Shown: piece by piece, positions 1 to 64,000 of the stretch | How positions within the stretch are numbered: the first letter of the stretch is position 1 | Layout of the letters: every line of letters begins with the position of its first letter | Assembly (NCBI GenBank): GCA_012034655.1 | Contig: JAAUOZ010000001.1 | Span: forward strand, 1-64,000 | Source: Leptolyngbyaceae cyanobacterium CSU_1_3 | GTDB lineage: Bacteria > Cyanobacteriota > Cyanobacteriia > Leptolyngbyales > Leptolyngbyaceae | Length of the DNA stretch: 64,000 nucleotides | Direction: 5' to 3' | Translations under genes and position numbers: made by a program | Notes under the pieces: generated by a model | What the model was told of the DNA's origin: nothing | What the model saw: the letters and a program-made list of their open reading frames with translations, nothing else | Databases searched by the model: none

Positions 1-148
1 TAAAGAAAGAGGAGGAATCTAATGGGGATTCGCCGTTTTTGGAACGGACCAAGATATAGATTTAAGAGATTCCCTATTATCAAGGACTGCGGAAAAAGAA
101 GCTCCTCAAATCGATCTTTGGTTTGGACCATCTGACTATTTAACCTTC

Positions 149-739
149 TTGGCGACAAATATGCGTCTGGATGACGATGAACTTAGAAAGAAATATCTCC
201 AATCAGATTGGACACAACCTGTTGAATATTTCTCAAATGCATTTGCTATCTATTTAGCGATAGTGACATCAGATGGTTATTTAATAACTACTCACAGAGG
301 ACAAAATGTTATGTCTCGCCCAGGTGAACTTAATGTATCCTTCAGCGAGGGATTAAGTAGAAGCCTAGACCATGTAGATGGTGCCCCAGATCTATACAAT
401 TGTGCCGTTAGAGGAGCAAAAGAGGAGTTAGGTATTGACTTTCGCAAACAAGACATTAACTTGCTTAGCTTTGGAGTTGATCTTTACTATAGCCAGTGGG
501 CACTTTTGGGAATGGCAAAAACGGGTAAAACGAAGGATGAAATTAGCAGAATTAGAAGAATGGGTGTTGATGATAAATGGGAAAACGTTGGGATTAACTT
601 TGTTAAGTTTGATATAAATTCAGTAGTAGAATATGTAATATACTCTGCAACGTGGGCTCCTGGAGGATTAGCGTGCATATACCATTCATTGGTATATGAG
701 TTTGGAGATCAGGTACGTGAAAAGCTTTTGAAAATGTAG
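149..739 (+). CDS. Nudix-like protein, 5' end probably frameshifted
   Basis: The 196-residue open frame from a TTG at 149 carries a degenerate Nudix-type helix (AVRGAKEELGID) after a beta-rich segment, so it is probably a Nudix-superfamily protein, although the box lacks the canonical RE pair. The real start is probably upstream. In-frame codons from 23 to 148 read as a normal protein (GFAVFGTDQD... GPSDYLTFLATN) and are closed off only by a TAA at 20-22. An ATG at 22 lies just after a GAGGAGGA ribosome site at 9-16 and would enter this frame if the G run at 24-27 were three instead of four. The repaired protein would be about 238 aa. It converges on the Nudix gene at 868-1269. Substrate unknown. 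Confidence 0.6.
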   Translation: MATNMRLDDDELRKKYLQSDWTQPVEYFSNAFAIYLAIVTSDGYLITTHRGQNVMSRPGELNVSFSEGLSRSLDHVDGAPDLYNCAVRGAKEELGIDFRKQDINLLSFGVDLYYSQWALLGMAKTGKTKDEISRIRRMGVDDKWENVGINFVKFDINSVVEYVIYSATWAPGGLACIYHSLVYEFGDQVREKLLKM

Positions 740-867
740 ATTCGTATAGATTGAATCTAGTTTGCTGAAAACCTAACATAGTTAGAAATATTAGTTGCAG
801 TAAAAATCATAATCCAATCAAAAATCTATTTATTTAGAAGCATAGATTATTGATCTGAGTGAAGAAG

Positions 868-1269
868 TTAAGATTGGTTTAGGAAATTGAAAAAATCGTG
901 CAAAATTAAATTGAAGTTGAATGCTAAACGAATTTTACTGATATCATCTTCATTAAAATATTCTAAACGTTGTCCTTCATTCAGCTTTGTATCAGCCAAG
1001 TCTAAGTCAATTTCCTTCCAAAATATGTAAATATTACGATTCTCAAAATTGTACTTTCTAAAGAAGTTAATCGAACCTAGCTCTATTTCTATTTCTTCTC
1101 GAATTTCTCTACGGATTCCATCCTCAGGAGATTCACCACTGTCTAATAAGCCCCCAAGTAAATCCCACATATTGGGAAATGGAATCGAACTTTTGTCATC
1201 ACGAAGAAAGAGTAAAACCTTCCTTCTAGAATTCAATAGAATGATACCTGTACCCGATCCTCTTTCCAC
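868..1269 (-). CDS. Nudix hydrolase
   Basis: A 133-residue protein with a clear Nudix box: GGLLDSGESPEDG then IRREIREEIEIE, fitting GX5EX7REUXEEXGU except that the last G is E. Such enzymes hydrolyse nucleoside diphosphates linked to another moiety; the substrate cannot be told here. The start is GTG at 1269, because TAA and TAG stops lie immediately upstream in frame and the nearby ATG is in another frame. It lies 45 nt downstream of the SIR2-like gene on the same strand and may be co-transcribed with the Trypco1/caspase/SIR2 genes. A Nudix enzyme acting on NAD or ADP-ribose products would fit that context, but this is inference. Confidence 0.8.
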   Translation of the reverse strand: MERGSGTGIILLNSRRKVLLFLRDDKSSIPFPNMWDLLGGLLDSGESPEDGIRREIREEIEIELGSINFFRKYNFENRNIYIFWKEIDLDLADTKLNEGQRLEYFNEDDISKIRLAFNFNLILHDFFNFLNQS

Positions 1270-1314
1270 TTTACATTCATCCTATTAGCACTTATCTGTC
1301 AGAGATAATTTTAG

Positions 1315-2265
1315 CTACTCAAGTAAACCCGGTGCTAATGTAGTTGACACCTCTTCATATATATTTGAGAACTTACGTTTACAGAATAGTAACAAGGAAG
1401 CTAAATGTGCCCTCAAGACAGGGTTGTATCCTGGATTATTTAAAATTTTATATATTATTTCAAATGCTTTTCTATATTCACTGTCGAGGTTCAATTCAAT
1501 ACCAAGTGGTGAAGGCAATAAAAATATCTTAAGCAAACCAGGAGGACCAACCAGATACTCAGTGTTCACTTCGTCTAATATTGGTGACCAAAGCTTCTCT
1601 AGTTCCCAGTTTGGTTCAAAGTAATCTTCAAGAAAGCTATTCATACTTATCTCTTCTTTAAGAGTAAACAAGTAAAAAAGTTCTGGCTTTCCTCCTCGCT
1701 CAATGTTTTGGCAAAGATTGATAAGAATCTGATTAGACATTAATCCATTAACTTCATCGTCAGCGTTTCTAAGAACGAAATGGTGTTTATAGCCAAAACT
1801 TTCTTTTTCTATTCCCTTCACTAAACTCCATTTACACTCCTCGATAAACTCACGTTTTAATTCTTTATCTATATTGAGTAACTCAGGATTGTTCCTTAGC
1901 TCTTCTAAAGAATATATATCAGCCTCACTCCTTGCGTCACGCTTCACTGGCCAATCAACACTGCCACTAACTGATGGGATAATGTCGTTCGGAGAAGAAA
2001 TCTGCCTGGTCGAAGGTGGACAGAAAATTACTGGTATCTTATAGCCAGCATCAGCTTCAAAGTTTCCAATGATTAGTGTGGAGACCCCTAAATGATTTGA
2101 ACATTTAGATCCTGAATGTAAGACAATTTCTCTGTCATTCCCGCACAGAATGTTACGAGGACTAAAGTCTCCGCCTTTGCTAAAATATTTCCTTATTCTT
2201 TGGGATAATGATTCATCATATTTCACAATGTCTGAAAGCTCACTTTCTCCAACATTAGCAACCAT
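1315..2265 (-). CDS. SIR2-like C-terminal part of the caspase fusion protein
   Basis: A 316-residue frame. Reading it upstream without stop to about 2340 gives WKEIGNGICLSAEPVEYKDY, which directly continues the truncated GSGFS segment at the end of the caspase frame (2328-3518). One missing base near 2341-2345 would join them into a protein of about 730 aa. GSGFS followed by SWKE resembles the start of bacterial SIR2-like NADase domains. A later SGSVDWP segment (about residues 95-102) resembles their HGSVDWP, but the catalytic His is Ser. The rest is unrecognised. The SIR2 assignment is from motifs only. The annotated Met at 2265 is probably internal, not a real start. Confidence 0.5.
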   Translation of the reverse strand: MVANVGESELSDIVKYDESLSQRIRKYFSKGGDFSPRNILCGNDREIVLHSGSKCSNHLGVSTLIIGNFEADAGYKIPVIFCPPSTRQISSPNDIIPSVSGSVDWPVKRDARSEADIYSLEELRNNPELLNIDKELKREFIEECKWSLVKGIEKESFGYKHHFVLRNADDEVNGLMSNQILINLCQNIERGGKPELFYLFTLKEEISMNSFLEDYFEPNWELEKLWSPILDEVNTEYLVGPPGLLKIFLLPSPLGIELNLDSEYRKAFEIIYKILNNPGYNPVLRAHLASLLLFCKRKFSNIYEEVSTTLAPGLLE

Positions 2266-2327
2266 ATGATTTGTAATAAGATAGTCTTTGTATTCAACAG
2301 GTTCCGCACTTAAACAGATTCCATTCC

Positions 2328-3518
2328 CTATTTCCTTCCATGAACTGACTCTAGCCTTTCTTTGTTAATAATATGTTTGGAGAAGCCAGAGCCACAAACT
2401 GGGATCACCCACTTTCCTCTATCCCTACTGTTTCTAAATTCGTTAATCAGTTCTTCAATTGCAGATGTACGAGTAGAGTGATTGTCATGATCAGTCATTA
2501 CTGGCACCTTTGGTGGGGAGGAAAGTCTTTCACGGTTTTGATTGGAAGAGCTGCGAGAAAGTTGTGATGATTGTTGTGTTAAAGGTTGAGGCGGAGATTC
2601 AGGTATATCAGAAATACGGGTGAGACGTATAACAGCTTCAACAGCGTCATGATCAGCAGGTGAGACTGCTAAGATATGAATCCATAATTGCTCAGCCAAC
2701 TTAAAATTGCGTTGTGCTTCAGCTTGTAAAGCGTCGTTTTTAAGAGCTACAATATCTGATGCCTTAGTTTTATCCTGTAGCAGGATAAGATGGTACTTCG
2801 TAGGAGGCTCAATAACTCCATAAGGAGTCTGTTGTGGTTTTTTGTACTGCTGTGACAGTTGAGGTACTCTTTGGCGTAACCGATGGTAAAGTCTTTCCAC
2901 GGTTGCACAATTTCCTTCTCCCTGAATTTGTAGGCTTTCTAGAAGTGCGTAAGTAAATGCTCCCTGTTGTAAATCTTCAATCTCATAAGAGGACTCGTGA
3001 GGGCTGCAAGAGAACAGAGTGATTACACCCTGTTGTTTTTCTTCTCCGATTCCAATCCCTCCTCGCCTTCCTAATTCACTCCGACAGGCATCAATCACCA
3101 TCACAATATTGTCAGCGCCGCTACGACGTAGGCGCTCACTAATATAGTGCAGAGGAATACCAGTATCTCCTATATCACCAGGATCACCGTCTATCGGCAT
3201 TAAATAATCTCGATCCTGATGACGTATTCCATGCCCAGCAAAAAAGAACCATAGGTTATCTCCAGTCTGTAAAAATGGCTCTTCAAACCGTACTCGGAAA
3301 AAGCGACGTAGGGAAGTATAAGTGGGGGAAGAATCTAGTTCGGGACCGTAATCCTGTTGAATAGGTGGGGAATTGTCAGAGAAGTAATAAGCTGTTTGTA
3401 TTTTTAGATCTTCCTGAAGAAACCTTTGTATGGACTCAGCATCCTGCACAGCATATTTAAGCCTTTGCAGGTTGCGATATCCATTAATACCGATCGTGAC
3501 TGCCCAGTTTTTTGCCAT
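2328..3518 (-). CDS. Caspase-like (metacaspase) protease with TPR-like linker, N-terminal part
   Basis: A peptidase C14-type domain fills residues 1-250. The catalytic His96 is in FFFAGHG and Cys145 in VIDACRS, the usual dyad. A helical TPR-like stretch follows at about 255-300 (ALQAEAQRNFKLAEQLW), then a Ser/Gln-rich linker. At 370-380 WVIPVCGSGFS looks like the first strand and glycine loop of a SIR2-like domain, after which the frame stops; the next frame downstream (1315-2265) continues it. It starts 17 nt after the Trypco1-like gene, so the two form an operon. Caspase-like proteases in cyanobacterial conflict systems act as cleaving effectors. No GCGATCGC octamer was noticed here and the DNA is AT-rich, hinting at separate origin from the backbone. 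Confidence 0.8.
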   Translation of the reverse strand: MAKNWAVTIGINGYRNLQRLKYAVQDAESIQRFLQEDLKIQTAYYFSDNSPPIQQDYGPELDSSPTYTSLRRFFRVRFEEPFLQTGDNLWFFFAGHGIRHQDRDYLMPIDGDPGDIGDTGIPLHYISERLRRSGADNIVMVIDACRSELGRRGGIGIGEEKQQGVITLFSCSPHESSYEIEDLQQGAFTYALLESLQIQGEGNCATVERLYHRLRQRVPQLSQQYKKPQQTPYGVIEPPTKYHLILLQDKTKASDIVALKNDALQAEAQRNFKLAEQLWIHILAVSPADHDAVEAVIRLTRISDIPESPPQPLTQQSSQLSRSSSNQNRERLSSPPKVPVMTDHDNHSTRTSAIEELINEFRNSRDRGKWVIPVCGSGFSKHIINKERLESVHGRK

Positions 3519-3535
3519 TTTAGGTTGATGTTTAG

Positions 3536-3904
3536 TTAACGTCGCTTAAACTTCAGCTTGATTGCCCCCTTATCTCCCAGTTTTCCACCACTCCCCATAA
3601 TGCTGACCTGTCCTTCAGCATTAATTTCTACTGATAGCTCCACTTCATCTAGTAGAAGTCCAGATTGCTGGCTTGCCTGGTCAAACAATTCACCCACAAC
3701 CTTTAGTAAGCCATTCATTTGAGACTTCAAGGCAAGCGCATCGAGGGGCATGCGTTTTCGGACTATCGTTGTAACTTGCTCAGTAACACGTTGCCCAAAA
3801 CCGCCACCCATATCTCTGCTACTTCGCTCACCTTGACGAACCTCAATGGTTTCACTCGCCTCAACTTCTGTTACTATCCAAACTGTCGATGTCTCATCTC
3901 CCAT
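3536..3904 (-). CDS. Trypco1-like (CU044_2847-type) small protein
   Basis: A 122-residue beta-rich protein. The closing pattern (DEVELSVEINAEGQVSIMGS... GAIKLKFKRR) is typical of the trypsin-co-occurring domain family Trypco1, small proteins usually encoded beside trypsin-, caspase- or NTPase-type conflict effectors. The ATG at 3904 is preferred over a TTG at 3937 because the extra 11 residues look non-native; neither has a strong ribosome site. It is the first gene of the minus-strand operon leading into the caspase fusion. Its role is probably as an adaptor or regulator of that effector. Family assignment is from pattern memory. Confidence 0.6.
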   Translation of the reverse strand: MGDETSTVWIVTEVEASETIEVRQGERSSRDMGGGFGQRVTEQVTTIVRKRMPLDALALKSQMNGLLKVVGELFDQASQQSGLLLDEVELSVEINAEGQVSIMGSGGKLGDKGAIKLKFKRR

Positions 3905-4068
3905 AATTTTTTGCCCCAAACCTGTTCTTTTACACAAGGACTACACAAGCCTTGGCGAGGATTCAGGATTTTTTTGTTGAAATGCAGAATTAATTAAGGT
4001 ATTGGGTATGCAGGCATCTGCCTTCCCCTATGGGGGATGTTTTGGGGCAGTGAGCGAAGCCAACAACC

Positions 4069-6711
4069 ATGACAACTACACCGAACTACGGTGCTCTGCT
4101 CCAAAGCTTTTGGACACCGCCGACAACTTCTATTGCAGAAAACCCTGATTCAACGAGCAATAGCCCCTCTGAACCAACCGATATCATTGAATTCTTGGGA
4201 GAAGACTTGCTCTGGCAGCAAACCATTCCTGCACAAGAGCCAGATTTAAAGGAAATTCCTGCTGATTTGCCGACTGAATTGGTTGAGGCTCTTCATGCTC
4301 AGGGGATTCACCAGTTCTACTCCCATCAACTCAAGGCTTTGCAAGCCATTCGTGCAGGCAAGAGTCTGATTCTCACCTCTCCCACTGCCAGCGGCAAGAC
4401 ACTCAGTATCTACCCCGGCATTTTGGAAGGTTGCATGAATGAAGGGTACCGGGCATTGGCATTTTATGGACTCCGTGCACTAGCGCTGGATCAGTTTCAT
4501 AAAATCTCGGAGTTGCTCTCAGCAATGCCTGCTGTCTCCCGCCCTCGTTTGGCAATGATGACAGGGGATGTCAAGACCGAAGAACGAGAGCAAATTCTCG
4601 CGTCCGATCCCCACATTCTGGGAGTCACGCCAGAACTGATTCATTTTCAACTCAAGCAAGCTTGGAAATCGGAGCGTTGGGCAACCTTCTATCAGCAATT
4701 GCGCTACGTGCTGATCGACGAGGCACATACCCTTTCAGGTAGCTATGGAGCCAATATGGCTTGGCTGATCCGTCGCCTTCGGCTAGCAGTGGATCACTAT
4801 GGCGGTCGCTCTAGAGATCTGCAATTCATCTTTCTGAGTGCAACCTGTGGCAACCCGAAACAGCTTGCCCGGAAGCTGGCGGGACTGAAGCCAACTAAAC
4901 GTAATCCAAAACCTCTCATTTGGATTCATAGGAGCGGAGCTGCGGCACCCCATCGCCAAGTGGTTGTGACTCAATCCAGCTACAACCTGACTGCGGATAC
5001 AGCCCGTGTTATTCAGTTCTTGTTAGCTCAGGGGAAGTCCGGGATTGCCTTTTGCAACTCGCGCCGGAGTGTCAGGGATCTAACAGGATTGCTGAAGTCA
5101 AACCAGGTGGCTGCTTTCTATGGCGGCATCAGTTCAGAGCGTCGCGCTGAGGTGGTTCAACAACTCCAGTCCGGTATCATTCAATGGATTATTGCGACGG
5201 AAGCCTTAGAAGCTGGCATTGACCTACCTGAGCTAGAGTGCTGTGTTCTACGGGGATGGCCCGGCTCCAAGATGGCATATCAGCAGCGCAGTGGTCGAGC
5301 CGGACGTGTCAAACCGGGAATGACAGTGCTGATTCCCAATGCTCTTAATCCGATCGATCGCTACATCACAGAGCATCCAGAACTGTTGATCTCTGGTGAA
5401 GCTGAAGACGTTTTCTTTAATGACGAATATCCTATCTTTGCGGCTAAACATCTTCTCTGTGCCGCAGCAGAAACGGGCATTCCCACCAGCAAAATCAAGC
5501 ATTACTTTGGTAGTTCTGCGATCGAGGTTGTAAAGCTTCTAATGGCTCAGGGGCACCTCAACAAAGGGCGTAATGGGTTGTGGGCGCGGGGCTACCCGCA
5601 TAAAGATGTCAACTTTCGGGGAGGTGTGTCTCAAACGACCGTCAAACTGGTGGATGCTGAGTCGGGCGAAGCACTGGAGGAAGTGTCGGAGGACATTGCC
5701 CATCGGGAAGTGCATCCCCATGCTATCTATAAACGGCAAGATGGCGACGGACAAATGTTGACCTATCAGTGCATCTCGCTCGACTTGACCACTAAGCAGG
5801 CAATTCTGAAACAAGTGCCGGAAAGTCCCCTGTTCACGGTTGCCTTCACTCAGTCGGAAACCAGCAGCCTGAAGGCTTTAACCAATCCGGTCGCATTGCC
5901 TTTAGAATTTCCCCGTGCGGAGGGGATTGCTGATTTACCTGTCGTTCTAACGCTTGAACTCAGCTATGGGCAAATCAGCCATATCACCAGCGGGTACAGT
6001 TTGATGACACAGATCTATGAACAGACCTGTCTGAACCGACGGTGTTTGAACTACAAGGAGCCATTACCAGACGAGCGCCGTTGCCCGCTGTGCAGCAAGC
6101 CAACCCGCAAGGCACTGATTGTCAAAACCCTGTCTGAGGAAAGTTTTGAGCAGCCTTATCGCACTCAGTTTTCAGCCCCTATTGTCAAAGTGGCGATCGA
6201 CTCCACGGCCCAAGACTATCTCCAAACCTTTGCCAGGGAAGCAAGAACTAGCTTGAGTCGCAGTGGGCAGCCAATTCCACCCGGCTATCAGCAACTATGG
6301 GAGCATCCCAGTAGCCTGATCGCCATACATAGCTTTGGGCATCAAATCCTGCGATCGCTCCAACTATTTGCCAGAGTTGACCCCAGAGAGGTGAATTTTT
6401 CGGTGGTTAAGGAAGCTGGCGATCGCAACCACTACGCAGGCTATTTCTACGACACCAGCGACGGCGGAAATGGGGCTTCTGAAGCCGTGTTTAAACATAT
6501 AGCTGAACTTGCGAGTGTGGCGGCTGCGATCGCTCGTGGCTGTGATTGTGATGCAGGTTGCGCCAAGTGCTTGATTCAACATGGTTGTCCCGATGGCAAC
6601 ACGGCGTTGCTGAAGCAACTGGGGTTGGTTTTATTGGATGCGTTGGCAGAGCCTCTGGTTGAGAGAAACGCTTTACCCACCGCACAGACTGAGGCAGAAA
6701 TTAGCCCGTAA
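4069..6711 (+). CDS. DEAH-box helicase with C-terminal Cys cluster (MrfA/YprA type)
   Basis: An 880-residue superfamily 2 helicase. Walker A is SPTASGKT at 104-111, DEAH at 217-220, motif III is LSAT, and the C-terminal RecA lobe carries [12 protein letters not shown] and QQRSGRAGR. The C-terminal region is DUF1998/MZB-like with [10 protein letters not shown] at 825-834, the four-cysteine metal site seen in MrfA. A second cysteine group (CLNRRC... CPLCSKP) lies near residues 650-680. MrfA-type enzymes are 3'-5' DNA helicases implicated in mitomycin repair, and related ones occur in defence loci. The ATG at 4069 is the natural start. The recA-like gene follows 79 nt downstream, suggesting a shared repair or recombination unit. 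Confidence 0.85.
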
Positions 6712-6790
6712 TCAACTGATCAACCGTCAGCTATCGCTGCACATCCACCGATCTTCAGAAATGGAGGTCGGTTGTTCATTTTTAAGAACG

Positions 6791-7669
6791 ATGGCTAACA
6801 AACTGGTAAGCAAGAAATCGGATCTAGAGCAGACCCTATCAACGATCAACCGGGAATTTGGCAATGGTTCCATTATGCGCCTGGGGGATGCCAGTCATAT
6901 GAACGTGAAAACCTTCTCCAGTGGCTCAACTGACCTGGATGTGGCATTGGGTGGAGGCTATCCCAGAGGACGAATTATCGAAATTTATGGACCAGAGAGT
7001 AGCGGCAAGACCACACTGGCGTTACAGGCGATCGCTCAAATGCAAAAGCTCGGAGGTATTGCCGCCTTTGTCGATATGGAACACGCCCTCGATCCACTCT
7101 ATGTCGCTACGATCGGAGCTGATATCGACCAAATGCTGGTCAGTCAACCTAATAGCGGTGAGATGGCAATGGAACTTGTTGAACAACTGGTGCGTTCCAA
7201 GAGTGTTGATCTGATTGTGGTGGACTCCGTGGCTGCATTGGTTACAGAGGCAGAACTTCAAGCCGATATGGGCGATTTTCCAACGACTTCCATTGCCTGG
7301 TTGATGAGCAAGTCCCTTCGACGCTTGATGAACTGCCTGCACAGTCAATGCACCGTGATTTTTCTAAATCAACTGCGTTTCAAGATTGGTGTAGTTTACG
7401 GTAATCCTGAAACAACCACAGGTGGAAATGCGCTCAAATACTACGCTTCAATGCGGTTGGATACTCGCCGGATTCAGACATTGAAGCGAGGGAGTGAAGA
7501 ATACGGCATTCGGGTCAAGGTCAAAGTGGCGAAGAACAAGATTGCCCCACCCTTTCGAGCGGCAGAAGTTGACATGATCTTTGGCAAAGGCATCTTCAAT
7601 GGCGATGCTCTCAATGAGCTTGCTGCAACCAACGGGCAAGTAGATAGCGATTTGCTGCTGTGTCGCTAA
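6791..7669 (+). CDS. RecA-like recombinase, C-terminally short paralogue
   Basis: The RecA core is clear: Walker A GPESSGKT at 67-74, the [11 protein letters not shown] Walker B strand, a DNA-binding loop 1 region with [10 protein letters not shown], and loop 2 ending in [16 protein letters not shown]. The first frame-compatible start is far upstream inside the helicase gene, but alignment to the RecA N-terminus ([14 protein letters not shown], then [11 protein letters not shown]) fixes ATG 6791, giving 292 residues. Chromosomal RecA is about 350 residues; this one stops just after the FGKGI segment and so lacks most of the C-terminal domain. It is likely a plasmid-borne paralogue used in element repair, replication or transfer. 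No LexA-type box was recognised upstream. Confidence 0.85.
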
Positions 7670-7741
7670 TGATTCCAACCAAAACCAGCCGCAACCCGAA
7701 ACTGGATTACAACGATCTCCCACAAAAACGACAACTTCCCC

Positions 7742-7798
7742 AACCACAACGTTGTGGTTCAAATTTCGAGCCAGTTAATGCTGTCTGAATTCAGACAG
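7742..7798. promoter_or_regulatory. Two perfect 18-bp palindromes downstream of recA
   Basis: AACCACAACGTTGTGGTT at 7742-7759 and CTGTCTGAATTCAGACAG at 7781-7798 are each perfect 18-base palindromes, 21 bases apart, in the gap between the recA-like gene and the next small gene. The second is followed by a T5 run (ACTTTTTCTCC), so it could act as a weak terminator. Palindromes without a spacer are also typical dimer operators. Confidence 0.55.
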
Positions 7799-7858
7799 TA
7801 CTTTTTCTCCCCCTAGCGGGGTAAATGGGCAGTTTTGATATCCCTTTCAGCAATACTT

Positions 7859-8098
7859 ATGGAACCTGCTCAATTTCATCAACTCAGAAAAGCGATTGGC
7901 ACCTTCTACTGGGACAACGGATTTGAAACTTTCTGTCATGTAACCGGGTTTGATCCACAGTTTCAACATGCTCAAGAGAAGTGGCAGCAATTTTCAACTT
8001 GTATTCAAGCGATGGGACAACTGGACGATCGCACCTGGGAAAAGTTGTTAGAAGCCAGTCTGGCTACCCAACAAATCGAGCCGCTACTGCCTAGATAG
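7859..8098 (+). CDS. Small unknown protein
   Basis: A 79-residue protein (MEPAQFHQLRKAIGTFYWD...) rich in Gln and Trp, with a predicted all-helical look. The ATG at 7859 is preferred to a TTG at 7835, which only adds MISLSAIL. I recognise no family. It lies between the recA-like gene and the 216-residue unknown at 8153, all in one direction, so it probably belongs to the same transcription unit. Confidence 0.5.
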   Translation: MEPAQFHQLRKAIGTFYWDNGFETFCHVTGFDPQFQHAQEKWQQFSTCIQAMGQLDDRTWEKLLEASLATQQIEPLLPR

Positions 8099-8106
8099 AG
8101 ACTGTA

Positions 8107-8153
8107 GCGGCGACAACCGCCGCATAGGTAGGATAGTTATCCCTTCCTACCTA
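8107..8153 (+). promoter_or_regulatory. Tandem hairpins ending at a start codon
   Basis: GCGGC 8107-8111 pairs with GCCGC 8119-8123 (7-base loop). TAGGTAGGA 8125-8133 pairs with TCCTACCTA 8145-8153 (11-base loop). The last paired base is the A of the ATG at 8153, and no free Shine-Dalgarno sequence is visible. This could be a translational control structure, or DNA-level operator repeats. Confidence 0.5.
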
Positions 8154-8803
8154 TGGCACTTTTTACCCTGGCTGATTTGTATCAGATCCATCAAAGCCAA
8201 CAGCCTCTTTTGGGGTTATGCATTCATGACTCAGAATTTGCACTCGATCCAGCTGACGCAGCCAACTTCCAGTTGTTGATGAAACAGCTATTTCTGGGAC
8301 TGCCAGTACAACCTCTTTTGAATGCCCACCCATTGATTGCTCGATGGGTCACTGAAGTCCAAGAACTGGTTCCAGAGCTTTTCCAGGGTAGGAAGAAACT
8401 CTGGATTGATGCGCCAATGATTGCTCCTCTGACGACTGGGGACACTCCAATTTTCATTCAGGTTCAGGTTAACTACGGTCTTCGACGAGGGATACCCAGA
8501 CTTTATGAATGGGCGATTCGCTCTGCAAAACCAACCTGGCAAGATGCTGTAAAACTTTGGGCGATAGCTGTGCATTACGCCATTCCTCCAGAGAAGTTAT
8601 CCCTGATTGGTTTGGCACTGCATCCAGTTCTACCAGCTCAAAAACTCCGATTGCAGTGGGATCAAACGCAACAGGATCAGACGCAACAGTGGTTAATACA
8701 GCTCCTGACGCAGACTATCAACCTTCCAGTGCCTGAAGTCCACACGAACACGGATTATTCGGTGCTGTTGAACTTAGATGCGATTCCAGAAGTGCCTCTG
8801 TAG
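8153..8803 (+). CDS. Unknown 216-aa protein of the recA cluster
   Basis: A soluble protein with no signal peptide or membrane segment. It reads as a real gene (balanced composition, no rare stretches), but I recognise no domain. Features include a Trp-rich middle (LYEWAIRSAKPTWQDAVKLWA) and a Gln-rich repeat near residue 168 (QTQQDQTQQW). The ATG at 8153 sits at the foot of a 9-bp hairpin, which may control its translation. It is downstream of the helicase and recA-like genes in the same direction, so a role in element recombination or repair is possible but unproven. Confidence 0.6.
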   Translation: MALFTLADLYQIHQSQQPLLGLCIHDSEFALDPADAANFQLLMKQLFLGLPVQPLLNAHPLIARWVTEVQELVPELFQGRKKLWIDAPMIAPLTTGDTPIFIQVQVNYGLRRGIPRLYEWAIRSAKPTWQDAVKLWAIAVHYAIPPEKLSLIGLALHPVLPAQKLRLQWDQTQQDQTQQWLIQLLTQTINLPVPEVHTNTDYSVLLNLDAIPEVPL

Positions 8804-8860
8804 CAAGAAATTAACAGTATTTAACTCCACCCCTTACCTAAAAAATGCAAGGTATTCGTC

Positions 8861-9151
8861 ATGACAACACGAGACTCTTCGAGTCGGCAAAGCCGAACGC
8901 CTCAATTAAATGATCCGACACGCGCAATTCCAGTCTTAAACCCAACGGTGCCAATGCCAGAATTCTCATTCTTCCAAATCGTTAAAGTCAGGACAACCAA
9001 GGAAGTTGGAACAGTTGTTGGCATGTGGTGTGTCCAAACGGAAGGACAGTCCTATCAATGGCTCTATCGATTAGAAGGATTGACAGAGCGTAGTACAACC
9101 TGGTGGCAAGAATTGCAGATTCGTAGTTTGGATCGTAGACAAAATCGTTGA
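8861..9151 (+). CDS. Small beta-rich unknown protein
   Basis: 96 residues. The disordered N-terminus (Ser/Arg/Pro-rich, to about 30) is followed by a compact strand-rich domain (FFQIVKVRTTKEVGTVVGMW... YQWLYRLEGL). The VKVRTTKEVGTVVG pattern resembles a small SH3- or KOW-like barrel, but the match is weak. The ATG at 8861 is the natural start. It is last in the plus-strand run beginning at 4069 and converges on the coupling-protein gene. Confidence 0.55.
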   Translation: MTTRDSSSRQSRTPQLNDPTRAIPVLNPTVPMPEFSFFQIVKVRTTKEVGTVVGMWCVQTEGQSYQWLYRLEGLTERSTTWWQELQIRSLDRRQNR

Positions 9152-9173
9152 TATGTTTGTCTTGATAACAGAG

Positions 9174-9557
9174 CTATTCTTGCAAACCCGGTGTCGTAAA
9201 AGTTCGTTTAGGGAAATGATCGAGTGCATCAGTCTCAACACCACTTTTTGATGACGATGCTGATGCTTCTCCTTCATCGGGAAGTGGCAGCATACGCCCT
9301 GCTTCTTCAATCCGTTCATATAAAGCTTGGGTTAATGCATCTACGTTTGGCAGAATCACTTGACTTTCCAAAGCGGCTCTCACTTGTGCTTCCCATAGAC
9401 TTTCACTTTCCTTTGCCCGTTTCTCATCCGCTTTAGAAACAGGAATAATGAGCGGATAGGGAATGGATGCCTGTCCGCCTGAGCTGTAGCCAGGACTGGT
9501 GATCACGCATTTGCCTTGAGGAAATTTAAGAATCTCATCGGCGCTGATCACCGGCAT
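9174..9557 (-). CDS. C-terminal part of the VirD4/TraG coupling protein
   Basis: 127 residues beginning MPVISADEILKFPQGKCVI, which matches the end of VirD4/TraG/TraD proteins, where a (L/M)xxxDEI strand and a 'Pi' strand (YPLIIPV) follow the Walker B lobe. Its ATG overlaps the end of the 503-residue frame upstream (stop at 9548) by 10 nt. Inserting one A in the A5 run (complement of 9557-9561) fuses the two as ...NLQKMPVIS.... It is therefore most likely the tail of the same polypeptide, made either from an undamaged gene, by minus-one slippage on the A run, or by reinitiation. The tail past residue 75 is acidic and Ser-rich. Confidence 0.6.
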   Translation of the reverse strand: MPVISADEILKFPQGKCVITSPGYSSGGQASIPYPLIIPVSKADEKRAKESESLWEAQVRAALESQVILPNVDALTQALYERIEEAGRMLPLPDEGEASASSSKSGVETDALDHFPKRTFTTPGLQE

Positions 9558-11059
9558 TTTTGCAGATTCTCACTCCAGCTAATCGAACGGCTCATTTGTC
9601 CACCCAGCGATCGCCCTGTCGTTCGATTTTTGATCAGCACTTCTTTTTCACCGTACCGTTTCGAGTAATCCTCAGCCGTTTTATGATTGCCGGGATTGAA
9701 CAAGACATGGGTGCTACAGGCAGAGGCGATCGCCGCACCCATCTTGTCTCCATAAATGTCATAGAGTTGATCTAAACTTTGAATGCCCAGGATAAAGCAG
9801 GCTCCATTGGAGCGGTATTCGTTAATCCATTGTGGTAGGCGATCGAGTTTGATCGAGGGCAGCTCGTCTAGAGAGATAATCAGCGGGTCTTTGCGGGGTG
9901 TGCTGAGATTGCCCACAATCATTAGGTGAATCGCAGCAGCCAGCAGCGGACCCACCACACTGCGACGTTCATCATCCAGCTTGAACACTACAAGCTCTCG
10001 TCCTTCCAAGCGAGTTGGAATCGTGGATTTGCCAATAAAGGCGCGGAGCAGGTCTGCTTGAATGAACGATGAGAAGGTGCCTGCGGCGGTCGTTAGGATA
10101 CCAGAGATTGTTTTTTCAGCGTCTTTCGCACTGAGGAACTGCACAAAAGAGGTGGCGACCCATTCATCTAACTGTTTGGATTGCACCGCATAATCAATTC
10201 GATGCACCAAGTTAGGCAGGCGCAACACGGCGTAGAGCATTGCCATGTCGGGGTAACGGGAACCTTTAACCAGTTGCAGCAATGCCTTTGCCAGTAGATC
10301 GCCTGCCTTAGTGAAAAACTCATCGCTCCGTCCACCATCGCCCTCCCTGGCGTTGCGATTAATCACTTTACCAATTTCTCCCGCCATCACCCCATCTCGC
10401 GCATCCCGCATGTAATCCAACGGGTTAATCACGCCACTAAAGGCTTCTCCCGGTGCAAAGACTCTGACCTGATACCCATAACGCGCTGCTAGGGGTGCAT
10501 GGAGGCGCATCTGATCACCCTTTTTGTCGTAGAGCAGAATGGGAAAGCCCTGTTGCATAGCACTTTCCAGCATTCGATCGATTGTGGAATAAGTCTTTCC
10601 AGAGCCAGGAGCGCCAATGACCAATGTACCTCGTTCAGAACTGGGAAACCAAACCGTTGGGGATGCTCCCAATGTAGTTTGTATTGTTGTTATCACCCCG
10701 CGCCATGCTCCTTTTGCCCAATAACGAGGTGTGCCAGACCAGAGCGTTACTTTGTTATGTTTGCGTTCCCGGATTTGTTTAAGTGAGAGGCTGGTTGCAG
10801 CGAGTTTCTCCGCTGTGCCACACAGTTTGCCAGTAGTAATTTTGCCCTTACTCGATCCACTGATACGGAGCAGCAATAATACGACCACCAACCCACCCAG
10901 CATCATCCAGCCCTGGGGATTGTTGTATTGCTGAAACATTTTGCCAAAGTCGATCGCTGCCAATGGTTGGGAATAGGACGGCACCTGAATCAAAGCAGTA
11001 GATGGGGGACTTTTACTGCCAGAAAAGGAGTTCCAATGGGTCGGCAAGGGGAGAGACAT
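9548..11059 (-). CDS. VirD4/TraG-like type IV coupling ATPase
   Basis: 503 residues. There is a short N-terminus with one membrane segment (about 52-66, WMMLGGLVVVLLLLRI), then the P-loop GAPGSGKT near residue 148, LLYDKKGD, and a Walker B strand PLIISLDELPSI. The order and spacing match the VirD4/TraG/TraD family, the hexameric ATPases that hand relaxase-bound DNA to a conjugation channel. The relaxase at 28526 is a plausible client. The frame ends at QKCR, and the family's last strands are found in the next frame (9174-9557). The plus-strand gene at 11273 is divergent, so the 11060-11272 gap should hold both promoters. Confidence 0.85.
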   Translation of the reverse strand: MSLPLPTHWNSFSGSKSPPSTALIQVPSYSQPLAAIDFGKMFQQYNNPQGWMMLGGLVVVLLLLRISGSSKGKITTGKLCGTAEKLAATSLSLKQIRERKHNKVTLWSGTPRYWAKGAWRGVITTIQTTLGASPTVWFPSSERGTLVIGAPGSGKTYSTIDRMLESAMQQGFPILLYDKKGDQMRLHAPLAARYGYQVRVFAPGEAFSGVINPLDYMRDARDGVMAGEIGKVINRNAREGDGGRSDEFFTKAGDLLAKALLQLVKGSRYPDMAMLYAVLRLPNLVHRIDYAVQSKQLDEWVATSFVQFLSAKDAEKTISGILTTAAGTFSSFIQADLLRAFIGKSTIPTRLEGRELVVFKLDDERRSVVGPLLAAAIHLMIVGNLSTPRKDPLIISLDELPSIKLDRLPQWINEYRSNGACFILGIQSLDQLYDIYGDKMGAAIASACSTHVLFNPGNHKTAEDYSKRYGEKEVLIKNRTTGRSLGGQMSRSISWSENLQKCR

Positions 11060-11272
11060 AGCAAAAGGCTGAGATTCTAGCGAAAATCCTAACGATTACA
11101 GGTCGGTCAGTGGATCAGCTACCTGGACATTTTTTAAGGGGGTGAGGAGATGGGGTAGCTTGCGCTGACTTGTCAGTTCGCGATGTCCAAAGGCTCAATA
11201 CCTAAATTCTGTTTCAGATAGCGTCTCAGGCTAACGCCTCAGCTTGGGGATAATTCATTTGGCTGCACTGCA

Positions 11273-12379
11273 ATGGTTAAACCAACGAACTCTAGAAATA
11301 GCTCTACCAGCACGAACAGAACGGGTGCTAAGACGGCTACTCCCAAATCACCAAAATCAACTGCGGCAACCAACTCTCGTGCGGCTCGAACCGACAGGAC
11401 GGAGCCAGAAGACTTTGAGGTTGACACAGACCTACTCAGCGATGTCTACAATCAGGTGCGCCGACCGCAGTTGCCCTACGGCATTGTGGTTAATGACAAA
11501 CCAGCCGGGATTCTGATTCCGATCGATCAGTTGGAGAAGGCGGGCTGGCTTGCGATGCCGGATGAAGATGACCTCACGACCGTTACCTTTACTGAAGATG
11601 TCACAGGGCTTTTGATTACGGAAGCCCGGTTGCTCGTGCTGGCATTTGTGCCCGAATACATTCGCTACAAGTCGGATGTGGAAGATTTGGGCGGTACGGT
11701 TGTTGGACTCTATGACGAATACCGCAATAGTCTGGACAAGAAATCGATGGATGTCTGTTCAGAACATGCGCTGTTGTTTCTGGATGAGGATAATCAACCC
11801 CTGCATACGATGCCGATCGTGGTGCGGTTCAAAAATGTCGCGCTCTGGAGCTTTAAATCAGCCCGTGAGGAGTTCTACCGTGCCCTGGAAAAAACATTCG
11901 CTGACTACTTCAATATGCCGTTCAGCGGCAAGAATGATCGATGGCGGAGTTTGGGCGTGTTGGAGGTGGAGTTCAAAGCCGTCAAGGAAGGAGAGGGCAA
12001 GAACAAACACGACTGCTGTAAGACGGTGGCATATACCAAACCAACGATCGAAACCTTGCCTCTCCTCTATTTGGGCACTCCTACGGCAAAGGCGCTGATT
12101 TGGCAGCAACATGACGCGATCGCAGGATTCACGGAACCTCAATCTTTGCCTGCCTTGCCAGGTGAGGTAGAAGCGGTTGAAGTCGAGGTATTGCCGCCTC
12201 ACAAGAATGGTACGGCTAGCAAAGCCTCAAATGCTAAATCTTCTACAAAACCTCCAAGGAAAATCAAGCAGATCGAAGAGGATGAAGATTTCCTGGATGA
12301 TCTGGAGAACTCAGATGCAGAGTTAGATGATGAGGACTTTGATTTTGAAGATGATGACTTGGATGATGACGAGGAGTAG
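11273..12379 (+). CDS. Acidic-tailed cyanobacterial protein (DUF5895-like)
   Basis: 368 residues in three parts: a low-complexity Thr/Ser/Lys-rich N-terminus (1-45), a globular core (about 55-290, starting VYNQVRRPQLPYGIVVNDKPAGILIP), and a C-terminal tail (310-368) that becomes almost pure Asp/Glu. The core resembles cyanobacterial plasmid proteins I remember as DUF5895; this is from memory. The layout of DNA-binding-type core plus acidic tail resembles single-strand-binding proteins, whose acidic tails recruit partners, so an SSB-like role is possible. It is divergent from the coupling-protein gene. Confidence 0.6.
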   Translation: MVKPTNSRNSSTSTNRTGAKTATPKSPKSTAATNSRAARTDRTEPEDFEVDTDLLSDVYNQVRRPQLPYGIVVNDKPAGILIPIDQLEKAGWLAMPDEDDLTTVTFTEDVTGLLITEARLLVLAFVPEYIRYKSDVEDLGGTVVGLYDEYRNSLDKKSMDVCSEHALLFLDEDNQPLHTMPIVVRFKNVALWSFKSAREEFYRALEKTFADYFNMPFSGKNDRWRSLGVLEVEFKAVKEGEGKNKHDCCKTVAYTKPTIETLPLLYLGTPTAKALIWQQHDAIAGFTEPQSLPALPGEVEAVEVEVLPPHKNGTASKASNAKSSTKPPRKIKQIEEDEDFLDDLENSDAELDDEDFDFEDDDLDDDEE

Positions 12380-12482
12380 TCTAATTTATCTCTATTAATT
12401 GTTCTGGATCAACCCCTGCTGGAGCTGAATTGGCTACAGCAGCTTTTTTGCTTGCTGCTGAAGGACTAATGTTGAAAGTCAT

Positions 12483-13079
12483 TCAGGACGTGAAGAGTTG
12501 ACTATCGGCAAGCTGATACCGATCGCCATTAAAACAGTAATTCAATTGCCGTAAGCGATTGCCCTCCATCTGTAATACCTCTAGACAGGGCAGAGCCTGA
12601 CCCCGGTTTTCTCCGACTTGAAATAGCGGCTTGTTGGCTGGAAGGTTAGGGTTGAGATAGTTCTGGAACACCTCTACTGCGGATTGATTCTCCCTTAACC
12701 AGTAGCCAGTGTAGAGGCAACCCAAGGCTCCGCACAGATTAGGAGTATTGAAATTAAACAGCGTCAGTTTACCTTCCTTTCCGTCTACAGTCCAGGCAAG
12801 CAGGGTTTCTTTGGCTTGTGTCATGTCTAGATCCGTGTTTGCTTGAATCACCTGTTCTAAAACAGATTCAGGGACTACTGCTGTCGCTTTTTGCCAGGGA
12901 ACCGTTGCTGCACTGGAACTACAACCTGCCATGCCTATAAGTACCGATAACAGCAAAAAAAGGCTAAAACCGACGCGAAACCAGTATCCTACCTGCCATA
13001 ACCAGTGAGGTGGTGCAGGGATGGTGGGTGTGCTCAGTTCTTGCTGAATTGGAGCCTGGTTGGAAGCCGAATCTGTCAT
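12483..13079 (-). CDS. Predicted lipoprotein of the transfer block
   Basis: 198 residues from the ATG at 13079, which has an AAGGA ribosome site about 9 nt upstream; an open frame reaching 13241 is rejected because it runs into the upstream gene and adds unlikely sequence. A proline-rich leader is followed by a hydrophobic segment ending LIGMAGCSSS, a plausible lipobox with the modified Cys near residue 53. The mature part has Cys residues (NLCGALGC, LPCLEV, LNYCF) that could form disulfides. It is last of four minus-strand genes from 16415 down, together with the M23 hydrolase, suggesting an envelope component of the conjugation apparatus. Confidence 0.6.
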   Translation of the reverse strand: MTDSASNQAPIQQELSTPTIPAPPHWLWQVGYWFRVGFSLFLLLSVLIGMAGCSSSAATVPWQKATAVVPESVLEQVIQANTDLDMTQAKETLLAWTVDGKEGKLTLFNFNTPNLCGALGCLYTGYWLRENQSAVEVFQNYLNPNLPANKPLFQVGENRGQALPCLEVLQMEGNRLRQLNYCFNGDRYQLADSQLFTS

Positions 13080-13104
13080 AGCGAGTTTCCTTCTCGACTT
13101 GCAT

Positions 13105-13662
13105 TCACTGTTGAATCTGAACATTAGCAGGGATAGCAACGCCCAACTGCCGCAGCGCCCAGACTTCCTCTGCAAACCAGGTAGGATTCTGGGTGGAGGC
13201 TGCGCCCTGGTTGACCTGTTGCTGGAAGCGATCTTTGCCAAGCCGCTGAATCTCTCGCCGGAATCGTGCCAGCGTCAATTGTTGAGCAACGGACTGGGGC
13301 ACAACACTAGCAAAGGGAACGCGATCGCCCATCGGATTAAAAAACACTTCCTCGCAGCGTCCATTCGTGACTGCGATAATCAAATTAGTTGGCGCTTGGC
13401 TGTTTTCGGTATAGGTTGCTAGTAAGTAATAGTCCTTGCCCTGTAATCGACTAGAGCCGATCAGTTCACTCCGAACAATGGGTTGTCGAGTTTGTTGAGG
13501 AATGCAACGACTGACGGTTTCTGGGATTCCAGGGGTTTGAGCGTCAAGCGGAAGATACCCTAAGCCGATAGTGAGCAGCATTCCTACTGCTAAGGGTAGC
13601 CAGAAGGTTGCAGTCAAACGTCTGCCAATCGATCTCAGTGAAAATCGCTGATGGGGTTGCAT
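13105..13662 (-). CDS. Exported or membrane-anchored unknown protein
   Basis: 185 residues from the ATG at 13662, chosen because a strong AAGGAGG ribosome site sits 8 nt upstream. An N-terminal hydrophobic stretch (FWLPLAVGMLLTIGLGYL, about 20-37) serves as signal or anchor. The rest is soluble, with two Cys (SRCIPQQ, GRCEEVFF) and a Gln-rich end. The central part (SSRLQGKDYYLLATYTENS) looks beta-stranded. No family recognised. It sits 13 nt after the M23 hydrolase gene and 25 nt before the lipoprotein gene, so all three are probably co-transcribed. Confidence 0.6.
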   Translation of the reverse strand: MQPHQRFSLRSIGRRLTATFWLPLAVGMLLTIGLGYLPLDAQTPGIPETVSRCIPQQTRQPIVRSELIGSSRLQGKDYYLLATYTENSQAPTNLIIAVTNGRCEEVFFNPMGDRVPFASVVPQSVAQQLTLARFRREIQRLGKDRFQQQVNQGAASTQNPTWFAEEVWALRQLGVAIPANVQIQQ

Positions 13663-13675
13663 GGTTGATTCCTCC

Positions 13676-15490
13676 TTAGAATTGAACCCGCTGTCTGGGA
13701 TTGATGGAAGAGCCGCTGCGCCAATTGCCAGGAGTCGCCCCTTCAATCACTTCAAAATGCAGGTGAGGTCCGGTGCCCAATCCACTTTGACCACTACGGG
13801 CGATCGCCTGTCCCTGCCTTACTGGAGTACCCGCGTTCACGTCCATTGAATCGAGGTGAGCATAGAGCGTCATCCTGCCATTGGCATGTTCCACGATCAT
13901 GGTTTTGCCGTAGCCGGATAGCCAACCTGCGTAGAGCACTCTGCCGCCATCAGCCGCTCGAACCGGTGTCCCGATCGGTGTGCCAATATCAATGCCAGCG
14001 TGATTGGAGCTACAACTAGCGCAAGGGCTAGAGCGAGGACCAAACTCACTGGTGACAGGGAAGCCTGGAACAGGGTTAGTTAGCTTTCCGGTGGCTTGTC
14101 CTGGTGTTCCACTGCCCTGGACTGCCTCATTGCTTTTGACTCCAGAGGAATTAGCGGTTGTCAGGGTGGCGCTGGGAGCACAGGTGAGTGTGCCATTACC
14201 ACCGTTGCGATAGCGAGTTAGAGCAGCGCGACCATAATCTCGTAAACTCAGACGACCCAGCGCATCGGAACTTCCTCCATCCACACGGCTGTAGTCGCCA
14301 CCGAAGTGTTTTTGGGCAACTCGTTCTAAGAGGCGATCGCCTGTGAAGGGTTGTCCGGTCGTCGGATCGATCTGTCCCTGCGTCGCCTGAATTTTATTGG
14401 CGAGATCTGCCATAAAAGCGCGATCTTGATCAGCAGGTGGAAAAAACTGAAACAGTTCTGCTTCAGTGGGTTGGTAGCCCTGTCCAATGCGATTTAAGAA
14501 TCCCTGCCCCCCTGGCTTTGCAGCAATTAACTGCACTGCATAGGGGTTGTAGCTCATGAACTGGTAGCGTCCTAACCCCCGTCCACAGTTGCTTCCACCA
14601 TCCGCGCACGTATGAACTCCGACTGCCTGATAACCCCCGCTTCCAGCACTTTCGATGCTGGCGATCGCCTCTGCCAGCGCATCTAAATCAATCCCTTGCA
14701 AGGATCGTGCCGACACGGGCTGACTACTGCCGCCTAAATTACAGGGATCTCCCCCATTCCGATCGCCAGCAATAGTTTGGCTGTTTCCAGGTTCTCGGCT
14801 AGCTCCTGTAGGTTGAGATGCCGCAGCAGCTCGTTGATCGCTCAAATCCCCGACAAACATCAAAGCATTAACTTTGTAGCTGAAGAACGGCACCGGACCA
14901 ATGAAATAGGGCGTACAGCCCAGTGCGTTGGCACAGAAACGGAAGAATAGGGCGGTATCTATGGTATCTGTGGTTTCATTTGGCTCCATCACCACAACTT
15001 TGAAGGCAGAACCAAAGGGCAAACGTCCTGTAGGTTCTCGACCACCATTCACCGATCGCAAAACACCCCAGCCACCCTGGACTTCCTGATATTTTCCTGA
15101 AATCCATTGCTTGCCTTCCAGCCTGCCACGCGCACTACGTCCAGCGTTCTCCAAATCATCTAGTTCAACATAGGCGCAATCCGTTTCAGCACAGGGGACA
15201 GAAAAGCCCTGAACATCGGAGCCAGAAATAGTGTTATTTCGCTGTGCCTCTGCTGGACCATACACCTGATCAACTCGCATGACCAGGCTACCCAGTTCAG
15301 CGATCGGGTTGGGCATTGACCCTAATGGCACCTGACCCAATCCTGGAATATCTTGCACAAAGCTGTTCATCCAGCCCTCAAACTGCTGAAGCTGAACGGC
15401 TTCCAGGTTGGGAATAGAGGTGACAGGAAAGCGAGAAAGATCAATCTCCTTTAAGCGTAGCTGTCCAATCTGGGGATTCTGTGCCAACAC
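13676..15490 (-). CDS. Lysozyme-like plus M23 peptidase cell-wall hydrolase, C-terminal part
   Basis: 604 residues. A lysozyme/transglycosylase-like segment (AIASIESAGSGGYQAVG... GLGRYQFM, about 272-310) is followed by an M23 LytM-type metallopeptidase at about 470-600 with HAGIDIGTPIGTPV and the HLHFEV motif that bind zinc. Combined glycan and peptide hydrolases of this kind open the wall for conjugation machines. The annotated Met is artificial: reading upstream gives AALLAAKAVGINVSDQTLAEV, which continues the 211-residue frame at 15451-16086 if one base is restored at 15555-15557, inside a GGGCGATCGCCC sequence. The full protein would be about 800 aa. Confidence 0.8.
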   Translation of the reverse strand: MLAQNPQIGQLRLKEIDLSRFPVTSIPNLEAVQLQQFEGWMNSFVQDIPGLGQVPLGSMPNPIAELGSLVMRVDQVYGPAEAQRNNTISGSDVQGFSVPCAETDCAYVELDDLENAGRSARGRLEGKQWISGKYQEVQGGWGVLRSVNGGREPTGRLPFGSAFKVVVMEPNETTDTIDTALFFRFCANALGCTPYFIGPVPFFSYKVNALMFVGDLSDQRAAAASQPTGASREPGNSQTIAGDRNGGDPCNLGGSSQPVSARSLQGIDLDALAEAIASIESAGSGGYQAVGVHTCADGGSNCGRGLGRYQFMSYNPYAVQLIAAKPGGQGFLNRIGQGYQPTEAELFQFFPPADQDRAFMADLANKIQATQGQIDPTTGQPFTGDRLLERVAQKHFGGDYSRVDGGSSDALGRLSLRDYGRAALTRYRNGGNGTLTCAPSATLTTANSSGVKSNEAVQGSGTPGQATGKLTNPVPGFPVTSEFGPRSSPCASCSSNHAGIDIGTPIGTPVRAADGGRVLYAGWLSGYGKTMIVEHANGRMTLYAHLDSMDVNAGTPVRQGQAIARSGQSGLGTGPHLHFEVIEGATPGNWRSGSSINPRQRVQF

Positions 15491-16086
15491 TTCAGCCAGC
15501 GTCTGATCAGAGACATTAATGCCGACGGCTTTGGCAGCGAGAAGAGCCGCGACAGGGCGATCGCCCGGACATTAGTTTGTGCCAATCCCGGTACTACCTT
15601 TGCCAAATGGTTTAAGGTTTGATCGGCTGCCAACGTAAACGCACTCAGTGCAACTTGATTGAGATCGAGGTGGGTGAGTTGGGCGATCGCCCCTGACGAA
15701 AATACTTCTGCTTGAAATGCTTGTGAAATATCCCCCAGCTTTAAATACTGGTCGGGAGTCATACCCGCGTTCCAACTGCGGCTCAGATCATACCCTAAAG
15801 TTTGACTGTAGGGCTTGCCATCTATGGAGCCAGAGCGACTGATACCCGGCATCTGCGATAAAGAGATTCGGTTCCAGTCAGGCAACAAAACTTGTGTTGC
15901 AGGCAAGCCAGATTGACTCCCTGCAATTTCTAGAATTCGCGTCGGTAGGCTGCCGTCGTCGATCGTTCGAGCAGATGCAGGTGCAACAAGCCCGCAAAGG
16001 CTGATGACAATTAAGCACAGCGAAATGAGCCATGCCAGAACACGCTGCCTTTTGAAGCCGTCTGGCATTCTCAGTGGGGTATTCAT
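15451..16086 (-). CDS. N-terminal part of the wall hydrolase, with signal peptide
   Basis: 211-residue frame with a clear signal peptide (RVLAWLISLCLIVISLCGLVAPASA, cleavage near residue 39) and then a mature N-terminal domain. After LAQTNVRAIA the frame degenerates into a Ser/Leu/Trp-rich string that does not resemble the preceding protein, while the other frame continues sensibly into the 604-residue lysozyme/M23 part. The start is the ATG at 16086, 23 nt after the small gene at 16110. It is therefore the exported N-terminus of a single periplasmic hydrolase. Confidence 0.65.
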   Translation of the reverse strand: MNTPLRMPDGFKRQRVLAWLISLCLIVISLCGLVAPASARTIDDGSLPTRILEIAGSQSGLPATQVLLPDWNRISLSQMPGISRSGSIDGKPYSQTLGYDLSRSWNAGMTPDQYLKLGDISQAFQAEVFSSGAIAQLTHLDLNQVALSAFTLAADQTLNHLAKVVPGLAQTNVRAIALSRLFSLPKPSALMSLIRRWLKCWHRIPRLDSYA

Positions 16087-16109
16087 GACATCAGACCGGG
16101 TTGAGGGGA

Positions 16110-16415
16110 TTAAAGCTCCAGTTCGGGTGCGGAAAAGGTACGCTCTGTTTTAGGCTGATAAGCAGAACCCTTGCCATAGCCCTTTAAGTGAGGGTTGGGG
16201 TTGGCGGCTGATTCTGAATAGGGTGTATCGCCAAAATTTTGTTCAAAGATGTTTTCCTGATAGCCGTCACTGAAGTGATCGGTTTGCCAGGGATTCGTGC
16301 CAGCCCCAGAAATTGATTGTTCGCTACCAGCACCAGTAGTTTGATAGCCACCCGTTTGATAACCACTGGTGCTGTCAGGGGTGGTATTGAAATCGGGAGT
16401 TGATTCGGTGTTCAT
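16110..16415 (-). CDS. Small low-complexity protein
   Basis: 101 residues from the ATG at 16415 (an upstream Met at 16427 is possible). Composition is Thr/Ser/Gly/Gln/Asn-rich with short repeats (GYQTGGYQTTG) and no hydrophobic segment, so it is probably disordered. It is the first gene of the minus-strand block leading into the wall hydrolase. No family recognised; it is supported mainly by its position and by an uninterrupted frame. Confidence 0.45.
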   Translation of the reverse strand: MNTESTPDFNTTPDSTSGYQTGGYQTTGAGSEQSISGAGTNPWQTDHFSDGYQENIFEQNFGDTPYSESAANPNPHLKGYGKGSAYQPKTERTFSAPELEL

Positions 16416-16487
16416 CGTGCAAGCCATCCATACGAAACGATATGCTTGCCAGCCTATAAAGCTTGACTCGGTACTGACCTCAACCAG

Positions 16488-17225
16488 GTGGATAACAACG
16501 CTCCAGCCAACTGGCTGTTTGTAAGGACATTCCTACAGGAGGCTTGCGCTGTGGATCAACTGAGTTTTATTCCCGAAGAGTTGGTGCGAACCCTTCAACA
16601 AGAGAAAGATGCTGCCAACCCAGTCACCCGTTGCTCATCCAGCACCCTGGAAATGTTGCGGCTTTTAGCATCCCTTGATGTTCCTAGAGAACTACTAGCG
16701 TGCATGTTGGAGATGGCAGAGTTTTCCATCCATCATGTCCGTTATTTAGTGGGACCCTTGGTATTGCACCGCAGTTTGTGGGGTGATGTCATTCCAAGTT
16801 GGTTAAAGGTTGCCTGTGTAAAAGATCGCTTTGATCTCATCCTTTCTGAATATGAGCAGGATCAAGTGGGGGACTATGCTACACCGACTGAAGTATTGGC
16901 TTACATGATGCCTGCCAGTTTTGAAGCACCCATGCATCGCGACTACTCTGACCTCTACATCTGGGCTGGAAATGAGGTGATGCGGAAGCATAACAAATTA
17001 CCCGAAGGAGCTGACAGTTTTTATGAGTTGATTGGTGGGCATCCGATTGAATTCAGCACAGTCAAAAATGATTTTCAAGATTTGAGTCGATCGATTCGTC
17101 GGAGCGTTGTGAAACATGCGGCTCAACAGGGGTGGGGAAAACGGCGCAATCGGGCAAAGGCAGAAGCGATCGCAGTTGATCCAGCTCAAGTATCCGATCA
17201 GCCAGAACAGGTCAGTTTGTTCTGA
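16488..17225 (+). CDS. Unknown 245-aa protein upstream of PolA
   Basis: A mostly helical soluble protein starting at GTG 16488 (no ATG is available before the conserved-looking sequence begins). The C-terminus is basic (RSIRRSVVKHAAQQGWGKRRNRAKAEA), then ends in a short DQPEQVSLF tail; the xxLF ending recurs in other proteins of this element (41836 ends QISLF, the PAPS-like protein ends QLTLFVP). Such QxSLF-type tails resemble sliding-clamp-binding peptides, which would fit a gene immediately upstream of a DNA polymerase. That role is inference. Confidence 0.55.
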   Translation: MDNNAPANWLFVRTFLQEACAVDQLSFIPEELVRTLQQEKDAANPVTRCSSSTLEMLRLLASLDVPRELLACMLEMAEFSIHHVRYLVGPLVLHRSLWGDVIPSWLKVACVKDRFDLILSEYEQDQVGDYATPTEVLAYMMPASFEAPMHRDYSDLYIWAGNEVMRKHNKLPEGADSFYELIGGHPIEFSTVKNDFQDLSRSIRRSVVKHAAQQGWGKRRNRAKAEAIAVDPAQVSDQPEQVSLF

Positions 17226-17228
17226 ATC

Positions 17229-17441
17229 ATGAGCAATACCGGAGATGGTTGGTGCTACCGCCCCTGCAAGCTAGTCCTCCATCCATTTCCGATTATGCCT
17301 GCCTCCCAAACTCACCCTCATTTGAAAGCTGGAACCTATCAACTGATTACGTCGGGGAAAGAACTTGAATCGGCACTGTGTTGGTGTAACCCCTTAAGAG
17401 AATCGCTAAAAACAGCCTCCCACGATTGGATTGGATTGTGA
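17229..17441 (+). CDS. N-terminal extension of the PolA-like protein (frameshifted)
   Basis: A 70-residue frame. From about residue 24 it reads as the usual lead-in of 3'-5' exonuclease domains (TYQLITSGKELESALCW... SHDWIGL), which should be followed directly by the D-x-E motif found in the next frame as LDCETTGLDP. The junction lies in a GATTG-repeat tract around 17422-17436, so a change in repeat number would explain the shift. The start may be ATG 17229, immediately after the preceding stop, or ATG 17295. It should be read as part of the polymerase. Confidence 0.55.
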   Translation: MSNTGDGWCYRPCKLVLHPFPIMPASQTHPHLKAGTYQLITSGKELESALCWCNPLRESLKTASHDWIGL

Positions 17442-19104
17442 GACAACAGGGTTAGATCCTCATATTCATACGATTCGGCTCATTCAGCTTGCAGTCCCGG
17501 ATCAGCCAGTGATGCTCATTGATTTACCTCAGATTGCTCCTTGCGATCGCCACCCACTTCAACAGATCCTCTCCAGCCCTGTGATCAAAATTACCCACAA
17601 TGGCAAATTCGACTGGCAGTTCCTTGCCCAAGCAGGACTCCAACCCGCGCCACCCTTCTTCGATACACAAATTGCTTATCGTGTGTTGACGGCAGGACTG
17701 AAAACCAGTCTCTCGTTGCAGACGCTTGCTCAAAAGCTATTGAATATAGCGCTGGATAAAACCCAACAGGTCAGTGATTGGAGCCAGCCCCTAACTTCAA
17801 AACAGTTACAGTACGCGGCGTTGGATGCAGCAATTTTGTTAGAACTGTACCCGATCTTGTTCAAGAAGCTGGAGCGATCGCAGCTTCTCAAAATTGCCCA
17901 ACTAGAGTTTCACTGTATGCCTGCGGTGGCTCAGATGGAGCTGAATGGGATGTTGCTTGATCTTTCTCGCTGGCATACGTTAGGGGCAAAGCTGGAGAGC
18001 GATCGGGATGCGGCACTTCATCAGCTTAGCCAACTCCGGATCGCTGGTAACGCTCAAATGTCTTTGCTGCCGGAGATGACGGATACAATTAACCCAAATT
18101 CCCACCAGCAGGTACTTGCAGCACTGCAAGCGGCTGGAATTCCAGTAAACTCTACCAATCAAAAGGCGCTGGTTCCCCTAGCGAAACAGTATCCTGTGAT
18201 CCGAGCGTTATTGGACTACCGCCACCTTTCTAAAATCACTGCTACTTTTGCCGATAGCCTGCCCAAGCACGTTCATCCGGTGACAGGCAGGATTCACCCG
18301 ACTTACTATCAGCTTGGAGCCAGGTCGGGTCGGTTCTCTTGTCGTAACCCGCCTCTACAAACGATTCCTCGCGATGCCGCAACCCGAACCTGTTTTGTCG
18401 CTGCACCAGGTTATCAAATCGTGCGAGCGGACTATTCTCAAATTGAGCTGCGAATTGTTGCCCGCTTGAGTGGAGATACCCGGATGCAACGAGCCTATCG
18501 TAAGGGTGAGGATCTGCATCGGCTGACAGCAGCTTTTGTGACGGGGAAAGCGATCGACGCGGTGAGTGAGGAAGATCGACGGCTTGCCAAAGCCATTAAC
18601 TTTGGGCTGATCTATGGTATGGGTGCTGCCAAGCTTCAGAGCTATGCTGAGACCAAGTATGGAGTTACTCTGTCGTTGGAGGAGGCAAAAGCATTCCGAA
18701 AACGGTTCTTTGAAGCTTACGCCGGAGTGGCAGAGTGGCATGAGACGATCAAGCGTAGTTACATCCGGGGCATAAAGGAGAGCCGTACCTTGGCAGGACG
18801 GCGACGCAGGTGGGCAGATAAACCCAGGCTGGCAGAGATGCTGAACCATCCAGTCCAGGGATTGAATGCTGACATCACGAAGCTAGCGTTAGTGAAACTC
18901 AACAAAGTACTGCCAGAGACAGGAGCAAAGCTAATTTGCACAGTTCATGATGAGATCCTGCTTGAGTGTCCTGTTGCTGAGGCAAAATACATCAGTGATC
19001 TCTTACATCGCGGCATGGTTGCAGCAGCTCGGAAGTTTCTGCATCCTATTCCAGTGGTCGTGGATGTCAAGGTTTCCACCAGCTGGGGTGGCGATGAGGC
19101 TTAG
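17431..19104 (+). CDS. Family A DNA polymerase (exonuclease plus polymerase, no 5' nuclease)
   Basis: 557 residues. 3'-5' exonuclease motifs: D2/E4 in DCETTG, ITHNGKFDWQFL, and YAALDAAI. Polymerase motif A RADYSQIELR (Asp334), motif B RRLAKAINFGLIYG, and motif C VHDE (Asp507). All catalytic residues are present, so it should both polymerise and proofread. At about 600 aa with its N-terminal extension and no 5' nuclease, it is the short type common in phages and plasmids, not chromosomal Pol I. With the primase at 29543 and the helicase and RecA genes it may give the element partly independent replication. The TTG at 17431 is an artefact of the frameshift. Confidence 0.9.
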   Translation: MDCETTGLDPHIHTIRLIQLAVPDQPVMLIDLPQIAPCDRHPLQQILSSPVIKITHNGKFDWQFLAQAGLQPAPPFFDTQIAYRVLTAGLKTSLSLQTLAQKLLNIALDKTQQVSDWSQPLTSKQLQYAALDAAILLELYPILFKKLERSQLLKIAQLEFHCMPAVAQMELNGMLLDLSRWHTLGAKLESDRDAALHQLSQLRIAGNAQMSLLPEMTDTINPNSHQQVLAALQAAGIPVNSTNQKALVPLAKQYPVIRALLDYRHLSKITATFADSLPKHVHPVTGRIHPTYYQLGARSGRFSCRNPPLQTIPRDAATRTCFVAAPGYQIVRADYSQIELRIVARLSGDTRMQRAYRKGEDLHRLTAAFVTGKAIDAVSEEDRRLAKAINFGLIYGMGAAKLQSYAETKYGVTLSLEEAKAFRKRFFEAYAGVAEWHETIKRSYIRGIKESRTLAGRRRRWADKPRLAEMLNHPVQGLNADITKLALVKLNKVLPETGAKLICTVHDEILLECPVAEAKYISDLLHRGMVAAARKFLHPIPVVVDVKVSTSWGGDEA

Positions 19105-19215
19105 GGAATAATTTTGCCTTTACGACGAGTTAAGTTTTCCCTAAGCAAAAGCAATACGGGTGAATCTGGACTTAGGGAATAAAAATAGGCTACAGATCCC
19201 TAAGTATTCCCTAAG
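19100..19215. repeat. Cluster of CTTAGGGAATA repeats (iteron or operator)
   Basis: CTTAGGGAATA occurs at 19100-19110 and 19171-19181; the inverse TTCCCTAAG at about 19137-19145, TCCCTAAG at 19197-19204 and TATTCCCTAAG at 19205-19215. Five copies in both orientations lie within 116 bases between the polymerase stop and the ATG at 19241. The same element forms a perfect inverted repeat at 37988-38035. Confidence 0.6.
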
Positions 19216-19240
19216 CAATTCTTGCCGGGAGCGAGGGAGC

Positions 19241-19573
19241 ATGACAAAGCAAAGCAAAGCAGCACGCCTGATTCAGCAACTCCAGGATTGGAGTGATGAG
19301 GAGTTAGGGGAACTGACTGAGATGATCCAGGGTTTGCTGGAGTCGCGGCGGGAGCAGCCCGGAGAGGAGGTTAAGGAAACTCGTGAGGATGGCTCGTCGT
19401 TAGGTAAGCATGGGGGACGGGGACATATTGAGCTTAAGATGATTCCCGATTCCAAGACGGGTAAAACCTATGGACCTTACCGATATCTACGGTATTGGGG
19501 AACAACAAAAAAGGGAAAGCTGGGACTCAAAAGTGTTTACATGGGTAAAGTAGCTCCAAATTCCCAAGACTAA
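19241..19573 (+). CDS. Small charged unknown protein
   Basis: 110 residues from the ATG at 19241. The N-terminal half is helical and Gln/Glu-rich (ARLIQQLQDWSDEELGELTEMIQ), the C-terminal half beta-like (GRGHIELKMIPDSKTGKTYGPYRYLRYW). No family recognised. Alternative upstream starts at 19160 would run through the TTAGGGAATA repeats and are rejected. The repeats directly upstream could be an operator it binds or responds to. Its stop codon abuts the stop of the convergent AAA ATPase gene with no gap. Confidence 0.55.
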   Translation: MTKQSKAARLIQQLQDWSDEELGELTEMIQGLLESRREQPGEEVKETREDGSSLGKHGGRGHIELKMIPDSKTGKTYGPYRYLRYWGTTKKGKLGLKSVYMGKVAPNSQD

Positions 19574-21133
19574 TTATTCAAATAACTCCCGATAAACATA
19601 AGCAAACTTTGATCGATCGCCCCCACTCGCAGGTCTCGCATAGGTTGCCAGATTCCGAATTGCCTGCATCTGTTCTGATTCCCGCTCCATCGCTGGGGTA
19701 AACTGCTGTCGCTGCTCCAACAAATCCTCCAGTTCAATCTGCCCCGGTTTGCCCTTGTAAAACGCTTCCTCTGCACAACGCCGCACCGCATTTCCGATCT
19801 CAGCAGGGGTACAAATTCGGTATTCCGTCAATAGCCTACGCCACCGGGCATCGCTCCAGGGAGATTGACCATCCCCTCGAAACGCTGGAAAATACTTTGC
19901 CAGGTGCAGATTGAACACTTCATATCTGGCTCCCTCATGGGGCAAATCCACAAAAAAGATGTCCTCGAAACGCCGTACCAATTCAGGTGGTAGTAGCCCC
20001 AAACGATTGACAGTTGCGATCGTGTAGATCGGTTCCTGGTGTTCCTGCATCCAGGTCAGCAAAGCTGCCGAAAGACGACGGGCTATTCCACCATCCGCAT
20101 TGGAGTCCCAGCCTGCAAAGCCCTTATCAAAATCATCCCAGTAAAGCACACAAGGAGCCAGGGATGTGACCACGGCAATAAATTCCTTCAAAGCGCGATC
20201 GGGATTAGAACTGCTCAAAAGAACTCCCCAATTTGCCGCCAGCAAGGGTAATCCCATCTTTTTAGCGGCTAATTTGGCAGAGAGGCTCTTGCCTGTACCG
20301 GGTGGTCCCCACAGCACCATACCCGTAGGCAAGCTCAGTCCATATTGTTGAGCTTCGGGTCGAAGCAGAGCGGCGATCGCCTCTAACCGTCGCTCCAACA
20401 AATCTAACCCCGCAGCAGTGGGTACATCGGGTTCTACAATGTACTCTAATCCCCGCCCCCACAGTTTGTTAATTTTTTGTTCCAAAATCAGTTGCACTAA
20501 CTGCTCAGAGCTATCTACAAATGCCAACAGTCTGTTCAGCACCATTTCAATCTCACCCACTGGCAACCCCTGGCAAGCCGTGATCAGTTTTTGTGTAGCT
20601 TCCGAGTCATCTTTGACCAGCCAGGGGTGCTGGTTACAAAACTGGGTAGCGATTACTTGTACCTGCGGGCGATCGGGCAGTGCATGAGACAGTACTGGAA
20701 TAAATGGTTGTAGTTCTAGTGGCAATTGAACGTAAGTTTCTGGCAGAACCCAATAATGAGGCACTGAGGTCCATAGCGCCTGATGGTATGCATTTAAGAG
20801 TTGGTAGCAACGTTGCTGACTCATCTCTGCAACCGTGCTATTCAAAACTCCTTCGAGAAGGTAAATGCCGGGTTCCGGCTGGTCTAGCAAGGATTGGAGG
20901 ATGTCTTGCTCTATCGTTTGCGTTGTGGGTTGCAGAATGAGTTTCCCTTGCGGTGCTACCAACTGCTGAAGCGCCGAGTAACCAGGATTCCAGACATAAA
21001 CTGGGAGCGATTTTGCCTCACCCCAATGATAAAACTGGCTCAACACCGCCATCCTGTCCGGAGTCTGATATTCCAGCGCCACGATCGGAGCGTTCTGATC
21101 AATCAGTTTTATCCAATCCTGCAACTGTCGCAT
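19574..21133 (-). CDS. AAA ATPase, Ycf46-like
   Basis: 519 residues. The N-terminal third is the Ycf46-type domain (ALEYQTPDRMAVL, GIYLLEGVL), and the AAA module occupies about 255-450 with Walker A GPPGTGKS, Walker B VLYWDDFDK, sensor 1 TVN and arginine-finger segment LVRRFED. Ycf46 is widespread in cyanobacteria and plastids, where it is linked to inorganic-carbon regulation; the role of a plasmid copy is unknown. An Arg/Gly-containing C-terminus follows. ATG at 21133. It stands alone on this strand, convergent with the small gene at 19241. Confidence 0.8.
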   Translation of the reverse strand: MRQLQDWIKLIDQNAPIVALEYQTPDRMAVLSQFYHWGEAKSLPVYVWNPGYSALQQLVAPQGKLILQPTTQTIEQDILQSLLDQPEPGIYLLEGVLNSTVAEMSQQRCYQLLNAYHQALWTSVPHYWVLPETYVQLPLELQPFIPVLSHALPDRPQVQVIATQFCNQHPWLVKDDSEATQKLITACQGLPVGEIEMVLNRLLAFVDSSEQLVQLILEQKINKLWGRGLEYIVEPDVPTAAGLDLLERRLEAIAALLRPEAQQYGLSLPTGMVLWGPPGTGKSLSAKLAAKKMGLPLLAANWGVLLSSSNPDRALKEFIAVVTSLAPCVLYWDDFDKGFAGWDSNADGGIARRLSAALLTWMQEHQEPIYTIATVNRLGLLPPELVRRFEDIFFVDLPHEGARYEVFNLHLAKYFPAFRGDGQSPWSDARWRRLLTEYRICTPAEIGNAVRRCAEEAFYKGKPGQIELEDLLEQRQQFTPAMERESEQMQAIRNLATYARPASGGDRSKFAYVYRELFE

Positions 21134-21292
21134 GATCTGACACTGTATGGGTTCCCACTGGTTCTAACGAAACAAAAATACTCCTTACCTCGGTCAACTG
21201 GACACTTTTACCCAATACTGTGATGGAGTGTTGGAGGGAAATGCCGCTAATGCGGCGAGGGAGGGAAATCCTTGAATTTGGGAGTTTATGAA

Positions 21293-21931
21293 ATGGCGAC
21301 GACTACAAAACCTGGCACCCCCAACGGCACTCGCAACGGTGCCACCTCCAAAACGGCTAAACCTAACGGTACAGCCTCAGCTACCAGAGCCAAAGCACCA
21401 ACGGTTGATGGACCGCCGGAAACTAACGCATCAGCACTTCTAAAGGAACTGCGGAACTTGGTATTCAAGGAGTACGGCGTGAAGCTGCAACTCCGGGATG
21501 CTCGTGTCTCTACCAAAATTGGGCATGCGACTCGCGAAAAGCTTGGGCTTGACATTGCCGCTCAGGTGAAGAAGAAGGGTGGTAACAAAAAGTTCGACTG
21601 GCAGCGATGGAATACGAAGGTGTTCCCGCGACTGTTCGGACAACCCGATGCGCTGAAGTATGCGCCAGAAGTGGTGGCGATCCTTATGAGCCTGCTATAT
21701 GACACCATTCGTACTGATCCAGAGCAAGCTGTTGCAGACCTGGTGGAATTTAACCGGGCATCGCTGGAGCGCCGCAACTCTTTCCAAGCGGAGCAGGATG
21801 ATGACTTGGATGATGAACTGGATGACGATCTCGATGATGACTTGAGTGATGAATTGGACGATGAAGCCAGTGATGAACTGGACGATGACTTGGATGACGA
21901 GTTAGATGAGGATCTAGACGACGACGAATAA
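21293..21931 (+). CDS. Basic N-terminus, acidic tail DNA-associated-like protein
   Basis: 212 residues from ATG 21293 (GGAG 9 nt upstream), preferred to 21272. Residues 1-45 are Thr/Ala/Lys/Asn-rich like a histone H1 tail; 50-165 is a globular domain (LLKELRNLVFKEYGVKL... KKFDWQRWNTKVFPRLF); 170-212 is an Asp/Leu repeat tail (DDLDDELDDDL). The layout suggests binding of nucleic acid with an acidic displacement tail. It resembles the smaller gene at 22139, which shares the FDWxxxN motif, so the two are probably paralogues. A good terminator follows. Confidence 0.6.
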   Translation: MATTTKPGTPNGTRNGATSKTAKPNGTASATRAKAPTVDGPPETNASALLKELRNLVFKEYGVKLQLRDARVSTKIGHATREKLGLDIAAQVKKKGGNKKFDWQRWNTKVFPRLFGQPDALKYAPEVVAILMSLLYDTIRTDPEQAVADLVEFNRASLERRNSFQAEQDDDLDDELDDDLDDDLSDELDDEASDELDDDLDDELDEDLDDDE

Positions 21932-21964
21932 CGCATTCGGTCTTGCTCACTGCCTGATTGCTTG

Positions 21965-22000
21965 CCCTGCATTAGTTCGGCTGATGCAGGGTTCTTTTTT
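21965..22000 (+). terminator. Rho-independent terminator
   Basis: CCCTGCAT (21965-21972) pairs with ATGCAGGG (21984-21991) over an 11-base loop, followed by TTCTTTTTT. It ends the 21293 gene. Confidence 0.8.
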
Positions 22001-22138
22001 CCTGCCCACCTCCCTCGCCCGCTGGAGTGGAACGCAGTAACAACTGCGGAAGGAATGAAAGCTTGGACTGCACGAAGCAGGCATCTGTCGATGCGATCGC
22101 TGTGAGAAATCCAACTCATTCATAAAGGAGCAATTCTC

Positions 22139-22573
22139 ATGGTTACTGCAACTGCAACACGCAAAGCTACAAAAAACACTGTACGCAAGGCACCGAAGCA
22201 TACTCCCGCTTTGCAACGGGTGATTCCCTATCAGGAGAAAGTTCGACTGATGGTGATTGAAGTGCTACGGGAGGAGTCTGGACGAGAACTGGCAGCATCC
22301 GCTCGTTTCACTGGACAGGAGTTCGATTGGGAACAGCACAATGCCCAGTTTCGTAAGGACTATGCCGAAACCTTACTCCGGGATCTGTTGACCTATGCTC
22401 GCAAGCTCTATGGATTGCAAAATCTGGATGAAGTGCGCGATCGCCGTGCTGCCCACAAAGCTACTCGCACGGGACGCTTGAATGCGCTCAACGGCTTGAG
22501 TACAACGGATGACCTGGATACGGATGAGGAGTTTGAAGTTGACCTGGAAGAAGACATCAATCTGGATGACTAA
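22139..22573 (+). CDS. Small basic/acidic protein, paralogue of 21293
   Basis: 144 residues. The N-terminus is Lys/Arg/Thr-rich (1-25), the middle helical (YQEKVRLMVIEVLREESGRELAAS) with GQEFDWEQHNAQFRKDY echoing FDWQRWNTKVF in the 21293 protein, and the C-terminal 25 residues strongly acidic ending DINLDD. ATG at 22139 follows an AAAGGAG ribosome site. A strong terminator lies 30 nt downstream. No family recognised beyond the apparent paralogy. A nucleoid- or replication-associated role is likely from composition alone. Confidence 0.6.
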   Translation: MVTATATRKATKNTVRKAPKHTPALQRVIPYQEKVRLMVIEVLREESGRELAASARFTGQEFDWEQHNAQFRKDYAETLLRDLLTYARKLYGLQNLDEVRDRRAAHKATRTGRLNALNGLSTTDDLDTDEEFEVDLEEDINLDD

Positions 22574-22602
22574 TTCTTGAGCAGCTTCAGAGGCTACCGC
22601 TC

Positions 22603-22629
22603 AAACCCCGGCGATGAGTCGGGGTTTTT
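22603..22629 (+). terminator. Rho-independent terminator
   Basis: AAACCCCG (22603-22610) pairs with CGGGGTTTTT (22620-22629) over a 9-base loop. It closes the 22139 gene. Confidence 0.85.
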
Positions 22630-22790
22630 CATTGCCGCCCACCCACCCATGTAAAATGAGGTTTAACTATTGTCCAAGCGATCTTGGACGATTGACGGCT
22701 GACACCGCGAGGTGCGTCCCTTTATTCTCTAGCGTTAAGTTACCCCTCCTACGGTATAGTAAAAGCTACCTCAGTTCATCTGTACCATTT

Positions 22791-23858
22791 ATGAGCATCG
22801 ACCTGAGATCGGGCGACTACGACAAATTTCTGCATGGGTTGAAAGAGCGAATTCGTAATGCCCAAACCCAGGCAGCTTTAGCCGTCAACCGAGAACTGGT
22901 GATGCTCTATTGGCAGATCGGACGGGAAATTTTAACGCGCCAGCAAGAGCAAGGCTGGGGCGCGAAAGTCATCAGTAAGCTGGCAAAAGATCTGCAAAGT
23001 GCTTTCCCTGAAATGAAAGGCTTTTCTCGCACTAATTTGCTCTACATGCGTGCCTTTGCGGAAGCCTACCCTAATGAACAACTTGTCCAGCAGGTTGCTG
23101 GACAAATTCCCTGGTTTCATAACTGTATGTTGTTGGACAAGGTGAAAGACCCAGAGGAACGGTTATGGTATATCCAGCAGACGATTCAACAGGGCTGGAG
23201 CCGTAGCGTCTTGACCCAGCGCGTTGAAAGTGGGCTATATCGACGGCAAGGAGCAGGAGTGCTGACGAACTTCACTCAAATGCTCCCTCAGCCACAATCA
23301 GATTTAGCGCAGCAAATTTTGCGCGATCCGTATAATTTCGACTTCCTGAGTCTAGGGCATGAAGCGCAGGAACGAGAACTCGAAACGGCTTTGATTCGAC
23401 ATATCCGGGAGTTTCTACTCGAAATGGGAGTTGGATTTGCGTTTGTTGGCAGTCAGTACCCAATTCAGGTGAGCGGCAAGGAATACAGACTTGATTTATT
23501 GTTTTATCATTTCCGTTTGCATTGTTTTGTCGTAGTCGATCTTAAGACTGTTGAATTTGAACCAGAATTTTCAGGCAAGATGAATTTCTATGTGTCAGCA
23601 GTGGATGATTTATTACGAAGCCCGATCGATAACCCAACTATTGGCATTGTGCTGTGTAAAACTCAGGATCACACAGTGGTGGAGTATGCACTTCGAGATG
23701 TCAATAAGCCCATTGGGATTTCAACCTATCAACTCAAGAATGCTTTGCCAGAGTCACTCAAAGGTAATTTGCCTACCATTGAAGAATTAGAAACCCAATT
23801 GAATATTTTATCAGTTGAAGTTGAAGAAGGACGAGACGTAGAAGAGCAACCGGATTGA
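22791..23858 (+). CDS. YhcG/DUF1016-type PD-(D/E)XK nuclease
   Basis: 355 residues from ATG 22791 (an open frame back to 22614 crosses the preceding terminator). The N-terminal half is the DUF1016 helical domain (VMLYWQIGREI, FPEMKGFSRTNLLYMRAF). The C-terminal half is a PD-(D/E)XK fold: YRLDLLFYHF, VVVDLKTVEFEPEFSGKMNFY. The usual E-x-K is D-x-K here, still compatible with metal binding. YhcG proteins are predicted recombination or restriction-associated nucleases common on mobile elements. It is transcribed alone, ending in an acidic tail. Confidence 0.85.
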   Translation: MSIDLRSGDYDKFLHGLKERIRNAQTQAALAVNRELVMLYWQIGREILTRQQEQGWGAKVISKLAKDLQSAFPEMKGFSRTNLLYMRAFAEAYPNEQLVQQVAGQIPWFHNCMLLDKVKDPEERLWYIQQTIQQGWSRSVLTQRVESGLYRRQGAGVLTNFTQMLPQPQSDLAQQILRDPYNFDFLSLGHEAQERELETALIRHIREFLLEMGVGFAFVGSQYPIQVSGKEYRLDLLFYHFRLHCFVVVDLKTVEFEPEFSGKMNFYVSAVDDLLRSPIDNPTIGIVLCKTQDHTVVEYALRDVNKPIGISTYQLKNALPESLKGNLPTIEELETQLNILSVEVEEGRDVEEQPD

Positions 23859-23926
23859 GGTTCAACAGTTATTAATTATCCAGCAGCTTGCTGGACAATT
23901 CAGTGAAAATTCCTGGGACAAAGCAA

Positions 23927-24463
23927 TCAGCTTGCAGGGGCGGGTTCGCAGCCAACACCACCGAAGGTTGGAACACTTGAATTTGAAAGCTTTCCAGTGA
24001 CCAATTCATGAACTTGCTGATTTGAAAGTTGAGTAGGTTTTACCTCGATCGTGGTTTTTCCGCCCCGGTTAATCTGGATGATTGTGTCTGCCCAGTAAAA
24101 TTGTTCTTGTGAAGGTTGGGAGTATGCCGGGTAGCAACCTTTCGAGGCGATCGCGACTTTATGCTGCACAGCCGACACCGATGGCAAGGAAACTCCAGTC
24201 TGCACTAACTTTGCCTCACCAACTGGACCCCAAAGCCGAAGTTGAGTCGTGATGCAGCGTTTTCCATCCTTGAGCGGTGCAATGATGTTGCCGCATACCT
24301 CTACATCCACGTTGTGTAGAGGTGGATATTCTGGAATGGAAGGATTTTGTGCTTGAGTCGCTTCATTGCCGCCTCCCGTCGTTGTGCGAGGAGTACAACC
24401 CACGGCGATTAACCCTGCCAACATCAGAACTGCCCAGAATTGAGTAGCTTTACAAGTCCCCAT
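23927..24463 (-). CDS. Predicted lipoprotein at the end of the ParM/ParA operon
   Basis: 178 residues from the ATG at 24463, which has a GAGGGGG ribosome site. The N-terminus (ATQFWAVLMLAGLIAVGCTPR) is a lipoprotein signal with the modified Cys at about 22. The mature protein has several Cys (VEVCGNI, KRCITTQ, KGCYPAY, GVGCEPA) and no recognised domain. It starts 22 nt after the membrane-protein gene at 24486. An envelope lipoprotein in an operon with ParM- and ParA-like proteins suggests that the operon serves transfer or polar localisation as well as segregation. Confidence 0.65.
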   Translation of the reverse strand: MGTCKATQFWAVLMLAGLIAVGCTPRTTTGGGNEATQAQNPSIPEYPPLHNVDVEVCGNIIAPLKDGKRCITTQLRLWGPVGEAKLVQTGVSLPSVSAVQHKVAIASKGCYPAYSQPSQEQFYWADTIIQINRGGKTTIEVKPTQLSNQQVHELVTGKLSNSSVPTFGGVGCEPAPAS

Positions 24464-24485
24464 TGGTAAATCCCCCTCAAGATGC

Positions 24486-25274
24486 TCAGTTTCCTTGAAT
24501 CGGTGCAAATTCACGTTGATTGGGAGGCTGAACCCAGAGTGTACAGAATCCAGCGGTTGCTTTTCGGTCAGGTAACATCTCCAGGGTGACACCTAATCGC
24601 TTAACTTCATTGGCACAAACAAGCTGACCATTGCGATCGCGGCTTAACAAGTCCTGATTCCAATTCACTAGGTTGCGGGCAAATAGTCCCTCGGCACTGG
24701 TTGCCCAGTCTAACGCCTTGGCTTGCTCTAATGTCAGTTGTCGGGGTCCGGCGGGATCAAGAGGGCGACTGGCTTGATACCAGGAAAGTCCGGCAATGCC
24801 CAAGAATCCTCCCAGTCCGGCTGTAACCAGGAGCAATACCCCGGCTGCAATCAATGAGGGAACCGAGTGAATAGCCCGCTCAAACTCTGTGCGGCGAATC
24901 AGGGCAGAGACAGTTTGGGCGATCGCCTTTTGGTGCCCCTTGATCGCCACCTTCTCGTAGGTCTGGAGCCGATCATAGAGTTGCGTCTGCCACTGATCAA
25001 ACATGGTCTCCATCTCTTGGGGACTGTCTTCTAGCAACACCTCTAGCCTGCCAGTCGCAACCAGCATCAAGAAGGCTGGATCATCCGGGTCAATTCCCGT
25101 TTGTACGACAATTTCCCATACTCTGGCTTTGAAAGCATCATCCTTACCGCGAATTGCTAGATCGAGCAGGGTCGGGTAGGGAATCCGATTTAGACCTTTA
25201 CCCCTGGCAGCCATTGATTCTAGAAATTGATCATCTAGATCTAGAGGTTCTTCTATTTGGCGGGGATTGCTCAT
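24486..25274 (-). CDS. Membrane protein in the ParM/ParA operon
   Basis: 262 residues. The N-terminal cytoplasmic part is helical and charged, a coiled-coil-prone stretch (MFDQWQTQLYDRLQTYEKVA) leads to a single hydrophobic segment at about 145-168 (LIAAGVLLLVTAGLGGFLGIAG), and the C-terminal domain would be extracytoplasmic, containing ANEVKRLG and two Cys. I remember similar cyanobacterial plasmid proteins under DUF6753, but am not certain. It lies 14 nt downstream of the ParA-like gene. It may tether the ParA/ParM proteins to the membrane. Confidence 0.6.
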   Translation of the reverse strand: MSNPRQIEEPLDLDDQFLESMAARGKGLNRIPYPTLLDLAIRGKDDAFKARVWEIVVQTGIDPDDPAFLMLVATGRLEVLLEDSPQEMETMFDQWQTQLYDRLQTYEKVAIKGHQKAIAQTVSALIRRTEFERAIHSVPSLIAAGVLLLVTAGLGGFLGIAGLSWYQASRPLDPAGPRQLTLEQAKALDWATSAEGLFARNLVNWNQDLLSRDRNGQLVCANEVKRLGVTLEMLPDRKATAGFCTLWVQPPNQREFAPIQGN

Positions 25275-25288
25275 GAGCCTTACCTCCC

Positions 25289-26116
25289 TTAGCTTGAACG
25301 TTTGCTATTGCGGGATTTAGAGCCGCTTGTTGCTGGTTCAGCCGTTTTAATGTCAGCTTCTCCGGCTTCCACTGATGGTCCATCAGTCGCAGTTGGCTTT
25401 GAAGGACTGACTTCCGACTGCGAGAGTTTCCAGATGTTTGCCTGGTCGATCGCTTGATAAGCACTTTTGAGAAACGTATGGAGCCGCTGCTTCCCTAAAA
25501 CGCCCAGTTCACCACTTTCCCTACCTGCTGAAAAAGCAAGCCGCTTGGCATCCAGGTGATCACGCTCTCGATAGCTGAACTTGGGGAAATCAAGCACGGG
25601 GACTTTTTGTTTTGCCAGGAGTTTTTGTAGTTCCTCTCTACTGTCCAGGTGAGACCAGTCATCACACAGTCCCCAGTTGCGGACAAAAACATGTTGCACT
25701 TTGCCATCAAACTGCTTCAAGGATTGGATGAAAAGCTGCACACTGTCATAGCCGCCAGTGCAGATAAACCACTTACAGATACTGACCCCATGTTGAGTTC
25801 CCATCTCCAGCACCCCATTGCGCTCAATCCAATCGGTAACGGCTGGAAAGACCTGAGCTGGGAGATTCACAATCACTGGAGTTTTGATCGCTAGGTCAAA
25901 AATGCGATCGGCATCGTAGGCTTTGCGTTCAGCTTCACTAAAGACAGCCCGCTCACATCCTTCAGGATAAACTTCACCGACGTCAGGATTGCTGCGATCG
26001 GCTTCTACCAACACATGGGGAAGCTGGCGATCGATGCAATATTGCACCATCACCCGAGCAAACAGAGACTTACCGACACCGCCCTTTTCACCATCAATGA
26101 AATGAATGATTGCCAT
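25289..26116 (-). CDS. ParA/MinD-like partition or mobilisation ATPase
   Basis: 275 residues with the deviant Walker A KGGVGKS at 11-17 (signature Lys present), LVEADRSNPDVG as the switch-like segment, and VNLPAQ. The last 50 residues are a Ser/Ala/Thr-rich tail. This clade, with EADRSNPD and a long C-terminal region, is closer to the plasmid MobD/conjugation-associated ParA-like group than to canonical ParA. No ParB lies next to it. It lies in an operon after the actin-like gene (26509) and the small gene at 26126, with a 9-nt gap. Confidence 0.75.
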   Translation of the reverse strand: MAIIHFIDGEKGGVGKSLFARVMVQYCIDRQLPHVLVEADRSNPDVGEVYPEGCERAVFSEAERKAYDADRIFDLAIKTPVIVNLPAQVFPAVTDWIERNGVLEMGTQHGVSICKWFICTGGYDSVQLFIQSLKQFDGKVQHVFVRNWGLCDDWSHLDSREELQKLLAKQKVPVLDFPKFSYRERDHLDAKRLAFSAGRESGELGVLGKQRLHTFLKSAYQAIDQANIWKLSQSEVSPSKPTATDGPSVEAGEADIKTAEPATSGSKSRNSKRSS

Positions 26117-26125
26117 TGCGCTCTC

Positions 26126-26512
26126 CTATTGCCACATTGTTCGGGTTGCCCGTTCAGCGGGCTTGTTACTGCCATTTTGGCGATCGCCATTGGTATATTC
26201 GATTGTTGAAGATTCAGCAGATGGAATTGGTAGTTGCAAACATTCCCGAATATAGTCTGCCTGACGTTCCAAAGCGCGACAGCAGCTCAATCCCAATTGG
26301 CGTAGTTCTTCCTGGCTCAACAGACCTTCTGCCTGATGAGCGGCTACCATCCAAAAAGCTCTGGCGGACTCCAATATCAACTCTTTGCCCTGCCTCACGC
26401 CATCACCTTTCTTCAAAAATGCTGTCAATACACCGTCTGAAGTGTCGGTGTAGGGCGAATAGCGAAAGCTGAAATCTTCGCGTTTGCGCGAGGTTTGGGA
26501 AATATTGTTCAT
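26126..26512 (-). CDS. Small protein between ParM and ParA genes
   Basis: 128 residues, soluble, helical in the middle (LILESARAFWMVAAHQAEGLLSQEELRQLGLSCC) with a polar disordered tail. Its ATG overlaps the ParM stop codon (ATGA), so the two are translationally coupled, as expected for an adaptor. Canonical ParM partners with ParR, a small DNA-binding protein encoded immediately downstream; this gene holds that position, but I see no ribbon-helix-helix pattern. Function not established. Confidence 0.6.
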   Translation of the reverse strand: MNNISQTSRKREDFSFRYSPYTDTSDGVLTAFLKKGDGVRQGKELILESARAFWMVAAHQAEGLLSQEELRQLGLSCCRALERQADYIRECLQLPIPSAESSTIEYTNGDRQNGSNKPAERATRTMWQ

Positions 26513-27639
26513 GCGACCTCCGCCAACTGCTCAACAAAGTCGCAGTACATTCCAAAAGCATCAATCAAACGAAAGGACAGTGCTTCAGCATCTGAACGGT
26601 TCGAGCGATAATCCAGTCCTAACAGGTCTTGTAATCGTCGCTGAAGGTCAGTACCCCAATAGGTCGGGGTTCGATTAAAATAGTTCTCCAATTCATCATG
26701 GAGGTAAAGAGCAGCTCCACCAGAAATAATCACTTCTGTGACATTCAGCAGCATGGTGTCAAGCCAATCTTGCAAGCGTGACCAGTACTCTTCTCTGGCA
26801 GTTAAAATAGCAGTGACAATTTGTTCGCGTTCTAGTTTTTGTTCAGTGGGCGATCGCGTCTTTACCAGATGTTGAAGTTGTGGATTATCAGGGGCAATCT
26901 GATTGCCAATACTATAGATTACGCTCGTTAACGAATCAGCACTTTGACCAGAGGTTCGGTTTAATACCTTATCTACCAGTTGATGAAAGCCCAAATCGGT
27001 GGTGTTACCGATCGCCAGCTTGCCCCGTTCAAATAGCAATAGGCTGGTATTCCGATGCCCAAACATCAGCACAGCCAGTGTTTGTTGCTGGAACCACTCT
27101 GCCCCGTTCTGCATTACCCGTGCCATTGCCAAGCCACCTCCCTCTGGGCGACACTCAAAGGCTTCTAGCTTGACCTGGAAGCGTTCATCGCGAAAGCTGT
27201 AATTTTTGAGCTGTTGTTTCAGGAGTTGCTGAAAGCGTGGGGCGTTCTGGTATTCACCGTAAGGTAATAGGGCGGAAATGGACACAGAGAACTTACGCGG
27301 TAGATTCGTTTGTTGGGCGATCGCTCCTACGGCTGCTAGCACCTTGTATAGTGCCCGTTCGTATTTCACTTCATTCATCCGCACGGCTGCTAGAAACTGA
27401 CGCGCTAAATAACCAACCACCTGACACTGCTGACTATCACTACATTGCAGCCAAACATCATCTTCAGGTCGAGTGATACCAAGGCTTCCTCTGGTTCTCA
27501 AGTGGGCATCAATTGAACTCAAGCTGAGTTCAATCACTTCAGGCTCCATAAGCAGCAATCGAGGTCTGCCATCCGCTAAGTGATAGATCACTTTACTGAG
27601 TGAGGAGCCTGGATCGAAAGTCAACGTGAGGTCAGACAT
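26509..27639 (-). CDS. Actin-like ParM/StbA family protein (possible PRTRC protein D)
   Basis: 376 residues. The actin-fold phosphate 1 loop is LTLTFDPGSSLSKVIYHL, phosphate 2 is VLMFGHRNTSLLLFERG, and the adenosine motif is EVIISGGAALYL. These are the ParM/StbA signatures. ParM filaments push plasmid copies apart. The PRTRC cassette at 41836-45987 normally includes a ParM-like protein D, and this could be it, located separately. ATG 27639 is preferred to the adjacent GTG at 27642. It heads a five-gene minus-strand operon. Confidence 0.75.
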   Translation of the reverse strand: MSDLTLTFDPGSSLSKVIYHLADGRPRLLLMEPEVIELSLSSIDAHLRTRGSLGITRPEDDVWLQCSDSQQCQVVGYLARQFLAAVRMNEVKYERALYKVLAAVGAIAQQTNLPRKFSVSISALLPYGEYQNAPRFQQLLKQQLKNYSFRDERFQVKLEAFECRPEGGGLAMARVMQNGAEWFQQQTLAVLMFGHRNTSLLLFERGKLAIGNTTDLGFHQLVDKVLNRTSGQSADSLTSVIYSIGNQIAPDNPQLQHLVKTRSPTEQKLEREQIVTAILTAREEYWSRLQDWLDTMLLNVTEVIISGGAALYLHDELENYFNRTPTYWGTDLQRRLQDLLGLDYRSNRSDAEALSFRLIDAFGMYCDFVEQLAEVA

Positions 27640-27642
27640 CAC

Positions 27643-28142
27643 GGGTTAATCAGTTAGGTTAGCGCTTCCTCAACTTAGCGAGCACTGAATGAATGCTCAT
27701 CATCCATGTGGATAGAAAAGAGAAACCCGGATTTCCTCTCCCGCAGGGGTTCACAATTTGCCACAGTTTCCCTCAATGGTTCGTCTCCATCCTCATTTGA
27801 CCACCCGATTAAGGCGCTGAATTCCCAATAATCTAAACTTGTTGACACTCAATACCCTCAAATGTCCACAGGTTTCTCGCAGCATTCCACCCATGACCCA
27901 CATTCTTACAACAGACTACAGTACCCGTTCAAAATCCAGGATGCAGAGCAAGCCATGTTGTAATGTATATTCATCTATTGGAATAAAATAATGGTGCTAT
28001 TGCAACACCCGTGAGCTTTGTTTGTTATAAAAGGCTATTGCCCGATGCAGAAATCAAAAAGATAACCGACTGGTCGATCACAAGTCAACGAAGGAACAGC
28101 AAAGCTAGAGAAGAATCTTCACCGTCTTCCTGATTGGCTGGA
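27643..28142. other. 500-bp intergenic region between divergent ParM and MobC genes; candidate oriT/promoter region
   Basis: No convincing open frame. The region is AT-rich towards its right half (27950-28060), with a TATAAAA at about 28026 and an imperfect inverted stretch GAGAAA...TTTCCTCTC near 27720-27740. It lies directly upstream of the MobC and relaxase genes, the usual place for oriT, and must carry the promoters of both divergent operons. I could not identify a nic site. Confidence 0.35.
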
Positions 28143-28529
28143 ATGTCATCGCAGAAACGTCCTATCAAGTTTCATATCTCCCTCAACGCTGAGGAGAAAG
28201 AGCAGGTGCGCTGTATGGCGGCAGAGAACAACCTGACGATGGCAGAATTGTTTCGTGCCAAGACGTTGAAAAATCAGCTCCCCCGGCGCGTAACCCGAAT
28301 CGCGGGTCTAACCTACTGGGAACTAACCAAAATCAGTGACAGCCTGAATCAAATTGCTAAGGCAATACTTGCTAACGCAAAGGCTAGCACCAACACCATT
28401 GCTCCACTTCAAGCAACTCCGATCGTGGTCGATCAGGAGTTATTGAATCAAACCAGAAGTCTCTTGAGCCAAATACGGCGAGAACTTACTGACCTGGAAT
28501 TCATGACAGAGATTGAAGAGGAATCGTGA
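28143..28529 (+). CDS. MobC-like relaxosome accessory protein
   Basis: 128 residues from ATG 28143 (a TTG at 28134 would add three). The N-terminal KFHISLNAEEKEQVRCMAAENNLTMAELFR is a ribbon-helix-helix-like DNA-binding segment. The later RVTRIAGLTYWELTKISDSLNQIAKAI matches the MobC core, where a helix-Asn-Gln-Ile-Ala motif follows. MobC proteins bind oriT and help the relaxase open the nick site. The stop overlaps the GTG start of the relaxase, as in typical mobCA pairs. Confidence 0.8.
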   Translation: MSSQKRPIKFHISLNAEEKEQVRCMAAENNLTMAELFRAKTLKNQLPRRVTRIAGLTYWELTKISDSLNQIAKAILANAKASTNTIAPLQATPIVVDQELLNQTRSLLSQIRRELTDLEFMTEIEEES

Positions 28530-29488
28530 TCGGCAAACAAATTAAAGGTCGAAGCTTTAGCAAACTGCTCAATTATCTGTTTGGCAAAGATGGAGCCAGC
28601 TTAATTGGCAGCAATATGGAGGAAATCACCCCGCGCAGGTTAGCAGCGGAGTTTCGGTTTTGCCGCCAGTTAAACCCCAGGGTCAGTCGAGCGGTCTATC
28701 ACGCCTCCCTGAGTTTGCATTACACCGAGCATCTGGAGAATGACACCTGGCACGATATTGCCCAGAAATATCTTCAGGCAATGGGCTTTGACATGAATCA
28801 GTATGTAGTCGTGCGGCATAGCGATCGCGACCACGATCATGCACACATTGTCGCCAGTCGGGTTCGGTTGGATGGAACAACCGTTTCCGATAGCTGGGAT
28901 TATCGCCGGAGTGAAGCCGCTATTCGCCAGTTGGAACAGGACTATGGGTTGCGTTGCCCAAGCATCTCCGAAGGAGACTCGCTCCACTCCAGCCAGGAAC
29001 AAGACAGCCGTAGCCCCACTACTGGAGAACAGCGATTACTGGCTCGGACTGGTGAGGAAAGTATTCGAGTGCAGCTTCAGCGATCGCTTGATCAAGCCAC
29101 TCAATCTCCTGTCACTATGCCTCAGCTAATTGGGCAGCTCCAGCAAAACGGCATCAGTGTTCGGATTCGCAATCGTCAACCTGGTGAGATAACAGGCATC
29201 AGCTACGAATTAAATGGTATTGCCTTTAGCGGAATTCATCTGGGCAAAGCCTATACCTTCAAAGGCTTGCAGAGATACCGAGGAGTGAACTATGACTCAC
29301 ATCGAGATGCGGAATTAATTAAAAAACTAGTAGAACAACCTGTTAATTCATCAACTACCAGTGAAATCGATGCAGACTCATTAGTTCAGGTATCGAATAT
29401 AGAAGAGAGCCAACGAGATGATAATACAGCGAAACATCGCCAAAAATCCAAATTACCAAAACAGCGACAACGAGAGTTGGAACTTTGA
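28526..29488 (+). CDS. MOBP-type relaxase/mobilisation nuclease
   Basis: 320 residues. The candidate nicking Tyr17 is in FSKLLNYLFG, and the metal-binding three-histidine motif is RHSDRDHDHAHIVASRV (His98, His103, His105, His107). Both are signatures of VirD2/MobA-type (relaxase/mobilisation nuclease) proteins, which nick oriT and stay attached to the 5' end. The start is GTG 28526 inside the mobC stop. The C-terminal half after about 190 is a less conserved domain (PQLIGQLQQNGISVRIRNRQPGEITGISYEL), like the DUF3991/toprim-type linker in other relaxases. No helicase domain. Confidence 0.85.
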   Translation: MIGKQIKGRSFSKLLNYLFGKDGASLIGSNMEEITPRRLAAEFRFCRQLNPRVSRAVYHASLSLHYTEHLENDTWHDIAQKYLQAMGFDMNQYVVVRHSDRDHDHAHIVASRVRLDGTTVSDSWDYRRSEAAIRQLEQDYGLRCPSISEGDSLHSSQEQDSRSPTTGEQRLLARTGEESIRVQLQRSLDQATQSPVTMPQLIGQLQQNGISVRIRNRQPGEITGISYELNGIAFSGIHLGKAYTFKGLQRYRGVNYDSHRDAELIKKLVEQPVNSSTTSEIDADSLVQVSNIEESQRDDNTAKHRQKSKLPKQRQRELEL

Positions 29489-29542
29489 TAGTCAGGGCAG
29501 CTAACGCCACTCAGGAGTAACAACGCTCTTGGCTTAACTGCG

Positions 29543-30844
29543 ATGAATGTCAATCTGCGACAAATGACGATTCAATTTCTCAGGCACATTGGCTTTGTGT
29601 CGGGTGCTAAAATCTGGTTACGAATATCCTGGAATCTGCCTGTAGAAATCATTCCTGACAACTGGAACTGCTACTGGAAGAACAATCAACTGATCTACGG
29701 TCATTACATTTTCTGTGGCAGCATCACTCCCCAGGGCTTTTCCCTCTACTGCTGCACTCAGGGTGGGCGCGATCGCCAGGGTAATACCTGCTGGCAACTC
29801 ACTCCCAAGCGCTATGCAGATGGGTGGGCACTTGCATTCAAATTTTCCTATTTGGGTGCAACCGTCAGTTTCTACCCCAACCAACCTGATAAAGGCATTA
29901 GTAACAACCATGTCAGGCAATGTCAGTGCCTCTTCTATGAAATCGATGATTTACCTCTGGCTGGTCAACACGATGCACTGGAACGATTTAAGCATACAAC
30001 TGGGTTGGAACCGGCGGCAGTTGTGTATACCGGGGGAAAATCTCTTCATGTCTATTTCAGATGCACCATCGGGCTATCTCCAGAAAGCTGGATTTGCCTG
30101 AATCGAAAACTTGCGATCGCTCAAAATGCCGACTCAGCCATTTGTAACTTAGCGCGTTCTATGCGGCTTCCAGGTATGGTTCGCAGGGAAGTCATAGATG
30201 GGAAATTGAGCGGTACTAGAGCAGTCACATTGGAGGATTACTCCACGTCCCAGTACAGTTCCAAAAAACTGAGCGCTGCTTTGGATGCCACCGGGCTATT
30301 TCCTTATGGACTATCGGATCAGCAGTGGCGGAAGTGGGTACAACTGGTTCATCTGGCGAAAATGAATGATTCTGTTGACCCACACTCCGCACTGACTCAA
30401 CCGCCTGCTCTAAGATCCCGCTCAACTGTGCTGAAGCATCGGAGACTTGGAACAAGCCTTGCAACAAGAGATAATCACTTATCTCTCAAACATCACCGCG
30501 CTAGCGGGATCTCAGTTCCGCTAACTATCTGCCTGACAAAAAGCGATCGCGCCCTCCTAAAGTACGGTGAGCTAGAAGGCAACCGTAACAATGCAGGCTA
30601 CAAGCTGGCTCGGAACCTCTTGGGAACCACTGATTTATTAACCCGACACCAGATCGTTTACCATCCCGCTCCCCATCAACTTTTCGAGCAATACTGCGAT
30701 CGCTGTACACCCCCTTTAGATGATGCCGAAGCAAAAACCATCTGGCAGAGTGCTAGCAAAACCCCTGCTTTCGCCAGCCGCAGCCTTGACTCAATTCTCG
30801 TAAGTGTCAGTCAATGGCGATTTCGTAGGGATAGGAGACAGTAG
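29543..30844 (+). CDS. Archaeo-eukaryotic-type plasmid primase
   Basis: 433 residues. The catalytic acidic motif is EIDDL (Glu133/Asp135), followed by VVYTGGKSLHVYFR (near 160-173), the G-K/S-x-H motif of AEP/prim-pol folds, and ARSMRLPGMVRRE. A C-terminal PriCT-like domain (GNRNNAGYKLARNLLG... LDDAEAKTIWQSA) resembles those of replicative primases. It would make RNA/DNA primers for plasmid replication. It is directly downstream of the relaxase, so it may also prime the transferred strand in the recipient. The Leu/Phe-rich first 50 residues are of unclear role. ATG 29543. Confidence 0.8.
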   Translation: MNVNLRQMTIQFLRHIGFVSGAKIWLRISWNLPVEIIPDNWNCYWKNNQLIYGHYIFCGSITPQGFSLYCCTQGGRDRQGNTCWQLTPKRYADGWALAFKFSYLGATVSFYPNQPDKGISNNHVRQCQCLFYEIDDLPLAGQHDALERFKHTTGLEPAAVVYTGGKSLHVYFRCTIGLSPESWICLNRKLAIAQNADSAICNLARSMRLPGMVRREVIDGKLSGTRAVTLEDYSTSQYSSKKLSAALDATGLFPYGLSDQQWRKWVQLVHLAKMNDSVDPHSALTQPPALRSRSTVLKHRRLGTSLATRDNHLSLKHHRASGISVPLTICLTKSDRALLKYGELEGNRNNAGYKLARNLLGTTDLLTRHQIVYHPAPHQLFEQYCDRCTPPLDDAEAKTIWQSASKTPAFASRSLDSILVSVSQWRFRRDRRQ

Positions 30845-31041
30845 ACTCAAACTATAAGGTCTGGAATTCAGTAATATTTCGTATTGACAAACAAGATAAC
30901 CCGTGTATTCAACCATTCACTGCAATAGGTAGGAGTCCCATTTAGCTCGTTCCCTTTGTAGCATGAGCTTTACTTCTCGCTGCTTAGAGAGTTGAGGCAT
31001 ACTAGAGCAAACATGATTTTCTTCCTCGAATATTTCGTCCC

Positions 31042-34000
31042 ATGCCAACCCCAAAAGAAATACTTTCACTTGTAGAAAATGCCCTTAAGCAGACTGAGGG
31101 AGATCGCTCTGCATTAGAATGTTGGCGACAGACAGAAGATGGACAGAAGGTCATTCAGTACATACAGATTGGGAAATACAACACCGTTATAGGTGAAGGC
31201 AAAAATATCACAATTGGGGATCAACTGGATCGATCGCTACTTGAGGAGATTCGGGACTTATTACTCAAGCAAGTTCCTTCTCCACCTCTGGATATCAATT
31301 GGCAGGAAGTCAGCCATCGTAGGTTGTCGGAACAAAGACTTCAACTTACAACCAATCCAATGACGAGAGGTGAAGATGTTGACTATCAAGTTGAGCATGT
31401 GTTTGTTCCATTAGGATTAGTCGAACGGAAGAAGATCCCACGCCGAAAGCGGGATGTTTTGCCAGAGAGAGGTTCGGAACTCTATCAAGAAGGTGGGAAC
31501 GAAGGAACTGATGCAGATTTGGCGGAGGAAATAGAAGTTACTCAACGATTTGAGCATGAAGAATTTTTAGAGCAGGTTTTACGACAGCGAAAAAGTCCAA
31601 AGAGTCAAGGTAGTAGAATTGCGATTATTGGTGAGCCAGGAGCAGGAAAAACAACCCTTCTTCAGCAAATTGCGGGATGGATATGCACAACATTTCCAGA
31701 ATCAATTGTTATCTGGGTATCCTTAGCAGATTTACAGGGCAATACGATAGAGTACTACCTGGAAAAAATCTGGCTAAAAAGCATCATTCGTGAAGCAGGA
31801 GGAGCGGAAAATTCTGTAGCAGATGAACGCAACTTTGCCGACCAATTTCAACGGGGGCAGGTCTGGCTACTGCTGGATGGTTTAGATGAAATGCAATCTC
31901 CTGCCAATTCGTTGAGTGAAATTCAACGTCAAATTCAGGAGGGAGGATGGGTGCGGCAGGCACGCTTGATTTTGACCTGTCGGTTGAATCTATGGGATGG
32001 AAACTACAATACATTAGCTGGCTTTGATACCTATCGTACTTTAGATTTTTCTTATCCCGCACAAGTAGAGCAATTTATTCAACAGTGGTTTGCACCACGA
32101 AAAAAGAAAGATTTAGGGCAGGCGCTATGTTCTGCATTGACAGAACCAGGGAAAGAGCGAATTCGGGATTTGGTCAAGAATCCATTACGATTAACTCTCC
32201 TGTGTTTTAGTTGGTATCTACAGCAAGGGAGATTACCGGAAACTCAAGCAGAACTCTATCAGAGATCCATAGATCGATTTTATGAATGGAAGCAGGAACA
32301 GTTTCCAACAACCTCTATGCAAAGAGCTTCTCTGAACCAAGCATTAGCGGAATTATCTCGGCAAGCAATTGATGATACTGATGATAGGCAGCAGACTCGA
32401 TTCCGATTGCGTTACGATTTTATCCGTCATCACTTGGATAAACCACTACTAGATGGGCAAAAAACGCTACTCGACTTAGCACTGGAAATTGGCTGGTTAA
32501 ATCAAGTTGGTGTGGATGCTGACGATCCGGAACAAAGAGTTTATGCCTTCTTTCACCCAACTTTTGAAGAGTATTTTGCTGCTCTTAGTATTAGTGACGA
32601 GAAGTTCTTCTTCAATCCCATTCCCAAAAAACCTATGGGCAAGGAAGCCATCTATCGAATTTTTGAACCTCAGTGGAGACAAGTATTTCTGTTGTGGCTA
32701 GGGCGTAAAGATGAAATGCTAAGACCGCAGAAAGAAGCACTGATTAAATCTCTATTAACCTTCAGAGATCGCTGTGGTGGATTCTATAGCGATCGAGCTT
32801 TTCTCTTGGCAGCCATAGGAATTTCTGAATTTAGAGACTGTTCTTTTTCAAATCAAATTGTAAAGCAATTACTACATTGGAAATTCGGCAATTTTAATTT
32901 TCTAGTACGAAATTGGCTTCTCCTTATAAATCCTGGAAGAGTGACAGTCAGAAGGAAGTATGCTGAGGGGGTTTTCAAAAATACCGACTCTCAAAAGATG
33001 ATTCAGGCGCTGATATCTCTGTTGAGAAAAATGGAATCTACTTTAACTCACTCCAGTAAAACAATTATACAAAAGGTGATTCAAATATGTAGGCAAGAGT
33101 TAAACTTCAACCGTAATTTATATATGTATCATGAGGTGGCTGAAAGTTTGGGGAAGCTTAGCCCAGACAAAGAAAATGCGATTCTAGCAATTAAATGCTT
33201 GCTAGAAAATACTGGAGAGAGAAAATCTAGAATTAGAGGTATCCGAACAGAAGCAGTTAAGAGCTTAGAAGTCATCGGTGAAAACAATAAAAATGCGATT
33301 GAAACATTAGAATCGATACTAAAAACAACCAGAGATTATGACACTGTCAAGAATGTCTCTGAGAGCTTAGGAAAAATTTCCAGCGGTGATGAAACTGCGA
33401 TTCAATCACTAGCATGGCTTCTTGAAGTTACAAAAGATAAACCCATACTGGCACTTACTAAATCTTGGTATGAAACTGCGATTCAATCACTAAGGCGGTT
33501 TTTAGAAGTTCTAGAAATTACTCAAAATAAATCGACTTTTATAGATAGACCTTGGAACAAATCTCTCACAAGACATATTCGTCTTATTGCGGCGCAAAGT
33601 TTAGGTAAAATTGGGACAGGTAATGAGACTGCGATTGCGGAACTATTACAAATTCTTAGAAATTCTCAAGATAAAGAAATTCATTTTCAAGCATTTGATA
33701 GCTTAAGCAAAATTGCTCTGGGAAATGAAACTGTAATTCGAGCACTGATAAATTTGATAGACGAAACTCATGATGAAAATATTTGCTTGAGGGCAATTTT
33801 CACCTTGAATCAAATTGGGACAGGTAATGAAATGGCAATTCGGTCATTGGTACAATTCATGAAAATGACTGAAGACGAAAATTTTCCTTCTCGATCATGG
33901 TACGTAGCTGATAGCTTGGGCAAAATTGGTACACATAATGAGATCGCGATTCAGTCCCTACTACAGCTAATCAAAGAAGTTCAAGATGAAAATATCCGTT

Positions 34001-34911
34001 GGTATGCAGCTAAAGCATTGGGTAAAATTGATCCAGGTAATGAGACGGCAATTAAGACACTGGTGCAGATAGTCGAAACAACTGAGTATGATTATAATTA
34101 TCTGGGCGCTGCTTACGGCTTAGGCAAAATTGATCCAGGTAATGAGATAGCAATTCAGTCATTGGTATGGTTAGTAGAAACACTTGAGAATAAAAATGAA
34201 AATGAATCCTTACAAACGATAGCAGCTTGCAATTTAAGTGAAATTGCTTCTGGAAATGAGACCGCAATTCGAGCGCTAGTGGATGTGTTAGAGAGGACTC
34301 AAGATGAACATAACAGGTGGTTGGCAGTCAAAGGGTTGTACAAAGCTGGCTCAAACTATGAGGATTTAATTTACCCACTAGTGCAAATAGTTGAAAGAAC
34401 TAAGCTCAAGGATACTCAGATTAAAACGCCAGCCTATAAAGAAGCAGTTGATATGTTGAGCAGTATTGGCATTGGCAATGAGACAGCAATTCAAGAATTT
34501 GCACGTATGCTGAGAACTAAGAAGAATTATGATATCTATAGGAGAGCACTGGAGAATTTGGAGAACATTGGTATTGGAAATGAAGCGGCAATTCATGCAA
34601 TACTTCAGTTTTTAATAAAAGTTCCCTCTGGTACTTCTCTTAGTGAGCTTGCAATAGACACTCTAAATAAGATAATCATTAGGGGTGAAAATGTAAACTC
34701 AGCCTTATTGCAATTCATCAAACACTACAACGAATCTATCAAAGCGAACCTAGATGTTCGAGAAGTCTATGAAGTAATGATGACATCTGCGGACATTCTT
34801 TCCTATAAAGATTTTTGGCAGGCATTTAATTCATCCCCATCTATGCTGTGGATGTTTGGCAGATCTTCGCACTTTTTGGACAACCTATGGAAAGGGAGAT
34901 TTGATTTGTAG
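31042..34911 (+). CDS. NACHT NTPase with C-terminal HEAT-like repeats (STAND defence sensor)
   Basis: 1289 residues. N-terminal helical adaptor-like domain 1-40; short beta motif GKYNTVIGEGKNITIGD at 44-60; NACHT module with Walker A GEPGAGKTT (197-205), Walker B LLLDGLDE (276-283), and sensor strand LILTCRLNLW; a helical winged region to about 560; then from about 770 to 1220 a run of HEAT/PBS-like repeats (see separate entry). Bacterial NACHT proteins are antiphage sensors that oligomerise on ligand binding. The short beta motif is shared with the C-terminus of the caspase at 36671-37645, suggesting a direct partnership. The ATG at 31042 is the only reasonable start. No GCGATCGC octamers were noticed in the gene. 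Confidence 0.85.
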   Translation: MPTPKEILSLVENALKQTEGDRSALECWRQTEDGQKVIQYIQIGKYNTVIGEGKNITIGDQLDRSLLEEIRDLLLKQVPSPPLDINWQEVSHRRLSEQRLQLTTNPMTRGEDVDYQVEHVFVPLGLVERKKIPRRKRDVLPERGSELYQEGGNEGTDADLAEEIEVTQRFEHEEFLEQVLRQRKSPKSQGSRIAIIGEPGAGKTTLLQQIAGWICTTFPESIVIWVSLADLQGNTIEYYLEKIWLKSIIREAGGAENSVADERNFADQFQRGQVWLLLDGLDEMQSPANSLSEIQRQIQEGGWVRQARLILTCRLNLWDGNYNTLAGFDTYRTLDFSYPAQVEQFIQQWFAPRKKKDLGQALCSALTEPGKERIRDLVKNPLRLTLLCFSWYLQQGRLPETQAELYQRSIDRFYEWKQEQFPTTSMQRASLNQALAELSRQAIDDTDDRQQTRFRLRYDFIRHHLDKPLLDGQKTLLDLALEIGWLNQVGVDADDPEQRVYAFFHPTFEEYFAALSISDEKFFFNPIPKKPMGKEAIYRIFEPQWRQVFLLWLGRKDEMLRPQKEALIKSLLTFRDRCGGFYSDRAFLLAAIGISEFRDCSFSNQIVKQLLHWKFGNFNFLVRNWLLLINPGRVTVRRKYAEGVFKNTDSQKMIQALISLLRKMESTLTHSSKTIIQKVIQICRQELNFNRNLYMYHEVAESLGKLSPDKENAILAIKCLLENTGERKSRIRGIRTEAVKSLEVIGENNKNAIETLESILKTTRDYDTVKNVSESLGKISSGDETAIQSLAWLLEVTKDKPILALTKSWYETAIQSLRRFLEVLEITQNKSTFIDRPWNKSLTRHIRLIAAQSLGKIGTGNETAIAELLQILRNSQDKEIHFQAFDSLSKIALGNETVIRALINLIDETHDENICLRAIFTLNQIGTGNEMAIRSLVQFMKMTEDENFPSRSWYVADSLGKIGTHNEIAIQSLLQLIKEVQDENIRWYAAKALGKIDPGNETAIKTLVQIVETTEYDYNYLGAAYGLGKIDPGNEIAIQSLVWLVETLENKNENESLQTIAACNLSEIASGNETAIRALVDVLERTQDEHNRWLAVKGLYKAGSNYEDLIYPLVQIVERTKLKDTQIKTPAYKEAVDMLSSIGIGNETAIQEFARMLRTKKNYDIYRRALENLENIGIGNEAAIHAILQFLIKVPSGTSLSELAIDTLNKIIIRGENVNSALLQFIKHYNESIKANLDVREVYEVMMTSADILSYKDFWQAFNSSPSMLWMFGRSSHFLDNLWKGRFDL
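33350..34640 (+). repeat. Coding HEAT-like repeat array in the NACHT gene
   Basis: About ten or more units of the form IGTGNETAIRSL...T(Q/K)DE...A..SLGK repeat at intervals of roughly 35-45 residues. At the DNA level GGTAATGAGAC and GCGATTC recur, a substrate for recombination that could lengthen or shorten the array. The repeat at 33370-33490 looks partly duplicated (ETAIQSL occurs twice, interrupted by a short divergent segment). Confidence 0.7.
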
Positions 34912-34948
34912 AAATGGTTTATCAGGGTAATCGCGAGTAAAGTTAACT

Positions 34949-36052
34949 CTAGCTTATAGATGTCATAACATCTACCTGCATCAAACGAGCCAGTTGCTTA
35001 CCCCCTATATAAAATGACTCGACAGCTTTAATCTCATTGTCTTCCAAATACTCCAGCGGTTTACCTTGCTCCGAAAGTTCTTTTACGGTATCGTAATATT
35101 GCATCATGTAATCAACGTGTTTATCATGTAACTGTCGCAGATACCGAATTTCAGAGGCCGTTACCCCTAAGCTTTTAATTGCTCCTGCCATCTGAACACA
35201 ATACTGATCTACATCCGCTTCTAACTTTTGTACTTCAGTAAGTTGTCTAGCTACTTCTTTCCTCTGATTGACTAGACCAATAGCCAATTTGATTCCAAAT
35301 ATCAAGCCCAGAAAGCCAACTTGCATCACATTATTGGTATTAGAGAAACCACCACGATTTAAAATATCTGAAATAATTCTTCCGATTTGCTGTGATGAAT
35401 TACCCATAGAGGATAGTGAATCACTTACCGGTGTATACAATGATTCTCGTATGTGCTTAGGCTGCATTGATACAGGGAAAGTATAATTCTCTGCTACCTC
35501 AAGACCCTTTGGCTTGGGTATCTTATCTTCTATAAGGGAAAGCTTTTCCTTAAATGGTCGAATAGCTGTTTCGTAATCTTTCATTACCCCCTTATGTAAT
35601 TTTTCTCGATAGACACGAAGCTGGTCTACGTCATCATTGACAACCATTACTGAGTCGTCAAGTGCTGACTTTGCCACCTCATAACGCTTCTGGATAGCTG
35701 CCGCCCACCGAACAGGGTTTTTTCTGTGAGCAGAGTCACTAAGATCTTCTAAATCAGTAGAAAGATCAAAAGTGAAAAGGTTAGGACGATTTCGTGCTTC
35801 GACAAGTGCTCTTTGGCGCTCAACAATTGCTCTTTCCTGTGCTTCGATGATTGCTTTTTGGCGTGCTTCTTCTTGGCGTTTCTTTTCAGCTTTCTTTCTC
35901 TGATTTTCTGAATATAAAATTAAAGCTATTATTGCTGATGTGACTATAGCCCAGAAGAAAGCTGAGGAGGAGCCAAGTAGAATTCCAATAAGACATATCA
36001 GCAAAATAACTGCCAATATAAATAAGCCGAAATATGTTAAGCATCCCCTCAT
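34949..36052 (-). CDS. Membrane protein of the caspase operon
   Basis: 367 residues. Two hydrophobic segments lie at the N-terminus (about 7-30, ILAVILLICLIGILLG, and 31-46), followed by a long charged coiled coil (KKAEKKRQEEARQKAI... VERQRALVEA), a middle helical domain, and a hydrophobic stretch around 245-262 (VMQVGFLGLIFGIKLAIGLV), then another coiled-coil tail. No family recognised. It is last of three minus-strand genes with a caspase and a coiled-coil protein. A membrane-damaging or membrane-sensing effector controlled by proteolysis would fit. The stop lies near the stop of the convergent NACHT gene. Confidence 0.6.
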   Translation of the reverse strand: MRGCLTYFGLFILAVILLICLIGILLGSSSAFFWAIVTSAIIALILYSENQRKKAEKKRQEEARQKAIIEAQERAIVERQRALVEARNRPNLFTFDLSTDLEDLSDSAHRKNPVRWAAAIQKRYEVAKSALDDSVMVVNDDVDQLRVYREKLHKGVMKDYETAIRPFKEKLSLIEDKIPKPKGLEVAENYTFPVSMQPKHIRESLYTPVSDSLSSMGNSSQQIGRIISDILNRGGFSNTNNVMQVGFLGLIFGIKLAIGLVNQRKEVARQLTEVQKLEADVDQYCVQMAGAIKSLGVTASEIRYLRQLHDKHVDYMMQYYDTVKELSEQGKPLEYLEDNEIKAVESFYIGGKQLARLMQVDVMTSIS

Positions 36053-36169
36053 TTCTAGTTACTCCAAACTGTCTGTTGTGAAGCTAAAGTCTTTAAAGGA
36101 GTCTAAAGAAGTCTATTGTTGTCAGATCTAAAATTTGTTTGGAATTAATATAAACTAAATATATAAAGA

Positions 36170-36631
36170 CTACTCAATCTCCTTGATTTTGAATGCAGTG
36201 CCCCCAGAATTTACTTGATTCAATTTATTAACAATTAGACTGACTCTCCCTTCCAGTCTTTTAGCTACTCGATCATGAAACTTATCAGCAAATTCATACT
36301 GTCCCTTTCTGATAAGCTCTTGTACAGCATCCATTGTTCCTTCAACAAAAACTTTTAGTCTATCTATATCAGCTAACAAATCCTTCTCAAACATATCTAG
36401 CTGATGTGAGAGTTCGGTCATCTCTTTATCAGCGATCGTTCTAATCTCAAGTCTTTTTGTTTCTTCTTGTTCTACAACTACTCTGCATTCTTCTACAGCT
36501 CTCTTGTACTCTATAATTTCGGAAGATAAATTCATTGCATGGTGCAACAATCCAGCATAGTGAACAATATCTGGAACTGGTGAAATATCCAAAAACTGGT
36601 TGTTAGATATACGTTGAATTTGTTCATCCAT
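36170..36631 (-). CDS. Coiled-coil protein of the caspase operon
   Basis: 153 residues, almost all helical, with a heptad-rich core (IIEYKRAVEECRVVVEQEETKRLEIR and so on) and no signal peptide or membrane segment. It starts 39 nt after the caspase stop, and 117 nt separate it from the membrane-protein gene, so the three look like one operon. No family recognised. It may be an adaptor between protease and membrane partner, or a cleavage target. Confidence 0.55.
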   Translation of the reverse strand: MDEQIQRISNNQFLDISPVPDIVHYAGLLHHAMNLSSEIIEYKRAVEECRVVVEQEETKRLEIRTIADKEMTELSHQLDMFEKDLLADIDRLKVFVEGTMDAVQELIRKGQYEFADKFHDRVAKRLEGRVSLIVNKLNQVNSGGTAFKIKEIE

Positions 36632-36670
36632 GACTTTGCTTTTTTTTTAGATACTAGAATGAGTTCTTAA

Positions 36671-37645
36671 TTACTTGCTGATAGTATCGCCAATGTGAAT
36701 TCCCTCAGCTTTCTGAATATTCGTTATGTACTTGCCATGCTGATGGATCACCTGGGCGATTTGATTGATTTTCTCTACAGCTTGAGGCTTTACTTCTTCC
36801 CAACCTTTACTGGGTAAACCTTTACCACCTAGAAGTTTTGCAATGATAAAGTCTTCAGTTCCCATGTCAAACCAAGGATTCTGTTCAGCACTGTAGAGCT
36901 GTCTGGCACTTTCAGGGACAGCTTTACCCAAATAGTGCATCAGGTTTGAAACGCGCACTTCAGTATCTCCTGGCTTATTGTCTGCTCCTTGCAACGCCTC
37001 AAGTAAGTGGTAAGTATAAATACTGCTAGACTCATCTTTAATCCAAGATTTTTGCTCACCCTTAGATGAGGTGAATACAACCCTGCCTTTTCCCTGCTTT
37101 AAAGCATCAACCAACCCTTTTGATTCCGAAGGTGCCGCTTCTGCAAATCCCTGTGGCAGATTGGAAGGAGCAGCAGCTTTACCCTCCTTAGAAGTTGCCA
37201 TCCCTGCGGCATGACAGCAATCTAAGATGACTAGTAATCTGTCAGGTTGTATTTGCCGCAAGGCATTGGTAAAGTCTTCAGATGACAAGGCAGAACCCGA
37301 CATATTGAATGGATCGATGTCGTGTTGCAATAAGTAGTAATGATTGCTAGATGTTTCTAACCACCCATGTCCAGAGTAATAGACCAATACAGTAGCTTCT
37401 GAATCAGCTTCCACTTTTGTTTTTAGCCAGTTCAAGCCATCTAAAATTGCAGAACGAGTTGCCTGCTTATCATTCAACACCCGAACGTGATCTTCATTAT
37501 CAGGATAGGCACACAGATCAGGATCAACCAGGGCAGCATGTAAGGCTTGAGTATCCTTCACAGTGACCGGGAGGGATAGTTTCGGATAGGCTGATTCGCC
37601 AACTCCAATCAATAATGCGTAACCATGATCAAACGTTTCAGCCAT
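36671..37645 (-). CDS. Caspase-like (peptidase C14) protease with C-terminal adaptor motif
   Basis: 324 residues. The caspase fold fills 1-260, with His93 in VYYSGHG and the Cys144 nucleophile in LVILDCCHAAG. A helical linker (AVEKINQIAQVIHQHG) precedes a C-terminal 17-residue beta motif GKYITNIQKAEGIHIGD at 304-320. That motif is closely similar to GKYNTVIGEGKNITIGD at 44-60 of the NACHT protein, which faces it across a shared intergenic space. In cyanobacteria such motifs join effectors to sensors in NTPase-driven conflict systems. It heads the three-gene operon. Confidence 0.85.
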   Translation of the reverse strand: MAETFDHGYALLIGVGESAYPKLSLPVTVKDTQALHAALVDPDLCAYPDNEDHVRVLNDKQATRSAILDGLNWLKTKVEADSEATVLVYYSGHGWLETSSNHYYLLQHDIDPFNMSGSALSSEDFTNALRQIQPDRLLVILDCCHAAGMATSKEGKAAAPSNLPQGFAEAAPSESKGLVDALKQGKGRVVFTSSKGEQKSWIKDESSSIYTYHLLEALQGADNKPGDTEVRVSNLMHYLGKAVPESARQLYSAEQNPWFDMGTEDFIIAKLLGGKGLPSKGWEEVKPQAVEKINQIAQVIHQHGKYITNIQKAEGIHIGDTISK

Positions 37646-38087
37646 ATCAATGACTCCTCATTGGTTGATTAAGCCTCATACTGACCAGTAAGAAAGTAAG
37701 CTGAGAACGTTTAGTAGACAGGGAATTAACACTTTTTCTATTGAAACCTTGCTTTTAGCCGCACCAAGAAATTTTTACATATCTCAATCTTTATTTAAAT
37801 CTCTTTATTAAATATGGTCACTAAATTAAAGAATTATATTATCTATTGACAAAACACTGCTGGCTAATGAGAATCTAGCCGATTCTACCTAAACCGAAGA
37901 TAAGTCGCGATCGCAGCGGTTCCTCAGCAAACTGTACACTGAGCCATCTAATCCGCCTATCCTGCTGATTAAGCATTCCTGCGATTGACTTAGGGAATAG
38001 ACCTTGCTAAAACTTCAGTTTTTTATTCCCTAAGTTTACTTCAGAGCTATCGCTCCACTGCTTTCAAATCTTTAATCTCTGAGCAAT
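37646..38087. other. Intergenic region with promoter-like AT-rich tract and an inverted repeat
   Basis: No convincing gene. 37700-37860 is AT-rich and must hold the caspase-operon promoter. A GCGATCGC octamer occurs at about 37907. The TTAGGGAATA inverted repeat at 37988-38035 lies at the right side, 52 nt before the ATG at 38088. The left island thus meets the backbone here. Confidence 0.5.
37988..38035. promoter_or_regulatory. Inverted repeat ACTTAGGGAATA / TATTCCCTAAGT
   Basis: Perfect 12-base arms at 37988-37999 and 38024-38035, 24 bases apart, upstream of the 38088 gene. The same words occur five times at 19100-19215. The right arm is preceded by T6, so a hairpin terminator on the minus strand is another reading, but repetition at a second locus favours protein binding. 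Confidence 0.6.
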
Positions 38088-38528
38088 ATGGAGTACTACC
38101 TCAACTTCAACCTGGTCGGCGAACCGCACCGCTTTCATGTAAGTCTTCCCTGGAGCAACCTCCACACCGTAAACTTCAATGCTGTTGACGCGCATCTGAA
38201 AAGTGTGGTGCCAGAAGCAATATACGATCGCACTCGCAAGCTTAAACCCAGCGAGCATACCCCGGAGCCTGAAAGTATCGATTTTCATCATTGGCTCCGA
38301 CAAGCACAAACCAATACAGGCACTGCCATGAACCCGTATCAACAAGAACTTACCAAGTTGGTTGGCGGTCAGGTTCACCAGGCTGGACTCACTCAGGATG
38401 GCTACCCTTACCTAATTGTGAAGCAACCAGCTTCAGAGACGTTCTTTTATGTGATCGCCCAGGCAAATCCAGAGGGCACCAGTATTGGGTTTCTGCATAT
38501 CACCGAGCGAACAAGAAACATCACCTGA
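38088..38528 (+). CDS. Unknown 146-aa protein
   Basis: Soluble protein beginning MEYYLNFNLVGEPHRFHVSLPW, which reads as a beta-strand pair, then a helical middle and a strand-rich end (GYPYLIVKQPASETFFYVIAQANP). No family recognised. The ATG at 38088 lies 52 nt after the TTAGGGAATA inverted repeat, so it may be controlled through it. The PAPS-like gene follows 68 nt downstream in the same direction. Confidence 0.5.
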   Translation: MEYYLNFNLVGEPHRFHVSLPWSNLHTVNFNAVDAHLKSVVPEAIYDRTRKLKPSEHTPEPESIDFHHWLRQAQTNTGTAMNPYQQELTKLVGGQVHQAGLTQDGYPYLIVKQPASETFFYVIAQANPEGTSIGFLHITERTRNIT

Positions 38529-38596
38529 GAACACCAAAATCCTTTCCTACTAACTCCTTCAGGCACTGAACTGGAGGATTTTTTTATCTCTACGCT

Positions 38597-39697
38597 ATGA
38601 CTCCTCAATTGCATCTGCTTAATTGGGGCATGGGAGTCGAGAGCACAGCAATCCTCGTGCGTTGGCTGCTGGAGCCTCAGTCTCGTCCCTTCAATGACTT
38701 CCACAATCTGATTGTGCTAGCCGCGCAAACTGGTGATGAGATGAATGAAACCAAATACCTTTGTGAAACTCATCTCTTTCCAGTAATGCGGGAACACCAA
38801 GTTCGATTGGTGCAGGTTGCCAAAGCCTCTGCCAGTAAACTGGATGGCTACATCATTCTCAGTGATACTCGCCAGCCCTATGAGCTGCACACCGAAGGAT
38901 ACTTTCCCCTCAGCCGTGATTTACTCCAGTCTGGAACGGTGCCTCGGTTGGGGCGACCTCATATCTGTGCCCAACGCTGGAAGGGAGAGGTGCTTGATGC
39001 CTGGATCTCAGACCACATCACAGAAGCCTTTGGTCCCTATTTGGGCTACAACGCCGATGAAATCAAGCGGGCTGGTAAGGCTGACGGCTATACCTGCCAG
39101 GGACACCAGTTTCTCTATCCGCTCATCGAATGGGGATGGACAAGAGACGACTGCACTGAATATCTCTATCGCACTCTGGGAGTTCTTTGGAGAAAATCAG
39201 CTTGTAGCTATTGCCCGTTTCAACAAAAGCAAGCTGCGATCGCTCGCTACGATCGTGATCCCAAAGCCGCAGGATTCACGCTGCTGATGGAAATGAACGC
39301 CCTAGCGTTTAACCCCCGAATGCACTTATTCTCATCAGGCACTGCTTACGACCTGATAGCAAAAAGTGGTAATCAGGCTGCCTTTGATGAATTAGAGCAG
39401 CTATTACAGCAATTACAGTGGGCAATCTATCACGTGCAACGCACTTACAAACAATTGATTGGGAAGAATGGCAAGCCCTACGTCAACTCCGATCGCAACG
39501 TGGTTCTCGTTGATGAAGGCAAGAAAGCTCAGATGGAATCTAAGTTAGAAGTGATTTGCCAACGTCATCATGCCCCAATAGAAAACCTGTACGGCAAAAG
39601 ATGTTATCGCTATCAACGGCAAGAAGGCGTTTATCCAGCTTTCGAGGAATTTTATGTCGTTGCTCCCAAGCTGGCAAAAACAAATGCCGTAACCTGA
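38597..39697 (+). CDS. PAPS reductase-like PP-loop protein, 3' end frameshifted
   Basis: 366 residues. N-terminal PP-loop-type motif NWGMGVESTAILVRWLL (SGGxxS-like) and AAQTGDEMNETKYL; CSYCPFQ near 205-211 resembles a metal or redox cysteine pair found in DndC-like and PAPS-reductase-like mobile-element proteins. Such proteins activate sulfur or adenylate substrates. The frame ends NAVT at 39697, but the next frame continues CRNLKAFEQNWRELTGPAKP to VQLTLFVP and stops at 39771. Restoring one A in the A5 run at 39676-39680 joins them, so the true end is probably 39771. It may work with the DpdA-like gene at 40224 in nucleic-acid modification; this is inference. Confidence 0.65.
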   Translation: MTPQLHLLNWGMGVESTAILVRWLLEPQSRPFNDFHNLIVLAAQTGDEMNETKYLCETHLFPVMREHQVRLVQVAKASASKLDGYIILSDTRQPYELHTEGYFPLSRDLLQSGTVPRLGRPHICAQRWKGEVLDAWISDHITEAFGPYLGYNADEIKRAGKADGYTCQGHQFLYPLIEWGWTRDDCTEYLYRTLGVLWRKSACSYCPFQQKQAAIARYDRDPKAAGFTLLMEMNALAFNPRMHLFSSGTAYDLIAKSGNQAAFDELEQLLQQLQWAIYHVQRTYKQLIGKNGKPYVNSDRNVVLVDEGKKAQMESKLEVICQRHHAPIENLYGKRCYRYQRQEGVYPAFEEFYVVAPKLAKTNAVT

Positions 39698-39891
39698 AAG
39701 CCTTTGAGCAAAATTGGAGAGAACTGACAGGACCCGCTAAACCTGTTCAATTGACTCTCTTTGTTCCCTAACCCAAGCATAGACAAGATAGCTGCGATCT
39801 CGATAGAGCTTCCGCTCCAGACAATGTAGGCGGGCTGACAACCTTAAGCAGGTTTACATGCCCTCGCCTGTTCACCAACATGGAGCGGTCT

Positions 39892-40176
39892 ATGTCTGAA
39901 TCACTAAACTCAAATTCTCCAACTTTCGTGGTGGTTAAGGTCGATGAACCTTTACCGTGGTCAGAGCAGGAGACCTTCTACCCCATTTTGCCAACAGAAG
40001 AACCCCACACCTACGGTACGCTTCAGCGTGCAGCGGAACTGGTTGCCTCGTTGATTGAGGACTTTGGTTACACCACCCAAAATACTCGGATTTATCGACT
40101 CGTGCCTGTTGCTGACGAAGACACGTTGCCACTCATTCAAAGCGCTCTGACGACTCTACAACAAGACAGTGAGTAG
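39892..40176 (+). CDS. Small unknown protein
   Basis: 94 residues from ATG 39892, preferred over ATG 39880 because GGAG lies 8 nt upstream of it. Acidic, with a strand-helix-strand look (TFVVVKVDEPLPW, LQRAAELVASLIEDFGY). No family recognised. It lies between the PAPS-like and DpdA-like genes on the same strand. Confidence 0.5.
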   Translation: MSESLNSNSPTFVVVKVDEPLPWSEQETFYPILPTEEPHTYGTLQRAAELVASLIEDFGYTTQNTRIYRLVPVADEDTLPLIQSALTTLQQDSE

Positions 40177-40223
40177 CTCATGTTTTTTACTTCAGTGGAC
40201 TTTCTGAGATTAATGATGCCCTC

Positions 40224-40814
40224 ATGTTGAAACGGGCTAGCGTGAATCAAGTTTTGGTGAATCCAACAAAAATTCATCTGAGTCAGGGTTTTCTAAAGGT
40301 AGCTTTAGATTCTAATGCTTACTATCACTTTAGGTACGGCGGTACGCTTGACGTAATTCGATACATGGAAATTGCAGTGTCAGGAAACTATGCCTGGATC
40401 AGTGCTCCAGATGTGATTGGCGATCCGGAGACGACGTATCAGAATTGGCTGACGGCTCGTCGATGGCTTAAGCAAAACTTTGAGTCTTCTCCGGTGAGAA
40501 TGATTCCGGTATGGGGATGGGACACACCCAAGAAATTTCTGAATCACTACCTGCAACATAGCCGGATTGTGGGCATTGGTGGATTGGTAATGCTCATGCG
40601 TCAGGGTAAATCCAAAAACTTAGAGGAACGGGCGATCGCCTACAAAATGCTGCGTCAATTGAAAGCCCTCTGCCAGCAATATCCTCAATGGTTTCACATT
40701 TATGGGTGCAATTGGACGGTCGCCCTCAATCCTCTTCGGAGCTTGGCTTACAGTACAGACAGTAGCCTTGCCTGGGATGGTGCCCGCTATGGATTGATTA
40801 TTCTATACCCGTAA
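40224..40814 (+). CDS. DpdA/TGT-like protein, 3' end frameshifted
   Basis: 196-residue frame. VALDSNAYYHF, PVWGWDTPKKFLNHYLQHSRIVGIGG, FHIYGCNW and AYSTDSSLAWDGARYG follow the pattern of the tRNA-guanine transglycosylase-like DpdA family (LDSGaF, PVLQGW, hGfG, S-D-S-x-A-W), whose founding members insert 7-deazaguanine derivatives in DNA. The frame stops at YP, but the plus-one frame continues FYTRNGKLIRTPAWELEFEG and a CIACAKNIRRF cysteine pair to a TAG at 40921-40923. The full protein is therefore about 233 aa with a net one-base shift near 40795-40801. Assignment is from remembered motifs. Confidence 0.6.
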   Translation: MLKRASVNQVLVNPTKIHLSQGFLKVALDSNAYYHFRYGGTLDVIRYMEIAVSGNYAWISAPDVIGDPETTYQNWLTARRWLKQNFESSPVRMIPVWGWDTPKKFLNHYLQHSRIVGIGGLVMLMRQGKSKNLEERAIAYKMLRQLKALCQQYPQWFHIYGCNWTVALNPLRSLAYSTDSSLAWDGARYGLIILYP

Positions 40815-40968
40815 CGGTAAACTAATTCGCACACCTGCCTGGGAATTAGAGTTTGAGGGAAACCGGGAAGCTCGGTGCATTGCGTGTGCTAAAAACATTC
40901 GACGGTTTATGGCGAAGAGGTAGGGCGCTATCGCGCTGGTTCATGCAGTGTGATCAAGGCTACCCTCT

Positions 40969-41145
40969 ATGCAAACTCTAACAACCAGTTCTACTAACGA
41001 CTCAACGCCACTGACAATCACTCATCTTGATCTATCTCTTGAATCCGATCAATCCTCAGAAGAAGACATGAATCCAGGCACTCTGATGATTTTGGCAGAC
41101 ATTGAAGCAGAACGAGACTACTACGAATCTTGCGGGAGGTGGTAA
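40969..41145 (+). CDS. Small acidic protein upstream of the Gp157-like gene
   Basis: 58 residues (MQTLTTSSTNDSTPLTITHL..., ending RDYYESCGRW). The stop at 41143-41145 lies 2 nt before the ATG at 41148, and its end contains GGGAGGT, which serves as ribosome site for the next gene. That tight coupling supports it as a real gene. No family recognised. Confidence 0.5.
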   Translation: MQTLTTSSTNDSTPLTITHLDLSLESDQSSEEDMNPGTLMILADIEAERDYYESCGRW

Positions 41146-41147
41146 TC

Positions 41148-41732
41148 ATGACCTTCCCTCTAGCTCAACAATCTTTAGTAGGACTTTCACAAGCAGCGGC
41201 GGAGCTTTGGGATCTGCTGACCCACTCGCAAACAGCCGAGGAAGAAGCTGAACTGCTCGCAGCAATTTGGGAAACTCAGGAAGCACAAGAAGACGCGATC
41301 GATCTTCACGCTGAACTCGCATTTCAGCTTGATGCTGAGATTGCAGGGATCAAACAGCGCCTGGAACACCTAAAAGCCATACATCAAGCGGCACTCGATC
41401 GCTTGGAACGATGGCGACAGGCACTTGACCAGAGCATTCTGGATCAGAACATAGCGGGAGGGCTACCCGATGAAGTCATCGGTCATTCACTCCGCATCAC
41501 CATTCGTGAAAACCCTCCCAGTTGTGAGCTACTAGTGGATGCCGAGGAATTGCCCGATGAGTTCCGCAAAAAGAAAACTGCTTACTCGGCTGACAAGAAA
41601 GCAATCATCGCTGCCTGGAAGAAAGGAATTCCGGTCGATGGCACTCATATTGAACGCAGGCGGCGCGTCATTTATTCACTGACCGCCACAGCGATTCAAG
41701 ATTTCAAAAACTCACTGTTGTCAGAGCAGTAA
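41148..41732 (+). CDS. Gp157-like phage/plasmid protein
   Basis: 194 residues from ATG 41148 (GGGAGGT upstream; the TTG at 41130 is out of line with that site). Helical N-terminal half with coiled-coil character (EIAGIKQRLEHLKAIHQAALDRLERW), then SLRITIRENPPSCELLVDAEELPDEF and KKAIIAAWKKGIPVDGTHIERRRRVI, the hallmark of the Siphovirus Gp157 family, whose function in phages and plasmids is uncertain (some are linked to phage resistance). It precedes the PRTRC cassette by 103 nt and may be transcribed with it. Confidence 0.75.
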   Translation: MTFPLAQQSLVGLSQAAAELWDLLTHSQTAEEEAELLAAIWETQEAQEDAIDLHAELAFQLDAEIAGIKQRLEHLKAIHQAALDRLERWRQALDQSILDQNIAGGLPDEVIGHSLRITIRENPPSCELLVDAEELPDEFRKKKTAYSADKKAIIAAWKKGIPVDGTHIERRRRVIYSLTATAIQDFKNSLLSEQ

Positions 41733-41835
41733 ACTTTACCGCTAGCCAGTAGCAAGGATGCGGTTTGGCTACTGGCTAATTTTTAGCTTGACCTGGCTAC
41801 CGCCATTTCAGCTAGACCATTAATTTGGATCTGTT

Positions 41836-42480
41836 ATGAAATGGCTCACACCAGAAGAAGCGATCGCCGCCGCAAACTTAACAGCGACGGCAGCTAAATT
41901 GGACGCGATCGCCAAAAGTACTAATGGCAAAAAGACGGCTGAAGAACGCTTTCATTCTCTTGGGTTGTTGTTCGATCGAGAGCGGTACGAAGCAGGGCAA
42001 CCTGACTTTTTGAAACTCTTGAATTCGGCAACTGACGAAGAAGAACAAACTGATGAAGAGGATTTAGAAGCAGCTTCTGTCGATGAGGAATCCTCAAACT
42101 CTACATCCCCTACTCAGCCAGAATCAGAACCCTATATTTTCGAGCAGTGTAAAGTTCAGGTTGTGATTACTCTGTTGCCCAACACAGGGCAACCAGGAGG
42201 TAGACCTGTGTTGTTAGCTGCCAGCAGTCATGGTGATTTTCCCATTGTGGCAATGCTGAACCAGGAAGAATTGGGTTCACTTCCATCAGCGATCGCCCAA
42301 CTGCTAGACGACTTGAAAGCTGATTTTCCCAACCGCCAAATTCGTCGTAACATCGCTCAGACTCAACCTGCCAAAACCTTTCCTCAACGAACAATACAGC
42401 CTCAAACCCCAACGAGCAAAGCCGGTTCTACCACCCCTAAACCGAGCAGCAATAGTCAAACCCAAATCTCATTGTTCTAA
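41836..42480 (+). CDS. Probable PRTRC system protein E-type gene
   Basis: 214 residues. N-terminal helix, an acidic linker (ATDEEEQTDEEDLEAASVDEE), a compact domain at about 100-170 (CKVQVVITLLPNTGQPGGRPVLLAAS... LPSAIAQLLDDLKADFPNR) and a Pro/Thr/Ser tail ending QISLF. Position as first gene of the E-C-F-B-A-ThiF order and the central beta-helix pattern support PRTRC E, but I could not match the family confidently. The QxSLF ending could be a clamp-binding peptide. Confidence 0.45.
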   Translation: MKWLTPEEAIAAANLTATAAKLDAIAKSTNGKKTAEERFHSLGLLFDRERYEAGQPDFLKLLNSATDEEEQTDEEDLEAASVDEESSNSTSPTQPESEPYIFEQCKVQVVITLLPNTGQPGGRPVLLAASSHGDFPIVAMLNQEELGSLPSAIAQLLDDLKADFPNRQIRRNIAQTQPAKTFPQRTIQPQTPTSKAGSTTPKPSSNSQTQISLF

Positions 42481-42485
42481 TTGCC

Positions 42486-42923
42486 ATGACCACCAGCACA
42501 ACTAACAAACGACTTGTCATCTACGAAGGTCAGCAACACTGGCTACCGGACGCGATCGCCCTTGACGATCAACTTCTGCGCGATGCCTTCACTCCCCTCT
42601 GTGCCGAACTAGCAAACGCAGAAATTGAACGCAAAGAAGGAGAACCCATTCGTATTATCAAAAAGCCGGGTCGAAAGGGTATTTCCCCCCTGGAATCTCT
42701 AATAGCTGCACCTGAAGAGGTAAATCCATCCGTGCAAATGTGTTACCAACTGCGGCAACATCAGCTAATGAATGGAATTGACTGGAGAAATGCAGAACAA
42801 TGGGCAGCGCAAATTGAGGAAGCGATCGCCGCCGGTACAACATTCACACAAGCAGTCAATCATTCATTGAAAGCCCTAACTTCTTGTAAGCCAGCCTCTA
42901 GCAGCATTCCTGAAGGATTTTAG
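42486..42923 (+). CDS. PRTRC system protein C (ubiquitin-like)
   Basis: 145 residues. The first 60 match PRTRC C: RLVIYEGQQHWLPDAIALDD, then an acidic helix, then IRIIKKPGRKG, the usual phrase before the family's closing G-x-K-G. Protein C overlaps the prokaryotic ubiquitin-like (Prok_Ub) family, a beta-grasp fold. Here the domain is followed by an 85-residue extension (SPLESLIAAPEEVNPSVQM...), absent from short relatives. The gene lies 5 nt after the E-like gene and 2 nt before the next. Confidence 0.65.
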   Translation: MTTSTTNKRLVIYEGQQHWLPDAIALDDQLLRDAFTPLCAELANAEIERKEGEPIRIIKKPGRKGISPLESLIAAPEEVNPSVQMCYQLRQHQLMNGIDWRNAEQWAAQIEEAIAAGTTFTQAVNHSLKALTSCKPASSSIPEGF

Positions 42924-42925
42924 CC

Positions 42926-43777
42926 ATGAGTCTTGTCCCCAGCACTCCAGCGGAAGCAATCTACAGCCTCCGGCAGTGCCAGTTAACAATCACTCCGCTT
43001 AAAGCCCTCGACTATCTGGAAGTTCAACTCAACACTTATCAACTGCTGGCACTCTACCAGCACTTTTTCTCATCTGAATGGTCAACTAGCCAGACTTCTC
43101 TTTATCTGCCTGTTAATCATGAAGGCAACTCTAAAACAGTTTCCTCAGAAAATCGCCATAGCCCAAGAGAATTGGAGTTTATCACCCTGGTTTATACTCA
43201 CCTGTTCCCAATGTCATTTTGGGCGGTGGAAAGCGCTCAAGAAGAACGCCTTCAGGCTATCCCCATCACTTCAATGGGCGTAGATTGGCAAATTGAGGAG
43301 GGAATTGAAAATTTGAGGATGGGATGGAAACTGCTGCTTCCGCTCAGTAAAGAAGGTCGGTATTGGTTAGATGATGTAGAACCGGAAGGTGGCGAATGGT
43401 TTGACAGTGAATTTGAAACTCATCACGTTTCTTACAAACATATCCATCATCCCGATCGCATCGACAACAAACGGTTGAGGCGACTTTGTTGTGAACTCAC
43501 TACACCCTTACAGTTTCTACCTCTGGCATTGAAACTGCTGGATCATGAAACTGAAAATCTCTGGCTGGATGAGTCTCCAGACGAGATGAACTACGGGCTG
43601 TACGCCTCCTCTCTACCCTGGTCCAAATCATCTATCAATTTCCTGCACCGGAAATGGAAACAAGCCAGCCGGATTTTGGATGCTGCATACCTGTTAATTG
43701 AGTGGTTGGAAACTGATATGAAAACTCACGCACAACTTCTACTACAGCTATGGACACGCGCAATGAAACGAATCTAG
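42926..43777 (+). CDS. Probable PRTRC system protein F
   Basis: 283 residues, soluble. The order within the cassette (after C, before B) fits protein F. Visible features: an N-terminal helix-strand unit (ALDYLEVQLNTYQLLALYQHFF), a TLVYTHLFPMSFWAVESAQ segment and an aromatic C-terminus (KQASRILDAAYLLIEWLETD). I do not recall enough of the family to confirm by motif. The end overlaps the start of the protein B gene by 28 nt, so translation of the two is probably coupled. Confidence 0.5.
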   Translation: MSLVPSTPAEAIYSLRQCQLTITPLKALDYLEVQLNTYQLLALYQHFFSSEWSTSQTSLYLPVNHEGNSKTVSSENRHSPRELEFITLVYTHLFPMSFWAVESAQEERLQAIPITSMGVDWQIEEGIENLRMGWKLLLPLSKEGRYWLDDVEPEGGEWFDSEFETHHVSYKHIHHPDRIDNKRLRRLCCELTTPLQFLPLALKLLDHETENLWLDESPDEMNYGLYASSLPWSKSSINFLHRKWKQASRILDAAYLLIEWLETDMKTHAQLLLQLWTRAMKRI

Positions 43778-44505
43778 CAGCTTTATCCAACCCTATTCTC
43801 TCCAGTGAAATCATCCAAGCAGTTCTCGCTGATCCTCCCAGAAAATCTTCTGCCATTCAAGCCGAATTGCTGTTTCTGGATGGCTATTACATCTTCCATA
43901 GACGGGATAAAAATGCACCAGCCACTGACATTTACAAATGTCTTTCCCCAACTGCACTCCGAGCCGCTTTTAGTCACGAACCCATTGATACTGGATGGAT
44001 GCAGCCTGGTATCGTTCGTTATGGCACTGGAAGTACAGGCACTTACCTGATCAAATTTATCCCTCCGGCTACCCATCTACTCAACTGTGACGAGGTTGAA
44101 ACTATAAAAATTCCGCTGCCTGCAATGGTCTTCATGGGAATTGAGACGAAATATTGGGTTTGGACGCTCAAAGACAAAATATTCGATCCCAAAGCATTTG
44201 CATTTCATACTCCACTACCTAATATCTACAATTCAGGACAGGTTTGTTGGGGTGTTAACGAACCTCCTGATGCCAGCCCTCAAACCATCGATCTAGCCTG
44301 GAATCTTTTCATTTCCAGCCTCTTCACAAATCACTTGGCTACAGGGAAATCAAAATCTCATTCGGGTGATGTGCGGCAACAGCTTCTGAAACTGCATCAG
44401 CAAGGTAAGCGTTCCACGTATCCAGCGTCTGACTTGATGCCTATCGGCAACAAAAAAAGTGTCGATGCACTTGTGCAGGAAATTTTAGATGAACGAAACT
44501 ACTAA
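43750..44505 (+). CDS. PRTRC system protein B (E2-like)
   Basis: 251 residues. YIFHRRDKNAPATDIYKCLSP, WMQPGIVRYGTGSTGTYLIKFIPPATH and TPLPNIYNSGQVCWGVNEPP are characteristic. Protein B overlaps the prokaryotic E2 family D. The phrase LPNIYNSGQVCWG resembles the E2 segment HPNxxxxGxxCL, and Cys166 occupies the catalytic position. C-terminal part: SGDVRQQLLKLHQQGKRSTYPASDLMP. It overlaps both flanking genes (28 nt and 17 nt), so the cassette is a single translational unit. Confidence 0.8.
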   Translation: MDTRNETNLAALSNPILSSEIIQAVLADPPRKSSAIQAELLFLDGYYIFHRRDKNAPATDIYKCLSPTALRAAFSHEPIDTGWMQPGIVRYGTGSTGTYLIKFIPPATHLLNCDEVETIKIPLPAMVFMGIETKYWVWTLKDKIFDPKAFAFHTPLPNIYNSGQVCWGVNEPPDASPQTIDLAWNLFISSLFTNHLATGKSKSHSGDVRQQLLKLHQQGKRSTYPASDLMPIGNKKSVDALVQEILDERNY

Positions 44506-45178
44506 ACCACTGATCGGTTATGCAACTGCGGCTGATTCCCTCCCTGATTCAGGCAGCGCTCTCACCTACCTTCTGGCTGGTAATGGCGTTTTTGCCAGCG
44601 CCGCTCGTCCCGGCATCAAAGTTCTCATGCCTGTCTGTCTGAGCGATCAGCGGATCAAAGGGCTATCTCACCTGGCTCCTCATCTCACCATCACACCCCG
44701 AATTCCCAAAGAACTTTTGCTAGAAGTGTGGCGATCGAGTTGTAATGCCTGCACTGAATCCAATGCAGAAATATTATTTCATTTCCACAAACAAGACACT
44801 GAATGGAAATTACAAACACCGGAGCAAACCCAAAACACAACCAGTTGTCAACCTACAGAATCAGGCAGTTACTCTTCTCATTATCACGCTGTCGTAGAGG
44901 TCCATTCTCATGCAACCATGCCTGCATTCTTCTCCAACACAGATAATGCAGACGAAACAGGCTTCCGAATCTATGGCGTATTAGCTCGGGTGAATACAAC
45001 CAAACCAGAAATTCAAATGCGCGTCGGGCTATTTCAGCATTGCTGGAATATTCCGGCAAAAACCGTGTTTGATATTGAGTCTGACTTTTTCATGACTGAT
45101 GTTTCAGTCCTGTCTGAATGTCAGTTCTACAGTACAGACTTGCCACCTGCAAATGTGTTGGAGAACTTATGGAACTAA
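44489..45178 (+). CDS. PRTRC system protein A (JAMM/MPN metalloprotease)
   Basis: 229 residues. The JAMM zinc motif is complete: Glu137, His139 and His141 in EVHSH, then seven residues, Ser149 and Asp152 (HSHATMPAFFSNTD). The following ETGFRIYGVLARV segment is typical of PRTRC A. JAMM enzymes remove ubiquitin-like tails, so it may process the protein C gene product. ATG 44489 is within the end of protein B, and its own end overlaps the ThiF gene by 10 nt. Confidence 0.85.
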   Translation: MNETTKPLIGYATAADSLPDSGSALTYLLAGNGVFASAARPGIKVLMPVCLSDQRIKGLSHLAPHLTITPRIPKELLLEVWRSSCNACTESNAEILFHFHKQDTEWKLQTPEQTQNTTSCQPTESGSYSSHYHAVVEVHSHATMPAFFSNTDNADETGFRIYGVLARVNTTKPEIQMRVGLFQHCWNIPAKTVFDIESDFFMTDVSVLSECQFYSTDLPPANVLENLWN

Positions 45179-45987
45179 ATCTTGATCTGGCAAACGCCTC
45201 TCCTATTCTGACGATTGACTATACCGCGATCGAACTTTGGCTAGTGGGATGTGGCGGAACAGGTTCTTGGCTAGCTCCATCCATTGTTCGTTTGGGTAGA
45301 GTTCTGTCCAGTAAAGGGAAGAAGGTCAAACTCTACTTCGTTGACCCAGACCACGTTGAAGAAGCCAATGTATTACGCCAGTGTTTCTGTGATGCAGAGA
45401 TCGGGTTGAACAAAGCCAAAACATTGGCACTCCGCTATGCGATCGCCTGGAAAATGGAAGTAGGCGCGATCGCCCAACCCTTTGATCCCGATTGGGTCAC
45501 TCCTGGCTACAACACTCTTGCCCTAGTTGCTGGCTGTGTTGATAATGCCAGAGCCAGACAATCGATCGCCCAAGTATTGGAAAATAATAATCACCAAATC
45601 GTCCCTCACACATGGTATCTGGACTGTGGCAATTCTCGCCGGAGTGGACAGGTTTTATTAGGCTCCCAACTTTCCACTAAACCCGACGATTATCAGTTCA
45701 ACACGTTGGGATGCTTTCGGCTCCCTGCCCCAACCATTCAGCAACCCGACCTGTTGGTTCCACAACCAGAAGAAATGGAGAGCAATACCCTCTCCTGCGA
45801 ACAGCTTGCTCTGCTGAACAGCCAATCCCTCAGCATTAATCAGCGTGTCGCGGCTGAAGCATTTGACTATCTACTGCAACTAACCACTGGCAGGCTACGA
45901 CGGTTCGCCACCTATTTTGATTTAGAAAGTGGGAGTGGGCGATCGCTCTACACGACCCAAGCCAGTGTCATTCAAGCAATCCATTAA
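45169..45987 (+). CDS. PRTRC system ThiF family protein (E1-like)
   Basis: 272 residues from ATG 45169 (GGAG upstream); a start at 45118 adds unrelated residues. Nucleotide-binding loop LVGCGGTGSW at 25-34, the acidic strand YFVDPDHVEEANVLRQCF, and GLNKAKTLALRYA are ThiF/E1 signatures. A CGNSRRSGQVLLG segment near 155-168 could supply the catalytic Cys. It would adenylate a ubiquitin-like partner, probably protein C. Last gene of the cassette, ending 50 nt before the convergent response-regulator gene. Confidence 0.85.
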   Translation: MELNLDLANASPILTIDYTAIELWLVGCGGTGSWLAPSIVRLGRVLSSKGKKVKLYFVDPDHVEEANVLRQCFCDAEIGLNKAKTLALRYAIAWKMEVGAIAQPFDPDWVTPGYNTLALVAGCVDNARARQSIAQVLENNNHQIVPHTWYLDCGNSRRSGQVLLGSQLSTKPDDYQFNTLGCFRLPAPTIQQPDLLVPQPEEMESNTLSCEQLALLNSQSLSINQRVAAEAFDYLLQLTTGRLRRFATYFDLESGSGRSLYTTQASVIQAIH

Positions 45988-46036
45988 TCTTCCAATTAAT
46001 CATCGCCCACTGCATAGTTTCCGCTATGCAAATTTT

Positions 46037-46747
46037 TTACTCGATCAGCCCTGCTCGCATTGCCAGTACAGCAGCTTGAGTGCGATCGCTGGCACACAGT
46101 TTATTGAGGATACTACGAATATGAACTTTAACCGTACCAAGACTCATATAGAGTTGCTGAGCAATTTGGTTATTGGTGTAGCCCTGAACCATCAGTTCCA
46201 GCACCTCCAACTCTTTTTTCGTTAGAGGATCGGACTCCAGAATGGTAGCTTGCTCCGAATCCAGCGCATTGATGGTTACTGTTTGAGGTTCATTAGTGCT
46301 TGATGGTGGCGATGCAGATTGCCGAGCGTGCTTGAGGACAATACGAGCGATCGCTGGATCAATCCACGATTGTCCCTCATAAGTCATGCGGATAGCTTCG
46401 AGCAGTAATTCAAATTTGGTGTTTTTGACACAGTAAGAATCAGCCCCGGCTGCAAAAGCCGCCAGCACCATTCTTTCCTGAGTGTAGGAAGTTAACATAA
46501 TAAATCGGGTTGAAACATCTGACTCTGGAGGGAGGGCATTCCGAAACCGTTGCACAACTTCTATTCCATCCATATCTGGCAAGCCGATGTCCACGATCGC
46601 TAGATCCGGACTGGTTCTCTGAAGCAGATTCACCCCTGCCATCCCTGTTTCAGCTTCTCCCACCACTGAAATATCCTGCTGCTCATTCAGGGAACTGCGG
46701 ATGCCAGTTCGGGTCAGGCTGTGATCCTCGACAATTGCAATTCGCAT
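46037..46747 (-). CDS. NarL/LuxR-type response regulator
   Basis: 236 residues from ATG 46747. The receiver domain (1-120) carries AIVEDHS as the acidic pair, phosphorylation site in AIVDIGLPDMDG, and FIMLTSY plus CVKNT as Thr/Lys switch residues. The C-terminal LuxR HTH is LTKKELEVLELMVQGYTNNQIAQQLYMSLGTVKVHIRSILNKL. It should bind DNA as a dimer when phosphorylated. The histidine kinase at 47041-48182 is divergently transcribed across a 293-nt gap and is the likely partner. Confidence 0.9.
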   Translation of the reverse strand: MRIAIVEDHSLTRTGIRSSLNEQQDISVVGEAETGMAGVNLLQRTSPDLAIVDIGLPDMDGIEVVQRFRNALPPESDVSTRFIMLTSYTQERMVLAAFAAGADSYCVKNTKFELLLEAIRMTYEGQSWIDPAIARIVLKHARQSASPPSSTNEPQTVTINALDSEQATILESDPLTKKELEVLELMVQGYTNNQIAQQLYMSLGTVKVHIRSILNKLCASDRTQAAVLAMRAGLIE

Positions 46748-47040
46748 CGTTCCCACCCTTCACCATGCTGACTACTACTAAAGGCTGATAGATGCGAATC
46801 CCTGGATAGAACAAGTCTTTGCCTAAACGCAAAGTTTTGATAAATTCGCTAGACTGATTTCTTTACATCGCTGTTCCCTCTCCAGAATCTCGCTTCTTTT
46901 GTAGTACGTTTATATTCTTCTGGGATGAAGGCTAAGGAAGTCTGTACCCAGCAGGCTTAGAGCAGGTTACGAATCACAGGGGCATCGCCAGTTTGCCGTA
47001 AGTCTCTTAGACAACCGACAAATAAAGCGTTGGATAAAAT

Positions 47041-47331
47041 ATGCTCTCAAAACCTTTAAACCCAACCATCAGTTTTGCTTCATCTGGAGCAAAACGCATT
47101 CTGCTGGTGAATGCCATCCCTAATATCTTTCGTTCCATGCGATCGCTGCTCAGGAAACGGGGGTATCAGGTAGACAGCGCCTATAGCGGAGTAGACGCAC
47201 TGATTCAGCTTGAACAGTCTCCACCTGACTTATTACTGCTAGATACTGCCATTGCTGATATAGACGGTTACGAAGTGACCCGACGAATTCGACGGAATGC
47301 TGAACTGCCCTTTTCCCAATCATGTTGGTAG
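47041..47331 (+). CDS. Receiver domain, N-terminal part of a REC-histidine kinase
   Basis: 96-residue frame. RILLVNAIPNIFRSMRSLLRKRGYQVDSAYSGVDAL is a receiver domain, with the phosphorylatable Asp in LLLLDTAIADIDGYEV. The acidic pair normally found after the first strand (DD) is replaced by NA, so magnesium binding may be weak. After LPF the frame ends in a spurious SQSCW. The next frame continues with PIMLVADHN, the fourth strand and later elements. One missing C at 47315-47317 explains the break; the ATG at 47322 is internal. Confidence 0.65.
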   Translation: MLSKPLNPTISFASSGAKRILLVNAIPNIFRSMRSLLRKRGYQVDSAYSGVDALIQLEQSPPDLLLLDTAIADIDGYEVTRRIRRNAELPFSQSCW

Positions 47332-48182
47332 CCGATCATAATCATACCAGTGTGATTAAGGGCTTGGCCTTGGGTGCAAATGATGTCATCCGCCCTACGG
47401 TGAAAAAGGGAGAGCTATTTGCCAGAATTCAGTCGATGTTAAAACTGAAACACAGTATCGATGAGCAAATCAGAATTAATCAACAGCATGAAGACTTCAT
47501 TGCTAGCCTGACTCACGATCTACGAACCCCGCTTATTGCAGCAGATCATATGCTGCATTTACTACGTCGAGGTACTTTTGGTAAAACATTGCCCGAAATG
47601 CGGGATTCTTTAGAACAAGTTGTTCAGAGCAACCAAACTCTATTGGAAATGGTTGATACTCTGCTGGAAATCTATCAATATGAGGCAGGTTGTAAAGATC
47701 TTTACTTTTATAAGGTTGACCTCTGGGAATTAAGCCAAAGTGTTGTTAGAGAACTAACTCCTCTGGCTATGACTAAAGGCTTGGCGTTGAACCTAACCTT
47801 AGTAGGAGCCACTGACCAAACATCCTTGTGGGTGAGGGGCGATCGCTTGGAGCTTCGCCGCTTACTGACTAACTTGATCGGTAATGCCATTCGCTATACC
47901 GATGCTGGCTTAGTGGAGCTTCGCCTACAATATATGACCTGTGATTCTTCAGAAAATAGTTCTATCATCTTGGAAGTAGAAGATACAGGAATTGGTATCG
48001 CTCCAGAGGAGCAGGAGTTTCTGTTTGAGCGATTTAGACAGGGGAATCATCAACGTCGAGGAAATGGGCTGGGTCTTTATTTATCTCATCAAATCGTGGA
48101 AGCTCATCATGGAAACATCCACATTAAATCTGAGGTTGGCAAAGGAAGCTTGTTTACTATCCAAATACCAATCTTAGTTTGA
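47322..48182 (+). CDS. Histidine kinase (C-terminal part of REC-HisKA-HATPase protein)
   Basis: 286 residues. The last third of the receiver domain (MLVADHNHTSVIKGLALGANDVIRP) leads into HisKA with the phospho-accepting His in ASLTHDLRTPL, then HATPase motifs: N box LLTNLIGNAIRYT, G1 box VEDTGIGIAPEEQ, and G2 GNGLGLYLSHQIVEAHHG. No transmembrane segment, so it is a cytoplasmic sensor. With the N-terminal frame (47041-47331) the protein would be about 380 aa. Divergent from the LuxR-type regulator gene, its probable partner. Confidence 0.8.
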   Translation: MLVADHNHTSVIKGLALGANDVIRPTVKKGELFARIQSMLKLKHSIDEQIRINQQHEDFIASLTHDLRTPLIAADHMLHLLRRGTFGKTLPEMRDSLEQVVQSNQTLLEMVDTLLEIYQYEAGCKDLYFYKVDLWELSQSVVRELTPLAMTKGLALNLTLVGATDQTSLWVRGDRLELRRLLTNLIGNAIRYTDAGLVELRLQYMTCDSSENSSIILEVEDTGIGIAPEEQEFLFERFRQGNHQRRGNGLGLYLSHQIVEAHHGNIHIKSEVGKGSLFTIQIPILV

Positions 48183-48228
48183 TAGAAAAATTATTTCTAG
48201 ACCACAAGACTGCTCCAGTGTTAGAAAG

Positions 48229-51200
48229 TTATCTTAATGTTGCTCCCTCTACAGCAGTTTTAGTTCCTCCACCATGCCGAGTAACGCGAGGTCTAATTTG
48301 GATCTTCTGAGGGCGTTGGGTAAATCTTGGGTCAGTACTACGTTGTGCCCAAACCAGGGCTTCACCTGGAACCAGGGCAGAAACTTGATTCTCTGTGACA
48401 TTATCTAACGCAGAAATCGCACCTTTGAGGTGCTTGAGCCATTGCGGAGAGGTCATACGATGGAGAACCAGAAGAGATGTCAACTCAATCACAGAACGAG
48501 GTACTGAGAGCGGATCTTGGCTAGCAATTACTACACTTGTAGCTTGATGGCGCATCTCGCGGATAATCTCTACAACTTGTCCAATCAATTCTGATTCAGT
48601 GATGTATTTGTGAGCCTCGTCAAAGACCATCATTTTGTTGAAGTCTTTCCCCATATATTTTGCTTGTGAGAATGTCTTCATGATGACTACAAATAACCCA
48701 AGGGCATCCTCTTTCTCAAGCCACTCGTCACGCAAATCAACAATTATTGTTCGTCCGGGCTTTAAAAGGTTACGAAGGTTAGCTTGATCATCGATATACG
48801 GCTCAGCAAGCCCGATTCGATCTTCAGCGAGCCGTCGTGTAGCAGGAGAGAGTTCAGCTTCTTCGATCTCTTGACGAAGCCTGCCTAGTGTTAGACGATC
48901 GCGGTAGCGACGCATGATTGCAACTAGTTGTCGTACGTAAAGCGAATCATTACCAAAAGCTCCCAGAAGAAATTTCCAGCTGTCAGCTCCAAGTTCTGCT
49001 GAACTAAATTTGATCGGTTGCACTTCAATACTTGGATACTCCTGCCGACGCTGCTCTAGCTTAGCCTCCGGGACAAGAAGTATAAGATCTCGTAGCCCTG
49101 CTGGTTGAGCTTGATATTCAGATTGAAGTCTCTGAACCTCACGAGTTTTGTTATTAGGGTCAATGGCGGCAAGAAATTCTGGTTCGTAAGTATCCGATTT
49201 GTGATAGTGAAAAATGACGGTTGCCAGAGGAGTCATTAGAGTATTGATTCCGGGCATAGATTGAGCACCCATTTCAGCAACAACTCCAAGAGTGTAGGAT
49301 TTTCCAAATCCCTGCACTCCAAACAAACTAATTGTATTACATCCTGTTAGATCAACTGCTATACAAGCATTTGCGAACCGACCTAACAACCCGTACTGAG
49401 GAGTCATTTCTGTACTTCCAAGCAGAATATCGGGTCGAAAACTTGAGGTTTCTGCTTCTAAATCTGGTTGAAGTACTTCGACTTGTGAAACTATTTCTGT
49501 TATGCTTTCCTCCTCTGCTACAGGAACTACTGTAGGAATTTCAGCAGCAATGCTTTCAAGTGGTGAATCCGTAGAAGGTTCAAAGAATGTCTCATCTAAT
49601 GTTGTCTTTGATGTAACTGGGGGAGAAACATCTTCTTCTAGACCCGTTGAATTCTCAAGGCTATCAAATATATTGACGCTATTTTGGGAGCGATCGCGCT
49701 TAGGGGCATCAAAGAAACTACGGAGACTGTCTACTTCTGCATCTGAAAGAGTATTAGTAGATATGGAAGGCAAATCTGATCCACTATCAATTGACGATAT
49801 ATCTACTTCAGGCGAAGTTAGATTAGCAGCAGTTGGATTCAGCAATAGTGCTGCTGTATCGGGTCCAAAACGATGAACAGGAAAGCCAATTTCATCTTCG
49901 TCAACGTGATGACCAGATGTCTCTTGAGTGTAAACAATACCGCGAGTTCTGAAGTTAAGATGATATCCTTCTTCTAGTGACGAAATGAAGGGTTGAGCAC
50001 GGATTACTTCGTCCTGAGAAAGTAGACCGTAGCGAAGTGAACGTCCAATATAAAAGCTCAGTAGCGAGAAAAATTCTTTGCATCGAATAAGGAAATCTGC
50101 TCGTGGGTGAGATAAGAAATCAGGGTCGAAAAGTCTACGTAATCTTTGAACTGTGTTATCAGATTGCTCTCGCATTTCTGCATAAAGCTGGACACGATCG
50201 CTCGCTGCAAGCGTACTTCGCAGCTTCACTTCAACAACTGTAATATCTATAGTGCGAGTAAGAGCATCTAGTGCCACAACAAGAAGATCAGCCCGACTTC
50301 GTGAAATATTCGTATCTGTTTCTGCAAACCATTCCTGATGTGCATCTATAGGAATAATGATTCGATCATTCAGAAGTTCGGCTTGCTCTAGCAGGAGTCG
50401 AGCAAGTAATAACCCCAGAACTTCTCGTGTTGCATTTAATCCACTAAATAGCCGAAGCGCTAACTTACCGGAAATGGAACGTAAAGTCTCCAGCACAAAC
50501 TGTTCCTGCCCTACTGACAATTCAAGTCCTGCTACCCGAATTGCTGGTTGAACTAGAGCAATTAGCTCCTCAGTACAGCGTGTAGTAAGCAGTAGACGCT
50601 CTCCATCCCCACGAATAAATCCAGGTGAAAAGTCTAGAAGATATCCGGTATCAAGTTTAGTACTGGCACTATCAAAGTAATCCAGTCCTAAATTGCGATC
50701 GATGGTAAGCACTTGATCACTAATATCATGAATGGCACGAATAAGCCCCTGATCAATGCTGTCTAAACGAAGCGCAATGACTGGGCTACTGCTTATTCCA
50801 TCACCACCGGCAACCGCTGCTTGAAGCCGCTGGCTCAAGCGAATGGTTTCGACCAAAAGGCGATCGCATGCATCAGACAAGTTTGGCATATCCGCGCGCA
50901 AGCCACGAATCCAGCCATAGGATGAACCACCAGAAGTTTCCAATTGAGTTTCTGCTTCATTAACCAGTCCATGCACAAATGAACCTCGGTCAAAACGGCT
51001 GGTTTCTCCCAAGCGACCATCTACTCGAAATTGCTCCAGTAGAATTGAGACGTGAGACGTGAAATCGAAGGGGCGGCGCAAGAACTCTTCCAAAGTACTA
51101 CGAGAAATGAGTAATTTGGGTTGCAAATGGCTGAAGGAACCGATCGTGAATTCATCGTCTTCAGCAACATGGCGCTCAGGATCGAGAAGTGCATCAAGTG

Positions 51201-53730
51201 CTTCCCCTGCACGATTGATATGTTCTGGCGAGGTCAGCAGATGAACGGCATAACGCAGTTCTGGCTGATATTGACGAAGACCTTTCGGTAATCCTTGTCG
51301 AAGTTTCTCTACCTCACGCAACATTTGGGCAATACGTTCACCATCGCCTGGATTGAAAACATTTATTCGCAACTGCTCAACATAGGGATGACGTTGCAGA
51401 TAATCAAAAATTCGCTCAGCAAGCGTTTTGGGTTCCACTTCCCCCAATCGCATAGCAGTACGACGAATTCCAAGAAACGTCCGAACTTGCATTCGGATTA
51501 AGCTAATATCACTTCGATGTCCGTTCTGATCTGCTGGCAATAGCAGTGTCCAGAACGGAGTCAGCAAGTCTTGCTCGATGTAAGGACGACCTCGATGATC
51601 GAACATTACAGAAGGCAAATTAGTCGGAAGAATACTATTTTCAAGGGTTTGCAATAGATAAACGGGATCTAGCACTTCTTGAGTGCGCTGCAAAACTGCC
51701 TCGATTGTTGATTCCCGATAGCGTGCATGTTGAAGATGCCAGAGCAAGCGAAGTGGATGAGTAGGCCCAATAATCAACCCTTTTCCTGGATCAGATGCAT
51801 TAGAGTGCCAACGCAATTCTATGGTGTCAAGATGGGCAAGCAACTCAAGCCTGCCAGCTCGAGAGCGGCTATCTGGTTCTTGCAGAACTACTGCTGATAG
51901 CTGAAGAAACGCCTCAGCGTAAGCAAATATTTCCTTTTCTATTGCTAGCAAATCACAAATTTCTACAATACCAACGCACATTTCTGGCTTACTGGCTAAT
52001 CGACGTTTCTGATGTTGTTGGTTAATGCTCTGAAAAGCTGCTTCCCTTGCTACCAAGAACTTATCAAACCCAGTTAAATCGACTTGGTTATCTCTACTAC
52101 GGTTCTCTACGGCAATATCAGCAACAGTACGAGCATTGCGGAGATTCAAGTGATATCCCCGAAGGTTCTGAGGATTTTCAAGAATAGTAAGCTCTATTTT
52201 TCTAAGCAATCCTGGCATTCGGACTGTTCTTCCGGCAGCCCCTGTCGTAGATAACTCAAAAAACACCTCTGATCGAGTAGCACCAGTACCAGGAGTATCC
52301 CATTCACCAGTTAATAACTCGAGTTTTGGCGATTCTTCTTTAGTTTTGCTCTGTGTAAGCAGCGCTTTACCTCGAAGCCCAAAGTAACAATCCATCAGTG
52401 AGTTTACAAATACAGCGCGCGGTTCATCGGGTGGATCAACCACAGTGCTTCCAAACACCACTAAAAAATTTTCAGATTCATTTTCTTTGCGCTCAGTGGC
52501 TTGAGATGGGTCAATATTCATTTGTTTAGTCAGCACCGCCCCATCTGCTCCATAAGCTTCAACACGAAGAAAATAAGTTCCTTCTGCCAAGACATTGCGG
52601 AGATCTGATGCTTTGATGGTTCGGTTAACCTTGGCATTCTTTTTCGGCTTTTGAAGGCTGTTTGACTCCCACAGAAGAGTAGGCACGTCATCAGTGGGTG
52701 AAAGAATTTGAAGCCGATACGTCTTCCAGGCTTCCACATCGCTGGGTCCCGGAATTGAGCGAAAGGATACCTTCAAAGTAATATTGCTGTCGAGATCCAG
52801 TACGGGTAAGGAGATGGTCTCTGCAAATCTATCAGGAGCCTGTTTAGGCAGTGCAAGCGGATCAAGAACGATGCGAACCTCGTCTGTGTTACCACTATCC
52901 TCAAAGGGCCACTGGTTAAATGACAAATCATACCAAGAGGGTTTAAGGGCAATATCCGCCATCCACATGCTTTCAATACCAACCATGCGATCGCGCAAAT
53001 AGGAGAATAGTCGTGGTTGAATGCTTCCAGGCTGAAGTCGAAGTTGAGAAATGCGCTCTTGTAAGGGATGGCGTAATTCTTGTAACGTGCTGACCGCTTT
53101 TTCATTACGAGTCAACCATTGAACCAATTGGGCAGAGTGGGAAAATAATCCAAAATCTGGAACCAATCCCAAGACGAATAGTGCTCCTCCAGCTGCCTCT
53201 GGTGTTCCACCATTATTGAGGACAGTCAGTAAGTAGCGCGCGACCGTGTCTTCATCCCGGATTACTCGCCGCTCTCGCAGTAGCTTCAAAGCTTCAATAA
53301 CAGGTTTTCGGATTGATTCCGGCAGCTTAGCAATTAAACTGGCTACTACTTTCTCTGGAATAGCATTAAGTTGAATTTGCTGAAATGTAGCAATATCTAA
53401 AGAGTCTTCAGCAGCCGTGCGAAGTCCTGTCGGCAAAAAGACTAATAATGGACGCTCTTCACTATTACGAAGCTCAATTAGCTTCGTTGCAGAAGCCTCA
53501 TAGGGATGTACGGATTGATCATTTGTGAGCGATCGCACTACCCAACGATCATTATCCTGGAGATCTGTGCAAAGGCGATGAATTACCCTTGAGGGTAAGT
53601 CTGTAACCCGCAAACGATGAAATGTGCCTGCTTGAGATAATGCATCCTGTAATACAGGTAGACATTCGTCAGCGACTAACTCATCTAGAGCAGATGGAGC
53701 AATGGGTTGAAGTGTTAGAGATAGAGTCAT
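48229..53730 (-). CDS. mad8: Giant ATPase/nuclease-like protein (MADS MAD8-like)
   Basis: 1833 residues. A long N-terminal half (1-1100) of no recognised domain contains a helical repeat-like character. Around residues 1135-1185, RADLLVVALDALTRTIDITVVEVKLRS has the D...ExK pattern of PD-(D/E)XK nucleases. A linker of acidic low-complexity sequence (about 1290-1420) leads to a HerA/FtsK-like ATPase: Walker A GVQGFGKSYT near 1472, Walker B MMVFDEAHKYI near 1700, and an IASQDP sensor. The size, last position in the operon and ATP-binding C-terminus match MAD8 of methylation-associated defence systems. It starts in the stop of the upstream gene (4-nt overlap). Confidence 0.65.
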   Translation of the reverse strand: MTLSLTLQPIAPSALDELVADECLPVLQDALSQAGTFHRLRVTDLPSRVIHRLCTDLQDNDRWVVRSLTNDQSVHPYEASATKLIELRNSEERPLLVFLPTGLRTAAEDSLDIATFQQIQLNAIPEKVVASLIAKLPESIRKPVIEALKLLRERRVIRDEDTVARYLLTVLNNGGTPEAAGGALFVLGLVPDFGLFSHSAQLVQWLTRNEKAVSTLQELRHPLQERISQLRLQPGSIQPRLFSYLRDRMVGIESMWMADIALKPSWYDLSFNQWPFEDSGNTDEVRIVLDPLALPKQAPDRFAETISLPVLDLDSNITLKVSFRSIPGPSDVEAWKTYRLQILSPTDDVPTLLWESNSLQKPKKNAKVNRTIKASDLRNVLAEGTYFLRVEAYGADGAVLTKQMNIDPSQATERKENESENFLVVFGSTVVDPPDEPRAVFVNSLMDCYFGLRGKALLTQSKTKEESPKLELLTGEWDTPGTGATRSEVFFELSTTGAAGRTVRMPGLLRKIELTILENPQNLRGYHLNLRNARTVADIAVENRSRDNQVDLTGFDKFLVAREAAFQSINQQHQKRRLASKPEMCVGIVEICDLLAIEKEIFAYAEAFLQLSAVVLQEPDSRSRAGRLELLAHLDTIELRWHSNASDPGKGLIIGPTHPLRLLWHLQHARYRESTIEAVLQRTQEVLDPVYLLQTLENSILPTNLPSVMFDHRGRPYIEQDLLTPFWTLLLPADQNGHRSDISLIRMQVRTFLGIRRTAMRLGEVEPKTLAERIFDYLQRHPYVEQLRINVFNPGDGERIAQMLREVEKLRQGLPKGLRQYQPELRYAVHLLTSPEHINRAGEALDALLDPERHVAEDDEFTIGSFSHLQPKLLISRSTLEEFLRRPFDFTSHVSILLEQFRVDGRLGETSRFDRGSFVHGLVNEAETQLETSGGSSYGWIRGLRADMPNLSDACDRLLVETIRLSQRLQAAVAGGDGISSSPVIALRLDSIDQGLIRAIHDISDQVLTIDRNLGLDYFDSASTKLDTGYLLDFSPGFIRGDGERLLLTTRCTEELIALVQPAIRVAGLELSVGQEQFVLETLRSISGKLALRLFSGLNATREVLGLLLARLLLEQAELLNDRIIIPIDAHQEWFAETDTNISRSRADLLVVALDALTRTIDITVVEVKLRSTLAASDRVQLYAEMREQSDNTVQRLRRLFDPDFLSHPRADFLIRCKEFFSLLSFYIGRSLRYGLLSQDEVIRAQPFISSLEEGYHLNFRTRGIVYTQETSGHHVDEDEIGFPVHRFGPDTAALLLNPTAANLTSPEVDISSIDSGSDLPSISTNTLSDAEVDSLRSFFDAPKRDRSQNSVNIFDSLENSTGLEEDVSPPVTSKTTLDETFFEPSTDSPLESIAAEIPTVVPVAEEESITEIVSQVEVLQPDLEAETSSFRPDILLGSTEMTPQYGLLGRFANACIAVDLTGCNTISLFGVQGFGKSYTLGVVAEMGAQSMPGINTLMTPLATVIFHYHKSDTYEPEFLAAIDPNNKTREVQRLQSEYQAQPAGLRDLILLVPEAKLEQRRQEYPSIEVQPIKFSSAELGADSWKFLLGAFGNDSLYVRQLVAIMRRYRDRLTLGRLRQEIEEAELSPATRRLAEDRIGLAEPYIDDQANLRNLLKPGRTIIVDLRDEWLEKEDALGLFVVIMKTFSQAKYMGKDFNKMMVFDEAHKYITESELIGQVVEIIREMRHQATSVVIASQDPLSVPRSVIELTSLLVLHRMTSPQWLKHLKGAISALDNVTENQVSALVPGEALVWAQRSTDPRFTQRPQKIQIRPRVTRHGGGTKTAVEGATLR

Positions 53731-55358
53731 GGCGCAATGCGTTGGTCGATAGTATATCGAGGGCGAATAGTCTGGGCATTGAAAGCATCGCTTAAATCGT
53801 CAAAGAAACCAATTTCACGTAATTGACGTTTTAATTGCCGGATATTTTCTCGGAAAGCGGAATGCTCAGCTAGGGTAGGTGAACCATCTGGATCACTTGT
53901 TCCTGCCAACACAAAGCCATACCGCTGCTCCAACCATTGAACAAAGGTATCAATCAAAATCGGCTCAGTGTAGTACTTTTTACGACCTCCTTCTTCTTCC
54001 CACTGAAGAACAGCCAGTTGGACAAAAACTTCGAGTATCCGTGCCCCAAAGTGCCATCGTCGAGGATTAGTCTTACTTTTACCTTGAACAAGAACACCAT
54101 ACTCGCCGTTTTTCTGAAAGAGTTTATCGAGCATCTGAATCAAATAATCTCGGTGAGCGCGATGCCGAACATGACTAACCAATTCGATGTAGCGCTCAAA
54201 GGGAGACAATTCAAGGTTAAAAATTGCTATTTCCTCCGGTTTCATTTGCTCTTCCCCACGGGTATTTTCACTCCGGATTTGATCGAGCAGTGCTTCAAAG
54301 AAACCATCAAAGGAAGCCGGGGGATCAGCAAGAATACTCATCACCTCAGCAGGCGAATCTTTTGAGGATAAGCCTTTACTATTGGCATATCGCAGGAGTT
54401 GATTGACAACAAAAATTGAGCGAATCAATTCTGTTAACCGTCCATACTCTGCTGCTGCACTATCCTGAGCCAAGCGAGCCATACGGGAGCGGAAGTCATT
54501 TCCCATGTCCACTACAAAACGCTGATTATAAGGACACTCCCCGAATGGTTGCTTAAGGTTGCCATAAACTGGACAATTGCGGCAAGCCTCATGAGATTGT
54601 TTATCTTGAGTCCATCCAGCTAATTGACGAGCCAGCCTCAGCGTATATAGCCCTGTATGCAGTCCCAAAACCGCCTTCAGGTACTCAATCATCACCGATC
54701 GCGGCACGACATCTCGATACACTAACAACCGCTGAACATCATCACACAAGACTCTTGCCTGACCAATGCAAACGGGCGGATATTCGGCGACTGGGTTGCC
54801 TGAAGAATGGAGATCTCCTAAATCCTCAACTAGCTTAAGAACCGTGAGAGTCTCCAAGTCAAGTCGGGTTGTTTTGTCATACTGCCCACTGCCTGGATCT
54901 CGCCCCCGATCGAGATATTCTTTTAGTTCACTGACAGTTTTTTGTTCCCCGTGAGCAAGACAGGCGTAGAGGTGGTCAGCAACAAAGTAATCTCGACACC
55001 GTTGAGCAATCCGAATCTTGGCAGCATCAATATGTAACGGACGCAAAGAGGCGATCACTTCTGTATCTGCACCCTTACCCCGATTCACTACGTCGAATAC
55101 ATCGCTTTCCAGCCATGCCTGAGCCACAGCAGCATATTCTTCAAAACCCTGGTTATTAGGACTTTGAGCAAGCTTCTCACGGTGATGTCGAACCCGATCG
55201 AAATTTGCTGGAGGGCGAGATCGGGACGCGGGACGGGAACCATTGCATCGCAGCAGAATAAACAGGTTGACCAATACCCGATCAAGCTCCACAGCTTTAG
55301 GATCTGGATAAAACACTTTGGGGTTACGGAACTCCTGGTCTTCTGTACGCAATTTCAT
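53727..55358 (-). CDS. mad7: MADS MAD7-like unknown protein
   Basis: 543 residues, soluble, mostly helical. A cysteine cluster (CRNCPVYGNLKQPFGEC, about 275-291) could bind zinc or an iron-sulfur cluster. The C-terminal third (ILEVFVQLAVLQWEEEGGRKKYYTE... FVQWLEQRYGFV) is winged-helix-like. No function can be assigned from sequence; MAD7 is also poorly characterised. It overlaps its upstream neighbour by 4 nt (ATGA) and the MAD8-like gene downstream by 4 nt, so the three are translationally coupled. Confidence 0.55.
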   Translation of the reverse strand: MKLRTEDQEFRNPKVFYPDPKAVELDRVLVNLFILLRCNGSRPASRSRPPANFDRVRHHREKLAQSPNNQGFEEYAAVAQAWLESDVFDVVNRGKGADTEVIASLRPLHIDAAKIRIAQRCRDYFVADHLYACLAHGEQKTVSELKEYLDRGRDPGSGQYDKTTRLDLETLTVLKLVEDLGDLHSSGNPVAEYPPVCIGQARVLCDDVQRLLVYRDVVPRSVMIEYLKAVLGLHTGLYTLRLARQLAGWTQDKQSHEACRNCPVYGNLKQPFGECPYNQRFVVDMGNDFRSRMARLAQDSAAAEYGRLTELIRSIFVVNQLLRYANSKGLSSKDSPAEVMSILADPPASFDGFFEALLDQIRSENTRGEEQMKPEEIAIFNLELSPFERYIELVSHVRHRAHRDYLIQMLDKLFQKNGEYGVLVQGKSKTNPRRWHFGARILEVFVQLAVLQWEEEGGRKKYYTEPILIDTFVQWLEQRYGFVLAGTSDPDGSPTLAEHSAFRENIRQLKRQLREIGFFDDLSDAFNAQTIRPRYTIDQRIAP

Positions 55359-57547
55359 GGCGTTCCTCCCACATTTTCAATATCACGCGGCTCAATCTGC
55401 AAGGAAACCTGACCCGAAGCAGATGAATTGGCACTAATTTGATAAAAATGCTCGTCATCCTCAGTCACAAGCACTGAGGTATAAGGTAAGTGCAACAAGG
55501 CATTACGGAAGATGACCAGATTGACAAACAGCCCACCCATATCGTTTGTGTTAGGGCGATAACCGTGTCGAACCATTTCTAGCATTTCTAATAAATCTAA
55601 GGAAAGCCGCAGTGAAACCTGACCAATTTCAGCATCGTTCGATCGGAGAGTTACGGTATCTGGGGCAACTTCTAAATAAGGCATAACCGACGATCGATCC
55701 TCTACGTGCAAAGCAAATCGAGATTTGGGAAATAGGCGAAAGCTCAGAGCAGAGGCGTTTCGTACTTGGGACGCACGAAGACAAATAAACTGCCGACGGA
55801 CAATAGGATGGCGAACTCCTTCTAATAGGGAAATAGCCTCAACAATACAATCCTTGAGCCGTTCTCGTTGTTCAGTCGTTTGTGCCTGTAGATCTGCAAG
55901 GGTAACTCCTTCCAATAGTTCTAACGCTTGATAGGGCAGCATTTTACGCCAACCTTCATCCCGACGCTCGAAATAAACTCGTCGTCGCAGCGATCGCAAC
56001 AATTGCCGTTGTCCATGCAGGAGCGCCACTAAATCATCGGTCTCTGTCGAACTGGGGGTGCGATTTCGTAGAGCAGCAAACACCTCGTCCACGTACAGAC
56101 TTCTCCCCTCAAAGATTAGCCAGGGAACCGCAGTTTCAGGATCAAACGCCAATTTTCGATCAAGGTCAGGCGTATCGACTTGCCCGACATCTGCCTCTCG
56201 CAACAGCCGCACCAGGCGATCTTCTGTAACCTGAATTCCGGACTGGTTGAAAGCGGAGTTATCTTGCTGGGCAAAGGCTTCTGTGTAGGAAAGACGAATC
56301 AATACTTCAGTGGCATCTTCTGAACCCAGAATCCGGGCAACATCCTCACAACCGTGATCACGTAGCAGCAAATAGGACAAAGCAGAGCGCAAATCTCGCA
56401 TCGTAACATGCTGTTGACGGCGGAGATGAACCACTTCAAACAACCGTCGAATTCTGGCTCTGACCAACGGACCTGAAGACGTATCACTCAAGGTATCGGC
56501 ATTTGCCTTTAAAGGACACCGCTGTTTGAGGCTACACGTCTCACACGGTGCCCAAATCTCTGGTTTGAGCATCGCTTGCAATTGCTGCTCCATTAAGGAG
56601 TCTGATCCACCTGCCGCGATCGCTCTTAAATTCAAATTGACGACCAGCATTCCCTTGGGTGGATTTTGCCCATTCAGGAAAAACCCCAGTACGGCACGGC
56701 GCAATCCTTCAAACTTATTACGGAGTGGGGAATGGTCTAGGAAATCGCGCAGGCGACCTTCGTTGATTGCAATAATACGGGCTTGCTGCTTTGACAAACC
56801 TGCCAAAGATTTTCCATTAAAGGGAGCTAAAAAATTAGCCAGTACCGCATCATTTTCGATGCTGCCTTCATCCTGCGATCCATCGTAATTAGACGCATAG
56901 GTGATTCCGTCATAGGTCCACTCAGCCCCGTTACCCGAGGAAAGACGATCTAGGGTTGCACCCTCCTGTTCAAACCGGGCTTCCAACTGCTGAAGAAAAG
57001 CAGTTTTCCCATCTCCCGCATTGCCGGTCACAATCACGAGCCGGAACTGTCCATCTAAAACGGCTGGAGTCAGCGCCGTATCCAACTTGGTTTGAACGTA
57101 GGTGAGGCGGGCAATGTCATCTAGCCCTCTGGTGCCAGCATTGGAGCGTCGCGCCTGACTATAAAGCGTGAGCAACCGAGTCACGTAGGGATTGTAGTCG
57201 GGTCGTCCAACTTCATCTGGTTCCAGGTTCAGGTCAGCAAAGTTAATACTTGGGAGGGGTAACGTTGCTGCATGGAGAATGGGGAGTTGTTGCAGGGCTT
57301 CCCGCATCTGTGCGGCAGTCTGAAACCGTTGGTTACGAGCTGGCTTGACAGCTTTTAGGAGAAAATCAGCAAATTCCTGGCTAATGCTAATTTCGGGCGC
57401 GATTTGCCTTGGATCGTAGGGAGTTCCGTTGCCGGGTGTGTTGTTGGCGTAGGGGTGACGATGGGTGACTAATTCGTACAGCACTACACCCAGCGAGAAG
57501 AGATCGGCGTTGGGTTCCCACTCCGGTTGTCCCGATCGGGTGCCCAA
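55355..57547 (-). CDS. mad6: C-terminal part of the MAD6/PglW-like kinase: kinase end plus P-loop domain
   Basis: 730 residues. The first 40 are the end of a protein kinase domain (PNADLFSLGVVLYELVTHRHPY), and the frame then continues with a P-loop ATPase: VIVTGNAGDGKTAFLQQLE at about 175 and RIIAINEGRLRDFL, with a four-Cys group (CETCSLKQRC) near 340. The Met at 57547 is not a real start. A missing G at 57531-57533, within CCCGATCGGG, joins it to the kinase frame at 57484-59586, giving TPRYWAPDRGQPEWEPN and a protein of about 1410 aa, close in layout to PglW/MAD6. Confidence 0.65.
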   Translation of the reverse strand: MGTRSGQPEWEPNADLFSLGVVLYELVTHRHPYANNTPGNGTPYDPRQIAPEISISQEFADFLLKAVKPARNQRFQTAAQMREALQQLPILHAATLPLPSINFADLNLEPDEVGRPDYNPYVTRLLTLYSQARRSNAGTRGLDDIARLTYVQTKLDTALTPAVLDGQFRLVIVTGNAGDGKTAFLQQLEARFEQEGATLDRLSSGNGAEWTYDGITYASNYDGSQDEGSIENDAVLANFLAPFNGKSLAGLSKQQARIIAINEGRLRDFLDHSPLRNKFEGLRRAVLGFFLNGQNPPKGMLVVNLNLRAIAAGGSDSLMEQQLQAMLKPEIWAPCETCSLKQRCPLKANADTLSDTSSGPLVRARIRRLFEVVHLRRQQHVTMRDLRSALSYLLLRDHGCEDVARILGSEDATEVLIRLSYTEAFAQQDNSAFNQSGIQVTEDRLVRLLREADVGQVDTPDLDRKLAFDPETAVPWLIFEGRSLYVDEVFAALRNRTPSSTETDDLVALLHGQRQLLRSLRRRVYFERRDEGWRKMLPYQALELLEGVTLADLQAQTTEQRERLKDCIVEAISLLEGVRHPIVRRQFICLRASQVRNASALSFRLFPKSRFALHVEDRSSVMPYLEVAPDTVTLRSNDAEIGQVSLRLSLDLLEMLEMVRHGYRPNTNDMGGLFVNLVIFRNALLHLPYTSVLVTEDDEHFYQISANSSASGQVSLQIEPRDIENVGGTP

Positions 57548-59586
57548 TAGCGAGGAGTTCCGCCCCGCCCGACTGCATTTTCAGCCACAACAGCAATATT
57601 AAAGTCAATCAGTTTGGGATTACTGCGCTGATCCAGCAGGATATTTTGGGGCTTGATGTCTCGGTGTAAGATGCCGCTCTGCCTGAGCAACTCCAACTCA
57701 TCCGCTTCATCAGCCGTTAGCGTTTTTTTCTTAAGCTGATTAATCCGTTCAGTTTTAGGATGAATGGCATCTAAAGCATCCAGCAAAGCCAGGGCAATCC
57801 GCTGAATTTCCGAAAGCGGCAGAATTTTGGAACCGTCGCAGTAAGGAGTCAGCGGCTCACCATCAATGAATTCTGAAAGAATATACGGGGTATTGTCGGG
57901 AGGGGGAAGGCGGGATAGCCATTTAATCGCAGCAATATTTTTATGCTGAGGCAACATATCCCCTGTCCCAAACTCCTGGAACATGACTTCTGCTTGTCCC
58001 TGATCTTTCAGCACCTTCATGGCGTAGTATTTGCCCTGAACGACATGCTGTACTTTATAAACGGTTGAGAAGCTGCCTTCCCCCAGCCTGGACTCAACTT
58101 TGTAGTAGCTGGCAATAATGCTGCCTTCGGTGAAAGAAATGGGTTCTGGCTCTTGGGTCGATTCGGTGGAAGGAATGCTCACCGCTGTTGTGCCTTGCAG
58201 CACCTGATTCAGCATATCCAGTGCATCCTGAGCCGTGGGACGAGCATTAAAATCATCAACACGAAGCAGATCGAGAACCAGTTGATCAATTTCGGGAGGC
58301 ACGTTGCCGCGCACATCGGATGGAAGCTGGGGCGGTACACCTGAAGCGGCGATCGCTTCCTCAGATTTAGCAAAAGGCGGATTGCCTACGAGCAGTTCAT
58401 AGAGGAGCACCCCAAAGCAGTACATATCGGACTTAGTACTGAAATCATAATCAACCGGATCTGCCAATTCCGGGGGGAGATAGGCTTCGTTGCGGGTTTT
58501 GGTGGCGGCAAAGACAGTGGCAGCGCTACCCCGTTTAAGGTAAGCCCGATCGAAGTCTGTCAGGTGAGGTTTTAGATCAAAACCGATCAGGATGGTTTCT
58601 GGACAAATGTTGCGATGGACAATCGTTTTTGCATGGACTGCCACCAGTGCGTTGGCAATTCCAGCGGCGATTTCCAACCGTTCCCGAACGGTCAGTTGGG
58701 GGCGGGAAGAATTATTCAAATAGCCGTGGAGGGTGCCAAATTCAGACCATTCGGTGACTTCATAAAAGCCAAATTCATTCGGCAATTCATCAAATTGCAG
58801 CACCCGCAGCAGGTTAGGATGGGAGCCAATTTGGGCAACTGCTTCTGTGGGGCGACGAATGACATTTAGTCGTTCTTTGGATTCGGCTTCTGAAAGCTGG
58901 GGCGAGAGGTTCCAGATCCGCACTCGATATTTACTGTTGTCGGTAATCAGGGCATGGTGAGCCAGGTAGGTCTTGGCTCCACCTTCTTCTTCGTGAAGCA
59001 TGTCAACCAGGTTATAGCTGCCGACTTTTTTGCGAGGGGCACGGATGCGCTTACCCCAAGATCCTTGAATAATGCGGATCAAGGTTTGTTGATCGCTCTG
59101 GGAAAGGGGCGTGCTCGTGACCCCAATGCGTGCTGGATCTTGCAGGAATTTGAGGGATTGGGTCAGCGTCAGGCAATGCTGTTTCCAGCCTCCGGTAATT
59201 TGAATTCGAGTGGCATCGGGCAGCACATAAAGCGGGGAAACTCTGGCTCGTTGGGCAGGTGCGCCTAGAAAGGATTTCAGAACCTTACACTTGATCTCTA
59301 GCAAATCCATTGGTTTGCCAAAGGCATAACGATCGTTGAGCAACCATTCCCAATCATCCCCCGTGAGCCGCCCGTACCATTCTTTACACTCCACTACATA
59401 AATGGCATGGGGAGCCAACACCACAATATCCATTTCGTAGGCGTTGCGTTCTGGTCCCTGCTTCAAAATAAAGTTGGGCAAAAGGTAGTATTGCTTGGGC
59501 AGTTGCCGCTGAAAGGTGTCTAGCACCGATTGCTCAAACTTATTGGGTGGTGTTCCCCCTGGAGGGCTATCAATTATGCGAGCCAT
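57484..59586 (-). CDS. mad6: NERD domain plus two kinase domains (MAD6/PglW-like), N-terminal part
   Basis: 700 residues. N-terminal NERD domain (about 15-125: NAYEMDIVVLAPHAIYVVECKEWYG, a PD-(D/E)XK-type fold with the E-x-K motif). The first kinase domain at about 195-440 has IVHRNICPETIL, an HRN instead of HRD, so it may be inactive. A second one from about 475 has a glycine-rich LGEGSFSTVYK, AMKVLKD and the full HRDIKPQNILL with IDFNIAV. NERD-kinase fusions of this type are found in BREX type 2 (PglW) and MADS (MAD6). The start codon overlaps the HsdS-like stop by 13 nt. Confidence 0.7.
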   Translation of the reverse strand: MARIIDSPPGGTPPNKFEQSVLDTFQRQLPKQYYLLPNFILKQGPERNAYEMDIVVLAPHAIYVVECKEWYGRLTGDDWEWLLNDRYAFGKPMDLLEIKCKVLKSFLGAPAQRARVSPLYVLPDATRIQITGGWKQHCLTLTQSLKFLQDPARIGVTSTPLSQSDQQTLIRIIQGSWGKRIRAPRKKVGSYNLVDMLHEEEGGAKTYLAHHALITDNSKYRVRIWNLSPQLSEAESKERLNVIRRPTEAVAQIGSHPNLLRVLQFDELPNEFGFYEVTEWSEFGTLHGYLNNSSRPQLTVRERLEIAAGIANALVAVHAKTIVHRNICPETILIGFDLKPHLTDFDRAYLKRGSAATVFAATKTRNEAYLPPELADPVDYDFSTKSDMYCFGVLLYELLVGNPPFAKSEEAIAASGVPPQLPSDVRGNVPPEIDQLVLDLLRVDDFNARPTAQDALDMLNQVLQGTTAVSIPSTESTQEPEPISFTEGSIIASYYKVESRLGEGSFSTVYKVQHVVQGKYYAMKVLKDQGQAEVMFQEFGTGDMLPQHKNIAAIKWLSRLPPPDNTPYILSEFIDGEPLTPYCDGSKILPLSEIQRIALALLDALDAIHPKTERINQLKKKTLTADEADELELLRQSGILHRDIKPQNILLDQRSNPKLIDFNIAVVAENAVGRGGTPRYWAPDRDNRSGNPTPISSRWV

Positions 59587-60266
59587 TCCGGTAACACCTC
59601 CTCTTCAATCATCCGAACTGCCTCTTTTTCGGCATTAGCTGCTGTGACACGAGCTTCCATCACCGCCTGTACGTGCAAATTTACCTGGCTATGAACGTCC
59701 TGAGAGATATCAGGAAAAGGCAATGCTCGCATGAGATCAGGGCGAAGGCTAAGAAGCTTGGTACCAACTGCACAAGAACGGACAAGTCGCAAACCAACAA
59801 TAGTTGATAGGAAAGCAAAAGCGAGCTTTGAGAACTCCTCTGTCACCTGAACACGTAGTAAATGCTCAGTTACCGCTGCTTTTGCCATTTCAGAATCCAC
59901 TATGACAACCCGCCCAAAAATTTCGCCTTCTCCAAGGGTTCCCTGTCCGCCAAAGAGAAGTGTTCCAGACTGACAAGAAAGGTCAGTTGCCGCACTACCA
60001 GGAAGCAAGATACGTTGAGGAATAGGGCGAATCAAAAAAGCATCTCGCTGAGAGAAAAAGTCTACTCCGTGTGGAGGGATACATCGAACCCGAGCATATC
60101 TTCCACTACGAAAAATTCCTCCTGTTCCAACAAAATCACCGAGTCTTGCTTGCCATTTTTTCTGAAGGTAAGCGAGAGCTTTACCAGGAGAGGCATAAGT
60201 CCATGCCGTGAGAGTTGAAAGGGAACTATCCCATTGAATGCAGCGGGCTTTGCGCTCTTGACACAT
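59574..60266 (-). CDS. mad5: HsdS-like specificity subunit (MAD5-like), C-terminal part
   Basis: 230 residues containing the second target-recognition domain (DFVGTGGIFRSGRYARVRC, SGTLLFGGQGTLGEGEIFG) and a coiled-coil-type end (VMEARVTAANAEKEAVRMIEEE). The apparent start at 60266 is in the middle of the protein: one missing C adjacent to GCGATCGC at 60268-60275 joins it to the frame upstream as ERSPMCQERKARCIQW. It would set the sequence that the methylase recognises. Confidence 0.65.
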   Translation of the reverse strand: MCQERKARCIQWDSSLSTLTAWTYASPGKALAYLQKKWQARLGDFVGTGGIFRSGRYARVRCIPPHGVDFFSQRDAFLIRPIPQRILLPGSAATDLSCQSGTLLFGGQGTLGEGEIFGRVVIVDSEMAKAAVTEHLLRVQVTEEFSKLAFAFLSTIVGLRLVRSCAVGTKLLSLRPDLMRALPFPDISQDVHSQVNLHVQAVMEARVTAANAEKEAVRMIEEEVLPEWLA

Positions 60267-60958
60267 GGCGATCGCTCCTGCATCTCAGGCAACGCCTCCA
60301 AACAAGCCCGCGCCGACTGAATTTCCCGCAAATATCGCTCTCGTTCTGTCACCGTAGTCCGAATCAAATCAGCAACCTTTTTCAACGTGGCGCGATCGGG
60401 GAGCGGGATTGGCAGTTTCCGCAAGAGATCTAATCTCGGTCGTGGAATAGATGAACCATATGCTGTAGAGCGGACAAATCGTATTCCAACCGATGAGCAG
60501 AGAAAGGCAGAAAGAAATAGAAATGAATCGCTATGCTCATCCCCATTCAAAATAATTCCATCACCGCAGAGGACTTTTCCAGCCAAACGATCATCGGCAA
60601 TAATGCTGCGTCCAAATAAATTGGTTTCATCCATCTGTCCAGCACCAGCAATGAGAATTTGCCCATGCTTTATGCGCCGTGCTTCTGCATCAGGCATTAA
60701 GTCACGTCGGACAATGCGCCCCGTTGGTTCAGCAGCAAACATATCAGCTTGCGTCAGAATCTCTTCTCCAAACTCTGACGTACAATCGACCTGTCGGAAG
60801 ATAAAGCTAGATGCAGTTGGAACCTTGGCAAGTTCGCCTAGCTGGATAATTGCAGAACTACGAGTTGCCTTTTCTCGTAGAACTTCAACTTCATGTGAAT
60901 AATTGAGTGCCCGAACCGTTGCCGCTGAAACAGATTTTGCTGTATGTGCCGATCGCAT
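60062..60958 (-). CDS. mad5: HsdS-like specificity subunit (MAD5-like), N-terminal part
   Basis: 298-residue frame; about the first 230 residues are meaningful. The first target-recognition domain has IQLGELAKVPTASSF, TGRIVRRDLMP, GQILIAGAGQMDETNLFG, RFVRSTAYGSSIPRPRLDLLRKLPIPLPD and then a conserved helix (KKVADLIRTTVTERERYLREIQSAR). These are type I S-subunit features. After RSPC the frame runs into a spurious tail; the true continuation is the 59574-60266 frame. ATG 60958, 24 nt downstream of the PIN gene. The joined protein is about 460 aa. Confidence 0.7.
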   Translation of the reverse strand: MRSAHTAKSVSAATVRALNYSHEVEVLREKATRSSAIIQLGELAKVPTASSFIFRQVDCTSEFGEEILTQADMFAAEPTGRIVRRDLMPDAEARRIKHGQILIAGAGQMDETNLFGRSIIADDRLAGKVLCGDGIILNGDEHSDSFLFLSAFLCSSVGIRFVRSTAYGSSIPRPRLDLLRKLPIPLPDRATLKKVADLIRTTVTERERYLREIQSARACLEALPEMQERSPCVKSAKPAAFNGIVPFQLSRHGLMPLLVKLSLTFRKNGKQDSVILLEQEEFFVVEDMLGFDVSLHTE

Positions 60959-60982
60959 TGCATCACCCTCAGAATCTTGTAC

Positions 60983-61381
60983 TCACCAAAGGACAGAAAC
61001 TAATCCTGATGCTGTAATGTTTTGATCACACGTCAACAGGTTCACTGTTTCACCCTGGTTTTGCAACAAGAGTGCAGTAGCAACAATTTGGCGATCGTGC
61101 ATTTCATGGATCGCGGATAGACCAATGGTTTGCTGGATCACCGCCTGATCCAGGGGGGCGATCGTGACACGCGGGTCAGCACTGATCGCATTCGTCAACG
61201 CGGTGACTGAAGGAATTGAAGTTTTACCACGCTCTACAATCCAAACTGCTTCCGCTAAGGCAATTGCAGGCAGCACCAATGGACTACCCGCATCTTCAAG
61301 AACTGCTTTAGCATTAGCACCCAACCGAGAATTTCCTTCCAGAAACCAGATGAGAGCATGAGTATCGACGACAAATCTCAT
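60983..61381 (-). CDS. PIN-domain toxin (VapC-like)
   Basis: 132 residues from ATG 61381 (a GTG at 61387 is also possible). VVDTHALIWFLEGNSRLGANA, with Asp at the first catalytic site, SALIAxAEAVW-type second motif with Glu, and HEMHDRQIVATALL with the Asp of the third motif are all present. The final LLTCDQNI supplies the fourth Asp. VapC-type proteins cleave RNA. It lies 15-20 nt downstream of the DUF104 antitoxin-like gene and is embedded in the methylase/S-subunit operon. Confidence 0.85.
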   Translation of the reverse strand: MRFVVDTHALIWFLEGNSRLGANAKAVLEDAGSPLVLPAIALAEAVWIVERGKTSIPSVTALTNAISADPRVTIAPLDQAVIQQTIGLSAIHEMHDRQIVATALLLQNQGETVNLLTCDQNITASGLVSVLW

Positions 61382-61402
61382 AACCACCTATGTTCAATCC
61401 AG

Positions 61403-61642
61403 CTATGTCCAGTCCAGCCCATCTTCTGCATCTCCTCGGAACTCTGCCACTTGAAAATCCTCCTCTGTCGATTGATTCGCTCCAGAGAACATGCCGAAGT
61501 GCATTAATGCTCTGGCTGGAGGCGTTGGTTGCCCCGAAAGAAACGTGACAATTACCCGGCTCTCAGAAATCCCTTGGGGAACTTCTGCTAACTCAATCGC
61601 ACCATTTTTATAGATCCCTTCGATCGCTTGCAGCATATTCAT
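61403..61642 (-). CDS. DUF104-type antitoxin
   Basis: 79 residues from ATG 61642 (GTG at 61645 is an alternative). MLQAIEGIYKNGAIELAEVP and ESRVIVTFL are the typical AF2212-like DUF104 beta-fold used as antitoxins for PIN toxins; the C-terminal part is an acidic tail likely to bind the toxin. It is 22 nt upstream of the PIN gene. The pair sits between the methylase (88 nt upstream) and the S subunit. Confidence 0.8.
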   Translation of the reverse strand: MNMLQAIEGIYKNGAIELAEVPQGISESRVIVTFLSGQPTPPARALMHFGMFSGANQSTEEDFQVAEFRGDAEDGLDWT

Positions 61643-61733
61643 CACCGCCCTAATCTTTGCCCGTCAAACTGCCCTGCCATATTGCTGATTGCTCCAACAT
61701 TTCATCTCCCTTCCTCACAGTTATAGCCTCACT

Positions 61734-63881
61734 TTATTCCTCCTCAAACGGCAACCCCTGAATATGTTTGCGATATTGCGCTGCAATCCAGGGCAAATCG
61801 TCCGCAATCTGGGTCACTTTTCGGCGTTGCCGATCCTCATGGATGCCATGCTCATCCTCCCAACGCACCCGGTCTTCATCATCAAAAATAATCTCTCGAC
61901 CGTCTTCTCCCCGAACCAGCACAGGCTCTCCCCGTCGCCCATGCCCTACCTTTTCGGCGATCGCCATAAACACAGGCTGTTGACTTAACCCCGCTGGACC
62001 CGTCCCCATAAATTCATCGGGGTGACGGCGACGCAAGAACACACAACTTGCTTGCACCGATACCTGGGGCAGAAAAGCTTCGGCAGGTAAATCAATACTG
62101 GCGAGTAGCTCCATCTCTCGCAGCATCCAGACCCGAACCGCTTCCATATCCTTGCCCGGATTCCCCAAAATCCCATCAGGAAGAACGATCGCCATTTTTC
62201 CGGTTCCTGGCTTCAGAAATTTACAGCACAACTCAATAAACAGAATCTCCGGTGGCACCTTTTTGTGCGGAGAACTCCGCAACCCTGACTCATTTGCTCG
62301 ATACCCCAGGTCTAACGTCTGGAGAACCGCCCGATCGGTAATAGGAATTTTGGAGCCGAAGGGTGGATTCGTGAAAATGAAATCAAACACTCCAAACTCA
62401 CGGCTGCTAGTGTTGCGTCGATTCCAAAGTTCTGCCAGCCCAGGCACCCCAGTCGCAAACTGCTCCATTTCTGGCACTTCTCGCTCCGGCACCCCAAACT
62501 CCAAACTGTTGAAGCAGAAAATATTGCCGTGCCCATCTTCGTTCATCACCATGTTCATCCGAGCCGCTTTCCGCAAGTCTGGATCAACATCAATTCCCCA
62601 GATCTTGTTACGCGCATATTCCTTTAACTTCAACTCAATCCGCTTGCGCTCACTGGGCACTGGCAAATCTGGATCTCCACCGGCTTCAGCCAATAATTTT
62701 CGGCGAACATGGTTCAACACTATGACAAGAAATCCACCACTGCCACATGCCGGGTCCAGGATCAAGTCGTTCGGACTAGGATCGATCATCTCTACCATCA
62801 TGCGAATCATATTCCGAGGTGTGAAGAACTGTCCCCGTTCCCGCTTCAGCGTATTAGAAGTAATGGCTTCATAGGCAAGTCCTTTGGCATCGGTATCCGT
62901 CCCCAACAGAGAATAACGAGAAATCTCAGTGGCGACAAAGACCAGCGCCCGGTCGTTGAGTTCAATCCGCTCACTGCCATCAAAGACATCTTTGTACTCT
63001 TCATTTTTGACTCGCTCAAACAGGCGGTTAATCCGCTCTACCACCCGTTTGCGCCCTTCTTCTGTATTCGCCTCTGTCGCTCCCACAAAAAACAACCGCA
63101 AGCTCTGCTGCTCATCCAGAATCTTGCAAAAGATCAGATTCAGCAGTTGCCAGAAGGCGCGATCGCCCCGCATACTCTGATTGCCATATAAATAGTCATG
63201 GGCGCTCTTAAACGCCCGCAGTAAAGATTCCTTTGTCGCAATCCGCAGTGGACGACGGTTGGCATCTTCTAATTCTTCTAAAGACTCATCGGGTGCTGGA
63301 AAATCTGTAAGTTCTTCAGTTTCAATAAATTGGTTTCGTGGATTTCTGAACGCACGAAAGAAGGCGAGACGATCACCATTCGTCCAGGCACCATAGAGAT
63401 TAATAACTGAACTGGATTGCTGCTGCGCTAAGTAAGACAGCAAGTTCTTGAGTCCTTCAACACCCTGATTTTTATTCTCTGGCTGCGTTCCTTTCTTGGC
63501 AACCATGACGACCCGAATGATGTCCTCATCCGTTCGCGTCTCCCCAGAGGTTCCGGTCTTATACACAACCAGCGCTGCCTGACGAGTCAGGCTCTTTTTC
63601 TTTCCGGCAGTCTCATCGTAGTCGCTAATGCGAAACGACAGATCCCGTGCCATGTTTGCCAAGTCCACCCGGTACTCTCGGTGAAGCTGGTCAATTAAAT
63701 CTTGGATAATCGTTTCTTCGGGAGTAACCTTGCGGCGCTCCTGAGTTAACTTACAAATAATCTCATCTTCAGGAACTGGCTCCTCAGTCAATTCCTCCTC
63801 GTCAAGTATTAAATCCTCATTCGGCTCATTTGTCTCCTCAGCAGCCTCTTGAGGTGCCGTACTTTTCTTTCGACGCGCCAT
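61734..63881 (-). CDS. mad2: Type I-like DNA adenine methyltransferase (MAD2-like)
   Basis: 715 residues. N-terminal acidic tail, then an HSDR_N-like segment (QAALVVYKTGTSGETRTDEDII... VVMVAKKG... NGDRLAFFRAF). An HsdM-type helical region follows, then motif I LDPACGSGGFLV near 373, and motif IV NPPF near 503, with LPDGILG and a C-terminal YxxxIQGLPFEEE. It is an N6-adenine methylase expected to work with the S subunit. ATG 63881, with AAGGAGT just upstream. No restriction helicase (HsdR) lies nearby, so any restriction would have to come from the operon's other genes. Confidence 0.85.
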   Translation of the reverse strand: MARRKKSTAPQEAAEETNEPNEDLILDEEELTEEPVPEDEIICKLTQERRKVTPEETIIQDLIDQLHREYRVDLANMARDLSFRISDYDETAGKKKSLTRQAALVVYKTGTSGETRTDEDIIRVVMVAKKGTQPENKNQGVEGLKNLLSYLAQQQSSSVINLYGAWTNGDRLAFFRAFRNPRNQFIETEELTDFPAPDESLEELEDANRRPLRIATKESLLRAFKSAHDYLYGNQSMRGDRAFWQLLNLIFCKILDEQQSLRLFFVGATEANTEEGRKRVVERINRLFERVKNEEYKDVFDGSERIELNDRALVFVATEISRYSLLGTDTDAKGLAYEAITSNTLKRERGQFFTPRNMIRMMVEMIDPSPNDLILDPACGSGGFLVIVLNHVRRKLLAEAGGDPDLPVPSERKRIELKLKEYARNKIWGIDVDPDLRKAARMNMVMNEDGHGNIFCFNSLEFGVPEREVPEMEQFATGVPGLAELWNRRNTSSREFGVFDFIFTNPPFGSKIPITDRAVLQTLDLGYRANESGLRSSPHKKVPPEILFIELCCKFLKPGTGKMAIVLPDGILGNPGKDMEAVRVWMLREMELLASIDLPAEAFLPQVSVQASCVFLRRRHPDEFMGTGPAGLSQQPVFMAIAEKVGHGRRGEPVLVRGEDGREIIFDDEDRVRWEDEHGIHEDRQRRKVTQIADDLPWIAAQYRKHIQGLPFEEE

Positions 63882-64000
63882 ACTCCTTCCACCTTAACCA
63901 TCATTCGCCCAATCCAACTTTGAAAAAAGCTGGAAAGCCCAACAAGAAAGCATACCCCAGGTTAATGTCTTTTCCCAGGATCAAAAGCTTTTGTTTCGGC

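Follow-up and report, generated by a model that had tools for sequence, protein, structure and literature searches.

The PRTRC cassette (TIGR03734-TIGR03738) is a plasmid cassette that has been named for years without an assigned function, and our literature search for such a function found no paper, most matches being to the names of plasmids (pRtr, for example) or of promoters. Its set of a ubiquitin-like protein (Ubl) with E1-like, E2-like and JAMM proteins was already predicted by Iyer et al. in 2006 as type 6d (PMC1779556, Table 1 row 6d), with an organism list that includes two cyanobacteria. Similar sets occur in the Bil, Bub and CBASS Cap2/Cap3 defence systems, where one operon holds an E1-like protein, an E2-like protein, a Ubl or conjugation target and a JAMM-type peptidase. 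The ThiS/ThiF and MoaD/MoeB pairs resemble the pathway proposed below in the E1-like adenylation of a small beta-grasp protein at its C-terminal Gly.

In the 64,000-nucleotide stretch of cyanobacterial DNA analysed here (the window), all six ORFs of a PRTRC operon, E-C-F-B-A-ThiF, are found at 41836-45987, closely packed or overlapping, with the catalytic residues of the Ubl, E1, E2 and JAMM proteins in place (Table 1). The original prediction of a PRTRC cassette in a single overlapping operon on a plasmid-like element thus holds; it had left E and F, which lie within the same range, unnamed. Genes for a T4SS coupling protein, a NikA-like protein, a relaxase, RecA and a family A DNA polymerase accompany the operon, the gene order recurs in relatives, and relatives' cassettes lie on 42 plasmid records, of which 24 are typed as conjugative; a search of plasmids for a close DNA match found none. 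The role of the cassette had been described as not known, which is right, although the enzyme set as such dates from the 2006 prediction.

Table 1 Features of the PRTRC operon in the window.
Feature	Position	Strand	Basis
Protein E (PRTRC E position), 214 aa, C-terminal half low-complexity	41836..42480	+	ORF immediately upstream of C; no family match
QISLF, E residues 210-214, beta-sliding-clamp-binding motif QxxLF	42463..42477	+	Q210, L213, F214 invariant
Protein C, whole ORF	42486-42923		
C residues 1-65, ubiquitin-like (PRTRC C / Prok_Ub-related), ends Gly65	42486..42680	+	hhalign, Gly65 conservation, fold search
C residues 66-145, helical extension past Gly65, ends IPEGF	42681..42920	+	
Protein F (PRTRC F position)	42926..43777	+	Operon position, homologues in relatives
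Protein B, E2-like (Prok-E2_D)	43750..44505	+	PF14460; TIGR03737 below cut-off
E2-type active-site motif PLPNIYNSGQVC (P155-C166) of B	44212..44247	+	P155, N158, C166 invariant
Protein A, JAMM metallopeptidase (PRTRC A)	44489..45178	+	TIGR03735, PF14464
JAMM motif H139-S-H141-x7-S149-x2-D152 of A	44903..44944	+	65/65
Glu94 codon of A	44768-44770		
ThiF-family E1-like protein	45169..45987	+	TIGR03736, PF00899, PDB matches
GxGGxG nucleotide loop of ThiF	45247..45264	+	
Cys210 of ThiF, candidate E1 thioester cysteine	45796..45798	+	Invariant 127/127

While gene set and order, catalytic residues and plasmid location are those of the described cassette, this locus differs from it in several respects. 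Proteins A, B and ThiF match the PRTRC family models TIGR03735 (65 bits, cut-off 102), TIGR03737 (60 bits, cut-off 131) and TIGR03736 (134.6 bits, cut-off 145), and as all recognised members score below the NCBIfam cut-offs we regard the locus as a divergent cyanobacterial branch of PRTRC. The PRTRC ParB at the cassette head is absent here, the best match in the organism's own genome reaching 104 bits against a cut-off of 279; among PRTRC-annotated relatives ParB is sometimes missing or replaced by dnaN. Furthermore, C carries an extension of 80 aa and E ends in a canonical clamp-binding motif.

The E1-type nucleotide loop claimed for ThiF is confirmed, since the glycines of GxGGxG, together with D59, N67, K82, D125 and C210, are kept in 126 or 127 of 127 proteins, which provides the loop, adenylation residues and catalytic Cys expected of an E1-like protein. 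ThiF also matches PF00899 and, in the PDB, E1 enzymes, Cap2, BubCD and E. coli ThiF. Its start is most likely the ATG at 45169 rather than the first ATG of the frame at 45118. Protein A, which also matches Prok-JAB (6e-6), has the complete JAMM signature, a Glu plus HxH-x7-SxxD, with all five positions (Glu94, H139, H141, S149 and D152) retained in 65 of 65 sequences, in agreement with the perfect motif originally reported. Catalytic residues are conserved in about 130 cassettes spanning phyla, and the residue patterns in A, B and ThiF lie far beyond chance.

That B is E2-like with Cys166 is likewise borne out by its match to Prok-E2_D (PF14460, 5.9e-26) and by an alignment of 75 B proteins in which P155, N158 and C166 are the sole invariant columns; N158 and C166 are kept in 131/131, with an N-to-C spacing of eight, as in UBE2D2 (HPN...C85). 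The active-site Cys stands in an HPN-like context from which the His is missing, as already remarked in 2006 (PMC1779556). The original prediction was to fall if B lacked an E2 fold, and on this point sequence and structure searches diverge. Searched as a single sequence against the PDB, B found E2 enzymes as its best matches, at its active site and weakly (E 0.018), and hhalign comparison with three E2s gave 38-62% at the active site against 0.4-0.8% for two mismatched controls. However, a profile search against PDB sequences gave no match, and a Foldseek search of the confident AlphaFold2 model of B (pLDDT 86) against the PDB returned no E2 among the best 50 of 186 matches. Sequence thus favours an E2 fold for B, structure search does not, and the full Ubl/E1/E2/JAMM set is supported by its conserved catalytic residues.

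The Prok_Ub pattern attributed to C could not be recovered in that form, as a direct search of C against the Prok_Ub and PRTRC_C models gave no match; its PRTRC membership rests on profile-profile comparison with PRTRC C (hhalign, 92.7%, 4.3e-7) and on operon position. Ubiquitin and bacterial Ubls were among the best matches of a fold search (prob 0.5-0.7), with non-significant E-values. Instead of a free Ubl, C consists of a 65-aa Ubl-like domain followed by an 80-aa helical extension, and Gly65, at the junction, is conserved in 130/132 C proteins. In relatives without A, C stops exactly at this Gly, whereas the C of the window continues beyond it. The extension is encoded by a gene of its own in relatives from Oscillatoria, Planktothrix and Pseudanabaena, and in Rubrobacter and Planococcus a Ubl-like segment is fused to the JAMM protein. 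The PxGF end of full-length C, considered as the conjugated terminus, was dropped, as it is missing from all short C proteins.

The presence of a tail on C follows that of A. Among 117 cassettes, 58 have both and 55 have neither, four have A without a tail, and none of the 55 intact A-less cassettes has a tail; independent pairs on the tree gave three supporting and none opposing, which is not significant (L036, L059, L063, L077 and L102 were excluded from tree tests, having a broken or fused ThiF, a shortened C or a wrong ORF start). Three Planktothrix strains provide natural evidence on the role of the JAMM protein: A has been lost, being gone from two whole genomes and from the P. agardhii plasmid, and only a C-terminal remnant of it remains. 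Two of these strains have kept an intact B and ThiF. In these strains C ends GSKG, with the stop codon immediately after the Gly codon, whereas relatives with A carry two more residues. Because C ends at the Gly where A is missing, because the tail is absent without A, and given the Planktothrix case, A is most likely the maturation protease of C. That C would be made as a precursor appears to be new.

Family-model searches gave no match for E, whose C-terminus, QISLF, is an accessible-end QxxLF peptide of the beta-sliding-clamp-binding consensus (PMC12309361, PMC4549789). An alignment of 15 divergent E proteins from cyanobacteria has no invariant columns other than the Q, L and F of this motif, and the background is 9 among some 1,320 further ORFs of 100 aa or more, leaving out two ORFs that proved to be E. 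Many E tails from outside the cyanobacteria are acidic and lack the motif. Cyanobacterial and other E proteins, when compared, gave no demonstrable homology. Among the non-cyanobacterial ones, [LM]F tails go with an adjacent dnaN (10/17 versus 4/64, p 7e-6, kinship ignored). In 18 of 127 loci the clamp gene dnaN is found upstream of E/C, and the gap to E is often no more than a few bases; Azospira has the order dnaN-E-C-x-F-B-A-ThiF. The identity of dnaN was confirmed by Pfam in the ten tested, and the trait changed at least 11 times on the tree. Most of the 127 loci have no dnaN nearby, and there is none on the window's contig, the second, divergent dnaN of this genome being on another contig. 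The relatives suggest a tie between the cassette and the sliding clamp of DNA replication, and both the putative clamp-binding tail of E and the repeated presence of dnaN appear to be new. The original prediction had overlooked the tail of E and C as a precursor, the two features most relevant to role and target.

What the sequences show are the catalytic residues and Gly65, the way in which A and the tail of C vary together, the QxxLF invariant in E and the recurrent dnaN; from these we infer the reactions, clamp binding by E and the target of the pathway. The best explanation, to which we give about an even chance, is a plasmid-borne pathway for Ubl conjugation that is docked on the sliding clamp of DNA. 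JAMM protein A would cleave the precursor C behind Gly65, so that the extension is lost and a single Gly becomes the C-terminus, which ThiF would adenylate and then bind as a thioester at Cys210, before the Ubl is handed to Cys166 of B. E, through its QISLF tail, would keep the machinery or its target on the beta clamp (DnaN), and the Ubl would be joined either to the clamp itself or to one of the element's replication or repair proteins bound there; A may, in addition, take the tag off. More tentatively, this could be a bacterial counterpart of PCNA ubiquitylation and SUMOylation, with the Ubl placed on DnaN or its bound proteins and E as a clamp-docking, E3-like factor. The likeness to the eukaryotic system lies in a short clamp-binding motif that brings a Ubl pathway to the clamp, whereas here the clamp is the bacterial DnaN, its modification is a proposal, and common descent is not claimed. 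The clamp tail of E and the recurrent dnaN propose a directly testable site of action, and should the target lie at the clamp, eukaryotes would not be alone in modifying replication factors with a Ubl.

The same pathway could instead act on the partition or segregation apparatus (ParB or others), the clamp motif of E merely positioning the machinery at replicating DNA. The classical cassette opens with PRTRC ParB directly upstream of E, where others have dnaN, and a ParB-like gene lies on the same contig just beyond the window and outside the operon (C29:64555-64860). Nevertheless, no ParB adjoins E here, that gene scores 93 bits against the PRTRC_parB cut-off of 279, and the invariant QxxLF would be left unexplained; we consider this target rather unlikely. 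Much the same doubt attaches to anti-phage or anti-plasmid defence, or counter-defence, by tagging of invader proteins as in Bil, Bub and CBASS Cap2. The enzyme set resembles those conjugation systems, Cap2 and BubCD structures as well as PADLOC E1-E2 models are matched by ThiF, and one relative's cassette adjoins CBASS genes. Compared with those systems, the E1- and E2-like proteins are separate and differently built, and E and F are additional. However, PADLOC has no fitting model for B, A, E or F, and in the loci read the usual neighbours are genes of replication, repair and transfer (dnaN, prim-pol, Gp157, ParB, relaxase) rather than defence genes; defence, too, leaves the clamp motif unaccounted for.

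A sulfur carrier of the ThiS/MoaD kind, in which ThiF would form a thiocarboxylate on the C-terminal Gly for a small molecule or tRNA and B would be no true E2, accords with the single terminal Gly on C, the match to E. coli ThiF and the outcome of the structure search for B. It is nonetheless quite improbable, given the invariant PxxN-x7-C of B with its E2 spacing, the E2 enzymes as best PDB sequence matches, and the fact that in the loci read we saw no biosynthetic genes beside the cassette. The presence of E2-like and JAMM proteins also sets the cassette apart from the ThiS/ThiF and MoaD/MoeB systems. Equally doubtful is that E binds the clamp independently of the pathway, for example as a replication brake or copy-number factor, and merely shares the operon while the Ubl pathway acts elsewhere. 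Unrelated plasmid proteins do end in clamp motifs, among them the window ORF at 16488-17225, which ends QVSLF, but across phyla E constantly stands beside C, and genes that share an operon usually cooperate.

The original prediction of ubiquitin-like (Ubl), E2-like, JAMM and E1-like proteins encoded together in one PRTRC operon was borne out, with E and F as additional members of the same operon (order E-C-F-B-A-ThiF). In profile searches B matched Prok-E2_D (5.9e-26) and TIGR03737, A matched TIGR03735 and Prok-JAB, and ThiF, whose start is most likely the ATG at 45169, matched TIGR03736 and PF00899. As all NCBIfam PRTRC scores fell under the curated cut-offs, we regard the cassette as a divergent branch. 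C of the window had no direct match to Prok_Ub or PRTRC_C; a cyanobacterial C profile (n = 17) aligned with the PRTRC C profile of other phyla (n = 18) at 92.7% (E 4.3e-7) over C residues 8–66, and in an alignment of 76 C proteins of both kinds Prok_Ub was matched by 45/76 and PRTRC_C by 46/76. The PRTRC Ubl/E1/E2/JAMM set is already known, as a prediction, since 2006, and a search of open-access papers found none on its function.

In the loci collected from plasmid, genome and IMG/VR sources, the ThiF residues GxGGxG, D, N, R, Q, K, D and Cys210 were kept in 126–127 of 127 proteins, N158 and Cys166 of B in 131/131, and Glu94 and HxH-x7-SxxD of A in 65/65. P155, N158 and C166 were the sole invariant columns of a B alignment (n = 75), with an N-to-C spacing equal to that of UBE2D2, UBE2N and UBC9. 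Against all PDB sequences, the top five matches of window B were E2 R1/R2 enzymes, matched weakly (E 0.018–0.094) at the active site, where hhalign of three B alignments against those E2s again gave 38–62%, versus 0.4–0.8% in two mismatched comparisons. B was modelled by AlphaFold2 (pLDDT 86.3, pTM 0.75) as a core rich in strands, the active-site loop and then helices, and the best 50 of the model's 186 Foldseek matches in the PDB included no E2; the E2 assignment is thus backed by sequence, without structural backing. The C model (pLDDT 75, pTM 0.40) is E-E-H-E-E followed by helices; its top PDB matches include ubiquitin, ubiquilin and bacterial Ubl chains (prob 0.5–0.7; none significant). 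Taken together, ThiF and B probably act as E1 and E2.

Gly65, which ends the Ubl-like domain of C, was kept in 130/132 proteins (the exceptions being one Ala and one truncated C) and is the final residue in most non-cyanobacterial relatives. In the window it is followed by a helical extension (tail) of 80 aa, which in Oscillatoriales and Pseudanabaena is a gene of its own, the Ubl gene ending 0–2 codons past the Gly. Among 117 cassettes, 58 had both A and the tail, 4 had A without the tail, 55 had neither and none had the tail without A. Both A and the tail show 5 changes on the ThiF tree, and the 3 supported independent pairs, too few for significance, showed the same direction or no difference, with none opposed. 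A was not found on whole plasmid records of Vibrio, Tunicatimonas, Pseudomonas fulva, Marinobacter, Shewanella and Thiodictyon; a seemingly A-less Chroococcidiopsis locus was ruled out, as A sits elsewhere on that plasmid. In three Planktothrix strains A is reduced by deletion to a remnant and a stop lies right after the Gly codon (GGATGA), where relatives with A have GGAGTAAAATAA; A was found neither in two whole Planktothrix genomes nor on the P. agardhii plasmid. P. paucivesiculata and P. agardhii keep intact B and ThiF genes, and F and ThiF are broken in Planktothrix PCC 11201. Similar IMG/VR cassettes (L100, L102, L103, L105–L113, L115–L121) have C tails of 61–100 aa that differ in sequence, the GTKG before them being unchanged, and, read by eye, the JAMM protein of Rubrobacter and Planococcus carries a fused Ubl-like segment at its N-terminus, joined at KKG/PKG. 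Iyer et al. (PMC1779556) proposed JAB release of Ubl moieties for other operons and noted a conserved C-terminal Gly for the PRTRC-type operon. From these sequence patterns, C is very likely a precursor and A its maturation protease.

Every intact cyanobacterial E protein, those of Pseudanabaena excepted, and the E of the IMG/VR locus L080 have QxxLF or a close variant at the C-terminus (QISLF, QLTLF, QLSLF, QLKLF, QLNLF, QRSLF), the established bacterial clamp-binding motif being QL[S/D]LF or QxxLF (PMC12309361, PMC4549789). The motif Q, L and F were the sole invariant columns among 15 E proteins with 14–57% identity to window E; of roughly 1,320 other ORFs in the same loci (100 aa or longer), 9 had such an end, and several of these 9 are long, conserved proteins of plasmids. 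Non-cyanobacterial E tails vary, an [LM]F end occurring in 10/17 loci with upstream dnaN versus 4/64 others (p 7e-6, kinship ignored). Judging from the motif, we are fairly confident that E would bind the sliding clamp.

A same-strand DnaN gene lies upstream of E/C in 18/127 cassettes, often 0–33 bp from E, and each of ten DnaN proteins tested matched two or three DNA_pol3_beta domains. This adjacency needs at least 11 changes on the tree, so dnaN was repeatedly joined or lost. The order is dnaN-E-C-x-F-B-A-ThiF in Azospira and rad52-dnaN-x-x-B-UblA-ThiF in Planococcus, and in other relatives ParB occupies dnaN's place; ParB is a CTP-dependent clamp, and both proteins are ring- or clamp-like on DNA. 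No dnaN was found on the window's contig; its genome has a chromosomal dnaN and a divergent second one beside helicase and primase-type genes.

The anatomy of the cassette fits a Ubl-conjugation pathway that E brings to the sliding clamp. A would release the modifier C, ThiF would activate released C, B would carry it, and E would direct the pathway to the clamp; whether the target is the clamp or something on it, rather than another protein, we consider evenly balanced. As far as we have checked, neither the clamp link nor the co-variation of A and tail has been described earlier.

Coordinates of features in the window and in related loci
Feature	Sequence	Position
Plasmid-borne RecA	window	6638-7669
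245-aa protein	window	16488-17225
Family A DNA polymerase with 3'-5' exonuclease domain	window	17431-19104
Gene with 391-aa counterpart	window	38597-39771
C3a152 match	window	42486-42923
Hybrid response regulator/histidine kinase	window	47041-48182
CBASS genes, Oscillatoria nigro-viridis	L005	8376-11573
E-C fusion, Nodularia MAG	L060	8377-9177
Ubl-like-JAMM fusions, Rubrobacter and Planococcus plasmids	L017, L018	5950-6960, 6207-6932
Divergent second DnaN, long N-terminal extension	G000:C41 (window's own genome) = L183	30227-31723 = 8228-9724

B relatives occur on 42 plasmid records, cyanobacterial almost throughout and conjugative in 24/42, and in only 10/386 sampled cyanobacterial genomes. 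PRTRC ThiF relatives reach up to 242 plasmid records from many phyla, at least 80 IMG/VR contigs and a few phage records. The window's element codes for a coupling protein, a relaxase, RecA and a family A DNA polymerase. Its 245-aa protein, which has no family match, carries QVSLF at the C-terminus, giving the element a second clamp-binding motif. Another gene looks frameshifted, because its end (39556-39771) is in another frame; its counterpart in L045 and L047 is one 391-aa protein ending QLTLFVP/QLDLFVP. The hybrid response regulator/histidine kinase lies in two frames; Nostoc (L004) has it unsplit in the same position. In the Nodularia fusion E and C share one frame and the C-terminal half of E, including the clamp motif, is lost. 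PADLOC has a model, C3a152 ('Type III-C specific'), that hits protein C at 3.2e-11; a PRTRC Ubl protein therefore seems to be listed there among the accessory proteins of type III CRISPR systems, perhaps via neighbouring genes, as in Anabaena (L010). In Oscillatoria nigro-viridis, CBASS genes for a DncV-like cyclase and a SAVED protein lie immediately 3' of the cassette.
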